From positions 636,001 through 700,000 of the forward strand of contig NC_019748.1 of NCBI RefSeq assembly GCF_000317575.1: a stretch of 64,000 bases of DNA. The letters are read 5' to 3'. The translations under genes and the position numbers were made by a program. Shown here in pieces: positions 1-64,000 of this stretch. The notes under the pieces are model-generated. The model made no database searches and had not been told where the DNA came from. It was given only the letters and a program-made list of their open reading frames with translations. The DNA is from Stanieria cyanosphaera PCC 7437. Its GTDB lineage: Bacteria; Cyanobacteriota; Cyanobacteriia; Cyanobacteriales; Xenococcaceae. Every line of letters starts with the position of its first letter. Position 1 is the first letter of the stretch.

Positions 1-1
1 A

Positions 2-1126
2 TCAGTCTCCCAAACAAATACCCAATCCTCTCGCTGTTTTAACTAATGTATCTTGAGGATCGACTGCTCGATACCTTGCGATCGCATCTAGAATCGGAAC
101 ACTGATCACCTGTCGATTTTGCCAAGTAACCATATAATCATATTTTTCATGAGCAATTAAATCTACGGCTGCCACACCAAACGCAGAAGCTAAAATTCGA
201 TCCAAAGGTGAAGAAATACCGCCTCGTTGAGTATGTCCTAAAACTGTTACTCTAGTTTCTGCACCACTTTCCTTGCTAATACGATCCGCAATATACTGCC
301 CAATCCCACCAAGAAGACATTGTCCAAATTGTTGCATACGAGCGATCGTTTCACCAGCTTCAGTACAAACTGCTTCGGAAACTACCACAATTGAATAATC
401 TTGTCCTTGTTCCTGTCTTTTTTTAATATAATTACAAATATTTTCTAAGCGATAGGGTATTTCAGGAATCATAATAATATGTGCGCCTCCAGCAATACCT
501 GCATTCAGAGCGATATGCCCAGCATCTCTACCCATGACTTCAACAATCATTACTCGACTGTGACTAGCAGCAGTAAATTGCAAACGATCTATTGCTTCAG
601 TAGCAATATTAACTGCCGTATCAAAACCAATCGAACGTTCGGTAAGATCGACATCATTATCAATAGTTTTGGGAATACCAACAAAATTCATTCCCCCTTG
701 TTGAGCTAACTTGCGTAAGATCGCTAAACTACCATCTCCTCCAACTCCAATCAAAGCATCCAACCCAAGCAGATGATAGCCTTCAATAATTTCTTCAGAG
801 CGGTCTATTATCTCACCATTCGCCATTGGATAAGCAAACGGATTACCTTTATTAGTAGTACCTAAGATAGTACCGCCCATTGTTAAAATTGAATCTACTT
901 GATTGACTGTTAGCTGCATTACTTGGGGAGGACGACTCATCAAACCAAGCGTTGCTTTACAAATCCCGAAAACTTCCCAATCATAAACATTAATAGCACA
1001 ACGAGTTACTGCCCGAATTACAGCATTTAAACCTGCACAATCTCCACCACTCGTAAGAATCCCAATACGTTTATGAAGCTTTTTGGGTGAAATTTTTTGA
1101 TATGAAGTCTTTTCGGCGTTTTCCAT
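2..1126 (-). CDS. pfkA: 6-phosphofructokinase
   Basis: Phosphorylates fructose 6-phosphate to fructose 1,6-bisphosphate in glycolysis, in the cytosol; 374 aa. The nucleotide loop KRIGILTSGGDCAGLN lies near the N-terminus. GGDGS keeps the glycine of ATP-type enzymes (E. coli position 104), but GIPKTIDND has Lys at the position of E. coli Gly124, the mixed G/K signature of a large bacterial subgroup. IVEVMGRDAGHIAL is the substrate-binding segment. The frame is open to a TTG at 1153; I prefer the ATG at 1126 because the extra residues are polar and the conserved fold starts about 24 residues later. The TGA stop sits at the window edge, so the gene is complete. Phosphoryl donor preference (ATP, ADP or PPi) cannot be read from sequence. 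Confidence 0.93.
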   Translation of the reverse strand: MENAEKTSYQKISPKKLHKRIGILTSGGDCAGLNAVIRAVTRCAINVYDWEVFGICKATLGLMSRPPQVMQLTVNQVDSILTMGGTILGTTNKGNPFAYPMANGEIIDRSEEIIEGYHLLGLDALIGVGGDGSLAILRKLAQQGGMNFVGIPKTIDNDVDLTERSIGFDTAVNIATEAIDRLQFTAASHSRVMIVEVMGRDAGHIALNAGIAGGAHIIMIPEIPYRLENICNYIKKRQEQGQDYSIVVVSEAVCTEAGETIARMQQFGQCLLGGIGQYIADRISKESGAETRVTVLGHTQRGGISSPLDRILASAFGVAAVDLIAHEKYDYMVTWQNRQVISVPILDAIARYRAVDPQDTLVKTARGLGICLGD

Positions 1127-1378
1127 CTTATCTGTTTCTCTCTTGTTCCTCAATCAATGCTAAAACAACGAACTTACAGGCATTTTGACTGATTATTCTA
1201 ATACTGTAGATTTCAAACTAATTAGAGTACCTGTTGTATATTACCAGATAGGCTTAAGGCTACATAAAACTCAATATTTTCTTATTGATAATCTGGTTCT
1301 AAGCTTAAAGTTGCACAACTGCATCCAATAATTGCGATCGCCTATTTATTTAAAATCAACAAATACACTTGTAAATTG

Positions 1379-1807
1379 TTACTGTAATACACTCAACCAG
1401 ATTCCGACAAAAGCTATTGCTGTGACTATTAAGGAAACAATAAAAGCATTTTTAGTCTTTGGAGAAATCTGTGCTTGCTCTCGAAGCTCTTCAGTATTAG
1501 CACTAATAAAACGTTGTCTTTGAATAGTGAAGTAAAATACTTGTACAGCCACCAATAAACTGAGAGGAAAAATAACCAAGCGACTTGCGATCGCTAAACC
1601 AATACCACTAAGCAAAGTGAGTAATGAACTAATCAATAAAAATTGACTGACTAACTTGTCTTCTTTTTCTTGAGTAAGGGATTCGATTGCAGAATCAATA
1701 AAATTAGCTTCTTGAGCCATTTTAAAAGCGATCAAACCACCAACAATCCAGAAAATTCCAAAGATACGAAAGAACCATTCCAACAATAAAATTAATATAT
1801 CAGCCAT
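1379..1807 (-). CDS. small multi-pass membrane protein, unknown function
   Basis: 142 aa with about four hydrophobic segments: ILLLEWFFRIFGIFWIVGG near the N-terminus, a pair in the middle (FLLISSLLTLLSGIGLAIA and LVIFPLSLLVAVQVFYF) and a C-terminal one (AFIVSLIVTAIAFVGIWL). A polar loop with NFIDSAIESLTQEKED separates the first from the second. I do not recognise a family. The longer frame begins with TTG at 1813; the ATG at 1807 is the better start. It lies head-to-head with the acetyltransferase gene that follows, 40 bases away. Inner or thylakoid membrane location is inferred from hydrophobicity only. Confidence 0.6.
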   Translation of the reverse strand: MADILILLLEWFFRIFGIFWIVGGLIAFKMAQEANFIDSAIESLTQEKEDKLVSQFLLISSLLTLLSGIGLAIASRLVIFPLSLLVAVQVFYFTIQRQRFISANTEELREQAQISPKTKNAFIVSLIVTAIAFVGIWLSVLQ

Positions 1808-1847
1808 AATCAAGTGCTATCAAAGTAAAGTTAGGTAAAGTTGTTCA

Positions 1848-2357
1848 ATGAGCTTAGTATTTGAAACTCAGAGATTACTATTAAAACCGATCTTAAAAAG
1901 TGAGCTTGATAGATTACACAATATTTTGATTGACCCTTACGTGCGAAAATATTTGTGCGATGACAAGATTTTTTCTTGGCAGCAAACTGAAGCGATGTTA
2001 TTAGAAAATCAAAGGCTTTTTAAGGAAAAAAAATTAGGTCTTTGGTTGATAGAAACTAAAAATAATCAAGAAGTAATTGGATTTGTTGGTTTGTGGGATT
2101 TTTTTTCAGAAGCTCAACCTCAATTAGCTTATGCATTAATACCAACAGCAACTAAAAAAGGTTATGCAACTGAAGCAGCAACCAAAATAATAGAATATTG
2201 TTTTAATGAACTTGGTTACAAATACTTAATTGCAAGTTCTGATCAACCCAATCTTGAATCTCATCGGGTAGCAGAAAGATTGGGCATGAAAAAAATAGAA
2301 GAAAAAATAATTAATAATAATCCTATTTTGTTTTTCAAAATTGAAAAAGAACAATAA
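1848..2357 (+). CDS. GNAT N-acetyltransferase, RimJ/RimL type
   Basis: 169 aa, the usual length for RimJ/RimL-like acetyltransferases that move an acetyl group from acetyl-CoA to an amine (protein N-terminus, amino acid or drug). The opening ETQRLLLKPILKSELDRL is the typical beta1-alpha1 start. QLAYALIPTATKKGYATEA is the beta4-alpha3 acetyl-CoA loop, here with KKGYAT in place of the common GxGxG/A. NLESHRVAERLGMKK is the conserved C-terminal asparagine-to-leucine helix. The substrate is unknown. The gene ends before an AT-rich stretch carrying a HIP1 palindrome. Confidence 0.85.
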   Translation: MSLVFETQRLLLKPILKSELDRLHNILIDPYVRKYLCDDKIFSWQQTEAMLLENQRLFKEKKLGLWLIETKNNQEVIGFVGLWDFFSEAQPQLAYALIPTATKKGYATEAATKIIEYCFNELGYKYLIASSDQPNLESHRVAERLGMKKIEEKIINNNPILFFKIEKEQ

Positions 2358-2612
2358 TTTATTGTCGAGAAAAATAAAGCGATCGCTTTAGCTTAATCCA
2401 AGCTTAATTTTTATTTTTTATAACCATCCTTGGAGAATTTTCTTTTAGGGCAGTTAATTTACATCATTAATCATTTTAATCCTAACTTTAAACAAAATTT
2501 GCAAAACTACCTAATTAATTGAAGAGATGATTAACTTCTGTGCTTTTGGCTCGATTTCTCTAGACACTAAGGAAAATACCTAGATATATTTAACTAGAAA
2601 ATATTTAAATAA

Positions 2613-2753
2613 GGATACGAAAGTGGTGGTATCGAGAGTTTTATTAATCAAGGTAGCAATAATACTCAAGAAGTTCCTGAACCTGGAACAGCATTATCTT
2701 TTGGTTTACTAGCTCTTAGCTCTTTATTTTCTCTAAACAAAAGAACAGTTTAA
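2613..2753 (+). pseudogene. C-terminal remnant of a PEP-CTERM sorted protein
   Basis: A 46-codon frame directly after a TAA at 2610, with no start codon, ends in EVPEPGTALSFGLLALSS followed by FSLNKR and a stop. This is the PEP-CTERM sorting tag: VPEP, a hydrophobic helix of about 16 residues and a basic end, as recognised by exosortase-type enzymes. Ahead of it is a Gly/Ser/Asn-rich stub, GYESGGIESFINQGSNN, typical of the end of such secreted proteins. The rest of the protein cannot be found upstream. I read this as the tail of a deleted gene. It suggests that the genome has or had an exosortase system. Confidence 0.6.
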
Positions 2754-2868
2754 GTTGATTTAAAACCTTAAATAATTAGATATAAAAATAGTTTAATCTT
2801 TTCATATTTACTGCTTGATTGCACAAATCAAAAAATTTTATTTATCTCTAAAAGAAAAAATTATTTAT

Positions 2869-3036
2869 TTAATTTTCTCCCAAACACCAGCTTAAAACAA
2901 ATAAAATAACTAGAGAAAAAAAGATCCAACCAAAAGAACCTAAATAATTAAAAAAATCAATTGGAAAAAAAACAAAAATAGAACATAATAGCCAATTGCT
3001 TAAAAGCAAAAAAATTACAATAATTCCAATCAGCAT
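2869..3036 (-). CDS. possible 55-aa membrane miniprotein
   Basis: A frame from ATG at 3036 to TAA at 2869 encodes 55 aa with two hydrophobic segments (IGIIVIFLLLSNWLLCSIFV and IFFSLVILFVLSWCLGEN) joined by a short loop, PIDFFNYLGSFG. No clear ribosome-binding site is visible and the region is very AT-rich, so this may be chance. It is listed because it is uninterrupted and fits a two-helix membrane protein. Confidence 0.3.
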   Translation of the reverse strand: MLIGIIVIFLLLSNWLLCSIFVFFPIDFFNYLGSFGWIFFSLVILFVLSWCLGEN

Positions 3037-3267
3037 TTTAGTTTTATTAAAAGTTATTAGGTTTTTTTTATTAAAAATTTTTCTAAAAAAATCTCAAAAT
3101 AAGCGAAATGGTTTGAAGAGTTTCAAGCTTATAAGTAAATAAAAAAAAATTTACTTCATTACTAATTTTGTTTTAAGCTAATTTTTATCAATTCAACTAC
3201 CGACAGATGAATAGTAGTTGCAATTTTTAATACAATTACACATCTTCTCACACACAAAATAATAAAA

Positions 3268-3741
3268 ATGTTAAAATCACGTAGTCCTAGCCTAATTTTA
3301 ATAGTTTTGTCAGGGTTTACATTACCAATTTTACCTGTTTTAGCACAAAAATATGATTTTAATGATTTTAGTTTAGCAGCAGGTTTTAATCCTACAGAAG
3401 TTATTGTGACTGGTTATACTAGTGGTGCTTATTCTTTAGCTTCAATTGTTAATCAAGATAAGTACGGAAATCCCTGCATGGGATATGGCGATCCCAAACC
3501 AGACCATGTAATGATTTTAGAAGATGATTTTCCTGAGCTTACTATACAAATAGATAGTGGTGGTCAAGATACAACTCTAGTTATTAAAAGCTTCAATAAT
3601 GACATTCGCTGCGGTTTTGGTCAAAATAACCTTAAAGATGCGTTGGTTAAAGGTTCAGATTGGCAAGCTGGAGAATACTATATTTGGGTAGGTTCAATTG
3701 TTCCTAATCAGAAAGCTAATTACCGTTTATCTGTCAAATGA
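3268..3741 (+). CDS. secreted protein, PPC-like beta-sandwich, unknown function
   Basis: 157 aa. Residues 1-26 form a signal peptide (basic start, hydrophobic core LILIVLSGFTLPILPV, cleavage after VLA), so export to periplasm or outside is likely. The mature part contains QIDSGGQDTTLVIKS, DIRCGFGQNN and WQAGEYYIWVGSI, the pattern of bacterial pre-peptidase C-terminal (PPC-like) beta-sandwich domains, here standing alone without an enzyme. Two cysteines (in NPCMGYG and IRCGFG) could form a disulfide. No operon partner is visible. The function is not known. Confidence 0.6.
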   Translation: MLKSRSPSLILIVLSGFTLPILPVLAQKYDFNDFSLAAGFNPTEVIVTGYTSGAYSLASIVNQDKYGNPCMGYGDPKPDHVMILEDDFPELTIQIDSGGQDTTLVIKSFNNDIRCGFGQNNLKDALVKGSDWQAGEYYIWVGSIVPNQKANYRLSVK

Positions 3742-3838
3742 TTAAGACGGATTTTTCTACCCAAAGTAGTGTAATAAAATAGCCTTTGAGCGATAAGATA
3801 GATTAGTGATTAATGATACTAACAGATAGGAATTTCTC

Positions 3839-4606
3839 GTGCTATCTTCATTGTCTAAAGACTTTCGCATCATTTTCGACCGTGACCCGGCTGCGCGTAA
3901 CTGGTTAGAGGTATTATTTTGCTATCCAGGCTTGCAAGCTCTTGTTTTTCATCGTTTTGCTCACTGGCTCTATTGTGTTGGCATTCCCTTCATTCCTCGA
4001 CTTGTTTCTCATTTAGGGCGTTTTTTAACAGGAATCGAAATTCATCCTGGGGCGCAAATCGGTCAAGGAGTCTTTATCGATCATGGTATGGGCGTAGTGA
4101 TTGGTGAGACTGCAATAGTAGGAGATTACTCTTTAATTTATCAAGGGGTAACTCTTGGTGGGACAGGAAAGCAAACAGGAAAACGTCATCCTACCATAGG
4201 GGAAAATGTGGTTGTGGGTGCAGGCGCAAAAGTTTTAGGTAATATACAAATTGGTAATAATGTCCGTATCGGTGCGGGTTCAGTCGTTTTGAAAGATGTT
4301 CCTTCTGACTGTACTGTGGTAGGTGTACCAGGTAGAATTATCTATCGTTCTGGAGTTCGAGTTAATCCTTTGGAACACGGGAATCTTCCAGATTCAGAAG
4401 CTTTAGTAATTCGTGCTTTGGTAGATCGAATTGAGTCTTTAGAACAACAAGTAGAAAGTTTACAAAAATCTCATCAGCAAAATAATTCTTTAGTAGCTGC
4501 AGTATTATCAGAATCAAGTGAAAAAGAACTTCTTGAAGAATTAGGTGAATGTTGTCGATTAAGAGATAAAGAAATTAGAGAATTTTTAGCAGGAAGTGAA
4601 TTTTAA
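3839..4606 (+). CDS. cysE: serine O-acetyltransferase
   Basis: Acetylates L-serine with acetyl-CoA to O-acetylserine, the first step of cysteine synthesis; cytosolic, trimer or hexamer. 255 aa. The N-terminal helical part ([20 protein letters not shown]) is typical of cyanobacterial and plant-type CysE. The left-handed beta-helix with hexapeptide repeats follows ([19 protein letters not shown], then [19 protein letters not shown]). [10 protein letters not shown] holds the catalytic His. The C-terminal 70 residues form a charged coiled-coil-like tail ([11 protein letters not shown]), longer than in the E. coli enzyme. The start is GTG; no in-frame ATG fits the conserved N-terminus. The stop overlaps the convergent PPOX-type gene by four bases. 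Confidence 0.94.
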
Positions 4607-5187
4607 GGATTAACTGGTTTAATGATCCAGCTTTGGTCTTGAGATAGAATATACCAACAACGATTTTGTGGCTCACCCTTTAATTCTAAATGGTCTACTT
4701 TTTTAGGCATCAACAATAACAAACAAAAATTTTTTAAAGGTTCTAGTTCTGAGGGAGCAGGGGGTGAAAAAGCCTCTTGATTTGACTCTCTGGTTTGACC
4801 GGGATTTGGCCAAGCAAATTGTAAGCGAGCAGGAGAAGATAATTTTTGCCAAGCTATTTGACGAGCTAACCTTAACCAATCATCTTGCTCTTGTTCTGTA
4901 ATTAAAATAAGAGTTCCAAAAATACGAAATTGTTCTCGACTTTTAGTGAAATACCAACAAATTTCAGCCTCAGATTGGTATTGAATTTGGTCAATTTTTG
5001 AGCTACGGAAATCAGTGATTATTTGTAAATAATTAGTACCTTCTAAAAAACCACGAAATACTACAGTGCGGTTAGCAGGTAATCCTTCTGGAGTAATAGT
5101 AGCTAGTTGTAAATAACGAGAATGAGCTTGAGAACGATTGAGATGAAGAGCGCGAGCTAAATGCGATCGCCAAGGAGCTACAAACAT
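4603..5187 (-). CDS. pyridoxamine 5'-phosphate oxidase-family FMN flavoprotein
   Basis: 194 aa, a split-barrel flavoprotein of the PPOX type common in cyanobacteria. [20 protein letters not shown] and the segment [20 protein letters not shown] align with the N-terminal strand pair that binds FMN phosphate. [19 protein letters not shown] and [18 protein letters not shown] follow. The C-terminal end, [18 protein letters not shown], differs from true PdxH, so the substrate may not be pyridoxamine phosphate. Start ATG at 5187. It converges on cysE with a four-base overlap of stop codons, so no terminator fits between them. Biological role unknown. Confidence 0.8.
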
Positions 5188-5730
5188 ATAAATTTTTTAT
5201 TTGATAACCAAAAGTAAACTGAATTTGATTGTTTTAGATATTGTAATTGATGAAAATACTCATATTTTAAATAATTTAATTTTTAAACATGATTTATTTA
5301 AATACATTTGCTGTAATTATTTTTTGAAAATCTTTTATTGTATTACAAAATAATATATTTAGCAATATATAAAAATATATAGAGTAAGTAATTGCGATCA
5401 CAATAAGTTAGTTTATGAAAATTTTATAAATAGAAGGGTAATGTTAATTAAGAACTAATGAAGTAATCATAAATCAGAGGGTTATAGGCTAGGTCTTACT
5501 TAGCCTTATTTCAAATTTTCTCTAAGTAACTTTTCTAATTTATTTTTATTAAAATGACCACAATTTTTTCAAGAAATAACTTGAATTAATGGCAAATTTC
5601 TAGATTAGCAAACAACACAATCAAAAAACATATTTTTTCTTAAAAAATAATAATTGCTCAAGCTTTTTGCAATTGAGGTTATTTATTCAAATCTTTTGAT
5701 TGATGTATTTATTTTATAGGTGTAAAAAAA
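5188..5730. other. AT-rich intergenic region
   Basis: 543 bases between divergent genes, very AT-rich. No open frame of note on either strand. A small inverted repeat (AGGCTA at 5486-5491 and TAGCCT at 5501-5506) is present but too weak to call a terminator. Promoters for both flanking genes are presumably here; I cannot place them. Confidence 0.5.
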
Positions 5731-6594
5731 ATGTCTTCTGAATTAATTAATCAAGTACTAGAACTGACAAATGCAGAGCGTACTAAAGCGGGTTTAAAAC
5801 CTTTAAAATTAAACTCTAAATTAGTTAACGCTGCTCAAAATCATAGTAAAAATATGGCAGAAGATGACTTCTTTAGTCATACGGGAGAAGATGGTTCTAG
5901 TGTTAGCGATCGCGTTCAAGATGCTGGTTATCAATATTCAAGGGTAGGAGAAAATATTGCTGCTGGTCAAAAAACTGCCGAACAAGTTGTACAAGGATGG
6001 ATGAATAGTCCTGGTCATCGAGCTAATATTCTTAATTCTAATTTTACAGAAATTGGTATTGGTTACGAATATTTAGAAAACGATACAGGTTCAGTTAACT
6101 ATAATTATTATTGGACTCAAGTTTTTGGTAATTCACTTTCTAACAATAGTAATGAAAATTCTAATCAAGAAAATGTATTAGAAGAAGAGAATAATAATTC
6201 TACTCCGATTAAAAATGATGATCTAGTTGAAGATAATAATCAATCTCCTCCTGTTGAAAATACTGATAATAATTCTTCTAATGAAGAAACAAATCAGCCA
6301 GTTGTCCCATCAAATAATACTAATGATGATTTGACGGGAGAAACTAATAATCCTGTACTTACAGGTGGTAATGATTCGGTTAATTTTCCTGTCAATGAAG
6401 TAGAACCAACTAAAAATCAATTAAATGGTAATACGTGGCATAATTTCCAGGATATTTTTAATAGTTCATGGTTAGGAAACTCTATTAATAATGAAAATAA
6501 TTATGAAGCAATAGGCATTGAAGTTATCTCTGATTTTAGTGTTGAAGACGATAAACAAATTGTTATTAAAGAACAAGCAAATTTAGTTTTTTAA
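5731..6594 (+). CDS. CAP (SCP-like) domain protein with Asn-rich tail
   Basis: 287 aa. Residues 5-137 are a CAP/SCP domain: LELTNAERTKAGLKPLKLNS, the active-cleft His in DFFSHTGEDG, GENIAAGQ and the second His in WMNSPGHRANILNSNFTEIG, then YYWTQVFG. This family includes secreted bacterial proteins of mostly unknown activity. Residues 140-255 are low-complexity, rich in Asn, Glu, Thr and Pro. The last 30 residues (IEVISDFSVEDDKQIVIKEQ) resemble the ends of RTX or hemolysin-like cyanobacterial proteins. There is no N-terminal signal peptide, so a C-terminal, type-I-like export route is an inference. A clear terminator follows. Confidence 0.8.
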   Translation: MSSELINQVLELTNAERTKAGLKPLKLNSKLVNAAQNHSKNMAEDDFFSHTGEDGSSVSDRVQDAGYQYSRVGENIAAGQKTAEQVVQGWMNSPGHRANILNSNFTEIGIGYEYLENDTGSVNYNYYWTQVFGNSLSNNSNENSNQENVLEEENNNSTPIKNDDLVEDNNQSPPVENTDNNSSNEETNQPVVPSNNTNDDLTGETNNPVLTGGNDSVNFPVNEVEPTKNQLNGNTWHNFQDIFNSSWLGNSINNENNYEAIGIEVISDFSVEDDKQIVIKEQANLVF

Positions 6595-6643
6595 ATTTAA
6601 ATAATTATTTGATACATTTTAATTGTAAATAATATTTGGTAAT

Positions 6644-6666
6644 GGTGCATAATAATGCACCTTTTT
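6644..6666 (+). terminator. rho-independent terminator of the CAP-domain gene
   Basis: A perfect 7-bp stem (GGTGCAT / ATGCACC) with a four-base AATA loop is followed at once by five T residues, 50 bases after the stop codon. Confidence 0.75.
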
Positions 6667-6979
6667 ATATATATATCTTCTGTCACTCTTACCCCAAAAG
6701 CGATTGGCAAGCTATTTACTAATAAAAAATAAAGCAGCACACAAAAAAACTACAATTCTCAAATGTCGTATCTGCAAGTAATTACTATTAGTAAAAGAGG
6801 AATAGATGCGATTAAAAATAACCAGCGCAGTTTTTTTCAGAACAGTTACTAATAATTTTAAATTTTTTAATACTATAAATAATACCCATAGCTAAAATAG
6901 AGGCTAAGATTATTTGTATTTGATTGAACTATCAAAATATACTATAAAATAATATTGATAGTTTATCGCTCATCGACAC
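6667..6979. other. intergenic region, nothing recognised
   Basis: About 310 bases, AT-rich, no open frame worth naming and no clear repeat. It holds the start region of the next small gene. Confidence 0.5.
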
Positions 6980-7156
6980 ATGGGTAAAAAATCACGACTC
7001 AGAAAAATGCGTAAAGAGTCCCACTCTAGCGAAAATCAAACTACACAACGCGATTCTACACAATTTGTTGAGCAATTAGAACAATTAGGTTATCGATTAA
7101 AACAAATACAAAGATCTCCTGACTTACCTCAGCAAAACATTGAACCGAAAATATAA
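6980..7156 (+). CDS. 58-aa basic small protein, unknown function
   Basis: An uninterrupted frame from ATG at 6980 to TAA at 7154-7156 encodes 58 aa: a very basic start (MGKKSRLRKMRKESHS) and a helical acidic/Gln-rich second half (FVEQLEQLGYRLKQIQRS). Basic amphipathic miniproteins that start this way are common in cyanobacteria, but I cannot name the family. No strong ribosome-binding site is seen. It converges on the gene that follows on the other strand. Confidence 0.5.
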   Translation: MGKKSRLRKMRKESHSSENQTTQRDSTQFVEQLEQLGYRLKQIQRSPDLPQQNIEPKI

Positions 7157-7196
7157 AGTTCAATTAGATTTATTGTGGTACAAAATATTTTCATAC

Positions 7197-7481
7197 TTAG
7201 CTTTCGTGATAACCTGTTTCTAAAGTTTCTGGATTAATAGGTGCAAGTTGGTGTGGTGATTTAATTTTTGTTTGATGACGACGTTGTGCTTTTGCTTTAC
7301 CAAGTAATTCAATGACAGATATAGGTAAAATAATTGGCCAAAAGAAAGGAGCAATTAGCAGAACTACCCAAGATAAAAGATGATTGTTTGGGGTACTATT
7401 GTCCTTTAAAAATAGCCCAAACCAAACACCAAAAACTATTAAAGCGATCGCGAGATACCAAACTAATATATTATTTAACAT
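7197..7481 (-). CDS. small two-helix membrane protein
   Basis: 94 aa with two membrane helices (LVWYLAIALIVFGVWFGLFL and WVVLLIAPFFWPIILPISVI) and a basic cytoplasmic tail (LLGKAKAQRRHQTKIK). Start ATG at 7481. The pattern of a short polar loop with PNNH and a WP-rich second helix is one I associate with conserved cyanobacterial hypotheticals, without a known function. It stands alone, with gaps on both sides. Confidence 0.6.
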   Translation of the reverse strand: MLNNILVWYLAIALIVFGVWFGLFLKDNSTPNNHLLSWVVLLIAPFFWPIILPISVIELLGKAKAQRRHQTKIKSPHQLAPINPETLETGYHES

Positions 7482-7736
7482 TATTTTTGTTCACTTGTTA
7501 CGATAATTGAAGTATTTTTCAAAATTCATAAATAGATTTATATTCTTTTTTAAATCAAATTAGCAATAAGTATAATCCAAAAATATTCAGTAATTATACG
7601 GAGTCAAAATCAAAAATTACTCAATTGGAAATTAAAGATAACCATCTTGGTTATTTTGTGAAGATTTATAAAAGAGCAATGAATTTTTAAAATTGATTTT
7701 TAATAATACCCCACTATTAATTGCCTTATTATAAGC

Positions 7737-8549
7737 CTAATTTTTTTTAAATATTTTTGATTGATTTGATTGCAAATAAGCCAATCTCATGCCCCAAAAT
7801 AATAGATGAGGTTCTAGTTTAGTTTTGGTAGCCATTTCTGGAATAAATTTTGGTAAATTTTTGTATAAATAATAAGCATCTCCACCAGTAAAAACTACTG
7901 AACTATTAGGAAATTGTTGCCACCAATCAACAATAAAATTAGCTATACCTGCCAAAACTGTATATATAATTCCACTTTCAATGGCAGTTATTGTATCTAC
8001 AGCCCAACGGAGTGGTAGGGTGGAAGTTAATTCAACCTCTGGCAAAGCTGCGGTGTGTTGACCAAGAGCTTGAAATTGTAATCGTAAACCAGGTAAGATA
8101 GCCCCACCCACTAAACTGTGATTACCATCTACGCCAGTAAAAGTTAAAGCTGTACCTGCATCAACTACTAAACAAGGAAAACCATAAGTATCTCCTGCAC
8201 CCCAAACGGCTAAAGCGCGATCAATACCTAAATTACTATAAAGATTATTTAGAGGAATATTTGATAAAGTAATAACCTGAACTAGTGCTGCATTTCGCCA
8301 CAACAAAGTTTGTTCGGGAACGACAGAAGCTATACATAAAGGTAGTTGGGATAAATTAACTGAAACTTGATTGGGGGGTAAAACTTCTGGAGGAATTTGG
8401 CAATTTTGTCTAAACCCACTTAAGTGTTGACTATCCCAAGCCAGTTGAATTACTTCTCCACGAAACCAAGCCCAATGTAATCTGGAATTCCCAATCGCTA
8501 AAGCTAACCAATCTTGTTTTTTATTGGTAATCTTGGCTGTTTTTCCCAT
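7737..8549 (-). CDS. coaX: type III pantothenate kinase
   Basis: Phosphorylates pantothenate in the first step of coenzyme A synthesis; cytosolic dimer. 270 aa from the ATG at 8549. WLALAIGNSRLHWAWF is the phosphate-1 loop; the Asp usual in this family (DxGN) is Ile here. GIDRALAVWGA, CLVVDAGTALTFTGVD (the Asp-x-Gly-Thr-Ala motif) and VGGAILPGL follow in the usual order, and SSVVFTGGDAYYL ends the ATPase fold. The frame continues upstream to 8645 with a hydrophobic stretch that would overlap flv3; I reject it because the domain starts near residue 13 of the shorter form. Only 69 bases separate it from the divergent flv3. Confidence 0.9.
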   Translation of the reverse strand: MGKTAKITNKKQDWLALAIGNSRLHWAWFRGEVIQLAWDSQHLSGFRQNCQIPPEVLPPNQVSVNLSQLPLCIASVVPEQTLLWRNAALVQVITLSNIPLNNLYSNLGIDRALAVWGAGDTYGFPCLVVDAGTALTFTGVDGNHSLVGGAILPGLRLQFQALGQHTAALPEVELTSTLPLRWAVDTITAIESGIIYTVLAGIANFIVDWWQQFPNSSVVFTGGDAYYLYKNLPKFIPEMATKTKLEPHLLFWGMRLAYLQSNQSKIFKKN

Positions 8550-8618
8550 CAGAAGCAATAACCCGTGTAACAATAAAGAAAAATAAAAGAATATTACAAA
8601 GAGTAAAGGAGAGGGGAA

Positions 8619-10346
8619 ATGGTAGCAACGCCTATGCCAACCCAAAAGCGACTTAGCATTCAGACTGCCGAGGTTGCCCCTGACACTAAAGCGATTCGTT
8701 CGTTAGATTGGGATCGCGATCGCTTTGATATTGAATTTGGTTTACAAAATGGTACAACTTATAACTCCTATTTAATTCGTGGTGAGAAAATAGCTTTAGT
8801 TGATACTTCTCATGAAAAATTTCGTCAGTTATATTTAGATACTCTGACTGGTTTAATAGACCCCAAACAAATCGATTATTTAATTATTAGTCATACCGAA
8901 CCCGATCATAGTGGTTTAGTTAAAGATTTCTTGCAATTAGCTTCTCAAGCGATTGTAGTCGGGGCAAAGGTAGCGATCAACTTTTTAGAAGATTTAGTTC
9001 ATCAACCGTTTCAGAAACAGTTGGTTAAAAGCGGTGATACCCTAGATTTGGGTAAAGGTCACGTCATCGAATTTGTAAACGCACCTAATTTACATTGGCC
9101 CGATACAATTTTTAGTTACGATCGCGGTACGGGAGTATTATTTACCTGTGATGCGTTTGGGATGCACTACTGTTCTGATGCCACCTTTGATGAAGACTTG
9201 ACAGCAATTGAACCAGATTACCGTTTTTATTATGAATGTCTAATGGCTCCCAATGCTCGTTCCGTCCTTTCAGCAATGAAGCGGATGGATAAGCTAGGAG
9301 AAATTAATCTCGTTGCCAATGGTCATGGGCCTTTATTACGGTACAATTTAACCGAATTACTCAAACGTTATCGAGATTGGAGTCAAGCACAAGCAAAAGC
9401 AGAAAAAAACGTAGCTGTTTTCTATGTGTCCGATTATGGTTATAGCGATCGCTTGAGTCAGGCAATTGCCAGAGGTATTACTAAAACTGGCGTTGCGGTA
9501 GAAATGGTTGACTTACGTTCGGCAGAAAATACTGAAGTACAAGAAATTATCAATCGTACCTCAGCCATTGTCTTAGGAATGCCTCCGTTATCAGGTAATA
9601 ATCTCAAAGAAATTACAGCAAATATTGGTACGATCCTCGCAGCAGCTAATGAAAAACAATTAGTTGGGATGTACGAATCCTATGGTGGCGATGATGAACC
9701 AATTGACCCCATTTTCACCAAATTCCGAGATGTGGGATTAAAACAAGCATTTGCCTCAATTCGGATTAAAGAAACACCAAACGAAGCAATTTATCAACTT
9801 TGTGAAGAGTCCGGAACAGATTTAGGACAACTGTTAACCCGTGACAAACTGGTACAACAGATGAAATCGCTCGATCACGACTTAGATAAAGCGATGGGAC
9901 GTTTGAGTGGTGGACTATATATTATCACTGCAACTAAAGGTAACGTTAGTAGTGCAATGTTAGCTTCTTGGGTAACTCAAGCTAGTTTTGAACCCCCTGG
10001 TATAACTATAGCCGTAGCTAAAGATCGAGCGATCGAATCTTTAATGCAGGTAGGCGATCGCTTTGTTCTCAATGTTTTGGCAGAAGGTAAATATCAGTCT
10101 TTAATGAAGCACTTCCTCAAACGGTTTAAACCTGGTGCCGATCGTTTTGCAGGCGTAAACACTCAAACTGCTGCTAATGGTTCGCCAATTCTCACTGATG
10201 CTTTAGCTTATTTAGAATGTGAAGTAGTTAGTCGGATGGAATGTAGCGATCATTGGATTGTTTATAGCAAAGTTGATGTAGGTAGGGTTTCCGATCCTGA
10301 TAACCTGACTGCCGTACATCATCGTAAAGTGGGCAATCATTATTAA
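8619..10346 (+). CDS. flv3: flavodiiron protein Flv3
   Basis: Reduces O2 to water with electrons from photosystem I, protecting the chain in fluctuating light; works with Flv1. 575 aa with three parts: metallo-beta-lactamase diiron domain (about 30-260), flavodoxin domain with FMN (about 265-405, starting VAVFYVSDYGYSDRLSQA) and C-terminal flavin-reductase domain (about 430-575, GGLYIITATKG and AMLASWVTQASFEPPGITIA). All iron ligands are present: HTEPDHS, the His of NLHWPDT, the Asp of FTCDAFG and the His of NGHGPLL. The start is set by AAAGGAGAGGGG just upstream of the ATG. The N-terminal sequence (PTQKRLSIQT, AIRSLDWDRDRFDIEF) matches Flv3 rather than Flv4. Confidence 0.93.
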   Translation: MVATPMPTQKRLSIQTAEVAPDTKAIRSLDWDRDRFDIEFGLQNGTTYNSYLIRGEKIALVDTSHEKFRQLYLDTLTGLIDPKQIDYLIISHTEPDHSGLVKDFLQLASQAIVVGAKVAINFLEDLVHQPFQKQLVKSGDTLDLGKGHVIEFVNAPNLHWPDTIFSYDRGTGVLFTCDAFGMHYCSDATFDEDLTAIEPDYRFYYECLMAPNARSVLSAMKRMDKLGEINLVANGHGPLLRYNLTELLKRYRDWSQAQAKAEKNVAVFYVSDYGYSDRLSQAIARGITKTGVAVEMVDLRSAENTEVQEIINRTSAIVLGMPPLSGNNLKEITANIGTILAAANEKQLVGMYESYGGDDEPIDPIFTKFRDVGLKQAFASIRIKETPNEAIYQLCEESGTDLGQLLTRDKLVQQMKSLDHDLDKAMGRLSGGLYIITATKGNVSSAMLASWVTQASFEPPGITIAVAKDRAIESLMQVGDRFVLNVLAEGKYQSLMKHFLKRFKPGADRFAGVNTQTAANGSPILTDALAYLECEVVSRMECSDHWIVYSKVDVGRVSDPDNLTAVHHRKVGNHY

Positions 10347-10361
10347 TAGGTATCAACCTCT

Positions 10362-10388
10362 GTAGGGGCGAACGGCGTTCGCCCTAAC
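10362..10388. repeat. 28-bp palindrome family, copy A (after flv3)
   Basis: GTAGGGGCGAACG followed by the near-inverse CGTTCGCCCTAAC, 16 bases past the flv3 stop. It can form a strong hairpin and may end flv3 transcription. It is one of eight related palindromes in the window. Confidence 0.75.
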
Positions 10389-10555
10389 CAAAATTCAACA
10401 AAAATTTTTATCAAGTTGAATAATATTGAAATTAAGCGCGACTCTTGTAGGTTGGGTTGAGGTACGAAACCCAACAACTGCTAAGGATATCGGTTAAAGA
10501 TTATATTTTATGTATTCTATATTGTGTCGAAAATATAAATAAAAATGGTTTTTAT

Positions 10556-10984
10556 ATGAATAAAATTAAATACGAAGAAGACTATTATTTGTGGACTCAA
10601 ACAATGGTCGAAAAATTTAAAAACAAAGATTATTTAAATATAGATTGGGATAATCTAATCGAAGAAATTGAAGATCTGGGGAAAAGTCAAAAACGCGCTG
10701 TTGAAAGTTTATTGCTGCGTTTGACTGAACACATATTAAAACTGAAATATTGGGAAACAGAAAGAGAAAGAAACAAAAAACATTGGCAATCAGAAGTAGT
10801 TAACTTTCTGGTTTTACTGCGAAAAAGACTGAAAGAATCTCCTAGTTTAAAAAACAACTTGGCTGAAATATATGAAGAAACTTTACTTGATTCAAAGCGA
10901 TCAATGAGTAAATTATTCGATTTACCAGAACAGATTGAACTAACTCTGGCGCAAGTTTTAGATGAAGATTGGTTTCCTAATTAA
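10556..10984 (+). CDS. DUF29 family protein
   Basis: 142 aa from the ATG at 10556. YEEDYYLWTQTMVEKFKNKD, then DWDNLIEEIEDLGKSQKRAV, then LTEHILKLKYWE and a C-terminal VLDEDWFPN give the full DUF29 pattern. These helical proteins are numerous in cyanobacteria and have no proven function. The open frame extends upstream to 10457, but the extra residues do not belong to the family. A second, broken DUF29 gene lies near 49.2 kb. Confidence 0.85.
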   Translation: MNKIKYEEDYYLWTQTMVEKFKNKDYLNIDWDNLIEEIEDLGKSQKRAVESLLLRLTEHILKLKYWETERERNKKHWQSEVVNFLVLLRKRLKESPSLKNNLAEIYEETLLDSKRSMSKLFDLPEQIELTLAQVLDEDWFPN

Positions 10985-11111
10985 AAAAATTTGTTTCAGC
11001 AATTTTTATGTATAATGAAGTTTAAATCTATCGTAACTATTAAAATTTAAAATCATTTATTGCATCAAGCTCCATAAAATATTTAAGCAAAACATCTTTT
11101 TATTTTTAAAA

Positions 11112-11486
11112 CTAATTATCATTTTTAAAGAATGGCTCAGCATCTTTGATTTCAAAAATACTTATTAAGCCATTTTCAATTGTAAAAATTTGCTGAACAG
11201 TTTTTTCTATTAGCAAATTTCCATCTAAATCTCGAATAATTTGATGAACTGTCACAAGATTGCGATCGTTTTCGTCTATATCGAAATTTAATGGTTTAAG
11301 CTGTGGTTGAATCATCTCGAACTGTTTTCGCCAATAATCACGCACTTGGTTACGTCCGTAAACAAAACCACCTTCCATGCCGTTCGCCCATTTTACATTT
11401 GGATGCATCGACAAAATTATTCTTTCAATTTCACGATTATTAAATGCTTCGTATAAATTTTGTAAAAATTTTTGATTTTGATTCAT
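11112..11486 (-). CDS. SnoaL/NTF2-like protein
   Basis: 124 aa from the ATG at 11486 (the frame is open to 11537 but the conserved fold begins at MNQNQKFLQNLYEAFNNRE). The pattern is a long first helix, MHPNVKWANGMEGGFVYGRN, a RDYWRKQF helix and beta strands ending QQIFTIENGLISIFEIKDAE, as in SnoaL-like cone-shaped folds that serve as small hydrolases, isomerases or binding proteins. The activity and ligand are unknown. It stands alone. Confidence 0.7.
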   Translation of the reverse strand: MNQNQKFLQNLYEAFNNREIERIILSMHPNVKWANGMEGGFVYGRNQVRDYWRKQFEMIQPQLKPLNFDIDENDRNLVTVHQIIRDLDGNLLIEKTVQQIFTIENGLISIFEIKDAEPFFKNDN

Positions 11487-11794
11487 TTTGTTCACTTTTA
11501 AGATAAGAGCTATTGTTTTAATACGAGCAAGTATCAATAATTATTATCCTTTATAAATTTGAGTAATTACTGTCGTATTTGCAATTTTTTAAGTGGTCAA
11601 TAACAGGTTCTTTTTTCTAATGCTTTGGTAAGTTCTGTTTCGATTTTACAGTAGCTCAAAGAAAATTTTTCTTTTAATTGGTTGTATGCCGTAATCTAAC
11701 ATCAATTAGTGTATTTGTTTTAAGATTTACTTCAGACACAGTTTTTTGAACAAACTCAAAATTATTTTTACTGTATTAACAAATAACTAATACT
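11487..11794. other. intergenic region, nothing recognised
   Basis: 308 bases between divergent genes, AT-rich, no open frame or repeat noticed. Promoters of both neighbours should lie here. Confidence 0.45.
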
Positions 11795-12721
11795 ATGGCT
11801 TCTTTAACAACTAGCGATTTTGCTAACACCACTAAAATTTGGAATTGGCGTGGTTACCCAATTACTTATCAAAGCTATGGTGAAACTGGTGCTGCGGTAG
11901 TATTAGTTCATGGTTTTGGTGCTTCTTGTGGTCATTGGCGGAAAAATTTGCCAGTCTTGGGACAAACTTGCCGTTGTTATGCTTTAGATTTGATTGGTTT
12001 TGGTGGTTCAGCTAAACCTACTCCAGGAGTTGACATTGAATATAGTTTTGAAACGTGGGGACAACAAATAGCTGATTTTTGTCGTGAAATAGTCGGAAGT
12101 CCAGCTTTTTTGGTTGGTAATTCGATTGGTTGTATTGTAGTCATGCAAACTGGGGTTGATTATCCAGATCTAGTTTTGGGAATTGCAGCGATTAATTGTT
12201 CTTTAAGACTTCTCCACGATCGCAAGAGAATAACTCTACCTTGGTATCGTAATCTTGGCGCATCTTTTGTCCAACAATTATTAAGCTACAAAATCATCGG
12301 TAATTTATTTTTTGCTCAAATTGCCAAACCAAAAGTAGTCAGAAACATTCTTTTACAAGCTTATCGTCGTCCTGAAGCGGTGAGTGATGAGTTAATTGAA
12401 ATGTTGATGAAACCTGCCACAGAAGTAGGTGCAGCCGATGTTTTTTGTGCCTTTACTCGTTATTCTCAAGGACCTTTACCAGAAGATTTATTACCTCGTC
12501 TTAATTGTCCCACTATTCTGCTTTGGGGAACTGAAGATCCTTGGGAACCAATTGCTTTAGGTAGGGAACTAGCTAACTTTCCTGCGGTAGAACAATTTAT
12601 TCCTCTCGAAGGTTTAGGGCATTGTCCTCAAGATGAAGCTCCCGAAGTAGTTAATCCAATTTTACAAGACTGGATTAGACAGCAGTGGGAACGGAAGCTA
12701 AGATTAACGAAAAATGATTAA
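11795..12721 (+). CDS. alpha/beta hydrolase, pheophytinase-like
   Basis: 308 aa alpha/beta hydrolase. VVLVHGFGASCGHWRKNLPV is the oxyanion-hole HG motif. The catalytic triad is readable: Ser in VGNSIGCIV, Asp in WGTEDPWEP and His in GLGHCPQDEAP. The opening WNWRGYPITYQSYGETG and the HWRKNLPVL segment are shared with plant pheophytin pheophorbide hydrolases and their cyanobacterial relatives. The substrate (a pigment or lipid ester) is inferred from this resemblance only. First gene of a tight three-gene unit: 14 bases to the next gene, then 18 to the DUF1361 gene. Confidence 0.82.
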   Translation: MASLTTSDFANTTKIWNWRGYPITYQSYGETGAAVVLVHGFGASCGHWRKNLPVLGQTCRCYALDLIGFGGSAKPTPGVDIEYSFETWGQQIADFCREIVGSPAFLVGNSIGCIVVMQTGVDYPDLVLGIAAINCSLRLLHDRKRITLPWYRNLGASFVQQLLSYKIIGNLFFAQIAKPKVVRNILLQAYRRPEAVSDELIEMLMKPATEVGAADVFCAFTRYSQGPLPEDLLPRLNCPTILLWGTEDPWEPIALGRELANFPAVEQFIPLEGLGHCPQDEAPEVVNPILQDWIRQQWERKLRLTKND

Positions 12722-12735
12722 ATTTGGAGATCAGG

Positions 12736-13050
12736 ATGAATAAGGAACTACTGACTGTTTTGGGTTGTTCTAGTTCTCTAGCTTTAGCTTTAATGACAGC
12801 CAATTCTGCTGAAGCTAATAACGCTAAAGAATATGTTTTTACTGCACCTAATCTCAACAACCTACCAGTCGCTTCTGAAACAGATTATCCTTTTTATGAT
12901 TGTAGTTGTAGTGAGTATAATCAAGCCGATATAAATAGAATTGATCGCCAAGGTGATCAAGCGATTAATTTGTTTGGTTGTGATTGCGCTGGTTGTCGCA
13001 ATCTTGTCCGTAATCTTGAAGAAACCCCTCAATCGGCACCGCGAATTTAA
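12736..13050 (+). CDS. small secreted Cys-rich protein
   Basis: 104 aa. Start ATG at 12736 is fixed by the ribosome-binding site GGAGATCAGG just before it. Residues 1-27 look like a signal peptide ending in ANSAEA. The mature chain holds YDCSCSEYNQADINRI and FGCDCAGCRNLVRNL, two Cys clusters (CxC and CxCxxC) suited to disulfides or metal binding. I do not know the family. It sits in the middle of the hydrolase/DUF1361 operon, which suggests a shared envelope-related process, but this is inference. Confidence 0.7.
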   Translation: MNKELLTVLGCSSSLALALMTANSAEANNAKEYVFTAPNLNNLPVASETDYPFYDCSCSEYNQADINRIDRQGDQAINLFGCDCAGCRNLVRNLEETPQSAPRI

Positions 13051-13068
13051 TTAGGAAGGAAATATTAA

Positions 13069-13719
13069 TTGCTTAATTGGTTATCTTCAGCTTTAGACTT
13101 ATTCAATCTTAGTAACCATCGCATTGTTTGGAACTTATTTTTAGCTTTTATTCCTTTATTATGCAGTTGGTTTTTATTCCGTCCATCGATTAATCCTTCG
13201 ATTATTTGGTGGGCGTTTTTCTGTGTTTTTATAGCGTTTTTGCCCAATGCACCCTATATTCTGACAGATACAATTCATTTGATTGAAATAAGCCAACAAG
13301 GTTATGCTCTTTCTTTGATTATTTTAGTTTTAATTCCTCAATATTCTTTATTCGTCTTAGCTGGATTTGGAGCTTACGCGATCTCGCCCTCGGCGAGGCA
13401 CTGCGTGATCGCTTTAATGCGGTTAGATAGTTATTTAATCGAACGAGGACAAGCAAAATACGTTATTTCAGTTAATTTAATTATTCATGCCTTATGTGCC
13501 GTTGGAATTTATTTGGGCAGATTTGAAAGATTTAATAGTTGGGATTTGCTCACACAACCCACAATGATAGTTTCCCGTATCAGCAAACATTTGTTAAATA
13601 AATACTATTTGTTAGGTATTTTAACCACTTTCACTATTTTATCTCTTCTTTATTGGTTTTTAAAGTTTGTAAAACGCCAAATTCTTACCAAGATTTCTTT
13701 TGATGTCTCTCAAATTTAA
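13069..13719 (+). CDS. DUF1361 membrane protein carrying a 9-codon repeat insertion
   Basis: 216 aa, TTG start with a good ribosome-binding site AGGAAGGA eight bases upstream; no suitable ATG exists. Six or so membrane helices. WWAFFCVFIAFLPNAPYILT is the DUF1361 hallmark. The protein has been extended in frame: at 13378-13412 the DNA reads GCGATC, 23 GC-rich bases, then GATCGC, so the stretch AISPSARHCVIA is probably repeat-encoded. Removing 27 bases would restore a HIP1 octamer and keep the frame. The function of DUF1361 is unknown. Last gene of the operon. Confidence 0.8.
   Translation: MLNWLSSALDLFNLSNHRIVWNLFLAFIPLLCSWFLFRPSINPSIIWWAFFCVFIAFLPNAPYILTDTIHLIEISQQGYALSLIILVLIPQYSLFVLAGFGAYAISPSARHCVIALMRLDSYLIERGQAKYVISVNLIIHALCAVGIYLGRFERFNSWDLLTQPTMIVSRISKHLLNKYYLLGILTTFTILSLLYWFLKFVKRQILTKISFDVSQI
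13378..13412. repeat. HIP1-flanked small dispersed repeat inside a coding region
   Basis: 35 bases bounded by GCGATC and GATCGC with an internal hairpin (CTCGCC / GGCGAG). It is GC-rich in an AT-rich gene. It has the same length and flanks as the insertion in dnaX at 54266-54300. Confidence 0.7.
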
Positions 13720-13845
13720 TTATTAATTTTTATTAACAAATAAAAAACAGTAAAATTTGTTACAGAATTATGATATATTTATGTTAGCAAGGGAATTAAA
13801 TAAAATAGATTTTTAAATTAAGCAACTCGGAGGGTTTATATAATT

Positions 13846-14043
13846 ATGTCTACTCAACAACAAGCTCGTGCGCTCATGATGCGTCATCACCACAATATTA
13901 AAAATCGTCAACAATCAATGTTGGGTCGTACCGCGTCAGAAATTGGCGTGGAAGTAGATCAAGATTATTGGAGCAATATTCAAGGAAAAGCTCATCCTAC
14001 TTTTCGTAAATCCTATGATCGTAGTGGTGCATCTTTAAGTTAA
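13846..14043 (+). CDS. 65-aa conserved-looking small protein
   Basis: 65 aa, ATG preceded by CGGAGGG. Sequence features: MSTQQQARALMMRHHHNIKN, a run of three His, then SMLGRTASEIGVEV and a C-terminal YWSNIQGKAHPTFRKSYDRS. It is soluble, basic and without signal peptide. The ordered, non-repetitive sequence and good start indicate a real gene. I have seen similar short proteins in cyanobacteria but cannot assign a function. It stands between the DUF1361 operon and a stretch of decayed sequence. Confidence 0.65.
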   Translation: MSTQQQARALMMRHHHNIKNRQQSMLGRTASEIGVEVDQDYWSNIQGKAHPTFRKSYDRSGASLS

Positions 14044-14177
14044 AAAACGATTAAAACCGTTATCATTTTCAATCTCAACCTTTGTTCAACAACTAAAGAT
14101 TACGTACTTTTCTGCTAAATGTAAGAGTTGGGTATTCTTTCGGTGGGAGCGTCAAATAGTCAGGAATTATGCCTGTG

Positions 14178-14215
14178 GTCTATATGGATGGATTTATCCT
14201 CCGTATAGACGTTTT
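14178..14215 (+). terminator. long hairpin followed by T-rich tract
   Basis: Stem of 14 pairs with one bulge: GTCTATATGGA T GGA, loop TTTA, TCC TCCGTATAGAC, then GTTTTGTTAATT. It lies 135 bases past the stop of the 65-aa gene. It may end that transcript or an unannotated small RNA starting after 14110. Confidence 0.45.
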
Positions 14216-14318
14216 GTTAATTAAGGGATTAAATAGCTAAGAGTGTAATTCCTAAAAACCTACAATTATGAGTGTCGCGGTTCAAGCAATTATTCCTTGG
14301 TTGAAGCAAAAAAAACAA

Positions 14319-14367
14319 TCTCGCGAGGCGCTGCGCGGACAGCTTCGCAGCGACGAAGGCGACCGCA
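14319..14367. repeat. GC-rich small dispersed repeat, intergenic
   Basis: A block with TCGCGAGGCGCTGCGCGGAC and CTTCGCAGCGACGAAGGC, ending GCGACCGC, in an AT-rich region. Related in style to the HIP1-flanked repeats at 13378 and 54266. It overlaps a short frame starting at 14268 that I do not accept as a gene. Confidence 0.55.
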
Positions 14368-14413
14368 TTTTTCAGGGAAGGTAGATAAGACTAACTAACC
14401 TCTAAGCTGATAA

Positions 14414-14611
14414 ATTAGCCTTATATCATATCCTGTTGAATCGTTATGTTATTATTGGGGGACGGCAGGAGTACTTTTGCCTTTGATCTGCTTTGCAATC
14501 ACGCTGGATGTAGTAGAATTAGCTGTAGCCAAGCTTGGTTTTTCTGCTAATGTTGCCTTACTAGTTTTTTTCATTGTGATTTTGGGCAGCACTATTAATA
14601 TTTCAAATTAA
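14414..14611 (+). pseudogene. remnant of a DUF1614 membrane protein
   Basis: The frame after a TAA at 14411 reads YYWGTAGVLLPLICFAITLD, VVELAVAKLGFSANVALLVF and FIVILGSTINISN then stop, with no start codon before it. The order 'LLP', 'VAKLGFS' and 'LLGSxINI' is the N-terminal part of DUF1614 proteins, which normally continue for another hundred or more residues. Both ends are missing, so this is a fragment. It abuts the convergent FeoA-domain gene with no spacer. Confidence 0.55.
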
Positions 14612-14866
14612 TTAAACTTCTTCTTCTTTAATTTCTTCGATGCAAAGAGCATCTACTTCTGGCTTCGAGAGTTTAACAATTTTTTCTGGCAGCATAATTG
14701 CAATTTCACTTCCGGGAAGAGTCAGATTAAGAACGGTAAAAGTTGTTCCAGGAGTCAAACCTTTTGCCAATAACTTACCGATGTAACCACCATAGACTTT
14801 ATCGAAACCAACAACGGTGGCAACAGAACCCATAGATAATTCTTTGATATTTGTCTGAACTAGCAT
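14612..14866 (-). CDS. FeoA-domain protein
   Basis: 84 aa, ATG at 14866. MLVQTNIKELSMGSVATVVG, then GGYIGKLLAKGLTPGTTFTV and GSEIAIMLPEKIVKLSKPEV match the SH3-like FeoA fold that assists the FeoB ferrous-iron transporter. The C-terminal tail EALC..IEEIKEEEV is acidic. No feoB lies next to it in this window, so it may act with a distant FeoB or have another partner. Upstream there is an inverted repeat (CACTC / GAGTG near 14915-14930) that could be regulatory. Confidence 0.75.
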   Translation of the reverse strand: MLVQTNIKELSMGSVATVVGFDKVYGGYIGKLLAKGLTPGTTFTVLNLTLPGSEIAIMLPEKIVKLSKPEVDALCIEEIKEEEV

Positions 14867-15600
14867 TACTTTTCTCGATCAACAGGAGCTATAGAAGCAA
14901 TTTGACTCACTCTTATTTGAGTGATGAGAAATTACTTACTTCGATTGTCGCTAAAGGAAAATTTAAAATTATTATTCCTATCAACACAAATAGCACAGTC
15001 AAAGCTTATTAGTAAAGATATTCAAGTAGATTTTATATTTCTACATTTTGGTTGCTAAAAATATGTCTCTGTAGTAATTCTTCTAAATTGTTGAAGCTGA
15101 TATTTGACTAATTTTTAAGATTATTGAGGAAAATTTAGCAATTGATGGTTATTAATTTTCATTTTTATCCATATTAGCTTGGATTAATTAAGAAATCTTA
15201 CTATTGTTGGTTTTCAAAAGATTAATATCGATATTAAGCTTATCGCTAATAATAATTAGTTATGATTCGGCTCGGAGTTTAATTGCTAGAATTTATAGCG
15301 ATCGCATAAAAGACGACACTATTTCATTAATTATTTTTTTATCTAATAATTAATAATCATCATTCTTAAATAAATTTAGAAAAAAATTTAATAGCTAAAC
15401 AGCAAAATCAAACCTAAAATCTTTATTTAGATAGATGCTTACTATTGACTGATATAAAATTGTTGCTACTTGAGCTAGATTAAATCAGGAAAACTTGACC
15501 TTTATACTTTACACTAACCAGTTTTTCTCATCATCTAAAAAATTTGGAAAACTGTTCATCAGTAACAGTAGAGCAAATCGTGAGAAAGAGAGACTATTAT
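14867..15600. other. long intergenic region upstream of cphA
   Basis: About 730 AT-rich bases between the FeoA-domain gene and cphA. No open frame above 15 codons was convincing and no long repeat was seen; one HIP1 site lies at 15299-15306. It may contain the cphA promoter and a long 5' leader. Confidence 0.45.
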
Positions 15601-15636
15601 ATGCCTAATGCTGTGCCTTTTGAGCCTGACCTCTAG
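15601..15636 (+). CDS. possible 11-aa leader peptide before cphA
   Basis: ATG-CCT-AAT through TAG encodes MPNAVPFEPDL, 12 bases before the cphA start and preceded by AGAAAGAGAGA. Such a position suits a translated leader, but a short frame of this size can arise by chance. Confidence 0.25.
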   Translation: MPNAVPFEPDL

Positions 15637-15648
15637 AACCAAGCAAAT

Positions 15649-18267
15649 ATGCGAATTCTAAAAACACAAACCCTACGTGGTCCTAACTACTGGAGTATCC
15701 GTCGACACAAGTTAGTCGTCATGCGCCTTGATTTAGAAGAATTAATTGAAAAAACCTCTGATCAAATTCCTGGTTTTTATGATGGGTTAATCAAGGTACT
15801 ACCCAGTTTAATTGAACATCATTGTTCTCGCGGTCATCGGGGTGGTTTTTTAGAGCGAGTTCAAGAAGGAACATTGATGGGGCATATTATTGAACACATA
15901 GCCCTAGAATTGCAGGAATTGGCAGGAATGCCAGTTGGATTTGGACGTACCAGAGAAACTTCGACTCCAGGGGTGTTTAATGTAGTTTATGAATATGTAG
16001 AAGAACAAGCAGGACGTTATGCTGGTAGGGCAGCAGTGAGACTGTGCAATTCTATCGTTGAAACTGGAACTTATGCGATCGCAGAATTAGAACAAGATCT
16101 CGCTGATTTAAGAGATTTATATGCTAACGCTGCTTTAGGACCTTCTACAGAAACAGTAATTAAAGAGGTAGAAGCGCGAAAAATACCTTGGATGTGGCTC
16201 AGTGCGCGTGCGATGTTGCAATTGGGCTATGGAGCTAAACAAAAGCGTATTCAAGCAACTCTAACTCAAAATTCGAGTATTCTTGGGGTTGAGTTGGCTT
16301 GTGATAAAGAAGGTACAAAAACAATCTTAGCCGATGCAGGAATTCCAGTTCCCAAAGGTACAGTTATTCAATATTTAGATGAATTAGAAAACGCGATCGC
16401 GGATGTCGGTGGTTATCCGATTGTGATCAAACCTCTCGATGGTAATCATGGTAGAGGTATTACTATTAATATCAATAGTTGGGCAGAAGCAGAAGAAGCT
16501 TACGATCTAGCTAGTGCTGCTTCCAAAACTAAATCAGTCATTATTGAACGTTATTATCAAGGCAGTGATCATCGAGTATTAGTAATTAATGGCAAGGTAG
16601 TCGCAGTCGCAGAAAGAATTCCTGCTCATGTGATTGGTGATGGTAAGTCTACTGTTGAACAATTAATTGAACTGACCAATCTCGACCCCAATCGAGGAGA
16701 AGGACATGATAATATTCTGACTAAAATCACTGTAGATCGTACTTCTCTAGCCGTCTTAGAAAAGCAGGGCCATACTATGAGTACGGTTTTACCAGCAGGC
16801 GAAATAGCTTATCTACGTGCTACAGCAAATCTTAGTACAGGAGGAATTGCAGTAGACCGTACCGAAGCAATTCATCCCGAAAATATCTGGTTGTCACAAA
16901 GAGTAGCTAAAATAATTGGTTTGGATATTGCAGGAATTGATATTGTTGCTGCTGATATTAGTAAACCTCTAAGAGAAATCGATGGGGTAATTGTAGAAGT
17001 TAATGCAGCACCAGGATTTAGAATGCACGCTGCTCCTAGTCAAGGCTTACCCCGCAATATTGCTGCACCAGTATTAGATATGTTGTTCCCACCAGGAACT
17101 TCTAGTCGCATTCCGATTATTGCCATCACAGGTACTAACGGAAAAACTACCACCACTCGTTTGACTGCTCATTTGTATAGACAAACTGGTCAAGTAGTTG
17201 GTTATACTACTACCGATGGGATTTATATTGATGAATATTTAGTTGAAAAAGGTGATAACACTGGGCCTTATAGTGCAGGAGTAATTTTAAAAGACCCCAC
17301 TGTAGAAGTAGCTATTTTAGAATCGGCAAGAGGAGGCATTTTGCGTTCGGGACTCGCCTTTGATAGTTGCGATATTGGTGTAGTTTTAAATGTAGCTGCC
17401 GATCACTTGGGTATCGGTGATATTGATACCATTGAACAAATGGCAAAAGTCAAAAGTGTCGTAGCGGAAACTGTCAAAGCTGAAGGGTATGCTGTTCTTA
17501 ATGCTGATGATCCTTTAGTTGCAGCTATGGCACAAAAGGTTAAATGTAAGGTAGCTTACTTTTCTATGAATCCCGATAATCCAATCATTATCGATCATAT
17601 TCGTCGCAACGGATTAGCAGCAGTCTATGAAAATGGTTATCTTTCCATTTTAGAAGGACAATGGACTTTGAGAATTGAAAAAGCAGTTAATATTCCTATG
17701 ACGATGGGAGGAATGGCTCCGTTTATGATTGCTAATGCTTTAGCTGGTTGTTTGGCTGCTTTTGCTCAAGGAGTAGATCTAGAATTAATTCGTCGGGGAA
17801 TAAGAACCTTTAAGCCATCTGCTGATCAGACTCCTGGAAGAATGAATTTATTCAATCTAGGAGATTATCACGTTTTAATAGATTATGCTCATAATCCTCA
17901 CGGTTATCAAGCTGTAGGTGGTTTTGTTCGTAATTGGGAAGGCGAAAAAATTGGCGTTGTCGGAGGACCTGGCGATCGCAGAGACGAAGATCTGATCTTA
18001 TTAGGACAAATCTCAGCCCAAACTTTTGACCAAATCATTATCAAAGAAGATGAAGATACCAGAGGCAGAGAGCGAGGTGAAGTAGCCGATTTAATTGCTA
18101 AAGGAATTGTGCGAGAAAATCCTCACATCTGTTATGAAAAAATTCTCAATGAAACTGAGGCGATTGAAACAGGTCTAAGTATGGCTAATCAAGGCAGTTT
18201 GGTAGTAATTTTACCAGAAAGCGTGACTAAAGCGATCGCGCTAATTAAACCACGAATCAGCAATTAA
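15649..18267 (+). CDS. cphA: cyanophycin synthetase
   Basis: Makes cyanophycin, a polymer of an aspartate backbone with arginine side chains, as a nitrogen store; uses ATP for both additions. 872 aa, the normal cyanobacterial length. N-terminal domain (1-160, MRILKTQTLRGPNYWSIRRH), ATP-grasp domain (about 215-480, GYPIVIKPLDGNHGRGI and VEVNAAPGFRMHAAPSQG), and Mur-ligase-like domain (about 490-870, P-loop ITGTNGKTTTTRL near 494, LESARGGILRSGL, and YAHNPHGYQAVG near the C-terminus). The usual upstream cyanophycinase gene cphB is not present in the window. A long leader region precedes it. Confidence 0.95.
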   Translation: MRILKTQTLRGPNYWSIRRHKLVVMRLDLEELIEKTSDQIPGFYDGLIKVLPSLIEHHCSRGHRGGFLERVQEGTLMGHIIEHIALELQELAGMPVGFGRTRETSTPGVFNVVYEYVEEQAGRYAGRAAVRLCNSIVETGTYAIAELEQDLADLRDLYANAALGPSTETVIKEVEARKIPWMWLSARAMLQLGYGAKQKRIQATLTQNSSILGVELACDKEGTKTILADAGIPVPKGTVIQYLDELENAIADVGGYPIVIKPLDGNHGRGITININSWAEAEEAYDLASAASKTKSVIIERYYQGSDHRVLVINGKVVAVAERIPAHVIGDGKSTVEQLIELTNLDPNRGEGHDNILTKITVDRTSLAVLEKQGHTMSTVLPAGEIAYLRATANLSTGGIAVDRTEAIHPENIWLSQRVAKIIGLDIAGIDIVAADISKPLREIDGVIVEVNAAPGFRMHAAPSQGLPRNIAAPVLDMLFPPGTSSRIPIIAITGTNGKTTTTRLTAHLYRQTGQVVGYTTTDGIYIDEYLVEKGDNTGPYSAGVILKDPTVEVAILESARGGILRSGLAFDSCDIGVVLNVAADHLGIGDIDTIEQMAKVKSVVAETVKAEGYAVLNADDPLVAAMAQKVKCKVAYFSMNPDNPIIIDHIRRNGLAAVYENGYLSILEGQWTLRIEKAVNIPMTMGGMAPFMIANALAGCLAAFAQGVDLELIRRGIRTFKPSADQTPGRMNLFNLGDYHVLIDYAHNPHGYQAVGGFVRNWEGEKIGVVGGPGDRRDEDLILLGQISAQTFDQIIIKEDEDTRGRERGEVADLIAKGIVRENPHICYEKILNETEAIETGLSMANQGSLVVILPESVTKAIALIKPRISN

Positions 18268-18329
18268 CAAGACAATCTTGAAGTTTTTTAATTTCAAAAA
18301 TGTATTATTATGAACTGATGTTTTCGCCC

Positions 18330-19457
18330 TTATCCTTTACTTCGACCACTATACAAAGGTTTGATCTCAACTTTCCAGATAGTCACATCAGTATTATGAG
18401 CAGCTAAAACCACACTTCCTTTTCTACAATCTCCTCCTTGATGTCTTGCTTCAAGTTCCCACTTAAGAGGTTCTTCCTCATTAGCAGACCATACTTTTGT
18501 CTGATATAGAGTAGAAGAATCAGCTTCAGTTTTGGCTGATATTTTATATATGTATCGTTTTCCTAGTTCAATTAATTTTCCTTTCTTTTGTTCGGCATAT
18601 ACCGATCCTTTTCCTAGTCCACCAGCAAACATTCGCCAGCGACAATTACGCAAATTAGAGTTAAGAGTAAACTCCATCGCAGCACCTAGAGGATACCATT
18701 TTCGACGAGGCTGATAATCGTCATCGTGATGTCCTCTCCAACCTGCACCTATACCAAAATGAGTCACATTATAACTAGGAGGCTTTTTAAAAGGTGGAAT
18801 AAAGTCGTTAATTGTAACTTCGGCTAATACTTCATAATTTTCCCAATTCATTTCCCCAAAAGCTAAAATGCGGTCATAGTAGGGAAAAACAGTTCTTGCT
18901 CCTCCGCGTTCTAGAATCCACTTACCATCTACTATTTGGGCAACATCTTGGATATTTTTAACCTTAGCAAAATCGACATAATAAGGTAAAGACCATTGTT
19001 GATTGCTCGTGTAATTAACGACTACTTTTTGAGAAATACTTTTGCCAATAGTATTAGTGGCATTGATTACTATATTGTTTTCTCCTGGAATTAATTCATT
19101 TAAATTAATTTCAAGATTAAAATCTCCAGTTTCAGCTAATCGATGTTGATCTGAACCTAGAAAAAAAGGAATTTCATCCGAACTATTAATAGTGTAAGTT
19201 GTAGATTTGATTGAGTTATGATCAGGTATACTAATATTGCCTAATATATTGATAAAACGCTGAGGATTACCTAAATGACCAAAATTTTGATGTAAACCGT
19301 ACCAAACATTAATGCAAAATTGTTTGGGTAGTAAAGATACTAAGTTATTTATTTCAGAAATATTATTTGATTGAGGTGCATTTTTTCTAGAAAAAATCTG
19401 ATTATATTTTAATCCTAACCAGGAAATTAATACTAAAATAAAAATAACTAAAATCAT
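18330..19457 (-). CDS. membrane-anchored protein with LamG-like domain, unknown function
   Basis: 375 aa. Residues 1-18 form one membrane anchor (MILVIFILVLISWLGLKY); the rest should be outside the cytoplasm. Residues 45-170 look like an Ig-like beta domain (FNLEINLNELIPGENNIVIN ... SQKVVVNY). The second half (about 175-370) has WENYEVLAEVTINDFIPP, a GIGAGWRGHHDDDYQPRRKW segment and VVLAAHNTDVTIWKVEIKP, the pattern of concanavalin/LamG-like carbohydrate-binding folds. I do not know a named family. No partner genes are close. Start ATG at 19457. Confidence 0.6.
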   Translation of the reverse strand: MILVIFILVLISWLGLKYNQIFSRKNAPQSNNISEINNLVSLLPKQFCINVWYGLHQNFGHLGNPQRFINILGNISIPDHNSIKSTTYTINSSDEIPFFLGSDQHRLAETGDFNLEINLNELIPGENNIVINATNTIGKSISQKVVVNYTSNQQWSLPYYVDFAKVKNIQDVAQIVDGKWILERGGARTVFPYYDRILAFGEMNWENYEVLAEVTINDFIPPFKKPPSYNVTHFGIGAGWRGHHDDDYQPRRKWYPLGAAMEFTLNSNLRNCRWRMFAGGLGKGSVYAEQKKGKLIELGKRYIYKISAKTEADSSTLYQTKVWSANEEEPLKWELEARHQGGDCRKGSVVLAAHNTDVTIWKVEIKPLYSGRSKG

Positions 19458-20124
19458 TGTTTTTATTTAAAAATTACATTAATTTAATCACAATTTAATT
19501 TAGTTATATCTATTAAATAACTAAAAAAATTAAAAATAATCTGAAAAAATAGTTTGCTCTAAAAAGATCAACAATAACTGTTTTATTTAAACATAATTTC
19601 TAAAAGATAATATTTTTACATATACATATAATAATATTTTTGGAAATATTTGTGAATATAATTTCTGATTTACTTTAATTTTGATAAACGTATTGTATAA
19701 AAAAAATAATAGCAAGAACAAGATTTTTCTTTTTGCACTCAGCTTTTCTTGATTAAAGTTGTTTCTAAAACGTAAACACTTTATTAAAAATTTATTTTTA
19801 TATAGTAATTCTCAAAGTTAAAAGGTACACCATTATCAGTGAGTAAGAAGTAAAAAGCGCTTCGGCGTCCTGAGTGAAACGAAAGATCAAAATAGTAATC
19901 AGCAATTAACAAAAACCAGCGAGTTAATCTACCTCACGAGCAGAATAAACGCTATATATATAATTCATTGAGGTAGACAATTAGAGCAAATATGAAAACA
20001 AAAAAAAATCTATTAATTTCAATTAGTTTTTTATAGAAATAATTGTGTCTAGGGCGCATCAATATACGCCCATACTCATGGAATTATTTAACTGAACTTG
20101 AGATAAATGATTGTTGATTTTAAC
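19458..20124. other. intergenic region with decayed repeats
   Basis: About 670 bases, AT-rich. It includes AAAGCGCTTCGGCGTCCTGAG near 19854, related to repeat modules near 44240 and 53500; an 8-bp inverted repeat CTACCTCA / TGAGGTAG at 19929-19936 and 19969-19976; and GGGCG / CGCCC at 20052-20056 and 20067-20071. A 14-codon frame at 19992 is cut short by a stop. No gene supported. Confidence 0.5.
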
Positions 20125-20550
20125 CTAATTGTTATTTATTTCAGATTGAGGTTTAAAATCTAGGGAAACACCATTCATACAATAACGTTGACCAGTTGGA
20201 CGAGGGCCATCATTAAATACGTGTCCTAAATGCCCGCCACAACGACTGCAATGCACTTCTACCCTAGTCATAAATAAAGAGCGGTCAATTGAAGTTTCAA
20301 TAGCTCCTTCAATCGGTGCATAAAAACTAGGCCATCCTGTACCACTGTTATATTTTGTTTCAGATGTAAATAAAGGTTGACCGCAGCCAGCACAAACATA
20401 AGTCCCTTGATCATAATTTTTATCTAGCGGACTTGTTCCTGCTCTTTCTGTACCGTGTTTACGTAAGACTCGATACTGTTCTGGTGTTAAGATGTTTTGC
20501 CACTCTTGTTCAGTTTTATTAATTTCAAATTCTTGTTTAGAAGTTGCCAT
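20125..20550 (-). CDS. msrB: peptide-methionine (R)-S-oxide reductase
   Basis: Reduces the R form of methionine sulfoxide in proteins, using thioredoxin; oxidative-stress repair in the cytosol. 141 aa. Zinc site from CAGCGQPLF and [23 protein letters not shown] is the substrate segment; catalytic Cys in [11 protein letters not shown]. No fused MsrA domain. ATG at 20550 with AGAGGA upstream as ribosome-binding site. Single gene, divergent from the next one. Confidence 0.94.
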
Positions 20551-20679
20551 AAATCCTCTTGATTATAGAAAGATTGTTAAAATTTACATATCTTAATATT
20601 AAACCGATTCAAATCTCTCTTCTAGTCAAGGTAACCGATAATCTAAATAAATGTTTTACTGTAATCCGAACAAAATAAA

Positions 20680-21186
20680 ATGAACTATTTAGTTGCTGTA
20701 CTATCCGATCGCATTAAAGCAGAGGAAGCTTACACAGCATTAGAAAAAGCAAATTTTCCGAAAGATCAAATTGCAATTTTAGGCAAGGGCTATAAAACTG
20801 CCGATGAGTTTGGCTTGATCGATCCGATGGAACAAGCCAAAAAAAGAGCGATTTTAATGGCTTATTGGTTAGTTCCCTTTGGTTTTGCTGCTGGTTATTT
20901 ATTTAATCTTATTACTGGTTTAGATACTTTGGATTGGGCAGGAGAACCAGGCAATCACATTGTTGGTGGAATTTTAGGTGCTATTGGTGGAGCAATGGGT
21001 AGTATTTTTGTTGGTGGTGGTGTAGGTTTAAGTACGGGTAGTGGTGATGCTTTGCCTTATCGCAATCGTTTGGATGCAGGTAAATACTTAATAGTTGTCC
21101 AAGGTTCAGAAAGTTTAAAAAATCAAGCAACCAAAATTTTACGTCAGTTTGAACCAGAAAATCTGCAAGGTTATGAAACTGAGTAG
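20680..21186 (+). CDS. glycine-zipper membrane protein with YflT-like N-terminus
   Basis: 168 aa. N-terminal soluble part MNYLVAVLSDRIKAEEAYTA through FPKDQIAILGKGYKT resembles the short alpha/beta domain of heat-induced stress protein YflT-type sequences. The middle has two hydrophobic stretches: AYWLVPFGFAAGYLFNLIT and a Gly-rich zipper GGILGAIGGAMGSIFVGGGV. The C-terminus returns to a soluble strand, GKYLIVVQGSESLKNQATKI, the partner of the first. The ferredoxin-like halves thus flank a membrane hairpin. Function unknown. A palindromic hairpin separates it from the downstream S4 gene, 64 bases away. Confidence 0.7.
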   Translation: MNYLVAVLSDRIKAEEAYTALEKANFPKDQIAILGKGYKTADEFGLIDPMEQAKKRAILMAYWLVPFGFAAGYLFNLITGLDTLDWAGEPGNHIVGGILGAIGGAMGSIFVGGGVGLSTGSGDALPYRNRLDAGKYLIVVQGSESLKNQATKILRQFEPENLQGYETE

Positions 21187-21210
21187 GGGTTATTCATAAA
21201 TTACCCCTAC
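21183..21210. repeat. 28-bp palindrome family, copy B
   Basis: Arms GTAGGGGT and ACCCCTAC with a 12-base AT-rich centre (TATTCATAAATT), overlapping the last bases of the upstream stop codon region. Same design as the copies at 25027, 53582 and 61287. Confidence 0.8.
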
Positions 21211-21250
21211 TACAATCAAACATATACAAATAAATTTGCTGAAGTACTCA

Positions 21251-22030
21251 ATGTTGCCAAGAGAAGAATTATTAGCAGGGGTAGAAAATAGAGAAGAAGT
21301 TGCTCGTATTATTGATCAAGCAGAGCAAGCAATTAAAACTTGGGAAGTAGTTTTGACTGATTTTCTTTCACCACGAGTATTGATCGAAACCCAAGCAATT
21401 TTTAGTAAGTTAACCGAAGTAGAAATTGTAGCTTGGGGTGGTTATCCGCAAGCAGAAAGACAAAGATTAGGTATTGCTCGTCAAGATATTCCCATAGATC
21501 AATCTCAAATTGACTTAGTTGCTTTGGATATTGCAGGTAATTTTCTGTTCGATCCTGCTACTCATCGAGATTTTTTAGGAGCAATTTTAGGTACGGGAAT
21601 AGTGCGAGATAAGGTAGGAGATATTTTAGTTTTAGGAGAAAGAGGCGCACAGGTAATTGTAGTTCCTGAAATGGTAGAATTTCTCGAAACTTCCTTGACA
21701 CAGGTACGTTCAGTTCCTGTAAAAACTCAAAGAATTGATTTGAGTGAACTAAAAGTTCGTCCACCTCAGAAAAAAGAAATGACTACGGTAGAAGCATCAA
21801 TGCGTTTAGATGCGATCGCGTCTGCTGGTTTTGGGATGTCTCGTAGTAAAATGGCTGATGCAATCTCTAGTGGTGATGTGCGAGTTAATTGGAAGGAAAT
21901 TACTCAGCCTAGTTACAGTGTCAAAGCTGGAGATTTAATTTCTGTTAGTGGTAAGGGAAGATTGGAAGTAGGAGAAGTGGCAGTTACTAAAAAACAACGC
22001 TATCGAATTAATTTAGTTCGATTTAAATAG
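21251..22030 (+). CDS. photosystem II S4-domain RNA-binding protein (YlmH-like)
   Basis: 259 aa from the ATG at 21251; the TTG at 21236 adds only five residues. MLPREELLAGVENREEVARI and WEVVLTDFLSPRVLIE, then AWGGYPQAERQRLGIARQD, match the YlmH-like N-terminal domain. The C-terminal S4 domain (about 185-255) reads MRLDAIASAGFGMSRSKMAD and AISSGDVRVNWKEITQPSYS. Cyanobacterial and plastid members are annotated as photosystem II S4-domain proteins, but RNA binding, possibly at the ribosome, is the firmer expectation. Confidence 0.85.
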   Translation: MLPREELLAGVENREEVARIIDQAEQAIKTWEVVLTDFLSPRVLIETQAIFSKLTEVEIVAWGGYPQAERQRLGIARQDIPIDQSQIDLVALDIAGNFLFDPATHRDFLGAILGTGIVRDKVGDILVLGERGAQVIVVPEMVEFLETSLTQVRSVPVKTQRIDLSELKVRPPQKKEMTTVEASMRLDAIASAGFGMSRSKMADAISSGDVRVNWKEITQPSYSVKAGDLISVSGKGRLEVGEVAVTKKQRYRINLVRFK

Positions 22031-22357
22031 TTTAGTTAAATAGTATAGCAGTACAAAGGAAGATTAGGACATTATTGTAGCTCGTAGGTGCGAACCGCCG
22101 TTGGCTCTTACAGGGTTTGTGTCTTCAGTTTAAAAATAAGAACCTACCACACATTTTTACAGAATCCCGAACTATATAATTTTATCCTTGATGTTTCATT
22201 TCAAGATGAAATTTTTCTCATAAAACCTTCATAGACATCCCATAAAAGGTTGTTTTAATAAATATTAGAAGTTAGGTAATCAATTAGCCAGAACCTAGTC
22301 TAAACGAGATGACCTAAGCATCTTGCCCAAAGCGAGCAAATCAAGGAGTTGAGAATT
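22031..22357. other. intergenic region with a degenerate palindrome
   Basis: About 330 bases. It holds a decayed member of the 28-bp palindrome family at 22084-22111 and a short inverted repeat ATTTCA / TGAAAT near 22197-22212. No gene seen. Confidence 0.5.
22084..22111. repeat. 28-bp palindrome family, copy C (degenerate)
   Basis: GTAGGTGCGAACC ... TTGGCTCTTAC, 28 bases. It keeps the outer GTAG/TTAC ends and the length but has several mismatches between the arms. Confidence 0.5.
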
Positions 22358-22996
22358 ATGGTCGAACAATCGAAAACCGTTACTAACAATATCGATCAAG
22401 AGCGTGAAGAGCAACAAACCAATCGAACTAAAGCAGCTTTTAGTCTTTTAGATCATTTTGTCAAAGCATATAATAATGGCGAAACCTATATCAAGCGTGG
22501 TTTGACATTGTTCGGATTAGGAAGTATTCTCGCTGGAGCTTCTTTTAGCGTTGGTCAACGTTTACCTAATAATGAAGTAACACTTCCTCAAAATTCCAAT
22601 ACTTCTACTTCTAATGTTTCCTCTCCTTCTACTGCTCAACCCGCTCCTCAACCTCAAATTATTTATATTACACCACCAACTCAAGCGAGCGCAGACAATA
22701 CTCCCGAACCGAATAAAACTTCAATTTCAGTTGATAGTAAACCTGAACCAGTAGTGACTACGCCTCCACCTACACCTACTTCTCAACCATCTGAGTCTGT
22801 AGTGACTACGCCTCCACCTACGCCTACTGCTCAACCATCCGAACCAGTAGTTACTGCTCCCCAGATTAAATCGCCATCAGTTCCTAAAGAACTATCTCAA
22901 GTGAAACAAACATTAGATTCAGTTCAACAAATTTCTGGTGCTATGACACAGCTTAAACAAGATTTTAATCCCCTGTTTGGAGAAGAGGATGATTAA
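22358..22996 (+). CDS. single-pass membrane protein with Pro-rich repeats
   Basis: 212 aa. ATG at 22358, nine bases after AAGGAG; the TTG at 22349 is too close to that site. Residues 1-50 are polar and helical (AAFSLLDHFVKAYNNGETYI), then one membrane helix (RGLTLFGLGSILAGASFSVG), then a long Pro/Thr/Ser-rich stretch. It contains a 16-residue repeat, PEPVVTTPPPTPTSQPSE, present in about 2.4 copies and coded by a 48-bp DNA repeat. The last 40 residues form a helix (LSQVKQTLDSVQQISGAMTQ). Such proteins often span the periplasm or sheath; no specific role is known. Confidence 0.65.
   Translation: MVEQSKTVTNNIDQEREEQQTNRTKAAFSLLDHFVKAYNNGETYIKRGLTLFGLGSILAGASFSVGQRLPNNEVTLPQNSNTSTSNVSSPSTAQPAPQPQIIYITPPTQASADNTPEPNKTSISVDSKPEPVVTTPPPTPTSQPSESVVTTPPPTPTAQPSEPVVTAPQIKSPSVPKELSQVKQTLDSVQQISGAMTQLKQDFNPLFGEEDD
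22746..22863 (+). repeat. 48-bp tandem repeat, 2.4 copies, coding
   Basis: The unit begins CCAGTAGTGACTACGCCTCC and codes for 16 residues of the Pro-rich linker; copies differ at a few third positions and at Pro/Ser and Ser/Ala codons. Confidence 0.7.
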
Positions 22997-23203
22997 TGAA
23001 TTACCTAAGTTTTCTTAAGCAGTAAACACGGAAACCGAATTTAGCTAAAATATAATCTATATATATTTGATGTTATATAGAAAATACCATATGATTGCTC
23101 ATTAATAATAACAATCAAAAATCCGAGCTTTCTTAACACTCAATTACCCTAATTACGTTAAAGTTGAAAATCGAAAATCAGTTTAAATTAGGGAAAAATA
23201 TCT

Positions 23204-23638
23204 ATGGTTTTAGCAGTCGGAACCGTTGCACCATCCTTTACCACTACAGACGATGAAGGTAATACCGTTTCTTTGTCTGATTTGCAAGGCAAAATTGTAG
23301 TGATGTATTTTTATCCTAAAGATGATACTCCTGGTTGCACCAAACAAGCTCAAAGCTTCCGTGATAATTATGAAGAATACCAAAACAAGGACATGGTGGT
23401 TTTAGGAGTTAGCAGGGATGACGAAACCTCTCACAAACAGTTCAAAGAAAAATATGGTTTACCTTTTAAACTGCTAGTTGATAGTGATGGCACAATCACT
23501 AAAGCTTATGATGTTGACGGCGGTGGCTACGCTAAACGAGTAACTTACATTATTGATGGTGAAGGTAAGATTACTCATGTTGATGCTAATGTCAATACTA
23601 GCTCTCATGCTCAAGATATTCTTTCTGTAGTTGGCTAG
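23204..23638 (+). CDS. PrxQ/BCP-type peroxiredoxin without the usual resolving cysteine
   Basis: Reduces hydrogen peroxide and alkyl hydroperoxides. 144 aa. The peroxidatic Cys is in YPKDDTPGCTKQAQSFRDNY. In classical PrxQ the resolving Cys is five residues later (PGCTxxxC); here that position is Gln, and I find no other Cys in the chain, so this is a 1-Cys type that needs an outside thiol. GVSRDDETSHKQFKEKYGLP and a C-terminal HAQDILSVV complete the family pattern. ATG follows TTAGGGAAAA. A hairpin with two G-T pairs follows the gene. Confidence 0.88.
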   Translation: MVLAVGTVAPSFTTTDDEGNTVSLSDLQGKIVVMYFYPKDDTPGCTKQAQSFRDNYEEYQNKDMVVLGVSRDDETSHKQFKEKYGLPFKLLVDSDGTITKAYDVDGGGYAKRVTYIIDGEGKITHVDANVNTSSHAQDILSVVG

Positions 23639-23659
23639 ATAATCTCAATGCATTTTTTG

Positions 23660-23690
23660 AGGTGGGCAAATTTTGCCTGCCTTAACATTT
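23660..23690 (+). terminator. possible terminator after the peroxiredoxin gene
   Basis: 10-pair stem AGGTGGGCAA / TTGCCTGCCT (two G-T wobbles) with a three-base loop, followed by a loosely T-rich stretch. Moderate support only. Confidence 0.4.
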
Positions 23691-23777
23691 CTTGACAATT
23701 CTTGACCTTTAACCTGGTTCTTACCGTAATCTGAACAAATATTAGAGAAAAAGTTTATTCAGCCAACTCAACTAAAT

Positions 23778-24974
23778 ATGACCTCGGTTATTCCTCATAA
23801 AAAAGCCAAAGCCCTCAAACCTGGTAGTCTTCGTCCTGCGAAAGAACTTTGTAGCGAATGTGGACTATGCGACACTTATTATATTCATTATGTCAAAGAA
23901 GCCTGTGCTTTTCTCAATCAACAAGTAGCCGAATTAGAGGCACAAGCTCACGGGCGCAGTCGAAATTTAGATCATGAGGATGATTGGTATTTTGGGGTAC
24001 ATCAGGAAATGATGGCAGCCCGAAAAAAACAACCAATAGCAGGAGCGCAGTGGACAGGAATTGTTAGTACTATTGCTTGTGAGATGCTCACTCGCGGTTT
24101 AGTTGAAGGGGTTGTTTGCGTACAAAATACCGAGGAAGATCGATTTCAACCTAAGCCCGTGATTGCTACAACTCCTGAAGAGATTTTAGCAGCTAGAGTT
24201 AATAAACCAACTCTTTCTCCTAACTTATCGGTTCTCGAACAAATTGAACAGTCAGGAATGAAGCGATTATTAGTGATAGGGGTAGGCTGCCAAATTCAAG
24301 CTTTGCGGGCAGTAGAAAAAGAGTTAGGGTTAGAAAAACTTTATGTTTTAGGTACTCCTTGTGTAGATAATGTTTCCCGTGAGGGATTACAAAAATTTTT
24401 AGAAACTACCAGTAAATCTCCTGAGACGGTAGTTCATTACGAGTTTATGCAAGATTTTCGCGTTCACTTCAAACATGAAGACGGTTCAATTGAAAAAGTA
24501 CCCTTTTTTGGCTTAAAAACCAATCAATTAAAAGATGTTTTTGCACCTTCTTGTATGAGTTGCTTTGATTATGTTAATTCTCTGGCAGATTTAGTGGTTG
24601 GCTATATGGGTGCGCCTTTTGGTTGGCAATGGATTGTGGTTCGTAACCAAACAGGTAAAGAAATGCTGGAATTAGTACAAGATCAATTAGATACTGAACC
24701 AGTTATGTCTCAAGGCGATCGCAAACAAGCTGTGCAACAAAGTATCCCTGCCTATGACAAAGCAGTAACTCTTCCAATGTGGGCAGCTAAAATGATGGGT
24801 GTAGTGATCGAGAAAATTGGTCCTAAAGGACTAGAATATGCGCGTTTTTCGATTGATTCGCATTTTACTCGTAATTATCTTTATGTCAAACGCCATCATC
24901 CCGAAAAATTAGATGCTCATGTTCCTGAATATGCTAAACGTATTGTGGGGCAGTATCAATTACCAAAATCTTAA
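23778..24974 (+). CDS. bciB: ferredoxin-type 3,8-divinyl (proto)chlorophyllide 8-vinyl reductase
   Basis: Reduces the 8-vinyl group of divinyl chlorophyll precursors with electrons from ferredoxin; thylakoid chlorophyll synthesis. 398 aa, an F420-hydrogenase beta-like flavoprotein. Iron-sulfur ligands are visible: CSECGLCDTYYI near the N-terminus and SCMSCFDYVNSLADLVVGYM in the second half; IGVGCQIQALR and LGTPCVDN are also conserved. The same fold in plants includes 7-hydroxymethyl chlorophyll a reductase, but cyanobacteria use this protein (Synechocystis slr1923 type) as vinyl reductase. It converges on topA with a palindrome in between. Confidence 0.9.
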   Translation: MTSVIPHKKAKALKPGSLRPAKELCSECGLCDTYYIHYVKEACAFLNQQVAELEAQAHGRSRNLDHEDDWYFGVHQEMMAARKKQPIAGAQWTGIVSTIACEMLTRGLVEGVVCVQNTEEDRFQPKPVIATTPEEILAARVNKPTLSPNLSVLEQIEQSGMKRLLVIGVGCQIQALRAVEKELGLEKLYVLGTPCVDNVSREGLQKFLETTSKSPETVVHYEFMQDFRVHFKHEDGSIEKVPFFGLKTNQLKDVFAPSCMSCFDYVNSLADLVVGYMGAPFGWQWIVVRNQTGKEMLELVQDQLDTEPVMSQGDRKQAVQQSIPAYDKAVTLPMWAAKMMGVVIEKIGPKGLEYARFSIDSHFTRNYLYVKRHHPEKLDAHVPEYAKRIVGQYQLPKS

Positions 24975-25026
24975 AGATGGTTCAACCGTCGAATATAGTT
25001 GCTCGCCATGCCCTGTCAAGACAAAT

Positions 25027-25054
25027 GTAGAGATAATTCATGAATTATCCCTAC
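25027..25054. repeat. 28-bp palindrome family, copy D
   Basis: GTAGAGATAATTCA / TGAATTATCCCTAC, nearly perfect palindrome. It lies between the convergent bciB and topA genes, where a hairpin could stop transcription from both sides. Confidence 0.8.
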
Positions 25055-25091
25055 AGAAAAAGCTTACGTTTACTGCTTGCGAAAATGAACA

Positions 25092-27731
25092 CTAAATTGC
25101 TTTTTTCTTTTTGGTTGTTTTCTTTTTAGCAGTGGTTTTAGTAGTAGTTTTAGATTTAGATTTAGTTTTTTTAGTGCCTGCTTTATCTGCGAGCAATTTT
25201 ACGGCTGTTTCTAAAGTAATGCTTTCTACGGTTTCCCCTTCAGGAAGCCCGACATTAACCTTGCCGTGTTTGATGTATTCTCCATAAGGACCTTTGTAGA
25301 CATTAACTGGCTCTTTATCTTCAGGGTGTGCGCCTAATTCTTTGAGGGGTTTTTTCGTGCTGCCACCACTACGAGAACGTTTGGGTTGAGCTAATAGTTC
25401 TATTGCCCGTTCAAAACTCACAGTTAAAACATCATCCTCTGCTTTAAGAGAACGATAGTCTTTTTTCGCTTTTTTCTCTACTTCGTCTTTGTATTCGTGA
25501 ACTACATAAGGCCCGAAGCGACCCAAACTAGCCTTAATATTCCCTCCCGTTTCAGGGTGGACTCCTAACATCCTGGGTAAAGATAATAAACCTACTGCCA
25601 TTTCAACGTTAACGTCATCGGCGGTCACACCTTTCGGCAAAGAAACTTGTTTGGGTTTAGGATTTTTTTCTGTTTTTTCTCCTAATTGTAAGTAAGGGCC
25701 ATAAGGACCTGTCAACAGGAAAATTGGTTCGCCTGTTTCAGGATGCAAACCAACCTTATCAGGACCTTCAATTTTTTGGCGAATTAAAGATTCAATTTGT
25801 TCTGGACTTAAATCGGCTGGGGTTAAATCTAGAGGAATTGAGGTTTTAACGACCTCATCCCCATTAGTAACTTCGATATATGGGCCATATTTACCAATCC
25901 GAACTGTGGCATCTAAATTTTCGAGTTGAATGCTTTTAGCAGAAGCTGGATCTATTTCCTTTTCTCCAGCCTGGACTTGTGTTTCTAAGCCTTCTTGTCC
26001 CGAATAGAATTTTTTCAAATAAGGTATCCATTGGGCTTCCCCTGTGGCAATTTCGTCTAGAGTTTGTTCCATTTTGGAAGTGAAACTCGAATCGACTAAA
26101 TCAGGAAAATGTTGTTCCAATAAACTGGTAACGGCAAAGGCAGTAAAAGTTGGAACTAAAGCTTTATTACGCATCTGAACGTAACCACGATCAATAATTG
26201 TTCCGATGATGCTAGCGTAAGTACTAGGTCTACCCACACCTTCACTTTCTAGAGTTTTGACTAAAGAGGCTTCTGTATATCTAGCTGGTGGTTGGGTTTC
26301 GTGACCAATCGCTTCTAATTCTTTACAATTAGGGCGATCGCCTTCTTTGAGGGGTGGTAAAATCATTTCTTGATTTTCTAAAGCTGCTTCAGGATCATCC
26401 GAACCTTCTACATAAGCACGGAAAAAACCAGGAAAGTCAATTCTTTTACCCGAAGAACGAAACACGGCATCTTCTACATCAATATTGACGGTAATTTGAG
26501 TCAACCTTGCTTCTGCCATTTGACTAGCTACTGTTCGTTTCCAAATCAGATCGTAGAGAGCAAATTCTCTACCTGACAATCCTGTTTCTTGGGGAGTCCG
26601 AAAACTACTACCAGCAGGACGAATAGCTTCGTGGGCTTCTTGGGCAGATTTACTTTTAGTACTGTATTGACGAGGTTTAGGACTAAGATATTCTTTGCCG
26701 TACATTTGTTCGACACAACTGCGAGCAGCAGCGATCGCTTGATCGGAAAGATGGACGGAATCAGTCCGCATATAGGTAATGTAGCCCTGTTCGTAGAGTT
26801 TTTGTGCCACACTCATCGTTTCTCTCGCCGAGATACCCAGTTTACGGTTAGCTTCTTGTTGGAGAGTTGAAGTAGTAAAAGGAGGGGCTGGATTGCGTTT
26901 GGTAGCTTTTTCCTCTGTTTTACTAACTGTCCAAGTTTTATCAATTAATCTTTCTTTGAGAGCGTTAGCTTCAGCTTCGTTGAGTAAGACGACATCTCTT
27001 CCTGCGGTAATTCTGCCTGTATTTGGGTCAAAATCACTTCCTGTAGCTAATTTTTTCCCTGCCAAGCTGATTAATTTAGCTTCAAATCGACTTTTTTCCT
27101 GTTCCAAAATTGCTTTTAAATCCCAATAATCCCCTGATTGGAAAGCCCGACGTTCTCTTTCTCGTTCGACTAACAACCGTACAGCTACAGACTGAACTCG
27201 ACCAGCCGATAAACCTCGTTTAATTTTTTTCCACAACAAAGGAGAAAGGGTATAACCGTACAAACGATCTAAAATACGACGGGTTTCTTGGGCGTGAACC
27301 AAATCTTGATCGACTTCACGACAATTTTTTAAAGCTTTTTGAATCGCCTCACGAGTAATTTCATGAAAAACCATGCGCTTGACAGGAACTTTAGGCTTGA
27401 GTAGTTCTAGCAAATGCCAGCTAATACTTTCGCCTTCTCGGTCTTCATCCGTTGCCAAGATTAATTCTTCTGCTTGTTTGAGTGCGTTTTTTAGTTCTTG
27501 AACAATCTTTTTTTTGCTTTTAGGAATCACATAAATCGGTTGAAATTGATCTTCTACATTGACTCCTAAATTCGCCCAAGGTCGGTCTTTACATTCAGGA
27601 GGAATTTCATCGGCAGATGAGGGTAAATCGCGGACATGACCCATCGATGCTTCTACCTGATAACTAGAAGGAAGGTAGTTACGAATTGTACGAGCTTTAG
27701 TAGGAGATTCAACAATAACCAGAGTTGACAT
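25092..27731 (-). CDS. topA: DNA topoisomerase I
   Basis: Relaxes negative supercoils by cutting and rejoining one strand. 879 aa. TOPRIM domain at the start ([35 protein letters not shown]), the catalytic Tyr in [13 protein letters not shown] near residue 320, [20 protein letters not shown], and three or more C-terminal repeats of the type [20 protein letters not shown]. The zinc fingers of E. coli TopA are absent. The protein ends in a Lys/Thr-rich tail (about 25 residues, [10 protein letters not shown]), fit for DNA binding. Complete, ATG at 27731. Confidence 0.96.
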
Positions 27732-28003
27732 AGAAACTAACTTAACGCAGTAAAATAACAGAAGTTTGTTTAGATAAAGATTGATGCCTTAATTTACAGT
27801 TATAGTCGTTTGTTTAAAAAACATCCTTGCTTAACTTGGATTTAACTTAACTATATTCAACAATTAGCACTACTTTCTTATCTCTATCTGTAGATAAGAA
27901 GTACTGGTTTTGTCAAGAGTAAGTTACCTCACACGTTACAATCCTCTGTAAAGGTTTTTAACGATTTGCTTACCAGCTATCTTTCTTACCATAACGACAA
28001 CCT

Positions 28004-29581
28004 ATGGATTTTTCTAGTACTATTGCTACTCAACTTAACGCAGGAACAATTTTGCCCGAAGGCATAGTGATTGTTACCCTGATGGTCATTTTAGTTGGAG
28101 ATTTAATTCTCGGACGTAGTTTTTCTCGTGGGTTGCCTTACGTGGCAATGGCGGGATTACTCGCTGCAATTGTTGCACTTTATCTTCAATGGGATACCCC
28201 CGATCCCAATTCTTTTTTAGGGGCATTTAGTAGCGATAACCTGAGCATTATTTTTCGTGTGATTGTCGCCCTTTCTACCCTTGTCACTATCCCAATGTCA
28301 ATTCGCTATGTCCAACAATCTGGGACTTCTTTAGCCGAATTTATTGGCATTCTGTTAACGGCAACTTTGGGAGGAATGTTTCTTTCTGGGGCAAATGAAT
28401 TAGTGATGGTTTTTATTTCCCTGGAGATGCTGAGTATTTCCTCTTACCTCATGACTGGTTATATGAAGCGTGACCCTCGTTCCAATGAAGCAGCTTTAAA
28501 ATATTTGTTAATTGGGGCTTCTTCTTCAGCCATTTTTCTCTACGGGGTATCTCTCTTGTATGGTTTGTCTGGAGGAGAAACTAATTTAAATGCGATCGCT
28601 ACAGCTATTACCGATGCCAGTGGTAGTCAATCTTTAGGACTTGCGATCTCTTTAGTGTTTGTGATTGCTGGTATTGCTTTTAAAATTTCTGCTGTACCTT
28701 TCCATCAATGGACTCCTGATGTTTACGAAGGTTCTCCTACTCCTGTAGTTGCTTTCTTATCAGTAGGTTCTAAAGCTGCGGGTTTTGCTTTAGCAATTCG
28801 TTTGTTAGTTACCGCATTTGCGCCTGTGACTGAACAATGGCACTTTATTTTCACTGCTCTGGCGATCTTTAGTATGATCCTAGGCAATGTGGTAGCCTTA
28901 GCACAAACTAGTATGAAACGAATGCTAGCGTATTCTTCAATTGCTCAAGCAGGTTTTGTCATGATTGGTTTGATTGCAGGTACTGATGCAGGTTATGCCA
29001 GCATGATTTTCTATCTGTTGATCTACTTGTTTATGAATTTAGGTGCGTTTACTTGTGTGATTTTGTTTTCCCTCCGCACTGGCACAGATCAAATTAGTGA
29101 ATATGCTGGTTTATACCAAAAAGACCCTTTATTAACTCTTTGTTTGAGTATTTGCTTGCTTTCTCTCGGTGGTATTCCTCCTTTGGCTGGTTTCTTCGGT
29201 AAAATTTACTTATTCTGGGCTGGTTGGCAAGCAGGTATTTACGGTTTAGTATTGCTTGCTTTAGTCACTACCGTTATTTCTATTTATTACTACATTCGAG
29301 TAGTCAAAATGATGGTGGTTAAAGAACCTCATGAAATGTCTGAGGCAGTACAGAATTATCCTGAAATTCGCTGGAACATTCCAGGAATGCGTCCTCTACA
29401 AGTGGGTTTGATTGTATCAGTAATTGCCACTTCAATTGCAGGAATTTTATCTAATCCTTTGTTTACTTTGGCTAATGATTCTGTTACTAGTACGCCAATT
29501 TTACAGTCTACTTTCTTGACTCAAGAATTACCACAAAAGCCAATCAAGGTTTCTGTTTTAAATACTTCTTTCAATGATTGA
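28004..29581 (+). CDS. ndhB: NAD(P)H-quinone oxidoreductase subunit 2
   Basis: Proton-pumping antiporter-like subunit of thylakoid NDH-1, used in respiration, cyclic electron flow and CO2 uptake. 525 aa with about 14 membrane helices. Lys and Glu residues of the proton path are in conserved helices ([57 protein letters not shown]). The N-terminal [20 protein letters not shown] and full length agree with cyanobacterial NdhB. It is a single gene with a textbook terminator, as in other cyanobacteria where ndhB stands apart from the ndhAIGE cluster. Confidence 0.96.
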
Positions 29582-29609
29582 TTGTTTAATTAATCAAAAT
29601 TATTTAATT

Positions 29610-29636
29610 AGCCTGGTTGAGCCAGGCTTTTTTTTA
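29610..29636 (+). terminator. rho-independent terminator of ndhB
   Basis: Perfect 7-bp stem AGCCTGG / CCAGGCT with loop TTGAG and a run of eight T, starting 29 bases after the stop. Confidence 0.92.
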
Positions 29637-29704
29637 TAGCAATTGAAGTAAAGGTTAAAATACTTGCTCAAATTCAAAATTTAAAAAAGTTTTTTTTGCT
29701 ACAT

Positions 29705-30085
29705 TTAATTATTAATTTGCTGTTCAATTGTTGTTAATCTTTGATCGAAATTTCTAACATCTTCTTTTAATTCAATTAATAAAGTAGCTAACCTTTCAAA
29801 CATTGGATCACTTCTGCCAATAGATTGACCATTAACACTAGGAGGATTAGAAATAGATGGTAAAGATTCTTGACTTGGTTGAGTATAAGCGCGATCGCTT
29901 CTTAAATTCATTTGATTAAGACGACGTACATCGCTTTCTAAACGACTAATTCTACTTCTTAAACTACTTATTTCTCCACTAAATTCAGTACTTGATTGAG
30001 ATAAAATTTTTTGATGGCTAGATAAGTTAATAGCAAGAAAAATTGCGATGATTAACAACCAAATAAAAATAAATTTGATTTTCAT
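29705..30085 (-). CDS. membrane-anchored coiled-coil protein, unknown function
   Basis: 126 aa. N-terminal signal anchor (KFIFIWLLIIAIFLAINLSS), a coiled-coil segment (EISSLRSRISRLESDVRRLN), a Pro/Ser-rich linker and a second coil (ERLATLLIELKEDVRNFDQR). ATG at 30085. No family recognised; the layout suggests a periplasmic spacer or scaffold. It converges on ndhB. Confidence 0.55.
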   Translation of the reverse strand: MKIKFIFIWLLIIAIFLAINLSSHQKILSQSSTEFSGEISSLRSRISRLESDVRRLNQMNLRSDRAYTQPSQESLPSISNPPSVNGQSIGRSDPMFERLATLLIELKEDVRNFDQRLTTIEQQINN

Positions 30086-30426
30086 TGATTAAATAAAATT
30101 GGATTTTTGTTAATGATTTATGGTTAATTGGTAGGCCGTAGAAGTTAGGAGGCAGAGGAGCAAAAGGAGAAAGGGGAACAATAACCAGTTATTACTGGTA
30201 ACTGTTCATTTTTGATAGTTGATTGTTAATTTTAATTGGTATAGTTGTTTCAAATAAGAATGAAACATTTTTTCGGCTGAAAGCCTTTTTTAGCAAGAAG
30301 AGATTGTCTCACTCTAAATTGAAATGACTATAACTTACTACTTGAGAACTGATCACTGATTGATTGTTTGTCCACAGATGCACACAGCCTGTAGCAGATG
30401 GAGTTTTCGGTTGGTAGTGTTTTTTT

Positions 30427-30469
30427 GTTGATTGTTAATGGTTAATCTCTCATAATTAGTAATTAGTAA
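30427..30469 (+). repeat. 43-bp inverted repeat, left copy
   Basis: Starts GTTGATTGTTAATGGTTAAT and ends in TAATTAGTAA. An exact reverse-complement copy lies at 35484-35526, so the pair encloses the CHAT-TPR gene and flv1. Confidence 0.85.
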
Positions 30470-30486
30470 TTAGTAATTAGTAATTA
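30453..30486 (+). repeat. 7-bp tandem repeat (TAATTAG)
   Basis: Four full units of TAATTAG and a partial fifth. The same unit occurs in two copies at 35484-35500 and near 63209-63225. Confidence 0.8.
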
Positions 30487-30500
30487 CTAACTAATAACTG

Positions 30501-33116
30501 TTAAAGCCAATTTCCAACTAAAATATAAGGCGACCAATAAAAAGGATGTTTATAGGCAGGATTGTTAATTAAAGCTAATTGAGCTTGTCTAATAGCTTTA
30601 GCTTTAGTAATATCTTTCTTGGCTAATTCTTGATAAAATTGACTCATTAATTCGGCAGATGAGCGATCGTTGACTGCCCAAAGAGTAGCTAAGGTACTTC
30701 TTGCACCAGCACGTACTGCCATACCTGCTAATCCTAAAGCTGCCCATTTATCACCAATAGCGGTTTCACAAGCACTAAGTACTAATAATTCGATCGCTTG
30801 TTGTTGAGAAGGACTTCGAGTTTGTAAAATCTGGTCTAATTTACCAATATTAATCCGAGTATCCCAAGCAAGCAGAAATGTTTCATCGAGTGTGGAACTA
30901 AACTGTCCGTGGGTAGCAATATGAACTACAGGATAGTTAGAAAATTTGATTTGTTGTTGGAGAGTTTTTGCCGTAAATTTTTCATTGAGCAAAACAACTG
31001 TTTTGATTTGCTTTTCGATTTGTGTTAATTCTAAATTAACATATTCTAACGCAGCAAAACCTTGTCGTTGTTGAGTTAATCCCGCAGCTAAAGTTTTGAG
31101 TTTAATTTGTTGAAGGGGACGAGGTGCTAAAAGTTGTAAACCTGGAGTGAGAGCAACATCATATTGTTCGACGAGGTATTTTTTACCGTCATACAAAGCG
31201 GACATGGGAATATTTCGTAAAGTCCCGTCGGGAACAAAGACAATAGTTTTGATTTGATATTTGATCAATTGGGGTAAAGCTGGACGAATTAACCAATTGT
31301 AGAGTTGTTGTGCAGGAAAATAAAAATCTCTTCGACTACGGATCACAATGGTTTGACGCATTGTTTCGATTACTGCTTCCAATTTTGGTTGAGAGATTTT
31401 GGTTGAGTAATGATAGAGAGGTTGTTGAGGGATACTAACAATTACTTCCAAGCGATCGCGTAAAATAATTGGATAGATCACTGCTGATTGAGGATCTACT
31501 TGGTCAATATTAACTGGTTGAGCGTCTAAGCAAGCTTCACGGAAAAAATTGTGTAATTCCGCTATTTGAAGTAATTCGATGGTATCTCTAGCTTGAACCA
31601 AATTAGCTTGAGTAGGTTGGGTTTCTAATAATAAACTAACTAAACCTCGATAAACTGGTTCAACACTTGAGCGAAAAGAATATTGAAGCTCTGGATCGAT
31701 CGCAACTAAATCTTGACTAAGAGATTGAAGTAAGTCTATAGCTTGGGTATAAAAATCAATCGCACCTTCACGATCTCCTTGTGCCTGAACTATTCTACCT
31801 AATTGCCATTGCCAAAGATAACTAATCTCTGGTGCATTGATTGTCTGAGCAATCATTAATGCTTGTTCGGTTAAATTTTCGGCTTTTAACCATTGTTGCT
31901 GAAATTCTGCTATTTGACCGAGTAAACCCACTGCATAGGATTCCGCCCTTGATGAGCCTAAATTTTGAGATTTTTTGATAGCAAGCTCAAGTATTTGACT
32001 AATTTCTTGCCAACTAGGAAGATTAGTTGAATTTTTATGTTCTTGTTGTGCTTTTTGCCTTAATTTAATTAAGCTATTAGCAAAACTAATTTGCTTGTAA
32101 ACATTAGTTTGACTGAGAGGCAAATTAGCCAGACTCACTCGAATTTCTGGAATTAATTCTGAAGCTCTGTGCCAAAATTGTGTATCCAGTAGTAAATTAA
32201 ATTGAGCTAAATTAATTTGCACAGGTAAATTACTCTTGCCACAAACAAAACTTGCTTGACAAGTAAGTAATCCTTGTTGGTAAGACTCCAACGCTTTTTG
32301 ATAATCGTCATTTGCCCAGAAAATATTACCTAAACTTAATCGAGCTTTAGCTTCGTCTTCTAAAGATTTTAATTGAGTGGCAATAGTTAAACTTTTTGTT
32401 ACCGTTTCTTTTGCCTGGGAAAGCTCTCCTACTAAACGAAGAATATCTCCATAACTTCTTAAACTGACAGCTTTGAGTAGAGAAACTGGTTGTTGAGCTA
32501 AAGTTTGGTTAAGCAATTCTAAAGTTTTGGCAGCACGATGATATAAACCCAATGCTTTAAAAGCATTAGCTTGATTAATAGTGGCGCGAATTACTCCCTC
32601 TTGATCGTTTAGTTGTTGATAAACTTCTGTAGCTTGTTGCCAAGAAGCGATCGCATCTTCGGCTTGACCTTGTTCTAGTTGTAAAATACCTTGATTATTC
32701 AAAATTTGAGCAATTAAACGCTGTTTTTGAGTTGAATTATCCGATATTTGTTTCAATAATTGAAAACTAGCTTTAATACTTTGCTGCGCTTGTTGCCATT
32801 TTCCTAATTGCTGATAAGCAAGAGCAAGATTACTCAAAACTCTTCCCTGACTGATGAAATCTTCTTGACTAGCATAACTACGAACAACTTGTTGCCATAG
32901 AGCGATCGCCTTATGCCATTGACCTTGAGTATAATAGTTTTTACCTTGTTGTTCAATAATAGCTGTCTGTGAAGCATTGGTTGCAATTTGACTTTGCTCA
33001 TAACTTGCTAGTGTTTGAGCAATCATAGGAAGATTAGTTCCCAACAAACTCGTAAATAAACCAATTGAAGCTAAAGTAAGTAATAAAATCAAACGCTTCT
33101 TAATATTTAGCTGCAT
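30501..33116 (-). CDS. TPR-CHAT protein, putative caspase-like protease
   Basis: 871 aa. N-terminal hydrophobic segment (LILLLTLASIGLFTSLLGTN) as signal peptide or anchor, then about ten TPR helices (typical units QGKNYYTQGQWHKAIALWQQ and GNIFWANDDYQKALESYQQG), and a C-terminal CHAT domain (about 560-871). The caspase-type dyad is present: His in VVHIATHGQFSST near 735 and Cys in LLVLSACETAIGD near 780. AVRAGARSTLATLWAVND and the ending HPFYWSPYILVGNWL are CHAT hallmarks. Cyanobacteria carry many such proteins; substrates are mostly unknown. The putative export signal places the protease domain outside the cytoplasm. It is divergent from flv1, 619 bases away. Confidence 0.88.
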   Translation of the reverse strand: MQLNIKKRLILLLTLASIGLFTSLLGTNLPMIAQTLASYEQSQIATNASQTAIIEQQGKNYYTQGQWHKAIALWQQVVRSYASQEDFISQGRVLSNLALAYQQLGKWQQAQQSIKASFQLLKQISDNSTQKQRLIAQILNNQGILQLEQGQAEDAIASWQQATEVYQQLNDQEGVIRATINQANAFKALGLYHRAAKTLELLNQTLAQQPVSLLKAVSLRSYGDILRLVGELSQAKETVTKSLTIATQLKSLEDEAKARLSLGNIFWANDDYQKALESYQQGLLTCQASFVCGKSNLPVQINLAQFNLLLDTQFWHRASELIPEIRVSLANLPLSQTNVYKQISFANSLIKLRQKAQQEHKNSTNLPSWQEISQILELAIKKSQNLGSSRAESYAVGLLGQIAEFQQQWLKAENLTEQALMIAQTINAPEISYLWQWQLGRIVQAQGDREGAIDFYTQAIDLLQSLSQDLVAIDPELQYSFRSSVEPVYRGLVSLLLETQPTQANLVQARDTIELLQIAELHNFFREACLDAQPVNIDQVDPQSAVIYPIILRDRLEVIVSIPQQPLYHYSTKISQPKLEAVIETMRQTIVIRSRRDFYFPAQQLYNWLIRPALPQLIKYQIKTIVFVPDGTLRNIPMSALYDGKKYLVEQYDVALTPGLQLLAPRPLQQIKLKTLAAGLTQQRQGFAALEYVNLELTQIEKQIKTVVLLNEKFTAKTLQQQIKFSNYPVVHIATHGQFSSTLDETFLLAWDTRINIGKLDQILQTRSPSQQQAIELLVLSACETAIGDKWAALGLAGMAVRAGARSTLATLWAVNDRSSAELMSQFYQELAKKDITKAKAIRQAQLALINNPAYKHPFYWSPYILVGNWL

Positions 33117-33735
33117 GAATTACAAAAAAATTCCTGTCGAAACATTCGCATTTTTTTCAGAATAAAAATTAAATATCTGGTGTAACTCTTTAATTGCGCT
33201 CAAAATAAGATACATTTAATTCAAGCTGCTCATTCCTAATTTTTTTGTAGAGCAAACACGATTATAGGTTTACTTAAATTAAAACGCCCACCACTCAGTT
33301 TGAGCATTGAATTTTAGTGGTAAGTAGGTGAGCTAATTCATATTTATAAAATGCAGGAAGAAAAAAGAAGCTTCAGGTGCAACAGGAGAGAAATAAGCGT
33401 TTTTATTTGATATTTTTCATATAGCGGCCCTAAATCATTTGTGAAAATAACTTCTGCCTCCTGCCTTTCCTCTTTAACAATTTTCATGACTCAAATAGGA
33501 TTGCTATAGTAATTAAACGGACTTGAGATTAAACTTCTCATCAAAATAGCGATCGCTTTAGTTTTAGTTAAAGAAAAATTTTCAACAATTTATCTCACTC
33601 TGTTGCTGTTTGAGTAAGTTACAAAATTTGATTTCAGGTTAAACGAGTTACATTTTATTTTGCATTAAGGTCAAGTTTTCCGATACTCTCTAAATTAAAG
33701 GTGGTTTATTAAATTAGTATTAATCAGCAAGCATT
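33117..33735. other. intergenic region between CHAT-TPR gene and flv1
   Basis: About 620 bases, no open frame of interest. It contains a MITE-like element at 33421-33507 and a HIP1 site at 33549-33556. The flv1 promoter should lie in the last 200 bases. Confidence 0.5.
33421..33507. mobile_element. MITE-like element 1
   Basis: 87 bases with imperfect inverted ends: ATAGCGGCCCTAAATCATTT on the left and the complement of TCAAATAGGATTGCTAT on the right. The left end shares CCTAAATCATT and the inside shares TTCTGCCT with the element at 44169-44323. No coding capacity. Confidence 0.5.
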
Positions 33736-35463
33736 ATGTCTCCAAATCCAGCCAAAGACGTTCAAGTTTTTCCGATTGCTGCTAATACCAGAGTAATGCG
33801 ATCGCGTACTTGGGAGAGATTGAAGTTTGAAATTGAATACGCTTTACAAAAGGGAACTACTGCTAATTCCTATTTAATAGAAGGAGACAAAACAGCTTTA
33901 ATCGATCCACCAGGAGAATCTTTTACGGAGATTTTTTTGGCTGCGCTAAGAGAAAGAATCGATCTAAGTCAACTTGACTATTTGATTTTAGGACATCTTA
34001 ATCCTAATCGTGGTACTACCATCAAAGCTTTGTTAGAGCTTGCACCTCAACTTAAGCTCGTTTGTTCTAATCCAGGGGCAATTTCTTTACGTAAAATTCT
34101 CTCCGAAACCGAATTAAACATTACGGTAATCAAAGGAGAAGAAACTCTAGATTTAGGAAAAGGTCATCATTTAGAATTTTTACTTACTCCTAATCCTCGT
34201 TATCCCGATCAACTTTGTACTTACGATCCGAAAACTCAAGTTTTATATACAGATAAACTATTTGGGGCGCACGTTTGTGGTGAACAAGTTTTTGATGAAG
34301 GCTGGACGGTTTACAATGAAGACCGTCGTTACTACTTTGATTGTTTGATGGCTCCCCATGCCCGTCAAATCGAAGCAGCTTTAGATAAAATTGCAGGAAA
34401 AAATGCCAAAATTTATGCTACAGGTCATGGGCCTTTAGTTCGCTACAGTTTAACAGAATTAACGCTAGATTATCGAGCTTGGCTCAAAAACCAGAGCGAT
34501 CGCGATGTGACGGTGGCTTTGATTTATGCTTCTGCCTATGGTAACACCGCTACGATTGCCCAAGCTTTAGCAAGAGGAATCACCAAAGCAGGGGTAGGAG
34601 TAGAATCGATTAATGCTGAATTTGCTGAACCAGAAGAAATTAAAGCAATACTAACCAAAGCTTCAGGAATAATGGTCGGTTCACCTACTTTGGGAGGACA
34701 CGCACCGACTCAGATTCAAACTGCATTAGGAATAATTTTAGCTAATACTGATAAAACCAAATTAGTCGGTGTGTTTGGTTCGTTTGGTTGGAGTGGAGAA
34801 GCGATCGATTTATTAGAAAGTAAATTTCGTAATGCTGGTTATAGTTTTGGTTTTGAACCAATTCGAGTTAAATTTAAACCAACTGATCTGATCCTCAAAA
34901 CTTGTGAAGAAACAGGCACAGATTTCGCTCAAGCACTGAAAAAATCCCAAAAAGTCCGTAAAGGAAAACAAGGAACAATAACTTCTGAAAGCGATCGCAC
35001 TGAACAAGCCTTAGGCAGAATTGTAGGTTCTCTTTGTATTGTGACTACTAAATTTCATGAATTAAAAGGAGCAATGTTGGCTTCATGGGTATCTCAAGCC
35101 ACTTTTAATCCTCCTGGTATTACTGTAGCTGTCGCCAAAGAACGAGCGATCGAATCTTTGTTACATCTAGATAGTAATTTTGTTTTAAATATTTTGCAAG
35201 AAGGTAAGCATTTAGGTTTAATGAAGCATTTTCTCAAACCTTTTGCCCCAGGAGAGGATCGTTTTATCGGAGTTGCGACTGAAGAAGCAGAAAATGGCTG
35301 TCCAATTTTGACCGATGCGTTAGCTTATGTAGAATGCCAGATCAAGAGTCGATTAGAATGTGGAGATCATTGGGTCATTTATGCCACAGCCACTCAAGGT
35401 AAACTATTACAATCTGAAGGCATTACTGCGGTTCACCATCGTAAATCTGGTAGTCATTATTAG
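33736..35463 (+). CDS. flv1: flavodiiron protein Flv1, non-canonical metal site
   Basis: Partner of Flv3 in light-driven O2 reduction behind photosystem I. 575 aa with the same three domains as Flv3 (diiron domain, flavodoxin from about 262 with ALIYASAYGNTATIAQALAR, flavin reductase from about 430 with GSLCIVTTKFHELKGAMLAS). Most iron ligands are replaced: HLNPNR instead of HxExDH, Arg in TPNPRYPDQ for His, Lys in YTDKLFG for Asp; only the last His (TGHGPLVR) remains. This pattern is typical of Flv1, which cannot bind the normal Fe-Fe centre and probably acts in a heteromer. ATG at 33736. Confidence 0.92.
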   Translation: MSPNPAKDVQVFPIAANTRVMRSRTWERLKFEIEYALQKGTTANSYLIEGDKTALIDPPGESFTEIFLAALRERIDLSQLDYLILGHLNPNRGTTIKALLELAPQLKLVCSNPGAISLRKILSETELNITVIKGEETLDLGKGHHLEFLLTPNPRYPDQLCTYDPKTQVLYTDKLFGAHVCGEQVFDEGWTVYNEDRRYYFDCLMAPHARQIEAALDKIAGKNAKIYATGHGPLVRYSLTELTLDYRAWLKNQSDRDVTVALIYASAYGNTATIAQALARGITKAGVGVESINAEFAEPEEIKAILTKASGIMVGSPTLGGHAPTQIQTALGIILANTDKTKLVGVFGSFGWSGEAIDLLESKFRNAGYSFGFEPIRVKFKPTDLILKTCEETGTDFAQALKKSQKVRKGKQGTITSESDRTEQALGRIVGSLCIVTTKFHELKGAMLASWVSQATFNPPGITVAVAKERAIESLLHLDSNFVLNILQEGKHLGLMKHFLKPFAPGEDRFIGVATEEAENGCPILTDALAYVECQIKSRLECGDHWVIYATATQGKLLQSEGITAVHHRKSGSHY

Positions 35464-35483
35464 ATGCCGTTATCAGTTATTAG

Positions 35484-35526
35484 TTACTAATTACTAATTA
35501 TGAGAGATTAACCATTAACAATCAAC
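35484..35526 (-). repeat. 43-bp inverted repeat, right copy
   Basis: Exact reverse complement of 30427-30469. It starts 20 bases after the flv1 stop and supplies the last codons and the stop of the DUF4079 gene on the minus strand. Confidence 0.85.
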
Positions 35527-36300
35527 TTGATTATTGTCTGGTAGAAGCGGATTGATTGCCTGACAACTTCTTTTATTAAAATTACACTTATAAACTGCTG
35601 GTTTTTGCCAAGACAGAGGAATTTCTAATAAATCTCGTGCGCCAGTTATCCCCTGACCAAGAAATAACAGTAAAGCTAAACAATTAAGAATAATGTGGAC
35701 ATAACGCCAACGATTAGCACGATCTTTGTAAATATCCTCAATAATTGCCAAAGAAAAAATCATTAACAAAGAAACAGCAATTCCATAATAATAATGCGAC
35801 CAATACCACTCATTACCTAATCGATACACTCCATCTTGACTACCCAAAATAATTAAACCCATCCCACTGAGAGTGGCAAAAATTCCTCGCCATAAAGATT
35901 GTCTGGCACGATAAAGCAAGATTAAGGAAGCTATGGTAGCAATAAACATCAAAATAATCAGAATCAGTTGAGTAGTGTTTAAATTTCCCTTAGTTTGCTG
36001 TTCCAAAAAACCACCAGAACCAAACACTACTGAATAAGCTAAAGCAATTAAAGTAACTCCTACTACTGCACCAGTCAACCAACGTCCCATTTGAACGTGT
36101 TCTCTACCGACTACAGGAGGAATTTTACTCTTATCACCTGCTGCGATTTGTAATCTACGTTGACGAGTTTGCCAAGCATAATTAACTACTATACCGATGA
36201 GCGGAAAAACAAAAGCAACTGCGATCGCAGGATGAATTAAAGCAGCCAGATCTTCACTTTTGAGATAAGTAAAGGCAAATAAACTGATTAAATTAATCAT
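35515..36300 (-). CDS. DUF4079 membrane protein
   Basis: 261 aa with about six membrane helices. ALIHPAIAVAFVFPLIGIVV, then QTRQRRLQIAAG and VGREHVQMGRWLTGAVVGVT fit the cyanobacterial/plastid DUF4079 family of unknown function. The conserved His residues in LIHPAI and REHVQMG could bind heme, which is speculation. A soluble C-terminal tail ends CNFNKRSCQAINPLLP and NNQVDC; its final codons and stop lie inside the 43-bp repeat, so the native C-terminus may have been altered. Confidence 0.8.
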   Translation of the reverse strand: MINLISLFAFTYLKSEDLAALIHPAIAVAFVFPLIGIVVNYAWQTRQRRLQIAAGDKSKIPPVVGREHVQMGRWLTGAVVGVTLIALAYSVVFGSGGFLEQQTKGNLNTTQLILIILMFIATIASLILLYRARQSLWRGIFATLSGMGLIILGSQDGVYRLGNEWYWSHYYYGIAVSLLMIFSLAIIEDIYKDRANRWRYVHIILNCLALLLFLGQGITGARDLLEIPLSWQKPAVYKCNFNKRSCQAINPLLPDNNQVDC

Positions 36301-36680
36301 AAAATCACCCTCATTCCTTTGGGTTTTTCAATATCTTCTCAGGAAAATAAAACGCAATTATTAAAGTTACATTAATTTTTTCTGAGAAAAAGATAAATTT
36401 TTGTCTGAACAAGATTTTAGTGATGACCTAAAGCTAATTGGGGAGATACTTGAGATGCTATTAACTGCAAAGAATAAAGCAGAAAAGAAACTTTAAAGAA
36501 ACAAACAAGAGTAATTAAAATAGTTTACAAATTTATGAAATTCTTGTAAGTTATTGTCCCAAACAAGCTAGAAAATCTCAAATATCTGATACTATTTCAG
36601 GCAGTGTTTTAGAAGTAGCGATTATTTTAAATATTTTAGCTCAATTTTATTTATGTCAAATTTTTAGGATTAGAAGCAAA
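36301..36680. other. intergenic region, partly open frame
   Basis: 380 bases. From about 36520 the frame of the following gene is open but has no ATG, GTG or TTG until 36681. No repeat or other gene recognised. Confidence 0.4.
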
Positions 36681-38018
36681 TTGCATCAAGTTGTTTCTAA
36701 CCCACAAACTTATTTATTTACATTTTTTGCTTGGATTAACTTAAAACAGACTAAATTCAATTCCTATCTCAGTGGAATTTTACTGTTACTCGGTTCATCT
36801 TTAATTATTCCCTTCGGAGATTTTCGCCAGATAAATGCAGTACCTAGATTTTGGCTTGGTATTGCAGTGATGAGTGTAGGTTTTATTTACTCATGGCGAC
36901 TTGCTTCTTTACAAAAGTGGTGGTTTTGGACAATTGTGATTGTGACACGCCTGTTACTACTCTTGATGTATCCAGGAGATGAGATTTGGCGGTATCTTTG
37001 GGAAGGCTATTTACAAACTCAAAATTTTAGTCCTTACGATTTCGCTCCTAATGCCAACGAATTAATTCCTTATCACACCGAATGGTGGTCTTTAATTAAT
37101 CATAAAAATCGTGCAACAATTTATTTTCCGTTAGCACAATTAGGTTTTAACTTATTAGCAACTATTTATCTTGATATCATTACTTTTAAAATAGCTTTTG
37201 TCTTGGCTGATTTATTAATTTGTTGGTTATTAACTCGACAATTTGCTCAACTCAAAACAACTCTCTACGCTTGGAATCCTTTGGTGATTTATGCTTTTGC
37301 TGGTGGTGGATACTACGATAGTTGGTTTATTTTACCTTTGGTAACTGCTTGGTTAGTGTTCGATCATACTCGTTATAATTGGCGATGGTTGGGAAGTGCC
37401 TTACTGTTGGGTATTAGTATTGCTATTAAATGGATCTCTTTGCCAATTTTGGGTTTTTTGGCTTGGCAAGCTTGGCATAAACTTAATTTAAAACAAGTAA
37501 TAGCTATTTTAATTTACGGTTTTTTGCCTTTAGTGTTTACTACGGTTGATTTTTGCCACTCTAGCTCTTGTTATGTGATTTATAGTAGCTCTAATTTGAT
37601 TGTTTCTGGACGAAGTGCCGATTTTGTGCCTTATATTTTGGAAAAAATTTGGCAACCATTATTAAAAGTTAAAGCAATTCTGATGATTCCGATTGGATTG
37701 GTAGGAACTTGGTTATTGTGGCAAAAGAAAACTTTTCGGCAATTTACAGAAGGCTATTTATTTACCCTCCTAATATTTTCTCCTTTAATTCACAGTTGGT
37801 ATTTTACTTGGATCATTCCTTTTGCTGTCCCTACTCAAAATTTAGGAGTACGTTTAGTTAGTATTTCTGCTTTTATTTATTTTGTTTTACCCTATCGTCA
37901 AGCATTAGGCACTCGCTCTGAGCAATTAACTGAAATTGAGACTTTTTGGTTATGGTTTCCTTTTGTCTTTGGTTATGCCTGGAGTTTGTGGCGACAACGA
38001 ACAACAAATCAAGTCTGA
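36681..38018 (+). CDS. GT-C type membrane glycosyltransferase
   Basis: 445 aa, about 11-12 membrane helices. The first large loop has MYPGDEIWRYLWEG near residue 100, the acidic motif and RYLWEG signature of polyprenyl-phosphate-sugar dependent GT-C enzymes, followed by FSPYDFAPNANELIP. WNPLVIYAFAGGGYYDSW and SIAIKWISLPILGFLAWQAW are like those of mannosyltransferase-type members, and SPLIHSWYFTWIIPFAV closes the core. Donor and acceptor are unknown; a role in glycolipid or surface glycan synthesis is inferred. The start is uncertain: TTG at 36681 is the first usable codon. Confidence 0.78.
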   Translation: MHQVVSNPQTYLFTFFAWINLKQTKFNSYLSGILLLLGSSLIIPFGDFRQINAVPRFWLGIAVMSVGFIYSWRLASLQKWWFWTIVIVTRLLLLLMYPGDEIWRYLWEGYLQTQNFSPYDFAPNANELIPYHTEWWSLINHKNRATIYFPLAQLGFNLLATIYLDIITFKIAFVLADLLICWLLTRQFAQLKTTLYAWNPLVIYAFAGGGYYDSWFILPLVTAWLVFDHTRYNWRWLGSALLLGISIAIKWISLPILGFLAWQAWHKLNLKQVIAILIYGFLPLVFTTVDFCHSSSCYVIYSSSNLIVSGRSADFVPYILEKIWQPLLKVKAILMIPIGLVGTWLLWQKKTFRQFTEGYLFTLLIFSPLIHSWYFTWIIPFAVPTQNLGVRLVSISAFIYFVLPYRQALGTRSEQLTEIETFWLWFPFVFGYAWSLWRQRTTNQV

Positions 38019-38141
38019 TTTCAAACGCAATAGTTTAGCTATAAATGTGCATAAATCTATCAATACTTGCGTAATCAATAACTGAAGACAGCAATTACTG
38101 CTTCGTTAAACTTTGAGGTCTAGAAATATTGTGAGGTTAAT

Positions 38142-38540
38142 ATGAAATTTAGATTTGTTTCTTTGAGTCTATTATCTTTTTCTGCTTTATTACCCTTAAC
38201 TCCTTCCTTTACTCCTGCTGCTAAAGCTTGCTTGATCTATGATGTGACTACTCAAGTTGCCATTCGCGGTTCTCAAACTCCCGCTCAACAAGAGAATAAT
38301 GTTACTACAGGCAGTGATGATAAATGTTTTAACAATGTTGTAGGTGGTACTACTACTCAAGTCGGAATTGGTGCTGGTGAAGTAAAACAAGGTCATGATG
38401 CTCAATATTTTGTCGGTGGTGGCAATCAAAACAATACTGGTTTAACTACTCCTACAATTACTGTTACTCCTACTACTCAAGTAGACGTTTACAGTCCTGC
38501 TCACGATCCTAATTTTATCAATGGTGTTACTGGTCAGTAA
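38142..38540 (+). CDS. small secreted protein, unknown function
   Basis: 132 aa. ATG follows GTGAGG. Signal peptide of about 29 residues (FVSLSLLSFSALLPLTPSF, cleavage near AAKA). The mature part is Thr/Gly/Asn-rich and beta-like, with a loose internal repeat TTQVAIRG, TTQVGIGAG and TTQVDVYS. Two Cys (KACLIYD and DKCFNNV). Not recognised. Probably periplasmic or extracellular. Confidence 0.6.
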   Translation: MKFRFVSLSLLSFSALLPLTPSFTPAAKACLIYDVTTQVAIRGSQTPAQQENNVTTGSDDKCFNNVVGGTTTQVGIGAGEVKQGHDAQYFVGGGNQNNTGLTTPTITVTPTTQVDVYSPAHDPNFINGVTGQ

Positions 38541-38720
38541 CGATGATTGCAAGTTTAAAACAATACTAATAATACCTAAAGCGATCGCTCTTGAACTAAG
38601 TTGCTGATTAAGAAAAGGCAAGCATAAGCTTGAAAATAATATGCAGCTTTTTATGCACATCAGCTTAATTACTCAATTGATCTTTAAATTTAAACTTTAT
38701 TCAAACTATATATCAAACAA

Positions 38721-38761
38721 AAATAGAAAAGGACATCGATACACTAAACATCGAATTGTCC
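38721..38761 (-). terminator. terminator of the M20 amidohydrolase gene
   Basis: On the minus strand GGACAATTCGAT, a short loop, ATCGATGTCC and then TTTTCTATTTTT, 10 bases past the stop codon. The stem has a two-base bulge. Confidence 0.7.
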
Positions 38762-38771
38762 TCTTTTACTT

Positions 38772-39989
38772 TTAATTGAGTGATAAAAATTGCTCAACAC
38801 AACGAACAAACATTTCTACTCCCATTGCTAAAGCAGTTTCGTCAAAATCAAAACGTGGATGATGATGAGGATAAGCTAAACCTTTTTCAGGATTTGCTGC
38901 GCCGACAAAAAAGTAACAACCTGGAACTTCTTTTAAAAAGAAAGACATATCTTCCCCTCCCATCGTCTGACATTCAGGGACTACACCGAGAGGAGTTTCT
39001 ACTACTTTAGTTGCTACTGAACGAACCAACTCAGCCATAGTAGCATCGTTAATTACTGGGGGATAAAGTTGCCAATAATCCAATTCATATTTAGCTCCAT
39101 GACTTTGACAAACACCAGCAATAATTTCTTCAATTCTTAGTTGAATTTTTTGTTCTAAGGCAGGATTAAAGTAACGCACAGTGCCACTGAGACGAGCAGT
39201 ATCAGCAATAACATTTAAAGCTGTACCTGCATGAAGCTCACCTACTGTTACTACCGCCGAATCGATGGGGTTAATATTACGAGCAACAATGGTTTGTAAG
39301 GCATTGACAATTTGTGCGCTTACTACAATTGAATCAATCGTTTGATCTGGCATTGCACCATGTCCGCCTTTGCCGAAAATTGTACAGCGAAAACATTCTA
39401 CTGCTGCCATTAACGCTCCGCTACGGACTCCTACTGTCCCTAGAGGTAAATTATTCCAAAGATGTAAACCTATGATCGCATCAACATCAGGATTTTTTAA
39501 AACTCCTGCTTCAATCATCGGTTTCGCTCCACCAGGTCCCTCTTCAGCAGGTTGAAAGATAATTTTGACTGTACCACTAAAATCTTGACGATGTTGAGTA
39601 AGATAATAAGCTGTTCCAAGAGCGATCGCAACATGACCATCATGTCCACAAGCGTGCATTTTGCCTGGGTGTTGGGAACGATAAGTAACTTCATTAGCTT
39701 CTTGAATTGGTAAAGCATCCATATCAGCACGAATAGCTAAGACTTTCCCCGGATCATTGCTTTTAATCGTAGCTACTATACCCGTTTGAGCTATTTCTGT
39801 TTGAGATTCAATTCCCCATTCTTGTAATTTTTGAGTAATAAATTCTGCGGTTAGATGTTCTTGAAATGCTAATTCTGGTTTTTGATGAATTGTACGTCGC
39901 CATTCAACCAATTGCGCTTGTAAAGCTCGAATTTCCAAACGAATTTGTTCTAAATTAACTGAATAAGAGCGGGGAAGACTAAAAACCAT
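38772..39989 (-). CDS. M20 family amidohydrolase (IAA-amino acid/hippurate hydrolase type)
   Basis: 405 aa metallopeptidase-fold enzyme that removes acyl groups from N-acyl amino acids. WRRTIHQKPELAFQEHLTAE is the N-terminal signature; metal ligands sit in MHACGHDGHVAIALG, FQPAEEGPGGAKPMIEAG and IGLHLWNNLPLGTVGV; the dimerisation domain has GKGGHGAMPDQTIDSI; the C-terminal MGGEDMSFFLKEVPG and YPHHHPRFDFDE complete the site. Substrate unknown; plant and bacterial relatives act on auxin conjugates or hippurate. ATG at 39989, with a terminator downstream. Confidence 0.9.
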   Translation of the reverse strand: MVFSLPRSYSVNLEQIRLEIRALQAQLVEWRRTIHQKPELAFQEHLTAEFITQKLQEWGIESQTEIAQTGIVATIKSNDPGKVLAIRADMDALPIQEANEVTYRSQHPGKMHACGHDGHVAIALGTAYYLTQHRQDFSGTVKIIFQPAEEGPGGAKPMIEAGVLKNPDVDAIIGLHLWNNLPLGTVGVRSGALMAAVECFRCTIFGKGGHGAMPDQTIDSIVVSAQIVNALQTIVARNINPIDSAVVTVGELHAGTALNVIADTARLSGTVRYFNPALEQKIQLRIEEIIAGVCQSHGAKYELDYWQLYPPVINDATMAELVRSVATKVVETPLGVVPECQTMGGEDMSFFLKEVPGCYFFVGAANPEKGLAYPHHHPRFDFDETALAMGVEMFVRCVEQFLSLN

Positions 39990-40249
39990 TTTTGTTAACT
40001 AATCTCTTGAATATTATTTTTAGATATTAAGATAACTCAGCAGAATGGGTGGAAAAATTACGCTATTGTGCCGATGAACTTAAAAAAGCCTATTGCCTAG
40101 AATCAAACTATATTTTCCATGCATTTTGATTGACCGAGCAAGTTTTCTAGTTTTATTTTCGACTGAAATCACCGAGTATTTGTTAGTCTAACTCTTCTTG
40201 AGGAAGTTATCAATTCATGAACAACTACTTAATCTTGATAACATAAATT

Positions 40250-41446
40250 ATGTCAGTTACAATTGGTGAATTTTCCAAGATTTTAATAATTACTAACGAC
40301 ATAAAAATTCGTCATAATCTAGAACAAGTTTTATCTCAATTTTACGAATTATTTTGGGCTGATGAAGAAAAAAGTGCCTTAGAACTTATTAAGTCTGATT
40401 GTCCTAATTTAATTATCCTTGCTTTAACTAATACTGAAATCAATAATATTTGTCTTTTTACTCAATTACGAAACAAACCAGAAACCGCTTTAATTTCAGT
40501 GATTGTTCTGACTACAATTGCTAATCCTCGACAATGGCGAACAGCAATGGAAATGGGTGCAGATGATGTTCTTTTCTTGCCTTGTACCGATACAGAATTA
40601 CACAAGGCGATCGCAACTAGACTAACTAAACAAACTTGTTATTTAGCTTATACACAACAAGAATTAGATCAACTCAGAGAAAATATTATTAAATTTTTGC
40701 CTCATGAAATGCGGACTGCTTTGACAGGAATTTTATCAGCCTCAGACTTATTAATTAATCAACAATATTCTCTTAACTGGTCAATTATTAGAGAAATGCT
40801 GATTTGTATTAATTCATCTAGTCAAAGATTATTGAGATTAATAGATAATTTTTTACTGTATGCAGAATTAAAAGTTATTGAAAACAATCCTGATATTACT
40901 CAGCTTTATTGTCTTCATCAAATCGATTCAGTTAAAGAAAAGATTAAAGCGATCGCGCATAAGTCTGCTCAAAAATATTATCGTCAAGATAGTTTGATTA
41001 TAGACCTACAAAATGCTTGTTTACAAATTAATGAAACTAATCTAACCAAATTAATTGAAGAATTAATTGATAATGCTTGTAAGTTTTCACCAGAGCATAG
41101 TGCAATTCATATTAACTCTCAAATTGATAAAAATCAATTTATCTTAACTATTAAAGATTATGGTCGAGGTATGACCCATAAACAAATTGCTTCTATTGAC
41201 ATGGGAATACAATTTGAGCGTAACTATTATGAACAACAAGGATTTGGTTTAGGACTGGCAATAGTTAGACAAATTGCTCAAATATATAAAGTAAAATTAG
41301 AAATTAAAAGCATACCTAAACAAACAACAATAGTCAAGTTAGTAATTCCTTTAGCTGACTGCTCAAAAAATTCAACTTATAGCAAAATTACTCATATATC
41401 TAATTGGTATTCTACCCAAACTATCAATATTAATTACTCCTTCTAG
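40250..41446 (+). CDS. histidine kinase with degenerate receiver domain
   Basis: 398 aa. Residues 8-125 have a receiver fold (KILIITNDIKIRHNLEQVLS ... IVLTTIANPRQWRTAMEMGA) but the phospho-acceptor Asp is missing: the usual LLD is LALTNTEINN, and the Lys of the KP motif is replaced (VLFLPCTD). A HisKA box follows, FLPHEMRTALTGILSASD near 150, then HATPase motifs LIEELIDNACKFSPEHSA, DYGRGMTH and GFGLGLAIVRQI. So the kinase should work while the receiver is a ligand- or protein-sensing pseudo-receiver. No membrane segment. It converges on a second kinase seven bases away. Confidence 0.85.
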   Translation: MSVTIGEFSKILIITNDIKIRHNLEQVLSQFYELFWADEEKSALELIKSDCPNLIILALTNTEINNICLFTQLRNKPETALISVIVLTTIANPRQWRTAMEMGADDVLFLPCTDTELHKAIATRLTKQTCYLAYTQQELDQLRENIIKFLPHEMRTALTGILSASDLLINQQYSLNWSIIREMLICINSSSQRLLRLIDNFLLYAELKVIENNPDITQLYCLHQIDSVKEKIKAIAHKSAQKYYRQDSLIIDLQNACLQINETNLTKLIEELIDNACKFSPEHSAIHINSQIDKNQFILTIKDYGRGMTHKQIASIDMGIQFERNYYEQQGFGLGLAIVRQIAQIYKVKLEIKSIPKQTTIVKLVIPLADCSKNSTYSKITHISNWYSTQTININYSF

Positions 41447-41453
41447 TTATTTT

Positions 41454-42746
41454 TTATTGAGAATAAAATTTAACAGATACAGAATTTTTTAAAGGTAAAG
41501 TAAAGTAAAAAGTAGAACCTTTTCCTAACTCTGATTCTACCCAAATTTTGCCTCCGTAACGCTGCACTATTTTTTGACAAATAGCTAATCCAATCCCCGT
41601 GCCAAGATACTGTTCTTGAGTATGCAATCTTTGAAAAACTTGAAAAATTTCTTTGAAATATTGAGATTCGATTCCAATCCCATTATCTTGAACCGATATT
41701 AGCCATTGTTGTTCTAATAACTTAGTATCAATTACAATCTTCGGTTGAGCTTGACTACAAAATTTTAAACCATTGGTAATTAAATTTTGAAACAGTTGAT
41801 TAATTTCTGTTGGATTAACTTGAACTATAGGCAAATTTTTGATTGTAATTATTGCATTATTTCTTTCAATAGTTTCGTGTAAATCTTGAATAACTAGTTG
41901 CACAATGTCTTTGAGATCAATCGAGATCCAAGTTTGCTCATTTTTTCCGGCTCGACAATAAAGAAGTAAATCTTTAATCAAAGCCTGCATTCTTGTAGCT
42001 CCATCAACAATATATTTAATATATTGATTAGCTTCGTCACTTAATTTATTGTGATATTCTTGAGCCAATAAATCAGCAAACATATTCAACGAACGTAACG
42101 GAGCTTGTAAATCGTGGGAAACAATATAAGCAAATTGTTCTAATTCTTGATTGGATTGAATTAATTCAGTATTAATTTTTTCTAACTTTTGCTTTGCTTG
42201 AACTAATTCAGTAGTTCTTTCTAAAACTCTTGTTTCTAATTCGCAGTTAACTTTTTCAAGAATCTGTTGAGAGTGCTTAAGTTTTGATTCCGTACCTTGT
42301 CGAATCGAAATTTCTTTTTTAAGCTCTTTATTTTGTTCTTGTAATTGTTGTCTTATTTTTCTTAAAGTAAGATGAGTTTTAATTCTAACAATTAATTCCT
42401 CTTCCTCTATCGGTTTAGTTATATAGTCAATTCCCCCGGTATTAAAACCTTTAACTTTATTATCAGTGTCAGTTAAAGCGGTCATAAAAATAATGGGAAT
42501 ATCTTGAGTTTTTTTATTGTTTTTTAATTTGAGACAAACTTCTAATCCATCAAATCCTGGCATTAAAATATCCAGTAAAATCAAGTCTGGCTCTGCATAT
42601 TCGGCTTTAGATAAAGCACTCATTCCATCTTGAGTAACTATGACAGTAAAACCATTAGATTGTAAAATTGATTGTAATTGTTGTAAACTACTTAATGTAT
42701 CATCAACAACTAAAATAACATCAGCACGAATAGTATCTTCAGCCAT
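41454..42746 (-). CDS. response regulator-histidine kinase hybrid
   Basis: 430 aa. Intact N-terminal receiver: VDDTLSSLQQ, phospho-Asp in LILLDILMPGFDG near 55, Lys in YITKPIEEEE. A long coiled coil (about 130-200, QLQEQNKELKKEISIRQGTE) leads to HisKA with AYIVSHDLQAPLRSLNMFAD near 215, and HATPase with LFQNLITNGLKFC, DNGIGIE and GTGIGLAICQKI. This receiver-coil-kinase order is common in cyanobacteria, as signal relays that respond to an upstream kinase. Its stop lies next to that of the pseudo-receiver kinase, which makes a joint pathway plausible but unproven. Confidence 0.9.
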   Translation of the reverse strand: MAEDTIRADVILVVDDTLSSLQQLQSILQSNGFTVIVTQDGMSALSKAEYAEPDLILLDILMPGFDGLEVCLKLKNNKKTQDIPIIFMTALTDTDNKVKGFNTGGIDYITKPIEEEELIVRIKTHLTLRKIRQQLQEQNKELKKEISIRQGTESKLKHSQQILEKVNCELETRVLERTTELVQAKQKLEKINTELIQSNQELEQFAYIVSHDLQAPLRSLNMFADLLAQEYHNKLSDEANQYIKYIVDGATRMQALIKDLLLYCRAGKNEQTWISIDLKDIVQLVIQDLHETIERNNAIITIKNLPIVQVNPTEINQLFQNLITNGLKFCSQAQPKIVIDTKLLEQQWLISVQDNGIGIESQYFKEIFQVFQRLHTQEQYLGTGIGLAICQKIVQRYGGKIWVESELGKGSTFYFTLPLKNSVSVKFYSQ

Positions 42747-43177
42747 TAGTAATTTATCTGCTAGACGAATATAATAAATACCTCAAACTCTTTTAGCTTA
42801 AGTTTCAATTTTTGGCTAAAACTTTTAATATTTTAAATATTATAATGAAATAAAAATTAGTTTTTATCAATTAGCTTACTCTTAGCTAAATAATAATTTT
42901 TACTCAGATTGACGGTAGTAGATATTTTGTTTATTAGTCTAATCAAAAAGTAATTAACTCGTCTCAGTTATTTTACGGAATTTGTTTTTTAAAAAAGTTT
43001 AATTTTTATATTAATAAATTTTATTTCAGTATTAATACTGGAGCAACAAACAAATCTAGATTAAAGAACAATAGCTTCAAAAAATAGTTTTAATTCAACC
43101 TAATTATCAACTGTTAAAAAATTAGAAAATTTTGGGCATTATTGAAGTGTCGCTGTTTGCTCAAAAGAATTACTAAA
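42747..43177. other. AT-rich intergenic region
   Basis: About 430 bases between divergent genes, no convincing frame. TTTTAAATATTATAATG and similar AT-rich stretches may hold promoters, which I cannot place. Confidence 0.4.
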
Positions 43178-44158
43178 ATGTATTCTGCTGCTGATTTACC
43201 AACCGAACCTATTCAAATTAATGCTGTACCAGTAGTACAAACTTGGAACTTAAGTAAAGTTTATCGCACTGGTTTTTGGCTGAATCAAAAAATTGAATCT
43301 CTTAAAGATTGTTCCTTAACAGTATATCAAGGAGAAACTTTTGGTTTATTAGGCCCCAATGGAGCAGGAAAAACGACTTTATTAAAAACTCTTTTGGGAA
43401 TTGTACGTCCTACTTCAGGCAAAGCAGTTTTATTAGGACATCCGATTGGTAATCTCAACGTCAAACAAAAAATTGGTTATTTACCTGAAAATGCTTATAT
43501 TTATGATTATCTTACTGCTTGGGAATTTTTAGACTTTATTGCTGGATTATTTCATCTTCCTTCATCATTACGACGCAAAAGAATTACTGAATTGTTAGAT
43601 TTAGTAGGATTAGCTAGGTCTACTGCTTTGAAGAAAAAACTAAAACAGTATTCTAAAGGAATGTTGCAAAGAGTAGGAATGGCTCAGGCTTTGATTAATG
43701 ATCCTGAAATTGTTTTTCTCGATGAACCAATGTCAGGACTTGATCCTATGGGTCGTTATCGAATGCGAGAAATTATTTTATCTTTAAAAAAACAAGGAAA
43801 AACTATCTTTTTTAATTCTCATATTTTAGCTGATGTCGAACAAATTTGCGATCGCATTGCTTTACTAGCTTTAGGCGAATTAATTTGCCAAGGTTCTTTG
43901 AATGAGTTGTTAGGAGATGGTAATGCTTATCAAGCGATTGTTAAAGGAGGAAATTCTGAAACTTTAACCCCTTGGTTAACAAACTTAAGTTGGGAAAATA
44001 GTTGTTGGCATGGTCAACTTATCGGCGAACTAGATCAGTTTTTAATTCATCTCAAACAGTTCGATCTTCAGTTAATCAGTATACATTTGGCTCGTCCTTC
44101 CTTGGAAGAATTTTTTATTCAACAACTGAGAGCAAGAGGAATTGAATTTAGCCGTTAA
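43178..44158 (+). CDS. ABC transporter ATP-binding protein (orphan)
   Basis: 326 aa from the ATG at 43178 (TTG at 43142 would add twelve residues). Walker A GLLGPNGAGKTTLLKTLL, a signature of the form YSKGMLQRVGMAQAL in place of LSGGQ, Walker B IVFLDEPMSGLDPMG, and switch His in FFNSHILADVEQICD. The C-terminal 80 residues (GNSETLTPWLTNLSWENSCW) form the extra domain of drug- and lipid-type exporters. No permease gene is adjacent, so its membrane partner must be elsewhere. It is followed by a repeat-rich spacer. Confidence 0.88.
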   Translation: MYSAADLPTEPIQINAVPVVQTWNLSKVYRTGFWLNQKIESLKDCSLTVYQGETFGLLGPNGAGKTTLLKTLLGIVRPTSGKAVLLGHPIGNLNVKQKIGYLPENAYIYDYLTAWEFLDFIAGLFHLPSSLRRKRITELLDLVGLARSTALKKKLKQYSKGMLQRVGMAQALINDPEIVFLDEPMSGLDPMGRYRMREIILSLKKQGKTIFFNSHILADVEQICDRIALLALGELICQGSLNELLGDGNAYQAIVKGGNSETLTPWLTNLSWENSCWHGQLIGELDQFLIHLKQFDLQLISIHLARPSLEEFFIQQLRARGIEFSR

Positions 44159-44168
44159 TTGTTAAGGT

Positions 44169-44323
44169 AATCCTAAATCATTCATGAAAAAATATTAACC
44201 TAAATTCTGCCTTCTGCTTTTGCTCCTTCTTTTCACGTTTCTAACGCTTCGCGCTTTTGTACAGACGTAATATGTTACGTCTCTACTGTTTGCTTTTTAC
44301 TTTCTTACAACTCGCTTAGGATT
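44169..44323. mobile_element. MITE-like element 2, containing palindrome E
   Basis: 155 bases bounded by AATCCTAA (44169-44176) and its inverse TTAGGATT (44316-44323). The left part CCTAAATCATTCATGAAAA and TTCTGCCTTCTGC match the element at 33421. It encloses a 28-bp palindrome at 44259-44286. No coding capacity. Confidence 0.5.
44259..44286. repeat. 28-bp palindrome family, copy E
   Basis: GTACAGACGTAATA / TGTTACGTCTCTAC, arms AGACGTAA and TTACGTCT. It is preceded by ACGCTTCGCGCTTTT, as is copy F near 53519. Confidence 0.75.
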
Positions 44324-44330
44324 GCTCTAA

Positions 44331-44702
44331 CTATTTATAAACAATTTCTAGAAAATCTAGGTCAGTTGGATGATTGCGAATTTTAGAGTCCGATGGAGAG
44401 ATTTGATATTTAACTAAATCAGCTAAATCTTGTAATTGATTAATTGCTTCTGCCCCTTCAAGTTTCATTAATTCTCGGTCATCGCGCATTTCTGTCCAAG
44501 TAATACCGTAGTCAGAAACCAGAAAACGGATGAGATGATTATCTCCTAAACTAACCATAAATGATGCGCTATTCATCTGGCTGCCACAGGTATAACAAGA
44601 AGCCAAATAACCTTTTTTTTCTAACACAATCGCTAGGGCTTGCAAATTCATTACCAAGTCCCGAACAAATCGACGGTGTTGTTGTGCCAGTCTAATAAAC
44701 AC
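44331..44702 (-). CDS. DUF1815 family protein
   Basis: 123 aa, almost the archetype of this cyanobacterial family: LAQQHRRFVRDLVMNLQALA, then YLASCYTCGSQMNSASFMVS, then YGITWTEMRDDRELMKLEGA. Function unknown; a CxxC pair (CYTC) could be redox-active or bind metal. The start is GTG at 44702, set by a perfect ribosome-binding site (AGGAGG) just upstream. No operon partner. Confidence 0.9.
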   Translation of the reverse strand: MFIRLAQQHRRFVRDLVMNLQALAIVLEKKGYLASCYTCGSQMNSASFMVSLGDNHLIRFLVSDYGITWTEMRDDRELMKLEGAEAINQLQDLADLVKYQISPSDSKIRNHPTDLDFLEIVYK

Positions 44703-45230
44703 TTTTTTCCTCCTAACACCAATCTTATTTTAATACTTTTAATATTTTTTTAATATTTATTTTTTTGATAGACAATATTAATCCTCTTAAACTGTGTTAA
44801 TTTTAATAAATCTTTACAAAGTTAGCAATTAATTTTAATTAGTCGTAATCTCAATTTTGAATTTAGTTTATATCATCTCTAATTTAGATTTAAATAACTG
44901 TTATTTATAATGCAGAAAGTAGAAAAAATGTCAAGCTTAAATAAAGATTAATTTCACTCAATATAAGTTTTTCTTGGGATTTAAGGGTGTTGCTTGAAAA
45001 AATTCTTTAGCAATCAGGCAAAAATATCTGTAATTGCCATTTCTAAATTAGAATTTTGAGTTTGCGTTATATTAAGATGCTGAATAAATTTTAATTGTTT
45101 AACTAAATTTCAATCTCCATTGGGATAAATACCACAATTTTAATAAATTTTAAGCCTTTAAACATCTTTTAGACCACCGGAGTAAAGTAAAGCTCAGTAT
45201 TTACGTTCTTTGATAGACAGGAATAAAACA
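44703..45230. other. AT-rich intergenic region
   Basis: About 530 bases between divergent genes. No frame or repeat of note. The last bases hold AGACAGGAATA, the ribosome-binding site of the stress-protein gene. Confidence 0.45.
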
Positions 45231-45623
45231 ATGTTTAACACAATCTTATTTCCAATTGATCGCAGTCGAGAAGCGCGTGAAGCAGCAGAAACAGTAGCTA
45301 ATCTAGTCAAAACTTATAATAGTCGTTTAGTTCTGCTATCGGTAGTTGAAAATACACCAGAAAGCAAAATGGATTCGGAAGCAGAAGTAGCAAAATTACT
45401 TCAAGCTGCTCAAGCTTTATTTGCAGAAAAAGGAATTGAAACAGAAGTTATAGAAAGAGAAGGAATGGCATCTTTTACAATTTGTGATGTTGCCGATGAA
45501 ATTGATGCCAATCTCATTATTATGGGTTGCCGAGGTTTAGGTTTAACCAATGAAGGTGCAACCGAAAGCGTAACCATTCGAGTGATTAATCTTTCACCAT
45601 GTCCTGTGTTGATAGTGCCTTAA
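45231..45623 (+). CDS. universal stress protein, UspA family
   Basis: 130 aa from the ATG at 45231, preceded by ACAGGAA. NTILFPIDRSREAREAAETV is the first strand and helix, LVLLSVVENTPESK the second strand, and IIMGCRGLGLTNEGATESVT the nucleotide-binding loop, where the usual Gly-Ser is Glu-Ser; NLSPCPVLIVP ends the fold. The altered loop may weaken ATP binding. Cytosolic; exact role unknown. Confidence 0.88.
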   Translation: MFNTILFPIDRSREAREAAETVANLVKTYNSRLVLLSVVENTPESKMDSEAEVAKLLQAAQALFAEKGIETEVIEREGMASFTICDVADEIDANLIIMGCRGLGLTNEGATESVTIRVINLSPCPVLIVP

Positions 45624-45736
45624 TAACTACTTAGATTGCTTTTAAGAACAAAGAGTTTCTTCAATTTTGAGAGAAGCTCCCTATCTATATGCTTCAATTT
45701 TGATACTAGGTAGTCTTGAAAATTTGCGATCGCATC

Positions 45737-46855
45737 ATGACCAATTCTCCTTCTCAACCGCCCGAACCTCCGGAACGCTCTTCTTCCTCACGAAAGAGAG
45801 TTTTAGATTCTGATGAATTAATTGCTATGATTGTTGCCTTCGGTACGATTGGAACAATTTTGTTTTTGTCTTTAACTGACGGTAAAAATAGATGGGGACT
45901 AACAAATTGGCAGCAATGGTTAGCTGCTTCTCAATCAACTAATGAAACCACACAAAGTACTGTTGACGAAACTCAACTCAATCAAACAGAGTCAGCCCCA
46001 ACCGCTCAAACTAACAGAAACACTAGTTTACAACCAAAAACTTCTAATACAACAGAATCTCTTAACAATAATAATCAACTTTTACCAAATCAAGCGCCAA
46101 AAATATCTCGTTCTCAAAAACCAACTGTTATTGTTCCAACTATTATTACTAATCCTTCAAAGCCAGGAACTCCTCAAACCCAACCAAATCTAGAACAAAC
46201 TCCTTCAACCGCACAACCACCTGTTATTGTGCCTGAAGAAAAAGAATCTATTCCAGCCATTGTCTTTCTCGATGTACCTCAAAATTATTGGGCGAGTCCT
46301 TTTATTTATCAATTAAAAGAACAAGGATTAATTTCTGGTTCGTCTGAAGATACTTTTGAGCCAGAGCAACCAATCACCAGAGCAGGAATGGCAGAATTAA
46401 TTAGTCAAACTTTTAATCAACCTTCTACTTTTGATACTAAACAATTTAAAGACGTTACTGCTAACACAGAAGCTGCTGCTGAGATTAATGAAGCGGTAGG
46501 CAGCGGTTTTATGAAAGGTTATTCCAATGGGGAATTTCGTCCTCAAGAAGAAATTTCTCGTTATCAAGTGTTAGTTACTTTAGCCACTGGGTTAAATCTA
46601 CAACCTAGCCAAGAGCCTACTGCAATCCTCAAATCTTTTAGTGATGCCAATCAGTTGCCAAATTGGGCAGTTAATCAAGTAGCAGCAGCTATAGAAGCAG
46701 GTTTATTAGTCAACCCTCCAACCTATGAACGTCAATCTCTTAATCCAAATCAAACAGCTACTCGTGCTGAAGTAGCAGCGATGATTTATCAAGCCTTAGT
46801 CAAATCTGGTAGATTGCCAGCGATTTCTTCAGAATATATAGTTCCTGCTCCTTAA
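45737..46855 (+). CDS. membrane-anchored protein with three SLH domains
   Basis: 372 aa from the ATG at 45737. A short cytoplasmic Pro/Ser-rich start, one membrane helix (LIAMIVAFGTIGTILFLSL), a Pro/Thr/Gln-rich linker (about 70-170), and three S-layer homology repeats: FLDVPQNYWASPFIYQLKEQ, FKDVTANTEAAAEINEAVGS and FSDANQLPNWAVNQVAAAIE, each ending in an xITRAxxA-like turn (PITRAGMAELI, ATRAEVAAMIY). SLH units bind pyruvylated cell-wall polymer, so the protein may tie inner membrane to peptidoglycan. An HIP1 site lies just before the start. Confidence 0.85.
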   Translation: MTNSPSQPPEPPERSSSSRKRVLDSDELIAMIVAFGTIGTILFLSLTDGKNRWGLTNWQQWLAASQSTNETTQSTVDETQLNQTESAPTAQTNRNTSLQPKTSNTTESLNNNNQLLPNQAPKISRSQKPTVIVPTIITNPSKPGTPQTQPNLEQTPSTAQPPVIVPEEKESIPAIVFLDVPQNYWASPFIYQLKEQGLISGSSEDTFEPEQPITRAGMAELISQTFNQPSTFDTKQFKDVTANTEAAAEINEAVGSGFMKGYSNGEFRPQEEISRYQVLVTLATGLNLQPSQEPTAILKSFSDANQLPNWAVNQVAAAIEAGLLVNPPTYERQSLNPNQTATRAEVAAMIYQALVKSGRLPAISSEYIVPAP

Positions 46856-46888
46856 TCTCAATTGTGGTCATCACAAAACTTATTTAAG

Positions 46889-47686
46889 ATGAAACAATCA
46901 ATTGTTCAAGTAGATGCTTTTACTGTTGAACCTTTTCATGGAAATCCTGCTGCTGTTTGTGTATTAACTCAATCTCAATCAGCACAATGGATGCAGTCAG
47001 TAGCCCAAGAAATGAATTTGTCAGAAACAGCATTTTTAACACCACAAGCAGATGGTTATCATCTACGCTGGTTTACACCAACCACTGAAGTACCACTTTG
47101 TGGACACGCTACTTTAGCTAGCGCGCACGTTTTATGGACAGAAGGACATTTATCTGAAGACAAACCCGCTCGTTTTCATACCAAAAGTGGCTTACTAGTT
47201 GCCCAACGACAAGCAGAATGGATTGAACTGGATTTTCCCGCTAACTTTTCCGAAGTTATAACTACTCCCCCAGAATTAGAGCAGGCTTTAGGAGTATTGG
47301 TAAAAACAACATTACACAATTCTTTAGCTTATTTAGTAGAAGTAGAAGCAGCCAATGTAGTAAGGCAACTAGAGCCGAATTTTTCTTTATTGAAAACCTT
47401 ACCCGTTGATGGTGTTATCGTTACCAGTAAGGCAGAAAAAGACTCGGAATATGATTTTATCTCTCGTTTCTTTGCTCCAGGTTTGGGTATAGATGAAGAT
47501 CCTGTTACTGGTGCTGCTCATTGTTGTCTAGCTCCGTTTTGGCGCAAACACTTGCAAAAAGATGAATTTATTGCTTATCAAGCTTCTAGTCGTGGTGGTG
47601 TTGTTAAAGTTCGTTATGCCGGTGATGAGCGCGTTTATTTGAGTGGACAAGCAGTTACAGTAATGCGTGGTGAATTAATCTATTGA
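46889..47686 (+). CDS. PhzF-family isomerase/epimerase-like protein
   Basis: 265 aa from the ATG at 46889. VQVDAFTVEPFHGNPAAVCV with SETAFLTPQADGYHLRWFTP is the first domain; TTEVPLCGHATLASAHVLW is the conserved HAT motif; the second domain has SRFFAPGLGIDEDPVTGAAH and RGGVVKVRY. The catalytic acid of PhzF is the Glu in the SETAF segment, present here. Most genomes carry PhzF-like proteins outside phenazine pathways; substrate unknown. The accessory region begins after it. Confidence 0.88.
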   Translation: MKQSIVQVDAFTVEPFHGNPAAVCVLTQSQSAQWMQSVAQEMNLSETAFLTPQADGYHLRWFTPTTEVPLCGHATLASAHVLWTEGHLSEDKPARFHTKSGLLVAQRQAEWIELDFPANFSEVITTPPELEQALGVLVKTTLHNSLAYLVEVEAANVVRQLEPNFSLLKTLPVDGVIVTSKAEKDSEYDFISRFFAPGLGIDEDPVTGAAHCCLAPFWRKHLQKDEFIAYQASSRGGVVKVRYAGDERVYLSGQAVTVMRGELIY

Positions 47687-47793
47687 TTATCGTAATAACT
47701 CTAGGAATTAAATCTCATCATAACCTGTATTACTATGAGATTAAGGCATACTTCTTATCAAGACCAGAGCCTTTAATAAGACTTCATCGTTCT

Positions 47794-47846
47794 TCGCGAA
47801 GGAGACTCTCGCCAAGCGCGACGAGAGGAATTCGCGCCTCCAATAA
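47794..47846. repeat. GC-rich small repeat upstream of tnpB
   Basis: TCGCGAAGGAGACTCTCGCC and GCGCGACGAGAGGAATTCGC make several short inverted arms (ACTCTCG / CGAGAG). It may belong to the left end of the insertion element or to the small dispersed repeats. Confidence 0.4.
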
Positions 47847-47879
47847 AGTTTTTACATTAAATGTGTTAAAATGTGAGGC

Positions 47880-49115
47880 ATGACTGAACGTGCCTACAAG
47901 TTTCGCTTTTACCCAACATCATCGCAAGAGATTCTCTTGCGACGAACAATGGGCTGTGTGCGTTTGGTCTATAACAAAGCTTTGGCTACCAGAACAATCG
48001 CTTGGTACGAAAAGCAAGAGAGGATTGATTACAAACAAACCTCTAGTCTTCTTACTGATTGGAAAAAAACCAAAGAACTCGATTTTCTCAACGAGGTTAG
48101 TTGTGTACCTTTGCAGCAATGCTTGAGACATCTCCAAAAAGCTTTTGCTAACTTTTGGGGAAAACGGGCTAAATATCCTCGCTTTAAGAAAAAACGTAAT
48201 GGCGGTTCGGCAGAGTTTACCAAATCTGCTTTTAAGTACCGAGACGGGAAACTGTGGCTGGCTAAATGCAATGAGCCATTGAATATAGTTTGGTCGAGGT
48301 ATCTTTCAAAAGGATGCGAACCTTCGACTGTTACTATTAAACTCGAACCTTCTGGACGTTGGTTCGTTTCTTTGTTGGTTGATGACTATACCGTAGAGGT
48401 ACTTCCACCAACTGACAAAAAGATTGGATTGGATGCTGGACTCACCAGTCTGCTTAGTACCAGTGATGGTGAGAAGATAACCAATCCCAAGCATTTTAAT
48501 CGTCTGTATCGCAAGCTCTCTGTAGCGCAGAAGAAACTGAGTCGGAAAACCAAAGGCTCTAGTAACCGAGAGCGCGCGCGACTTAAAGTAGCTAGAATAC
48601 ACGCCAAAATTAAAGATGCTCGTACCGATTTTTTGCACAAGTTGACTACTCGTTTGGTTCGCTTGTATAGCTTGATTGCTATTGAAGACTTGGCGGTGAG
48701 AAACATAGTCAAGAATCACAAGCTGGCTCGTTCTATTAGCGATGCTGCTTGGGGTGAAATGCGAGCGCAGCTTGAGTACAAATGTGAGTGGTACGGGCGA
48801 AAACTGGTCAAGATTGACCGCTTTTTTCCTAGCTCTAAACGATGTCACCATTGCGGTTTTGTAATGGATAAGTTGCCTTTGAATATTCGCAGTTGGGACT
48901 GCCCTAGCTGTAAGACAACAGACATCGATAGAGACATCAACGCTGGAAAAAATATACTCGCTGCGGGACTCGCAGTGATTGTCTGTGGAGCGGACATAAG
49001 ACCTGATAACCATAAGGTTAAAGGAGCGAGTGCGGTCATGGGGGAAACCCCCATGAGCAACTCGCGTAGGCAGTTGCGAAAGACTCGAAAGAGAAAGAAA
49101 CAGAAACCCAAATAG
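47880..49115 (+). CDS. tnpB: TnpB, IS605-type RNA-guided nuclease
   Basis: 411 aa. N-terminal MTERAYKFRFYPTSSQEILL and RRTMGCVRLVYNKAL are the TnpB start. The RuvC acidic triad is intact: Asp in KIGLDAGLTSLL near 184, Glu in IAIEDLAVRNIV near 268, Asp in DIDRDINAGKNI near 350. A zinc finger (CHHCGF and CPSC) precedes the last Asp. The tail of about 50 residues is very basic (RRQLRKTRKRKKQKPK). No tnpA lies next to it, so it moves only with help in trans. Its 3' end overlaps a strong hairpin suited to guide RNA. ATG at 47880. Confidence 0.9.
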   Translation: MTERAYKFRFYPTSSQEILLRRTMGCVRLVYNKALATRTIAWYEKQERIDYKQTSSLLTDWKKTKELDFLNEVSCVPLQQCLRHLQKAFANFWGKRAKYPRFKKKRNGGSAEFTKSAFKYRDGKLWLAKCNEPLNIVWSRYLSKGCEPSTVTIKLEPSGRWFVSLLVDDYTVEVLPPTDKKIGLDAGLTSLLSTSDGEKITNPKHFNRLYRKLSVAQKKLSRKTKGSSNRERARLKVARIHAKIKDARTDFLHKLTTRLVRLYSLIAIEDLAVRNIVKNHKLARSISDAAWGEMRAQLEYKCEWYGRKLVKIDRFFPSSKRCHHCGFVMDKLPLNIRSWDCPSCKTTDIDRDINAGKNILAAGLAVIVCGADIRPDNHKVKGASAVMGETPMSNSRRQLRKTRKRKKQKPK

Positions 49116-49124
49116 TGATGTTTG
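49025..49124 (+). ncRNA. candidate guide RNA (omega RNA/reRNA) scaffold
   Basis: The 3' end of tnpB contains a perfect 9-bp hairpin (TCATGGGGG, loop AAA, CCCCCATGA, 49036-49056), enclosed by GCGAGT / ACTCGC, then further short pairs. Such structures at the tnpB 3' end lead into the element's right end, where TnpB guide RNAs are known to finish. The RNA itself is inferred. Confidence 0.5.
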
Positions 49125-49157
49125 GGAATCCCTCGTTTTAACGAGGGAGGATGTCAA
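49125..49157 (+). repeat. IS605-type right-end hairpin
   Basis: Stem CCCTCGT / ACGAGGG with loop TTTA (49130-49147), then AGGATGTCAA. The same layout and loop occur in inverse orientation at 62830-62862. Confidence 0.75.
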
Positions 49158-49188
49158 AAGTTAAAAACTCTCATTATCTACTGGTACA

Positions 49189-49634
49189 ATGTCTACCTCT
49201 TCTCTTTATGAAACTGATTTTTACGCTTGGACTCAAGAGCAAGTCGATTTACTCAAAGCTCAACATTGGGATCGAATAGACGTAACTAATCTAATTGAGG
49301 AAATTGAGACTTTGGTAGGAAAGAACGCCAAGAATTGCGAAATCGCTTGGGAGTGTTGTTAGGGCATTTATTCAAATGGCAGTTTCAAGCTGAAAAGCGT
49401 AGTAGTAGTTGGTTGAGTACTATTCGAGAACAGCGTGTCCAAATAAAGTTACTTTTGCAAGATAGTCCGAGTTTAAAGCCATACTTCAATGAGGTTTTTC
49501 TTGCTGCCTATGAACTTGGTTTAGCTTTTGCGATTCGGGAAACTCGCTTAGGTGAACAAATTTTTCCAGAACAATGCCCTTATTCTCCCGAAGAAATTAT
49601 GAATCCTAATTTCTTTCCAGAACCAAATACATAG
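49189..49634 (+). pseudogene. DUF29 gene broken by a frameshift
   Basis: From the ATG at 49189 the frame reads SSLYETDFYAWTQEQVDLLK and NLIEEIETLVGKNAKN, a good DUF29 N-terminus, then stops at 49360-49362. The rest of the family sequence (ERQELRNRLGVLLGHLFKWQ, then DSPSLKPYFNEVFL to EEIMNPNFFPEPNT) continues in another frame to 49634. One lost G in the run before AGGAAAG (about 49315) would explain it. Either a recent mutation or a sequencing error. It starts 32 bases after the IS right end. Confidence 0.75.
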
Positions 49635-49701
49635 CAATTGAAGTTAAAAAAAAGCTATCAGCAAAAGAGCTTTGTCTTGTAGCATAATGAAGCGATTGTA
49701 A

Positions 49702-49866
49702 TTTGATTTATGGACAGAAGATATTAACACTATTTCTCAAACAGTTTTAATTCTTCTTTTTCTTTGCATCAATCTTGCTTTAATTATCGGCTGTCTAATT
49801 TATTTAGTCTGGCTTTCTGTTCCAGTATTTTTAATTGCCATTACTATAATAATTTACAGCCTCTGA
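49702..49866 (+). pseudogene. fragment of a PvdE/SyrD-like peptide exporter
   Basis: A 54-codon frame bounded by stops, with no start, reads LWTEDINTISQTVLILLFLC, INLALIIGCLIYLVW and LSVPVFLIAITIIIYSL. Two membrane helices with the order DINTIS, CINLALIIGCLIY and WLS resemble the membrane domain of cyclic-peptide ABC exporters. Both sides of the gene are missing. Recognition is from memory of the family, so moderate. Confidence 0.4.
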
Positions 49867-50012
49867 AAGCGGTACAGTTGAGTATGGAGTATGGCGGACA
49901 ACGAACACTAAAATCACCAGGTGAAGATTTAACCGTAGGCAGGTTAAGGTAGGAGAGGGCGATCGCGATCATACATACAGCTACTACAAAAATTATCCAA
50001 GCTCCTTACAAA

Positions 50013-50125
50013 TTTTCTGCTCAAAGAACTATTTTATCTGTTAGTTCTGCTTTACTAGTAAGAGCAAGTTTTTTTCAGCACTCAAAGCCAGTCAAGTTGA
50101 TGTAGTCGAAGCATTGCGGGCTTGA
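50013..50125 (+). pseudogene. C-terminal scrap of a MacB-like ABC permease
   Basis: In one frame FSAQRTILSVSSALLV, and after a frameshift FFSALKASQVDVVEALRA then stop. The end fits the PARKASxLDPxEALR motif at the C-terminus of MacB/FtsX-type permeases. It is too short for a gene and lies 43 bases before dnaE-C. Low to moderate support. Confidence 0.35.
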
Positions 50126-50167
50126 TACAAAACTTCTTAATCAATATATAATTTTTCATTATTAAAT

Positions 50168-51520
50168 ATGGTTAAAATCGTTAGTCGCAAATCTTTAGGC
50201 AAACAACCTGTATACGATATTGGTGTAACCAAAGATCACAACTTTTTGTTAAGCAATGGTGTGGTTGCTTCCAACTGTTTTAATAAATCTCACTCTACTG
50301 CTTACGCCTATGTGACTTATCAAACAGCTTATCTCAAAGCCAATTATCCCGTAGAATACATGAGCGCACTACTAACCGCTAGTAGTGGCGATCGCGATAA
50401 AGTAGAAAAATATCGAGAAAACTGTCAAAGAATGGGGATAGAAGTCGAACCCCCCGATATCAATCGTTCTGAAGAAGATTTTACTCCTCAAAAAAATAAA
50501 ATTTTATTTGGATTATCTGCGGTTAAAAATTTGGGACAAGGAGCAATTGACAATATTCTTCAAGCTAGAGTCGAAGCAGGAGGAAAATTTAATTCTTTAG
50601 CAGATTTCTGCGAACGAGTTGATTTGAGAGTAGTTAATCGTCGTGCTTTAGAAACTTTAATTTATTGTGGTGCTTTTGATAAAATTGAGCCAAATCGTAA
50701 ACAGTTAATTAATGATTTAGAAGTTGTTATTCCTTGGGCGCAAAGTCGAGCCAAAGAAAAAGAAATTGGTCAGTTGAATTTATTTGACTTGATGAATAAT
50801 ATTTCTACAACTGATAGTAATAAAAATGGTTCTACCTTTGAACAAGCACCTAGCACACCAAAGGTAGAAGATTTTCCTTTACAAGAAAAACTCAAACTTG
50901 AAAAAGAACATTTAGGTTTTTACGTCTCTGATCATCCTCTTAAAGCAATTCAAAAATCAACTCAAATTTTATCTCCTATTAATCTCAATCAATTATCAGA
51001 ACAAAAATCTCGACAGAAAATTTGTGCTGTAGTAATGCTCAATGCAGTCAAAACAATTATTACGCAAAAAGGTACTCCGATGGCTTTTGTTCAAATGGAA
51101 GATGTTACTGGAGAAGCAGAAGGTACAGTTTTTTCTGATACGTACGAGAAAATCGAATCTTTACTTAAGGAAAATTACCATCTAATTGTGTGGGGTAAAG
51201 CACAAGCACGCAATGATAAGTATCAATTAATTATTGAAGATGCCCAATTAGTAGATAAAATTCAAATAATTACTTTAGAAATCACTCCTCAACAAGCACT
51301 AGATCAATCTATTATTAGTAAATTAAAAGGAATTCTTCAGGAACATTCAGGAGAACCTCATAAATTTAAAATTCCAGTCCTAGTAATTATTAGTCATAAC
51401 AATCAACGTCAATTTATTCGTCTCGGACAAAAATTTTGGGTTCAAGACGAACGTGGAGCTATAATTTCTTTGAAAAATGCTGGTTTTTCTGTTTACAATC
51501 AACCTTTAGTTTCTAGTTGA
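50168..51520 (+). CDS. dnaE: DNA polymerase III alpha C-terminal half with split-intein C part
   Basis: 450 aa. Residues 1-36 are the C-part of the cyanobacterial DnaE split intein: MVKIVSRKSLGKQPVYDIGV, block F TKDHNFLLSNG and block G VVASN with the final Asn; the first extein residue is Cys37 in CFNKSHSTAY. The extein (37-450) is the end of DnaE: helix-hairpin-helix (LSAVKNLGQGAIDNILQARV), OB-fold (KICAVVMLNAVKTIITQKGT, MAFVQMEDVTGEAEGTVFSD). The intein joins this to an N-half made elsewhere by trans-splicing; no such gene is in this window. The replicative polymerase depends on it. Confidence 0.96.
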   Translation: MVKIVSRKSLGKQPVYDIGVTKDHNFLLSNGVVASNCFNKSHSTAYAYVTYQTAYLKANYPVEYMSALLTASSGDRDKVEKYRENCQRMGIEVEPPDINRSEEDFTPQKNKILFGLSAVKNLGQGAIDNILQARVEAGGKFNSLADFCERVDLRVVNRRALETLIYCGAFDKIEPNRKQLINDLEVVIPWAQSRAKEKEIGQLNLFDLMNNISTTDSNKNGSTFEQAPSTPKVEDFPLQEKLKLEKEHLGFYVSDHPLKAIQKSTQILSPINLNQLSEQKSRQKICAVVMLNAVKTIITQKGTPMAFVQMEDVTGEAEGTVFSDTYEKIESLLKENYHLIVWGKAQARNDKYQLIIEDAQLVDKIQIITLEITPQQALDQSIISKLKGILQEHSGEPHKFKIPVLVIISHNNQRQFIRLGQKFWVQDERGAIISLKNAGFSVYNQPLVSS

Positions 51521-51807
51521 AATCAACTGCAAGATAAAGTTAACCTTTAATAAAGTTTTTTAACAGCCTTTTCTCAGTAACTTTTGTGATTCAATGTTTT
51601 TACTGATGTCAGTTTATCGTTTAATTTGATTCACTTTTATTAGAGAATAAATATTATAAAATTTATTGGTATTTTTTTTGTCTAGCCGAAATAAACATAA
51701 TACTCTATAACAATCTTATATTTATATTAAGGAACTGATTAATTTATAGAGTCAAAATAGTAATTAAAAATCTTTTAGCTAACTCATGATCAAATATTTT
51801 GCGTTAT

Positions 51808-52344
51808 ATGATGCAGACAGTTATTAAACCAATGTCCAAGCCAAAACCTAAGCTTACTCTCATAAAATTTGATCAAGCAAATTTACTGGAAGGTAGACAC
51901 ATTTTAATTGTGGAGTCTCCAGAATCGAAACGAGCAGTAGTTCTCAATTCGAGTATTTTTTTGATTGGACGACATCCTCAAAGTTCTTTGGTATTAACAA
52001 ATAATATGGTGTCTCGGTGTCATGCTACTATTGCTTGGCTTCAATACGAAAAATCACCTCAACAAACTAACTGTTCTTATTGGATTATTGATGGGAAAGG
52101 CAAACATAAAAGAAGTCGCAATGGCATTTTAGTTAATGGCAATAAAACTTCGCTACATCGTCTCAAATCTGGAGATTTAGTTGAGATTGGAGAAACTATT
52201 AAAATTACCTATAACTATATTCCTTACAATACTGAAACTCACGAATTTTTAGAATATTGTGAAGTTGAAAAACCTCAACAAAAAACCAAAAACAAGAATC
52301 TTAGTTATAAAGATACTATTATTTTAAATTCAGACGAAATTTAA
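51808..52344 (+). CDS. FHA-domain protein
   Basis: 178 aa from the ATG at 51808 (a second ATG follows directly). The forkhead-associated domain spans about 40-135: FLIGRHPQSSLVLTNNMVSR with the Gly-Arg and Ser-Arg-x-His motifs that bind phosphothreonine, then RSRNGILVNGNKTSLHRLKS and GDLVEIGETIKITYNY. The N- and C-terminal tails are polar, and TKNKNLSYKDTIILNSDEI ends the chain with a possible phosphothreonine. No kinase is adjacent. The partner is unknown. Confidence 0.85.
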   Translation: MMQTVIKPMSKPKPKLTLIKFDQANLLEGRHILIVESPESKRAVVLNSSIFLIGRHPQSSLVLTNNMVSRCHATIAWLQYEKSPQQTNCSYWIIDGKGKHKRSRNGILVNGNKTSLHRLKSGDLVEIGETIKITYNYIPYNTETHEFLEYCEVEKPQQKTKNKNLSYKDTIILNSDEI

Positions 52345-52368
52345 CCTGCTCCACGATTTTTCGCGGAT

Positions 52369-53340
52369 TTATGTCCATTGACGGAAAAAAGCACCTGCTT
52401 CTCCTGCATTGACAGTTAATTGTTCAATATTTTTCATTGCTGTTTGATCAAAAGGTTTAAAAGCTTGGGCAACCCTGAAATTAGCTTCTAATTGTTCAGG
52501 ATTTTCAGCAGCAATAATACAACAGTGTACTCCCGATAAGGAAAGAGTATAACCCATTGCTTGATGCATTCCTTCTAAAAGACCAGGTTGAAACAAACGT
52601 CCGTAAGCTGGTATTTTCATCGCGATCACACCCACATTTTTCTTTTGGGCAACAGGAAGTACAGTAGTAGAAAAGGGACGAGGATGATGAATATCGGCTG
52701 CATTGAGAGAGATTAAAGTAGTATCGAAAGGATACCTGGTTAATGCTGCTGCAATCACTTCGGGTTCGTGATGACCAGTAATACCTAAATATTTAACTAA
52801 TTTTTGCTCTTTAGCCTCTTCAAAAGCTTTTATTGCGCCATTTTCTCCCAAAATTTGCTCTAATTCTTCCATGAAAGAAACATGATGCAATTGCCATCCA
52901 TCTAGATAATCAGTATTGAGATTATGAAGCGATCGCTCTAGGTCACGCCATGCTCCATCTCGATCGCGAGCAGCAGTTTTACTATTAAGATAAATTTGTT
53001 TGCGGTAAGTAGGCAAGATTTTGCCTAAATTTGCTTCGCTAGGGCCATAACTGGCAGCAGTATCATAATAGCGAATTCCCAAAGATAAAGCTTTTTCAAC
53101 TATAGCGATCGCTTCTTGTTCTTTTCCTTGATAAGATAAGGGAGTTTGTCCAGCACCACCTAACCCAAAAATCGGTAAACTAATTCCAGTTTTACCCAGA
53201 ACTTTCTCGGGCATTGTCTGAGTTATTTTAATTGACGTTTGGTTTGTTTTGGCATCAGGTTGCGTCAATGTTTTTCCACCAATTGCCGTCGCAGCAGCAA
53301 CACTGCCAATCAGGAAGTTGCGTCTAGTTTGTCTATTCAT
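52369..53340 (-). CDS. aldo/keto reductase with Tat signal
   Basis: 323 aa. MNRQTRRNFLIGSVAAATAI is a twin-arginine signal (RRNFL), so export of a folded, cofactor-loaded enzyme is expected. The AKR barrel follows: LPIFGLGGAGQTPLSYQG, GIRYYDTAASYGPSEANLGK with the catalytic Asp and Tyr, TAARDRDGAWRDLERSLHNL, YLDGWQLHHVS, ending GVHCCIIAAENPEQLEANFR in the NADP-binding part. Substrate unknown. Export of an NAD(P)H enzyme is unusual, so part of the N-terminus could instead be an anchor. Confidence 0.85.
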   Translation of the reverse strand: MNRQTRRNFLIGSVAAATAIGGKTLTQPDAKTNQTSIKITQTMPEKVLGKTGISLPIFGLGGAGQTPLSYQGKEQEAIAIVEKALSLGIRYYDTAASYGPSEANLGKILPTYRKQIYLNSKTAARDRDGAWRDLERSLHNLNTDYLDGWQLHHVSFMEELEQILGENGAIKAFEEAKEQKLVKYLGITGHHEPEVIAAALTRYPFDTTLISLNAADIHHPRPFSTTVLPVAQKKNVGVIAMKIPAYGRLFQPGLLEGMHQAMGYTLSLSGVHCCIIAAENPEQLEANFRVAQAFKPFDQTAMKNIEQLTVNAGEAGAFFRQWT

Positions 53341-53518
53341 AGCTATTGTTTTTTACCAGCATTGTAGCGAATCTCTTCTAAACGTTTTTCAAGAGTGTTA
53401 ATGGTTAATGGTTGATTATTAATCTCTCATATTATTAACTGATAACTGCTCATTGTTGATGGTTGATAGTTAATTGCTACTTTGATCCTTCATTTCACTC
53501 AGGACGCTTCGCGCTTTT

Positions 53519-53548
53519 GTACAGACGTGTCGGCGACAAGTCTCTAAC
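53519..53548. repeat. 28-bp palindrome family, copy F (30-bp variant)
   Basis: GTACAGACGTGTCGG and CGACAAGTCTCTAAC, preceded by GACGCTTCGCGCTTTT as in copy E. Confidence 0.6.
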
Positions 53549-53581
53549 TTTTTACTTTTTACTTAATCTTTAGTAACTGTT

Positions 53582-53609
53582 GTAGAGACATTCCATGGAA
53601 CGTCTCTAC
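53582..53609. repeat. 28-bp palindrome family, copy G
   Basis: GTAGAGACATTCCA / TGGAACGTCTCTAC, one mismatched pair. It lies 21 bases past the dnaX stop, where it may aid termination. Confidence 0.8.
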
Positions 53610-53629
53610 TGGTAACTGCTAGGCTATAG

Positions 53630-55972
53630 TTAATTAATTAAAAATTTTGTGAGAAATAATCCTCTATTTCCATATAGCCAAACTCCTGGACGATTTGCTG
53701 CTACTTCCCATGAGTCGTAGAGTTTATCGTTATTATTTTTATAGCTTAGAGGGCGTACAAAGGGAATGTCATCATCATCATAGTCACTTAAATCAGGGCG
53801 ACTACCTGTAACTTTAAGATGATCTTTGAAGGAATAATTAGTTACTTTTGACTGCTTCATTAAGTCTGGTGATGAACTATTTTGATCACGAATAATAATT
53901 GTTGTTTCTTCATATTCTGTTTCAATATCCTCATCAGAAAAGATTGCAATTTCTCCTTCAAAATTTTTGATGAAAATCTCGATCGCTTTTTGAAAATCTG
54001 CTTCAGAGTTGAAATTGTTTGGTTGGGAAATAGTCTGATTTAATTGAACTTGCTCATAATTTTGATTAGTTTCTAATTGAGTTAAATGATTATCCGTTAA
54101 ATCATTGTCATTTACATCAGTTTCTAATTCTGCGGAAAGAGAAGCAAAATCATTAGAATGCTCGATTTTTGGTTCAGAGATCGTAGTTGTTGAAGATAAT
54201 TGAGGTGATACTATCACTGTGGAAGAAATAATTTGTTCTGAGTGATTATCAATTACCTCCACTTTGCGACCGCTTTGCTGCTCGCTGGAAGCGAGATCGC
54301 TTTGAGAATTTTGTGTCGAGAGTTCTTTGAAATCACTATCTAAGTTTTTTTTTTCTGCTTTGGTTGAAGAATTAACTTCAAAATGAACCTTCATTTTTCT
54401 TCGACAAACTTGAGAAAAAGCGGATTCGATATTAGCTACTTTACCTTGAAGTAATTTTGACAAAGAACTAGAACTAATCGCGATCGTAACTACAGAAGCT
54501 TCAATTTTAATTAAATAACATTGCTGAATTAACAAAGCTTGAGTGGTTGGTGGTTGAATTAATTGAATCGCTTTGAACCAAATCTCTTGAGAATCTTCAG
54601 TCTGATTAATTTGATTTTCTTCAACTACATCGGTAGAAATTTCTTTACTTTTTTCTTGCAGGTGGTTATTTTCTGGTGTTGTAGAAACAACCGAAGTTGA
54701 TTTTTGAGGCGGTGTTTGAGAAGCTAAAACTTTAGTATTAGCTGGAATTTGAGTAACAGAATTTTGTTCTTTTTGATCTACTACAACTTTCTCAGTCACA
54801 GAAGTAGATTGAACTACATTAGTAGCAGGTAAAAAGTGATCATTGATCGAGGTGTTGTCGTGTGAACTTGGTTTGAGAGTTGATGATCCTTGTAATAATC
54901 CCAACAAAATTACTTCCAACCATAAACGAGGTTGAGTAGTATGTTTTAATTGAACCTCTCCTTCCTTGAGTTGCTGCTGACCCCGTAAAATTAAATTAAT
55001 TTCCCAGTTTTTCGCTTCCTGAATTAATTTTTGCCAAGTAGTCTCCTTTACTGCTACCAAATCCGAACGATGAGCAGCAGTTTTGGCAATTAATAAATTA
55101 AGATAAAAACCAGCCAAATTTTGTAGAACAATAATTGGTTCTCGTCCTCGGTCTAATAAATTACGACATTTTTGTAAAATCTGTTCAGGATTGCTTTCTC
55201 TAATTGCTTGCAATAAAGACAATAAATCTTGTTCGGGAACTGCACCTACCAAATCCCAAATCTTTTCAACGGTAATAGTTTCAGGTAATAAACTTAATTG
55301 ATCTAATAAACTTTCTGCATCTCTTAATCCACCATTAGCAATCTGAGCTACTAAAGTGAGAGCATCTTCAGTAATATCAATTGCTTCTTCTCTGGCAATA
55401 TAAGAAAGATGAGCTACCATTTCCTCCAAAGGAATGCGACGATAATCAAATCTTTGACAACGGGAAATAATAGTTGATAAAACCCTCTGCGGATCGGTTG
55501 TCGCTAAAACAAAAATTACATTACGAGGTGGTTCTTCTAAAGTCTTCAACAGCGCATTAAACGCTGCGGTACTGAGCATATGGCACTCGTCGATCACATA
55601 AACTTTATAACGACACTGAACAGGAGCAAACTGAGCGCGCTCAATAACTTCGCGGATATTATCTACTCCCGTATTACTGGCAGCATCTATCTCGATTACA
55701 TCTAAAGCTGTTCCAGTAGCGATCGCACGACAAACTTCACATTTTCCACAAGGCTGATCCGTTGGATCATCACTACTAAGACAATTGAGTGATTTAGCTA
55801 AAATACGCGCGCTAGAAGTTTTCCCTGTTCCCCTGGGACCCGTAAACAAATAAGCAGGAGCGATTTTTTTCTGATTAATCGCATTAATTAAGGTACGAGC
55901 GATCGCACTTTGTCCAACTAAGTCGGCAAATCTTTGCGGTCGATATTTGTGATGAAGAGGTTCATAAGACAT
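53630..55972 (-). CDS. dnaX: DNA polymerase III subunit gamma/tau, with repeat insertion
   Basis: Clamp-loader ATPase. 780 aa. YEPLHHKYRPQRFADLVGQS opens the AAA+ domain; Walker A FTGPRGTGKTSSARI near 45; zinc site QPCGKCEVCRAI; Walker B YVIDECHMLS; SRC motif IISRCQRFDYRR. The tau-like second half is long, acidic and poorly conserved. In it, around residue 563, DLASSEQQSGRK is encoded by a 35-bp block (54266-54300) starting GCGACC and ending GATCGC, a 27-bp in-frame insertion by the look of it. No intein interrupts the ATPase part, unlike some cyanobacterial dnaX genes. Confidence 0.95.
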   Translation of the reverse strand: MSYEPLHHKYRPQRFADLVGQSAIARTLINAINQKKIAPAYLFTGPRGTGKTSSARILAKSLNCLSSDDPTDQPCGKCEVCRAIATGTALDVIEIDAASNTGVDNIREVIERAQFAPVQCRYKVYVIDECHMLSTAAFNALLKTLEEPPRNVIFVLATTDPQRVLSTIISRCQRFDYRRIPLEEMVAHLSYIAREEAIDITEDALTLVAQIANGGLRDAESLLDQLSLLPETITVEKIWDLVGAVPEQDLLSLLQAIRESNPEQILQKCRNLLDRGREPIIVLQNLAGFYLNLLIAKTAAHRSDLVAVKETTWQKLIQEAKNWEINLILRGQQQLKEGEVQLKHTTQPRLWLEVILLGLLQGSSTLKPSSHDNTSINDHFLPATNVVQSTSVTEKVVVDQKEQNSVTQIPANTKVLASQTPPQKSTSVVSTTPENNHLQEKSKEISTDVVEENQINQTEDSQEIWFKAIQLIQPPTTQALLIQQCYLIKIEASVVTIAISSSSLSKLLQGKVANIESAFSQVCRRKMKVHFEVNSSTKAEKKNLDSDFKELSTQNSQSDLASSEQQSGRKVEVIDNHSEQIISSTVIVSPQLSSTTTISEPKIEHSNDFASLSAELETDVNDNDLTDNHLTQLETNQNYEQVQLNQTISQPNNFNSEADFQKAIEIFIKNFEGEIAIFSDEDIETEYEETTIIIRDQNSSSPDLMKQSKVTNYSFKDHLKVTGSRPDLSDYDDDDIPFVRPLSYKNNNDKLYDSWEVAANRPGVWLYGNRGLFLTKFLIN
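54266..54300. repeat. HIP1-flanked small dispersed repeat inside dnaX
   Basis: GCGACC, 23 GC-rich bases with inverted arms (CTCGCT / AGCGAG), then GATCGC: 35 bases, as at 13378-13412. It adds nine codons without breaking the frame. Confidence 0.7.
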
Positions 55973-56101
55973 AGTAGATGTAAAACTCAGTATTTATTGT
56001 CTGGGTAGTACAAAATTAAGCCTGTACAATTAAGCAAGATAAATTAGGCTAAATCTATCTTGCCACTTTCAGCCAGTATTTTTGAACTAAGGAATTGAGT
56101 T

Positions 56102-57454
56102 ATGCTTAGGCGGATTAAGCAACAATCAAATCAACAGCCAAATTCTGATTCTGCTCAAGCTAGTCCAGACTCTAATATTAACGAGACCGCTATTTTATCT
56201 GATGCAGATTATGAATTTTTATTTGGTCAACTTTTAGAAGGAGTTGCTCATGGTTGGCATCAAGGCAGAATCGCTAAGTTTTTTCAACAATTAGAGGAAC
56301 GCGGTAAACCAGAAGCTTGGATTGCCTGGTTAGAAAGATTTGGTCAAAAAACCTCTCTAGCAACCACACCTTCAATGCAGCAGTTAGGCGCGAGAATGAT
56401 TCGTTTAGGCGAATTAACTCAATCTACTCCCAGTGTGCGACAAATTGGTGCTGTTGCCAATCGAATTGGTCGACAATTATTTTACGGAAGCAATAACGAT
56501 CTAATTTGGGAATATGATGGGCCAGACTTACAAATAGCTCAGATTAAACCCCTTGAAGAAGAAGAAACCTTAATTCATTCTTCTGCATCTTTTGAAACAG
56601 AGGAAAGTATTTCAGGATCAAAGCAGGTTGTAGAAGAAATCTCTAACGTTGCTTTAGAAACAGACACTGAAAATCAATCTTTAGAAAACCTTTCTGACTC
56701 ATCTACAAGCGACCAAACTGCATCAATTTCTACAGAAGAAGATTTTGCTCCTGCTTTTAATTTAGATCAAGATTTTTCAGAGTTAGCTTCTTCCTGGAAT
56801 CATCCTTCAACCCTAACCCAATCAGAAGATGAAGTTGCTAACTTAACTTGGCAACCAAATGCAGAAGACGACCAACTATCTCAAGCGATTTCTCAACAAC
56901 TTGAGCTTACTGAGAGCGATCCCCAGACTCTTGCTAACACTTTAATTGACGACATTAATTCTGTTGAGCATCAACCTACTCTAGAGTTGGTAGAAGGTTG
57001 GTTCAATCTAGGATTAAAACAAGCTACTGCGGGAGATTTTGATGGAGCAGTAATGAGTTGGGAAAAAGCTTTAGAAATCAATCCTAATTTATCAGCAGCT
57101 TGGCACAATCGAGGAAGTGCGTTAGGACGTTTAGGAAAATATTCAGAAGCGATAGAATCTTTTGATCAAGCATTAGTTATTGACCCCAATAATTATCAAG
57201 CTTGGAACGATCGCGGTCATGCTCTTTATCAATTACAAAAATGGGAAGAAGCTGTGGCAAGTTGGGATAAAGCGATTGAAATCTTACCTGGAGATTACCA
57301 ATTCTGGTACAATCGCGGTTGTGCTTTAGAAAAATTACAACGTTCTGAAGAGTCGATTGCTAGTTATGAAAAAGCTTTAGAAATTAAGCCAGATTTTCAA
57401 GAAGCTCATTCAAGGTATATTGACTTATTGACGGATAACCCTAATATAAATTAG
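56102..57454 (+). CDS. TPR-repeat protein
   Basis: 450 aa, cytosolic by sequence. A conserved N-terminal domain (about 30-135: DADYEFLFGQLLEGVAHGWH and FFQQLEERGKPEAWIAWLER), an acidic low-complexity linker (150-290), and four C-terminal TPR units (about 300-440), e.g. SAAWHNRGSALGRLGKYSEA, YQAWNDRGHALYQLQKWEEA and FWYNRGCALEKLQRSEESIA. TPRs bind partner proteins; the partner is unknown. It sits head-to-head with dnaX, 129 bases apart. Confidence 0.85.
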   Translation: MLRRIKQQSNQQPNSDSAQASPDSNINETAILSDADYEFLFGQLLEGVAHGWHQGRIAKFFQQLEERGKPEAWIAWLERFGQKTSLATTPSMQQLGARMIRLGELTQSTPSVRQIGAVANRIGRQLFYGSNNDLIWEYDGPDLQIAQIKPLEEEETLIHSSASFETEESISGSKQVVEEISNVALETDTENQSLENLSDSSTSDQTASISTEEDFAPAFNLDQDFSELASSWNHPSTLTQSEDEVANLTWQPNAEDDQLSQAISQQLELTESDPQTLANTLIDDINSVEHQPTLELVEGWFNLGLKQATAGDFDGAVMSWEKALEINPNLSAAWHNRGSALGRLGKYSEAIESFDQALVIDPNNYQAWNDRGHALYQLQKWEEAVASWDKAIEILPGDYQFWYNRGCALEKLQRSEESIASYEKALEIKPDFQEAHSRYIDLLTDNPNIN

Positions 57455-57550
57455 CTAAGATGACGGTAACACATTAATTAGATTGGCTAACAATCAAAAA
57501 GATAGTTTATCTTAAAGACTAAATCAAAAATTATTAGGTTTTTACTCGCT

Positions 57551-57826
57551 ATGATGGAATTATCTAACAATACAACCGAAGAATTGAGAGTTCCCAGTGA
57601 AGAAAGAGTTACTCAATTAAGAAATCTAATTGATACCCTCAGAATTGCTGATGAAATCGCCAGCAAAGGCTATCTTATTAGTAGCTCTGAATTAGCCGAC
57701 TTGATGGATATTAACGCTAGTGCAGTCACTAGCCGAGGTGACCACTGGTCTTGGCGTAACTGGGTTGTTTCTAGGGTCAGAAGAGAAGGCAATCAAATTC
57801 TTTGGCAGCTAGAGCGGGTTGATTAA
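57551..57826 (+). CDS. small winged-helix-like protein
   Basis: 91 aa. After a polar start, EERVTQLRNLIDTLRIADEI is a long helix and GYLISSSELADLMDINASAV followed by TSRGDHWSWRNWVVSRVRRE resembles helix-turn-helix plus wing, with LIWQLERVD as the last strand. A DNA-binding or regulatory role is inferred only from this. It begins a tight unit with the GNAT gene (17 bases) and ruvX (21 bases). Confidence 0.65.
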   Translation: MMELSNNTTEELRVPSEERVTQLRNLIDTLRIADEIASKGYLISSSELADLMDINASAVTSRGDHWSWRNWVVSRVRREGNQILWQLERVD

Positions 57827-57843
57827 CCATTTAAGTAAGAGAC

Positions 57844-59148
57844 ATGACTTTATCTGTACCTGAAACATCTAAACCAATTATTCGTCCTCTGCAATACCGC
57901 GACTTAGAGGCGATCGATGCTTTAATTCTTCAATCTGATGAGGCTGAAACATACAGGCGGTTAGGAGCTATTGAGTTAGGAAAACAACCCATTCGTTCGT
58001 GGTACAGACTCAGAAAATTTTTCAGCCTCCTTCCTCATCCTTCTCAAAAAGGATTACGTATCTATGTGGCAGAACGAGGAGTCCCTACTCAGGGGTCGCG
58101 AGCGCAACAAATTCTTGGTTTAATTCAGGTATCGTCTTTTAATCACACTCGGAGTACTTGGCGAGTAGAGCGAATTTTACTTAATACCAATGCTTCTGAA
58201 TTAGAATTATTGAGCCAGCAAAAAGAAGTGGCTTCTCAACTAGTACGCTATTGTCTAGAAAGTATTTGGGAAGCTCGCACTTGGATTTTGGAAGTTGATA
58301 TCAACGAAAAACATCATCTAGCACTTTATCGAGAAAACGGTTTTCAGCCTTTGGCACAAATGACTTATTGGGAAATTAAACCTGAATTATTTTCCCAATT
58401 AGCAGAACTTAACGCCGATTTACCCACGCTTTTACCTGTTAGTAATGCTGATGCTCAATTAATCTATCAGTTAGATTGCATTGCTATGCCACCTCTACTT
58501 CGTCAAGTTTTTGACCGCCATATTCAAGATTTTAAAACCAACTTGTGGGAAGGTGCGGTCGCAAAACTTAAACAATGGATCGAACATAGCGAGATAGCCA
58601 AAAGATATGTCTTTGAATCTCAGCGTAAAGTAGCAATTGGACATTTTCAACTAGAGTTGTCTAAAGATGGTTCTCGTTCCCATCAAGCCAAACTAATTGT
58701 TCATCCTGCTTATACCTGGCTTTATCCTAAATTAATTAGTCAGATGGTTCAAATGGTTCAAGGATATCCTCCTCAATCTTTAGAACTAGCTTCAGGCGAC
58801 TATCAACCTGAAAGAGAAGAATATCTCAACAAAGTAGGAGCAACTCCAATTGCTAATACTTTACTGATGTCAAGATCAGTCTGGCACAAAGTTAAAGAAA
58901 GTAAACCTTTAGAAGGGTTACAGCTATCAGAAGTATTCCAAGGACTCAAACCAGCCAGAACACCAATTCCTTCGCGGATTTCTTGGTTTAAATCAAATTT
59001 ACTTCATCTTAATCAAACAGATACCAATCAAGCTACTTCCTATAACCATTCGGTTAAACCGACTAATTCCTCAGAATCTTCTGCTTCTACAGAGGAAACA
59101 CCAGCTAATGAATCTTCTAAACCACCTAATAATGGTCATCATGCTTAG
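57844..59148 (+). CDS. large GNAT-family acetyltransferase-like protein
   Basis: 434 aa. The N-terminal 180 residues form a GNAT fold: IIRPLQYRDLEAIDALILQS, ILGLIQVSSFNHTRSTWRVE, and the acceptor-end pattern VDINEKHHLALYRENGFQPL. A second, more distant unit follows (about 185-350), ending PAYTWLYPKLISQMVQMV. The last 80 residues are Ser/Thr/Asn-rich. The acetyl-CoA loop is not of the canonical RxxGxG/A form, so activity is uncertain. It lies between the small helical protein and ruvX in one operon. Confidence 0.7.
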   Translation: MTLSVPETSKPIIRPLQYRDLEAIDALILQSDEAETYRRLGAIELGKQPIRSWYRLRKFFSLLPHPSQKGLRIYVAERGVPTQGSRAQQILGLIQVSSFNHTRSTWRVERILLNTNASELELLSQQKEVASQLVRYCLESIWEARTWILEVDINEKHHLALYRENGFQPLAQMTYWEIKPELFSQLAELNADLPTLLPVSNADAQLIYQLDCIAMPPLLRQVFDRHIQDFKTNLWEGAVAKLKQWIEHSEIAKRYVFESQRKVAIGHFQLELSKDGSRSHQAKLIVHPAYTWLYPKLISQMVQMVQGYPPQSLELASGDYQPEREEYLNKVGATPIANTLLMSRSVWHKVKESKPLEGLQLSEVFQGLKPARTPIPSRISWFKSNLLHLNQTDTNQATSYNHSVKPTNSSESSASTEETPANESSKPPNNGHHA

Positions 59149-59169
59149 GTTATCAATCTTGAGTTGGTC

Positions 59170-59595
59170 ATGAAGAGAATTTTGGCTTTAGGTTTGGATG
59201 TCGGACAAAAGCGTTTGGGAATAGCAGGTTGTGATGGTACTGGTTTAATTGCTACAGCTTTAACTACAATCAAACGCAGTTCTTTTCAACAAGATGTAGC
59301 CAAACTCAAAGAAATTATTGTAGAAAGACAAGTAGAAATTCTGGTAATAGGATTGCCTTATTCGATGGATGGCAGTATTGGTTTTCAAGCCAAACAAGTG
59401 CAGAAATTTGCCCAAAGAATTAGTCAAGCATTACAATTACCAGTCGAATATGTAGATGAGCGTCTTACTTCTGTGGAAGCCGAAGCACAACTAAAAACCC
59501 AGAAGCGTTTTTCTTCTTTTCAAAAAGAATTAATCGATGCTCAAGCAGCAGCAATTATTTTGCAGCAGTGGTTAGATGAACGTCGTCAGAATTAA
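59170..59595 (+). CDS. ruvX: RuvX/YqgF-type Holliday-junction resolvase-like nuclease
   Basis: 141 aa from the ATG at 59170 (TTG at 59164 is two codons earlier). RNase-H fold with the acidic residues in place: LGLDVGQKRLGIAGCDGTG, VIGLPYSMDGSIGFQ, VEYVDERLTSVEAE and ELIDAQAAAIILQQWLDE. In other bacteria it helps process the 5' end of 16S rRNA precursors. Last gene of a three-gene unit, ending two bases before the convergent neighbour's stop. Confidence 0.92.
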   Translation: MKRILALGLDVGQKRLGIAGCDGTGLIATALTTIKRSSFQQDVAKLKEIIVERQVEILVIGLPYSMDGSIGFQAKQVQKFAQRISQALQLPVEYVDERLTSVEAEAQLKTQKRFSSFQKELIDAQAAAIILQQWLDERRQN

Positions 59596-59596
59596 T

Positions 59597-60139
59597 TTAA
59601 ATCTCATCATATTTTTGCAGTAAATTCAGCACAAAATCAGCAGCAGTACAACGAATTTTCGCTCCAGATTTGTTTAACCACCATCCCCAAGTTTGATGGG
59701 GTGAGTTCCAAATAGTTAGATGTTCTACTTCTGGCTGACTATAAAAACTCTCTGTACTTTTTCCTAATAATTCCGAACTCCAATGAGTAAAATAATCGTG
59801 ACTGAGCCGATAAATTGGAAAATCTGCGATTAGGGGAACTCCCCATCCATCGATAGCAATTAGAGCTTTAACTTTTCTTCCTTTTGATTGCCAATTTCTA
59901 GCAGCACCAATACTTCCAACTACTCCAGCACTAAAAGCAATAAACAATAAAGAATCATTTTGATTGATGTTTTTTGTTAAAAATTGCTCTAAATGCACAG
60001 GAGAATAAACAGGTATTTTGGGATAAGTAATAACTAAAATATTTGCTGCTAAAAATTTTTGATTAATAATTTTTAAATGTTGAATAAAATTATTGGTTAA
60101 ATCTGGATCATGAATACCAGAACAAATAATAATTGTCAT
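59597..60139 (-). CDS. alpha/beta-hydrolase-like protein, unknown function
   Basis: 180 aa. TIIICSGIHDPDLTNNFIQH, a FIAFSAGVVGSIGAARN segment that suits a nucleophile elbow (Ser in FSAGVVG), LIAIDGWGVPLIADFPIYRL and a His in WNSPHQTWGWWL could give a triad. The protein is short for this fold. I associate this pattern with conserved cyanobacterial hypotheticals, with no known substrate. ATG at 60139. Confidence 0.6.
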   Translation of the reverse strand: MTIIICSGIHDPDLTNNFIQHLKIINQKFLAANILVITYPKIPVYSPVHLEQFLTKNINQNDSLLFIAFSAGVVGSIGAARNWQSKGRKVKALIAIDGWGVPLIADFPIYRLSHDYFTHWSSELLGKSTESFYSQPEVEHLTIWNSPHQTWGWWLNKSGAKIRCTAADFVLNLLQKYDEI

Positions 60140-60273
60140 TTTTAACTTTACTCTTGTTGAAGTATATTGAAGCGTTAATTAAGTTTAATGTCCTCTAATT
60201 ACAATTTTTGAAGAGTATGATCACTCAATTAAAACACTTGGGAAGGATATGAAAGTTGAAGTGAGGACAACGA

Positions 60274-61143
60274 ATGATAGTGAAAAACTGTGTTTTAATA
60301 ACTAGCGTGGTTAGTTGCTTATTATTAAGTATTCATAGCGAAGTACAAGCTCAAAGTATTGATAGTTATGAGGATTACAAATTATATTGCAGTCGAGGTG
60401 CGTTTGACTATGGTTTGCAAAGTCCCGATTGCAGTCAATACAAAGATACCTACGAAAATCGTCCTCAAGAAGAGTTAAAGCAACAGGACACTAGACAAGA
60501 AGAGAACACACACAGTCAAACTAATAATAATAATAGTGAGGCTAAAACTAAAAATATAAGAGGTTATGTAGGCGGTTCTTTAGGAGCATTTTTTCCTACT
60601 AATGATCTAGATTTACTAAATTTGGATGATGATTCCGAGATTGATGAAGATATTGAAGAGGAGGACATTAACGAGAGTGATTTCGAGCTTGACTTAGATA
60701 CAGGATTTGGTGGAAGTCTTTTTTTAGGAGCTATGTTCAACAACAATGTTGGTACTGATTTAGAATTTATTTTATTTGGAGGGGGTACTGAAATAGATGA
60801 TTTAAATTATTCTGAATGGGGGATTTTCTTCAATCCTAGATTTATTCAGCCCTTATCAAAACAAAATAATGTTGCAGTTTTTTTAAGTCCTGGGCTAGGA
60901 CTATCTAAGGGTAAATTAAGTACCGAAATTAGTGATGAGCTTGCTGAAGAGTTAGGTGTTGAACAAGGTCTTGAACTTAGTGTTGCAGATGATATTAGTT
61001 TTACTCTACAAGTCAAACTTGGTTTAACCTTTAAACTAGCTGATAAATACGAGGGTTTTACTCAAGTTAGATATGTCCATCCTATAGGGGACTATACTAT
61101 TGATACTATATCACCAGAAGTAGGATTGCTAGTTAATTTCTAA
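60274..61143 (+). CDS. outer-membrane beta-barrel-like protein
   Basis: 289 aa. Signal peptide of about 26 residues (VLITSVVSCLLLSIHSEVQA), a charged linker rich in Gln/Asn/Glu (50-90), and a barrel part from about 92: GYVGGSLGAFFPTNDLDLLN, GFGGSLFLGAMFNNNVGTDL, VAVFLSPGLGLSKGKLSTE, ISFTLQVKLGLTFKLADKYE, and VGLLVNF ending with the C-terminal Phe typical of outer-membrane barrels. About eight strands are expected. A very acidic loop (DDDSEIDEDIEEEDINESDF) may bind cations. GTGAGGACA serves as ribosome-binding site. Confidence 0.78.
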   Translation: MIVKNCVLITSVVSCLLLSIHSEVQAQSIDSYEDYKLYCSRGAFDYGLQSPDCSQYKDTYENRPQEELKQQDTRQEENTHSQTNNNNSEAKTKNIRGYVGGSLGAFFPTNDLDLLNLDDDSEIDEDIEEEDINESDFELDLDTGFGGSLFLGAMFNNNVGTDLEFILFGGGTEIDDLNYSEWGIFFNPRFIQPLSKQNNVAVFLSPGLGLSKGKLSTEISDELAEELGVEQGLELSVADDISFTLQVKLGLTFKLADKYEGFTQVRYVHPIGDYTIDTISPEVGLLVNF

Positions 61144-61286
61144 AGTCTCTTACCTTCCTTTTAAGCCTATTGATCCTTATAGAGTTGATAACTTTTGAAT
61201 CCGATCATTTTAAGATTTTGACTCTCTTCAATTATTAATTTTTATACTATAGCAGCCGAATTATAGGTTAGGAAAAAGTATTTAAC

Positions 61287-61314
61287 GTAAGGGCGAATGG
61301 TCATTCGCCCTTAC
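61287..61314. repeat. 28-bp palindrome family, copy H
   Basis: GTAAGGGCGAATGG / TCATTCGCCCTTAC, arms of 12 bases around a short centre. Confidence 0.8.
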
Positions 61315-61416
61315 AAAATTTATGCGTCCTGATCTTTCCTTCGACGGCTATAATTCTTCTAAGATTTGAATCAGCTTCAAAAATTTACCAGAGAGCATTT
61401 CAGAGATTTTTAATCA

Positions 61417-61570
61417 TCATTGATCTATACGATAAATATCACTCACTGCTGTATCTTCTGGATAACCGCCTCCATTTGCTTCTCGATCTACTAGTATTCA
61501 AAGCACTGCGTATCCTTTGTCAGTATCTGCCATTCCAGGAGAAATTTGTAAAGAAGTAACCCAAGTTATT
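61417..61570 (-). pseudogene. decayed coding fragment, unknown family
   Basis: On the minus strand: ITWVTSLQISPGMADTDKGY, then AVL, an in-frame TGA, ILVDREANGGGYPEDTAV and SDIYRIDQ before a final stop. The orderly sequence on both sides of the internal stop suggests a real former gene end. I cannot name it. Confidence 0.35.
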
Positions 61571-61668
61571 TTTTTTTAGTATTTTTTAACCCTATGCCCA
61601 GGAAGGGGATGCTAGTTTAAAACTAATACTGGCTTATAAAAGCTGATTATCCCCTAAAAAAGATATAT

Positions 61669-62820
61669 ATGGTAACAACTCCTGACCACAAAAATCATCT
61701 ATCTGTAGCACAACATAATGGAAATCATGCTGCTATAAAAAGCGATCGCGTTGCAGTATTACTGATGGGATACGGTGAAGTAGAAAGTTATGAAGATTTT
61801 GCCAACTATAATGAACAGGCATTAAATCTATTAACAGCGAAATTTGCTCCCGTACCTAGCTGGATTTATCCACCTTTGGCTAAATTATTAGCTTTGTTCG
61901 ATTTACATGAATGGAGTCATCAACACAACAATTTTATTTCTCCTCATAACCAAATTTTTGAACAACAAAGACTAGGCATAGAAGAGCAATTACAGCAAAC
62001 TTGGGGAGAAAAAGTTAAAGTTTTTAAAGCTTTTAATTTTTGTGCGCCTTTCCTTCCTCAACAGGTTTTACAACAAATTCAAGAAGAAGGATTCGACAAA
62101 TTATTAATTTATCCTCTCTTAGTAGTTGATTCTATTTTTACAAGTGGAATTGCTGTAGAACAAGTCAATAAAGCTATCTCACAATTGACTACAGGTGAAG
62201 AACATTGGCTCAAAAATCTTCGTTACATACCATCGTTTTATAACCAACCAGACTACATTAAATTGCTAGCAGGAATGGTAGAAGAAAAAATTCAAACCGA
62301 ATTAATTCAAGCCCATTTACCTTCGCAAATTGGCATTATTTTAATGAATCATGGTTGTCCTCATAAAGCTAAAGGATTCACTTCTGGAATTGATGAAAGT
62401 CAAGCTTTGTATGAGTCAGTTAGAGAAGAATTAATTTATAAATATCCTCTCATTTCAGTTGGTTGGCTAAATCATGATACACCTTTAATTGAGTGGACAC
62501 AACCTAATGTTGAATTAGCAGCTAAAAATCTAATTGAATTGGGCGCAACTGCAATTATCATGATGCCGATTGGGTTTGCTACAGAAAACCACGAAACTCT
62601 TTTAGATGTAGATCATATTATTCATCATCTACAACATCGTCATTCACAAATAACTTTTGTACAAATGCCTTGTGTTAACGACAATCCAAACTTTTTAGCA
62701 ATGGCAGCAGCTTGGGCAAATCCCCAAATTGAAGCATTATTATCCGAACAAGGAGTAACTATTAATCCGCAATTAGCCATAGCTCAAGCAAATCATCATC
62801 ACCACCATCATCATCATTAA
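61669..62820 (+). CDS. ferrochelatase-like protein with C-terminal His8 tail
   Basis: 383 aa. Class II chelatase fold: VAVLLMGYGEVESYEDFANY, GIILMNHGCPHKAKGFTSGI with a candidate metal His, LISVGWLNHDTPLIEWTQPN, and IIMMPIGFATENHETLLDVD, which matches the ferrochelatase PxGFxSDHxETLxEID signature with differences. It is too divergent to be called HemH with certainty; a metal-tetrapyrrole chelatase or relative is likely. The chain ends in ANHHHHHHHH, eight genomic His codons (CAT and CAC mixed) before TAA, a natural metal-binding tail. ATG at 61669. Confidence 0.75.
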   Translation: MVTTPDHKNHLSVAQHNGNHAAIKSDRVAVLLMGYGEVESYEDFANYNEQALNLLTAKFAPVPSWIYPPLAKLLALFDLHEWSHQHNNFISPHNQIFEQQRLGIEEQLQQTWGEKVKVFKAFNFCAPFLPQQVLQQIQEEGFDKLLIYPLLVVDSIFTSGIAVEQVNKAISQLTTGEEHWLKNLRYIPSFYNQPDYIKLLAGMVEEKIQTELIQAHLPSQIGIILMNHGCPHKAKGFTSGIDESQALYESVREELIYKYPLISVGWLNHDTPLIEWTQPNVELAAKNLIELGATAIIMMPIGFATENHETLLDVDHIIHHLQHRHSQITFVQMPCVNDNPNFLAMAAAWANPQIEALLSEQGVTINPQLAIAQANHHHHHHHH

Positions 62821-62829
62821 ACTGCTTGA

Positions 62830-62862
62830 TTGACATCCTCCCTCAATTTATTGAGGGATTCC
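62830..62862 (-). repeat. IS605-type right-end hairpin, remnant copy
   Basis: TTGACATCC, stem CCCTCAA / TTGAGGG with loop TTTA (62840-62857). It mirrors the right end at 49125-49157. Confidence 0.7.
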
Positions 62863-63105
62863 TAAAACAAGGCAGGTTGTTCAAAGGATGGTACTCGTTT
62901 CACAGACAACTGCTTAGAACAAGTTCCAAGTCTTACGTCGTCTCCACGAAGGCTGTGTCCCAGCCGAGGGGCTGTCATTTGGCGTTGGGGGACTTCGAGG
63001 TTTCCTCGAATGCTTGTAAGCCCCGTCAGCCTGTTTATACCTTCTAGGCGAATGTTACGGCTAGCGTTTTTATCTCTCAAGTGATGAGTCGAGCAGTTAT
63101 AGCGT
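62862..63105 (-). pseudogene. TnpB remnant (C-terminal part only)
   Basis: The minus-strand frame reads YNCSTHHLRDKNASRNIRLE then GINRLTGLTSIRGN and ends PSFEQPALF, 75-80 codons, with a stop immediately before and no start. 'RDKNASRNI' is the last RuvC motif (RDxNAxxNI) of TnpB. Everything upstream is gone and the catalytic Asp context is altered. It ends at an IS605-type hairpin, so this is the scar of a second, different element. Confidence 0.65.
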
Positions 63106-63208
63106 TACGCATATACGTTAGGACATTTTTGGAAAGCTGCATCAACACATTCTCTCACAGTCTCAAATTCTTTAACTCTCTGCTTCATCCAAATATTGTT
63201 CGTTCCTA

Positions 63209-63225
63209 ATAATTAGTAATTAGTA
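63209..63225 (+). repeat. short TAATTAG repeat
   Basis: AATTAGTAATTAGTAA, two units, related to the tandem repeat at 30453-30486. Confidence 0.5.
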
Positions 63226-63240
63226 ACTGGTAACTTTCTG

Positions 63241-63268
63241 AAAAAGGAGTGTCCTTTACCAACACTCC
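63241..63268 (-). terminator. rho-independent terminator of gyrA
   Basis: On the minus strand a perfect 7-bp stem GGAGTGT / ACACTCC with nine-base loop, followed by TTTTT, 45 bases after the gyrA stop. Confidence 0.8.
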
Positions 63269-63313
63269 TCTTCTCCTATCTATACTTTTACGTCTAAGGG
63301 TGGTGTAGTGGAA

Positions 63314-64000
63314 TTACTGATCTAAATTTAACCGTGTAAGTTCCGTTACTATTTCTTGTGATTGAAGCTTCACTAATTTATTGCCAGCACCATCTGTTCC
63401 TAATAAATTAACTTGATTGATCGCAATAACTAATTTTTGTTCGTTATTTGTAGTTACCATGATTGACTGATTTGGTTGAGCCAAGATCATACCAGCCAAA
63501 TTGTCAGTTTTACTACTAAATTGAATTGCTTGTGTACCAATATCACCTCGACTCGCTAATCTAAGAGCCGTTGCAGGAATACATTTACCGTAGCCCGATT
63601 GAGTTACTAAAAGTAGTTTATCTTCACTCCTTAAAGTAACACAACCAACTATTGCTTCACCGTAGCGTAATTTCAAAGCTTGGTTACCTTGAGCATTTCT
63701 ACCCAAAATAGGAATTTGTTGATCGTTGACAGGCAGACGCAGAATACGACCTCCTGTGGTTGCGATCGCGACTTCTTGATCTTCTTTGGTAAAACCAACG
63801 TATTTGAGACGATCTTGCTCTTTAAGTTTAATTAAAACTAAACCCCGATTCCCAAGATTAGTTAATTCTGAAACAGGCAGACGTTTAATCATGCCTTTTT
63901 CTGTTAATAAAATTAAATCCAGATTTTTGTCTTCTGTGGGTAAGAAAAAGTGCGCCACTGTACTACTAGCATCTCGTTGAGCAGCTTTGGATAAGAGATT
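63314..64000 (-). CDS. gyrA: DNA gyrase subunit A, C-terminal part (runs off the window)
   Basis: 228 residues of the C-terminal beta-pinwheel that wraps DNA. The frame is open to the last base (AAQRDASSTVAHFFLPTEDK continues the upstream side), so the 5' end lies outside. Blade repeats are visible: LILLTEKGMIKRLPVSEL, VAIATTGGRILRLPVND, LLLVTQSGYGKCIPATAL and IMVTTNNEQKLVIAINQVN. The GyrA box cannot be seen in this part, so ParC-type topoisomerase IV is possible, though single-copy gyrA is the usual reading. A terminator follows. Confidence 0.85.
   Translation of the reverse strand, partial: NLLSKAAQRDASSTVAHFFLPTEDKNLDLILLTEKGMIKRLPVSELTNLGNRGLVLIKLKEQDRLKYVGFTKEDQEVAIATTGGRILRLPVNDQQIPILGRNAQGNQALKLRYGEAIVGCVTLRSEDKLLLVTQSGYGKCIPATALRLASRGDIGTQAIQFSSKTDNLAGMILAQPNQSIMVTTNNEQKLVIAINQVNLLGTDGAGNKLVKLQSQEIVTELTRLNLDQ

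What the first reader, a model, noticed from the sequence alone, without database searches (positions are those of the whole stretch)
49025..49190. TnpB element with a structured 3' end and a readable guide
tnpB keeps all RuvC residues and has no tnpA. Its last 90 coding bases hold a perfect 9-bp GC hairpin within a larger stem, leading to the right-end hairpin that ends GTCAA. In known TnpB systems the guide RNA covers this region and the guide itself is the DNA right after the element, here beginning AAGTTAAAAACTC. The tnpB tail is therefore under two constraints, protein and RNA.
Basis: partly seen in the sequence, partly recalled or inferred. Interest (0 to 1): 0.62.

Follow-up and report, generated by a model that had tools for sequence, protein, structure and literature searches.

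The report
TnpB guide RNA with inserted palindrome

Summary
tnpB (47880-49115) encodes an intact ISDra2-like TnpB; the 9-bp hairpin, the right-end hairpin ending GTCAA and the guide start at 49158 are as described. Nine close copies in the same genome all end ...GATGTCAA with different DNA after it. Left ends at ten multi-copy sites suggest a target-adjacent motif TYATC; the window copy then most likely starts at 47789, after TCATC. Across 45 aligned scaffolds there is strong compensatory change (94 double-change cells against 27.4 shuffled, 0/500). Two points need correcting. The 9-bp GC hairpin is not the conserved guide-RNA hairpin but a 45-nt dispersed palindrome inserted in frame: in 9/9 own copies, in 0/54 parsed and aligned relatives at that place, and up to 204 copies per genome in other cyanobacteria. 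And "two constraints" is lopsided: RNA pairing is kept even through amino-acid changes, while the protein side mainly keeps the frame (50/56 tail lengths; 11 of 11 insert types are multiples of three). No transcript could be tested and no empty site was found. A new member of a known kind, with an unusual captured palindrome.

The parts
47784..47788 (+). TCATC, inferred target-adjacent motif (TYATC) at the left boundary
   Evidence: Inferred. TYATC stands at the left edge at 6 own-genome sites and 4 Paraprochloron sites. The window copy has TCATC here, and a second candidate TTATC at 47755-47759.
47789..49157 (+). whole element, non-autonomous IS200/IS605 type (left end inferred, right end shown)
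   Evidence: Right end: shared by 9 of 9 own copies, flanks differ. Left end: by TYATC and by likeness, judged by eye, to the left ends of L090 and L093.
47806..47827 (+). left-end hairpin CTCTCG...CGAGAG
   Evidence: read from the sequence; left-end type resembles L090 by eye
47880..49115 (+). tnpB, 411 aa, RuvC residues and Zn ribbon present
48981..49157 (+). predicted guide-RNA (omegaRNA/reRNA) scaffold: last 135 nt of tnpB plus right end
   Evidence: alignment A1, RNAalifold, pair counts
48981..48984 (+). 5' strand of long-range closing helix, pairs with 49149-49152
   Evidence: 98.3% of cells paired but nearly invariant, no both-side change
48990..48995 (+). 5' strand of long-range helix H5 (48992 unpaired), pairs with 49073-49077
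   Evidence: 3 of 5 pairs with changes on both sides; main types GAC/GTT 13, AGT/ACT 13, AAC/GTT 12, ACC/GGT 12 of 56
49008..49019 (+). hairpin H4 (AACC/GGTT)
   Evidence: 188 of 212 cells paired in 53 of 56 cores against a shuffled maximum of 147; not part of the A1 count
49024..49068 (+).
   Evidence: in 9/9 own tails, 0/54 parsed and aligned relatives at this position; elsewhere in own genome and in 30 of 195 genomes of the order
49073..49077 (+). 3' strand of long-range helix H5
49084..49093 (+). hairpin H3 (CTC-GAAA-GAG), variable, absent in some relatives
   Evidence: segments listed, judged by eye; no statistic computed
49107..49126 (+). hairpin H1 (CCCAAA/TTTGGG) whose loop holds the tnpB stop codon TAG 49113-49115
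   Evidence: 324 of 336 cells paired against a shuffled maximum of 307; 98.5% in A1
49130..49147 (+). right-end hairpin H2 (CCCTCG/CGAGGG)
   Evidence: summed stem length 453 against a maximum of 324 in 500 shuffles over 56 cores
49153..49157 (+). GTCAA, right boundary
   Evidence: 9 of 9 own copies
49158..49173 (+). predicted guide, first 16 nt of flanking DNA (AAGTTAAAAACTCTCA)
   Evidence: position from the boundary; the 16-nt length is taken from ISDra2 (PMC8612924, passages)

Best explanation
This is a non-autonomous, tnpB-only IS200/IS605 element in a Stanieria-like cyanobacterium. Shown: an ISDra2-like TnpB with its catalytic residues; a right end at 49157; a covarying RNA scaffold made of the last 135 coding nt plus the right end; TYATC at the left edge of sister copies; and a 45-nt dispersed palindrome that inserted in frame into the scaffold part of tnpB, in the loop closed by helix H5 next to H4. 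Inferred: TnpB trims its own mRNA into a scaffold ending at 49157 followed by about 16 nt of flank. When a Y1 TnpA acting in trans excises the element, TnpB cuts the resealed TCATC-AAGTTAAAAACTC junction, so that repair from the sister copy restores the element. The palindrome is tolerated because it adds a self-contained hairpin to the RNA and 15 codons to a C-terminal tail that is disordered in ISDra2.
For: TnpB identity and residues. Nine copies with one right end; four nearly identical copies at four sites and an identical pair at two. TYATC at 10 of 10 multi-copy sites compared. RNAalifold consensus with both-side changes in 9 of 21 pairs. Pair counts: 97.2% of cells paired against 87.6% shuffled, 94 double-change cells against 27.4 +/- 5.0, both 0/500; at most 14 double-change cells when slid. 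H1, H2, H4 and H5 each exceed the shuffled maximum over all rows. Insert: 9/9 against 0/54, copies outside tnpB, 30 of 195 genomes with zero for the control pattern, and an orthologous copy in Stanieria sp. NIES-3757 that also has it. Trans mobilisation: TnpA-bearing elements of the same genome begin after TTATC with nearly the left end of L055/L056 and end GTATGTCAA; two frameshifted copies sit at two different sites.
Against: No transcript or cleavage data. No empty site: the one other genus genome has only a 139-base weak match. The window copy's left end differs from its paralogues, and the left ends of L057 and L058 were not settled, so the boundary is inferred. Two of the five measures of the pair count are weak: 8 pairs with both-side change against 6.5 shuffled (53/500 reach it) and 25 further pair types against 21.8 (8/500). 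For H5, counting only distinct arm combinations, 77 of 2000 shuffles reach the observed value, so few independent events carry it. The closing helix is almost invariant. RNAalifold did not return H3 or H4. TnpB of the TnpA-bearing elements is 40% identical, so the trans partner is a guess.
Confidence: 0.85

Rival explanations
1. One reading: the 9-bp GC hairpin is itself a conserved guide-RNA helix, held by protein and RNA constraint together.
For: It lies inside the scaffold and is very stable (insert alone -28.9 kcal/mol). The inserted unit is in 9 of 9 own copies and in the NIES-3757 orthologue.
Against: Absent at that position from 54 of 54 parsed and aligned relatives. A like unit stands at another place in the tnpB tails of L104, L140, L146 and L152, and there are 70 to 204 copies in each of four genomes of the order. 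In L057 and L058 it is split by a second palindrome, and only the window copy has the perfect 9-bp stem.
Confidence: 0.07
2. The right-end structures act only as single-stranded DNA hairpins for TnpA and no guide RNA is made.
For: IS200/IS605 ends are hairpins recognised by TnpA (PMC6006769, abstract start in a search listing). The TnpA-bearing elements share the end type.
Against: Covariation extends to H1, H4 and the long-range H5, about 30 to 170 nt from the end and mostly inside the gene. A terminal DNA hairpin does not predict these.
Confidence: 0.08
3. The window copy is a decaying relic: the protein reads through but the element no longer moves or makes an active complex.
For: Left end unlike its paralogues; single copy of its subtype among the nine; two sister copies are frameshifted; of the relatives read upstream, six more have a stop in the gene body.
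Against: ORF, catalytic residues, scaffold helices and right boundary are in place. pN/pS is low in the bodies of relatives (0.16).
Confidence: 0.25

Closest known systems
ISDra2 TnpB-reRNA of Deinococcus radiodurans (PMC8612924, PMC10097598; passages seen)
   Same: protein family (E 3.7e-73); RNA from the 3' end of tnpB plus right end, then about 16 nt of flank; 5-nt motif equal to the transposition target
   Different: inferred motif TYATC instead of TTGAT; no tnpA in the element; a dispersed palindrome inside the scaffold
TnpB-only (IS1341-type) elements of IS200/IS605 (name recalled)
   Same: tnpB alone between left and right ends; several copies; mobilisation in trans assumed
   Different: nothing essential
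TnpB mRNA self-processing (AmaTnpB and others, PMC10278001; abstract and passages seen)
   Same: guide RNA carved out of the tnpB mRNA (assumed here)
   Different: not tested here
In-frame palindromic elements such as Rickettsia palindromic elements, and small dispersed or REP repeats (recalled; PMC3733652 and PMC2229807 seen only as search listings with abstract starts)
   Same: short dispersed palindrome, found within open frames and elsewhere
   Different: different sequence and host; here inserted into a guide-RNA scaffold; no mobilising enzyme identified

Membership tests
TnpB (RNA-guided nuclease of IS200/IS605) | TnpB domains with RuvC D-E-D and Zn ribbon | tested here: met
TnpB (RNA-guided nuclease of IS200/IS605) | structured RNA over the tnpB 3' end and right end | tested here: met
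   by structure prediction and covariation only:
TnpB (RNA-guided nuclease of IS200/IS605) | expressed guide RNA with flank-derived 3' end | not testable with these tools
   no transcript data; boundary fits
TnpB (RNA-guided nuclease of IS200/IS605) | target-adjacent motif equal to the transposition target | tested here: inconclusive
   TYATC at the left edge of 10 multi-copy insertions; no cleavage test
IS200/IS605 element | subterminal hairpins at both ends, no target duplication | tested here: met
   by eye on the sequence and on the copies' flanks
IS200/IS605 element | Y1 TnpA in the element (autonomous type) | tested here: not met
   none in the window; 17 matches elsewhere in the genome. 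Hence filed as a non-autonomous tnpB-only element.
IS200/IS605 element | empty site in a related genome | tested here: inconclusive
   no orthologous site in the one other genus genome held
dispersed palindromic repeat (for 49024-49068) | same unit at many unrelated places | tested here: met
   10 places in own genome, 7 of them tnpB tails; 30 of 195 genomes, up to 204 copies; outer arms pair in most of 35 printed copies, by eye, not in L193
dispersed palindromic repeat (for 49024-49068) | insertion against an insert-free relative | tested here: met
   45 nt longer than the insert-free tails; 0 of 54 parsed and aligned relatives have it there
Rfam HgcC RNA (RF00062) | score over the gathering cut-off | tested here: not met
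   20.1 bits against 50

The most novel reading that the evidence does not exclude
Guide-RNA scaffolds of cyanobacterial TnpB grow by capturing mobile palindromes. Small repeats land in the scaffold-coding tnpB tail, often in hairpin loops and, in all 11 insert types counted, in frame, and become new helices of the RNA. Here one palindrome was captured and, in two sister copies, a second inside the first.
Probability: 0.35. Interest if true: 0.6.

Novelty: new member of a known kind. Interest (0 to 1): 0.42.

Why it matters
It gives a natural test of how one stretch of DNA serves a protein and a guide RNA. Base pairs are kept while the amino acids they encode change, and foreign hairpins are accepted when the frame is kept. 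It warns that the most conspicuous hairpin in a guide-RNA region can be a passenger. It also supplies a compact TnpB with a predicted motif (TYATC), a predicted scaffold and a readable guide for direct testing.

Tried and rejected
Rfam at gathering cut-offs: nothing in 64 kb. Permissive Rfam gave only sub-threshold HgcC and an influenza pseudoknot, the second taken as chance. The idea that H5 is a pseudoknot was dropped: RNAalifold places it as a nested helix. The left-end hairpin region was searched as a dispersed repeat: only itself in the genome. Empty site: not found. The palindrome's sequence (strings of 16 and 15 letters) is in no paper of the library, which lists papers with more of its terms first, shows none of its 30 with both 'HgcC' and 'TnpB'. 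These are limits of that library. Script artefacts: the first H1 count mis-anchored the CCCAAA types and was redone. One search printed 49 lengths in frame and 7 out; L141 was mis-indexed there, and one search shows its stop in the H1 loop, hence 50 of 56. One of these 50, L099, has an earlier stop inside its insert, so 49 of 56 tails are read through to the H1-loop stop. In one search the list 'own-type insert at own position' is a false match of my pattern to helix H5; the length table of the same call shows no other row with the insert there: of the relatives only L097, L131 and L120 are longer at that part, with other sequences. L097 and L131 print as 46 because their base type is one nt longer (44); against it the insert is 45. 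Also dropped: calling the window copy's perfect stem a derived form, since another own-genome copy (L177) has the same left arm.

Full report
Host and gene. The window is C1:636001-700000 of a 5.54-Mb genome in six contigs. A 7-kb plasmid stretch of it is 96.3% identical over 98% to plasmid1 of Stanieria sp. NIES-3757, so the host is probably a Stanieria-like cyanobacterium. The ORF 47880-49115 is an ISDra2-like TnpB with the catalytic and zinc-binding residues. The genome holds 39 matched stretches to this protein (broken genes count more than once) and 17 to Y1 transposases, none of the latter in the window.

Copies and ends. Nine DNA-level copies were compared. Four (L053, L054, L059, L060) are 99.85-100% identical over about 1.36 kb at four sites; two of these, L059 and L060, have stops in the frame. 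L055 and L056 are identical at two sites. L057 and L058 are about 70% identical to the rest and 86% to each other. All nine end in GATGTCAA and differ after it, so the right boundary is 49157 and the guide starts at 49158. Left edges: the four-copy group shares TCATC|AAAATTCC, the pair TTATC|GAAAAAAA, and four Paraprochloron copies have T[CT]ATC|AAACGCG: ten sites, TYATC in all. Where all copies share one letter the motif cannot be told from the element's own first bases; the C/T change in Paraprochloron argues for flank. The left ends of L057 and L058 were not settled. The window copy has another left-end type, like L090 and L093 by eye, and most likely begins at 47789 after TCATC; TTATC at 47755-47759 is a second candidate. 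In Stanieria sp. NIES-3757 the plasmid copy sits at the same site as L056 with the same ends.

RNA scaffold. From 9 own and 78 relative loci, 65 tails could be parsed and 22 could not; 58 are distinct. Two distant ones (L158, L164) were dropped before the counts, leaving 56 distinct cores (5 own, 51 relatives). With arms permuted between sequences, pairs formed were: H5 164/168 (shuffled maximum 141), H4 188/212 on 53 cores (maximum 147), H1 324/336 (maximum 307), each over 2000 shuffles; summed H2 stem length, one bulge allowed, was 453 (maximum 324 of 500 shuffles). Counting only distinct arm combinations, no shuffle of 2000 reaches H4 or H1, but 77 reach H5; H2 was not tested that way. For the formal test I gave 45 of the 56 cores to DNA alignment; the 11 left out have large inserts or, in L132, an odd end. 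RNAalifold then found H1, H2, the nested long-range H5 and a closing helix 48981-48984/49149-49152, but not H3 or H4. Pair counting gives 97.2% paired cells (87.6% shuffled) and 94 double-change cells (27.4 +/- 5.0), both 0 of 500 shuffles; sliding the partners gives at most 14 double-change cells. Two other measures are weaker: 8 pairs with both-side change (53 of 500 shuffles reach it) and 25 further pair types (8 of 500). The structure comes from the same alignment, which favours it over the slid versions. The tnpB stop codon lies in the loop of H1 in 49 of 56 distinct tails.

Relatives read straight through where this genome has 45 extra nt: nine of nine own tails have the insert; of 54 parsed and aligned relatives none has it there. 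The unit GCGGTCWTGGGGGWWWCCCCCAWGAGC occurs at 10 places in the genome with up to 3 mismatches: seven tnpB tails, two other places (L172, L173) and one inside a 719-codon open frame (L177). The pattern misses L057 and L058, which carry the unit split by a second palindrome of 45 nt. In 195 genomes of the order, 30 have it with at most one mismatch, the backward control pattern none; the highest counts are 204 (G085), 179 (G160), 119 (G043) and 70 (G185). By eye, the outer arms pair with each other in most of 35 printed copies though they differ between copies; L193 does not fit. L104, L140, L146 and L152 carry the unit elsewhere in the tnpB tail, and L103 has a related one at the left end. The window copy's left arm and loop (CATGGGGGAAA) differ from those of its eight sisters (CTTGGGGGTTT, split in L057 and L058), which makes its 9-bp stem perfect. 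The NIES-3757 orthologue has the usual right arm while L055 and L056 have a 10-base replacement there.

Two constraints? In 29 pairs with body pS up to 0.45 (drawn from 49 sequences), pS falls from 0.360 in the body to 0.161 in the scaffold-coding tail, while pN is 0.057 and 0.061. The drop begins a little upstream of 48981: pS is 0.147 and pN 0.041 in the short stretch between the DRD motif and VCGA. RNA constraint alone can explain this. In H5 the paired triplet changes between GAC, AAC, AGT and ACC (Asp, Asn, Ser, Thr) with its partner. The frame is nevertheless kept: 50 of 56 distinct tails have an in-frame length and 49 are read to the H1-loop stop; L104, L119, L124, L132, L133 and L136 are out of frame. 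The 11 insert types found (45 own, 45 nested, 45 in L097/L131, 114 in L099, 45 in L101, 57, 12, 48, 45 in L120, 24, 42) are all multiples of three, though the 114-nt insert holds a stop. The type without H3 is 16 nt shorter there and one nt longer upstream, net 15. By eye, inserts of L097/L131, L101, L110/L121, L113 and L161 lie in loops of H4 or H3; the own insert and the 57-nt type do not lie in an apical loop. In ISDra2 the C-terminal domain 376-408 is disordered and not needed for cleavage, and the essential regions scarcely overlap (PMC10097598, passages). So the tail looks like an RNA gene in which translation must stay in frame, more than a doubly constrained protein.

Mechanism. By analogy with ISDra2 (PMC8612924, passages) and with mRNA self-processing (PMC10278001, abstract and passages), TnpB would carry the scaffold plus about 16 nt of flank and cut the resealed donor site TCATC-AAGTTAAAAACTC. 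TnpA-bearing elements in the same genome (L022-L025) end GTATGTCAA in four of four copies and begin TTATC|GAAAATTTTGGGTTTAAAACCCCGTGCTTC in the three whose left end was delimited. That is nearly the left end of L055/L056, which makes their TnpA a candidate for mobilisation in trans. None of these steps was observed.

Side lead. The region matches Rfam HgcC weakly (20.1 bits, cut-off 50). All three such matches in the genome (E up to 1) look by eye like IS605-type right ends or remnants. In 19 further genomes 64 places matched at E up to 0.1, none over the cut-off; 30 of them became loci, and with the three own ones 14 of 33 have a TnpB upstream on the same strand and 22 of 33 a right-end-like 3' end by pattern. 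No random-position control was run. Of 14 TnpB loci scanned directly, one (L159) matched HgcC at the tnpB end at E up to 1. HgcC's function was called unresolved in 2017 (PMC5732400, passages). It may be a TnpB guide RNA; the archaeal loci themselves were not seen.

Noticed in passing
window 49055-49170; L167, L168, L212-L241: Rfam HgcC (RF00062), an archaeal RNA of unresolved function, matches TnpB right ends below its cut-off: 14 of 33 loci have TnpB upstream on the same strand. HgcC may be a TnpB guide RNA.
   Followed up: partly
L168 about 1370-1627 (match G000:C1:3569233-3569372): A stretch of roughly 260 nt with no TnpB match, a left-end-like hairpin (CCCCGTCC...GGACGGC) and an IS605-type right end ending GATGTCAA, like a non-autonomous miniature element.
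   Followed up: no
L057 and L058, tnpB tails: A second 45-nt palindrome sits inside the first one, in frame; its loop sequence is inverted between the two copies (CCAAG against CTTGG).
   Followed up: partly
L053 group against L055 group, right-end hairpins: The right-end hairpins are exact reverse complements of each other (CACCGCCCTAGAAGTGCGGTG against CACCGCACTTCTAGGGCGGTG).
   Followed up: no
L055 and L056 against L242: A 10-base block in the palindrome's right arm is replaced so that it pairs with the left arm, as a template switch might do.
   Followed up: no
L177 (G000:C1:3044522-3044548): The same palindrome, with one mismatch, lies inside a 719-codon open frame.
   Followed up: no
window 50168-51520: C-terminal part of a DnaE polymerase that begins with an intein C-terminal splicing region (TIGR01443 match), as in a split intein.
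   Followed up: no
window 49189-49634: DUF29 gene next to the element: the 99-aa ORF at 49335 matches the domain only from profile position 46 and is in another frame than the ATG at 49189, so the gene looks frameshifted.
   Followed up: no
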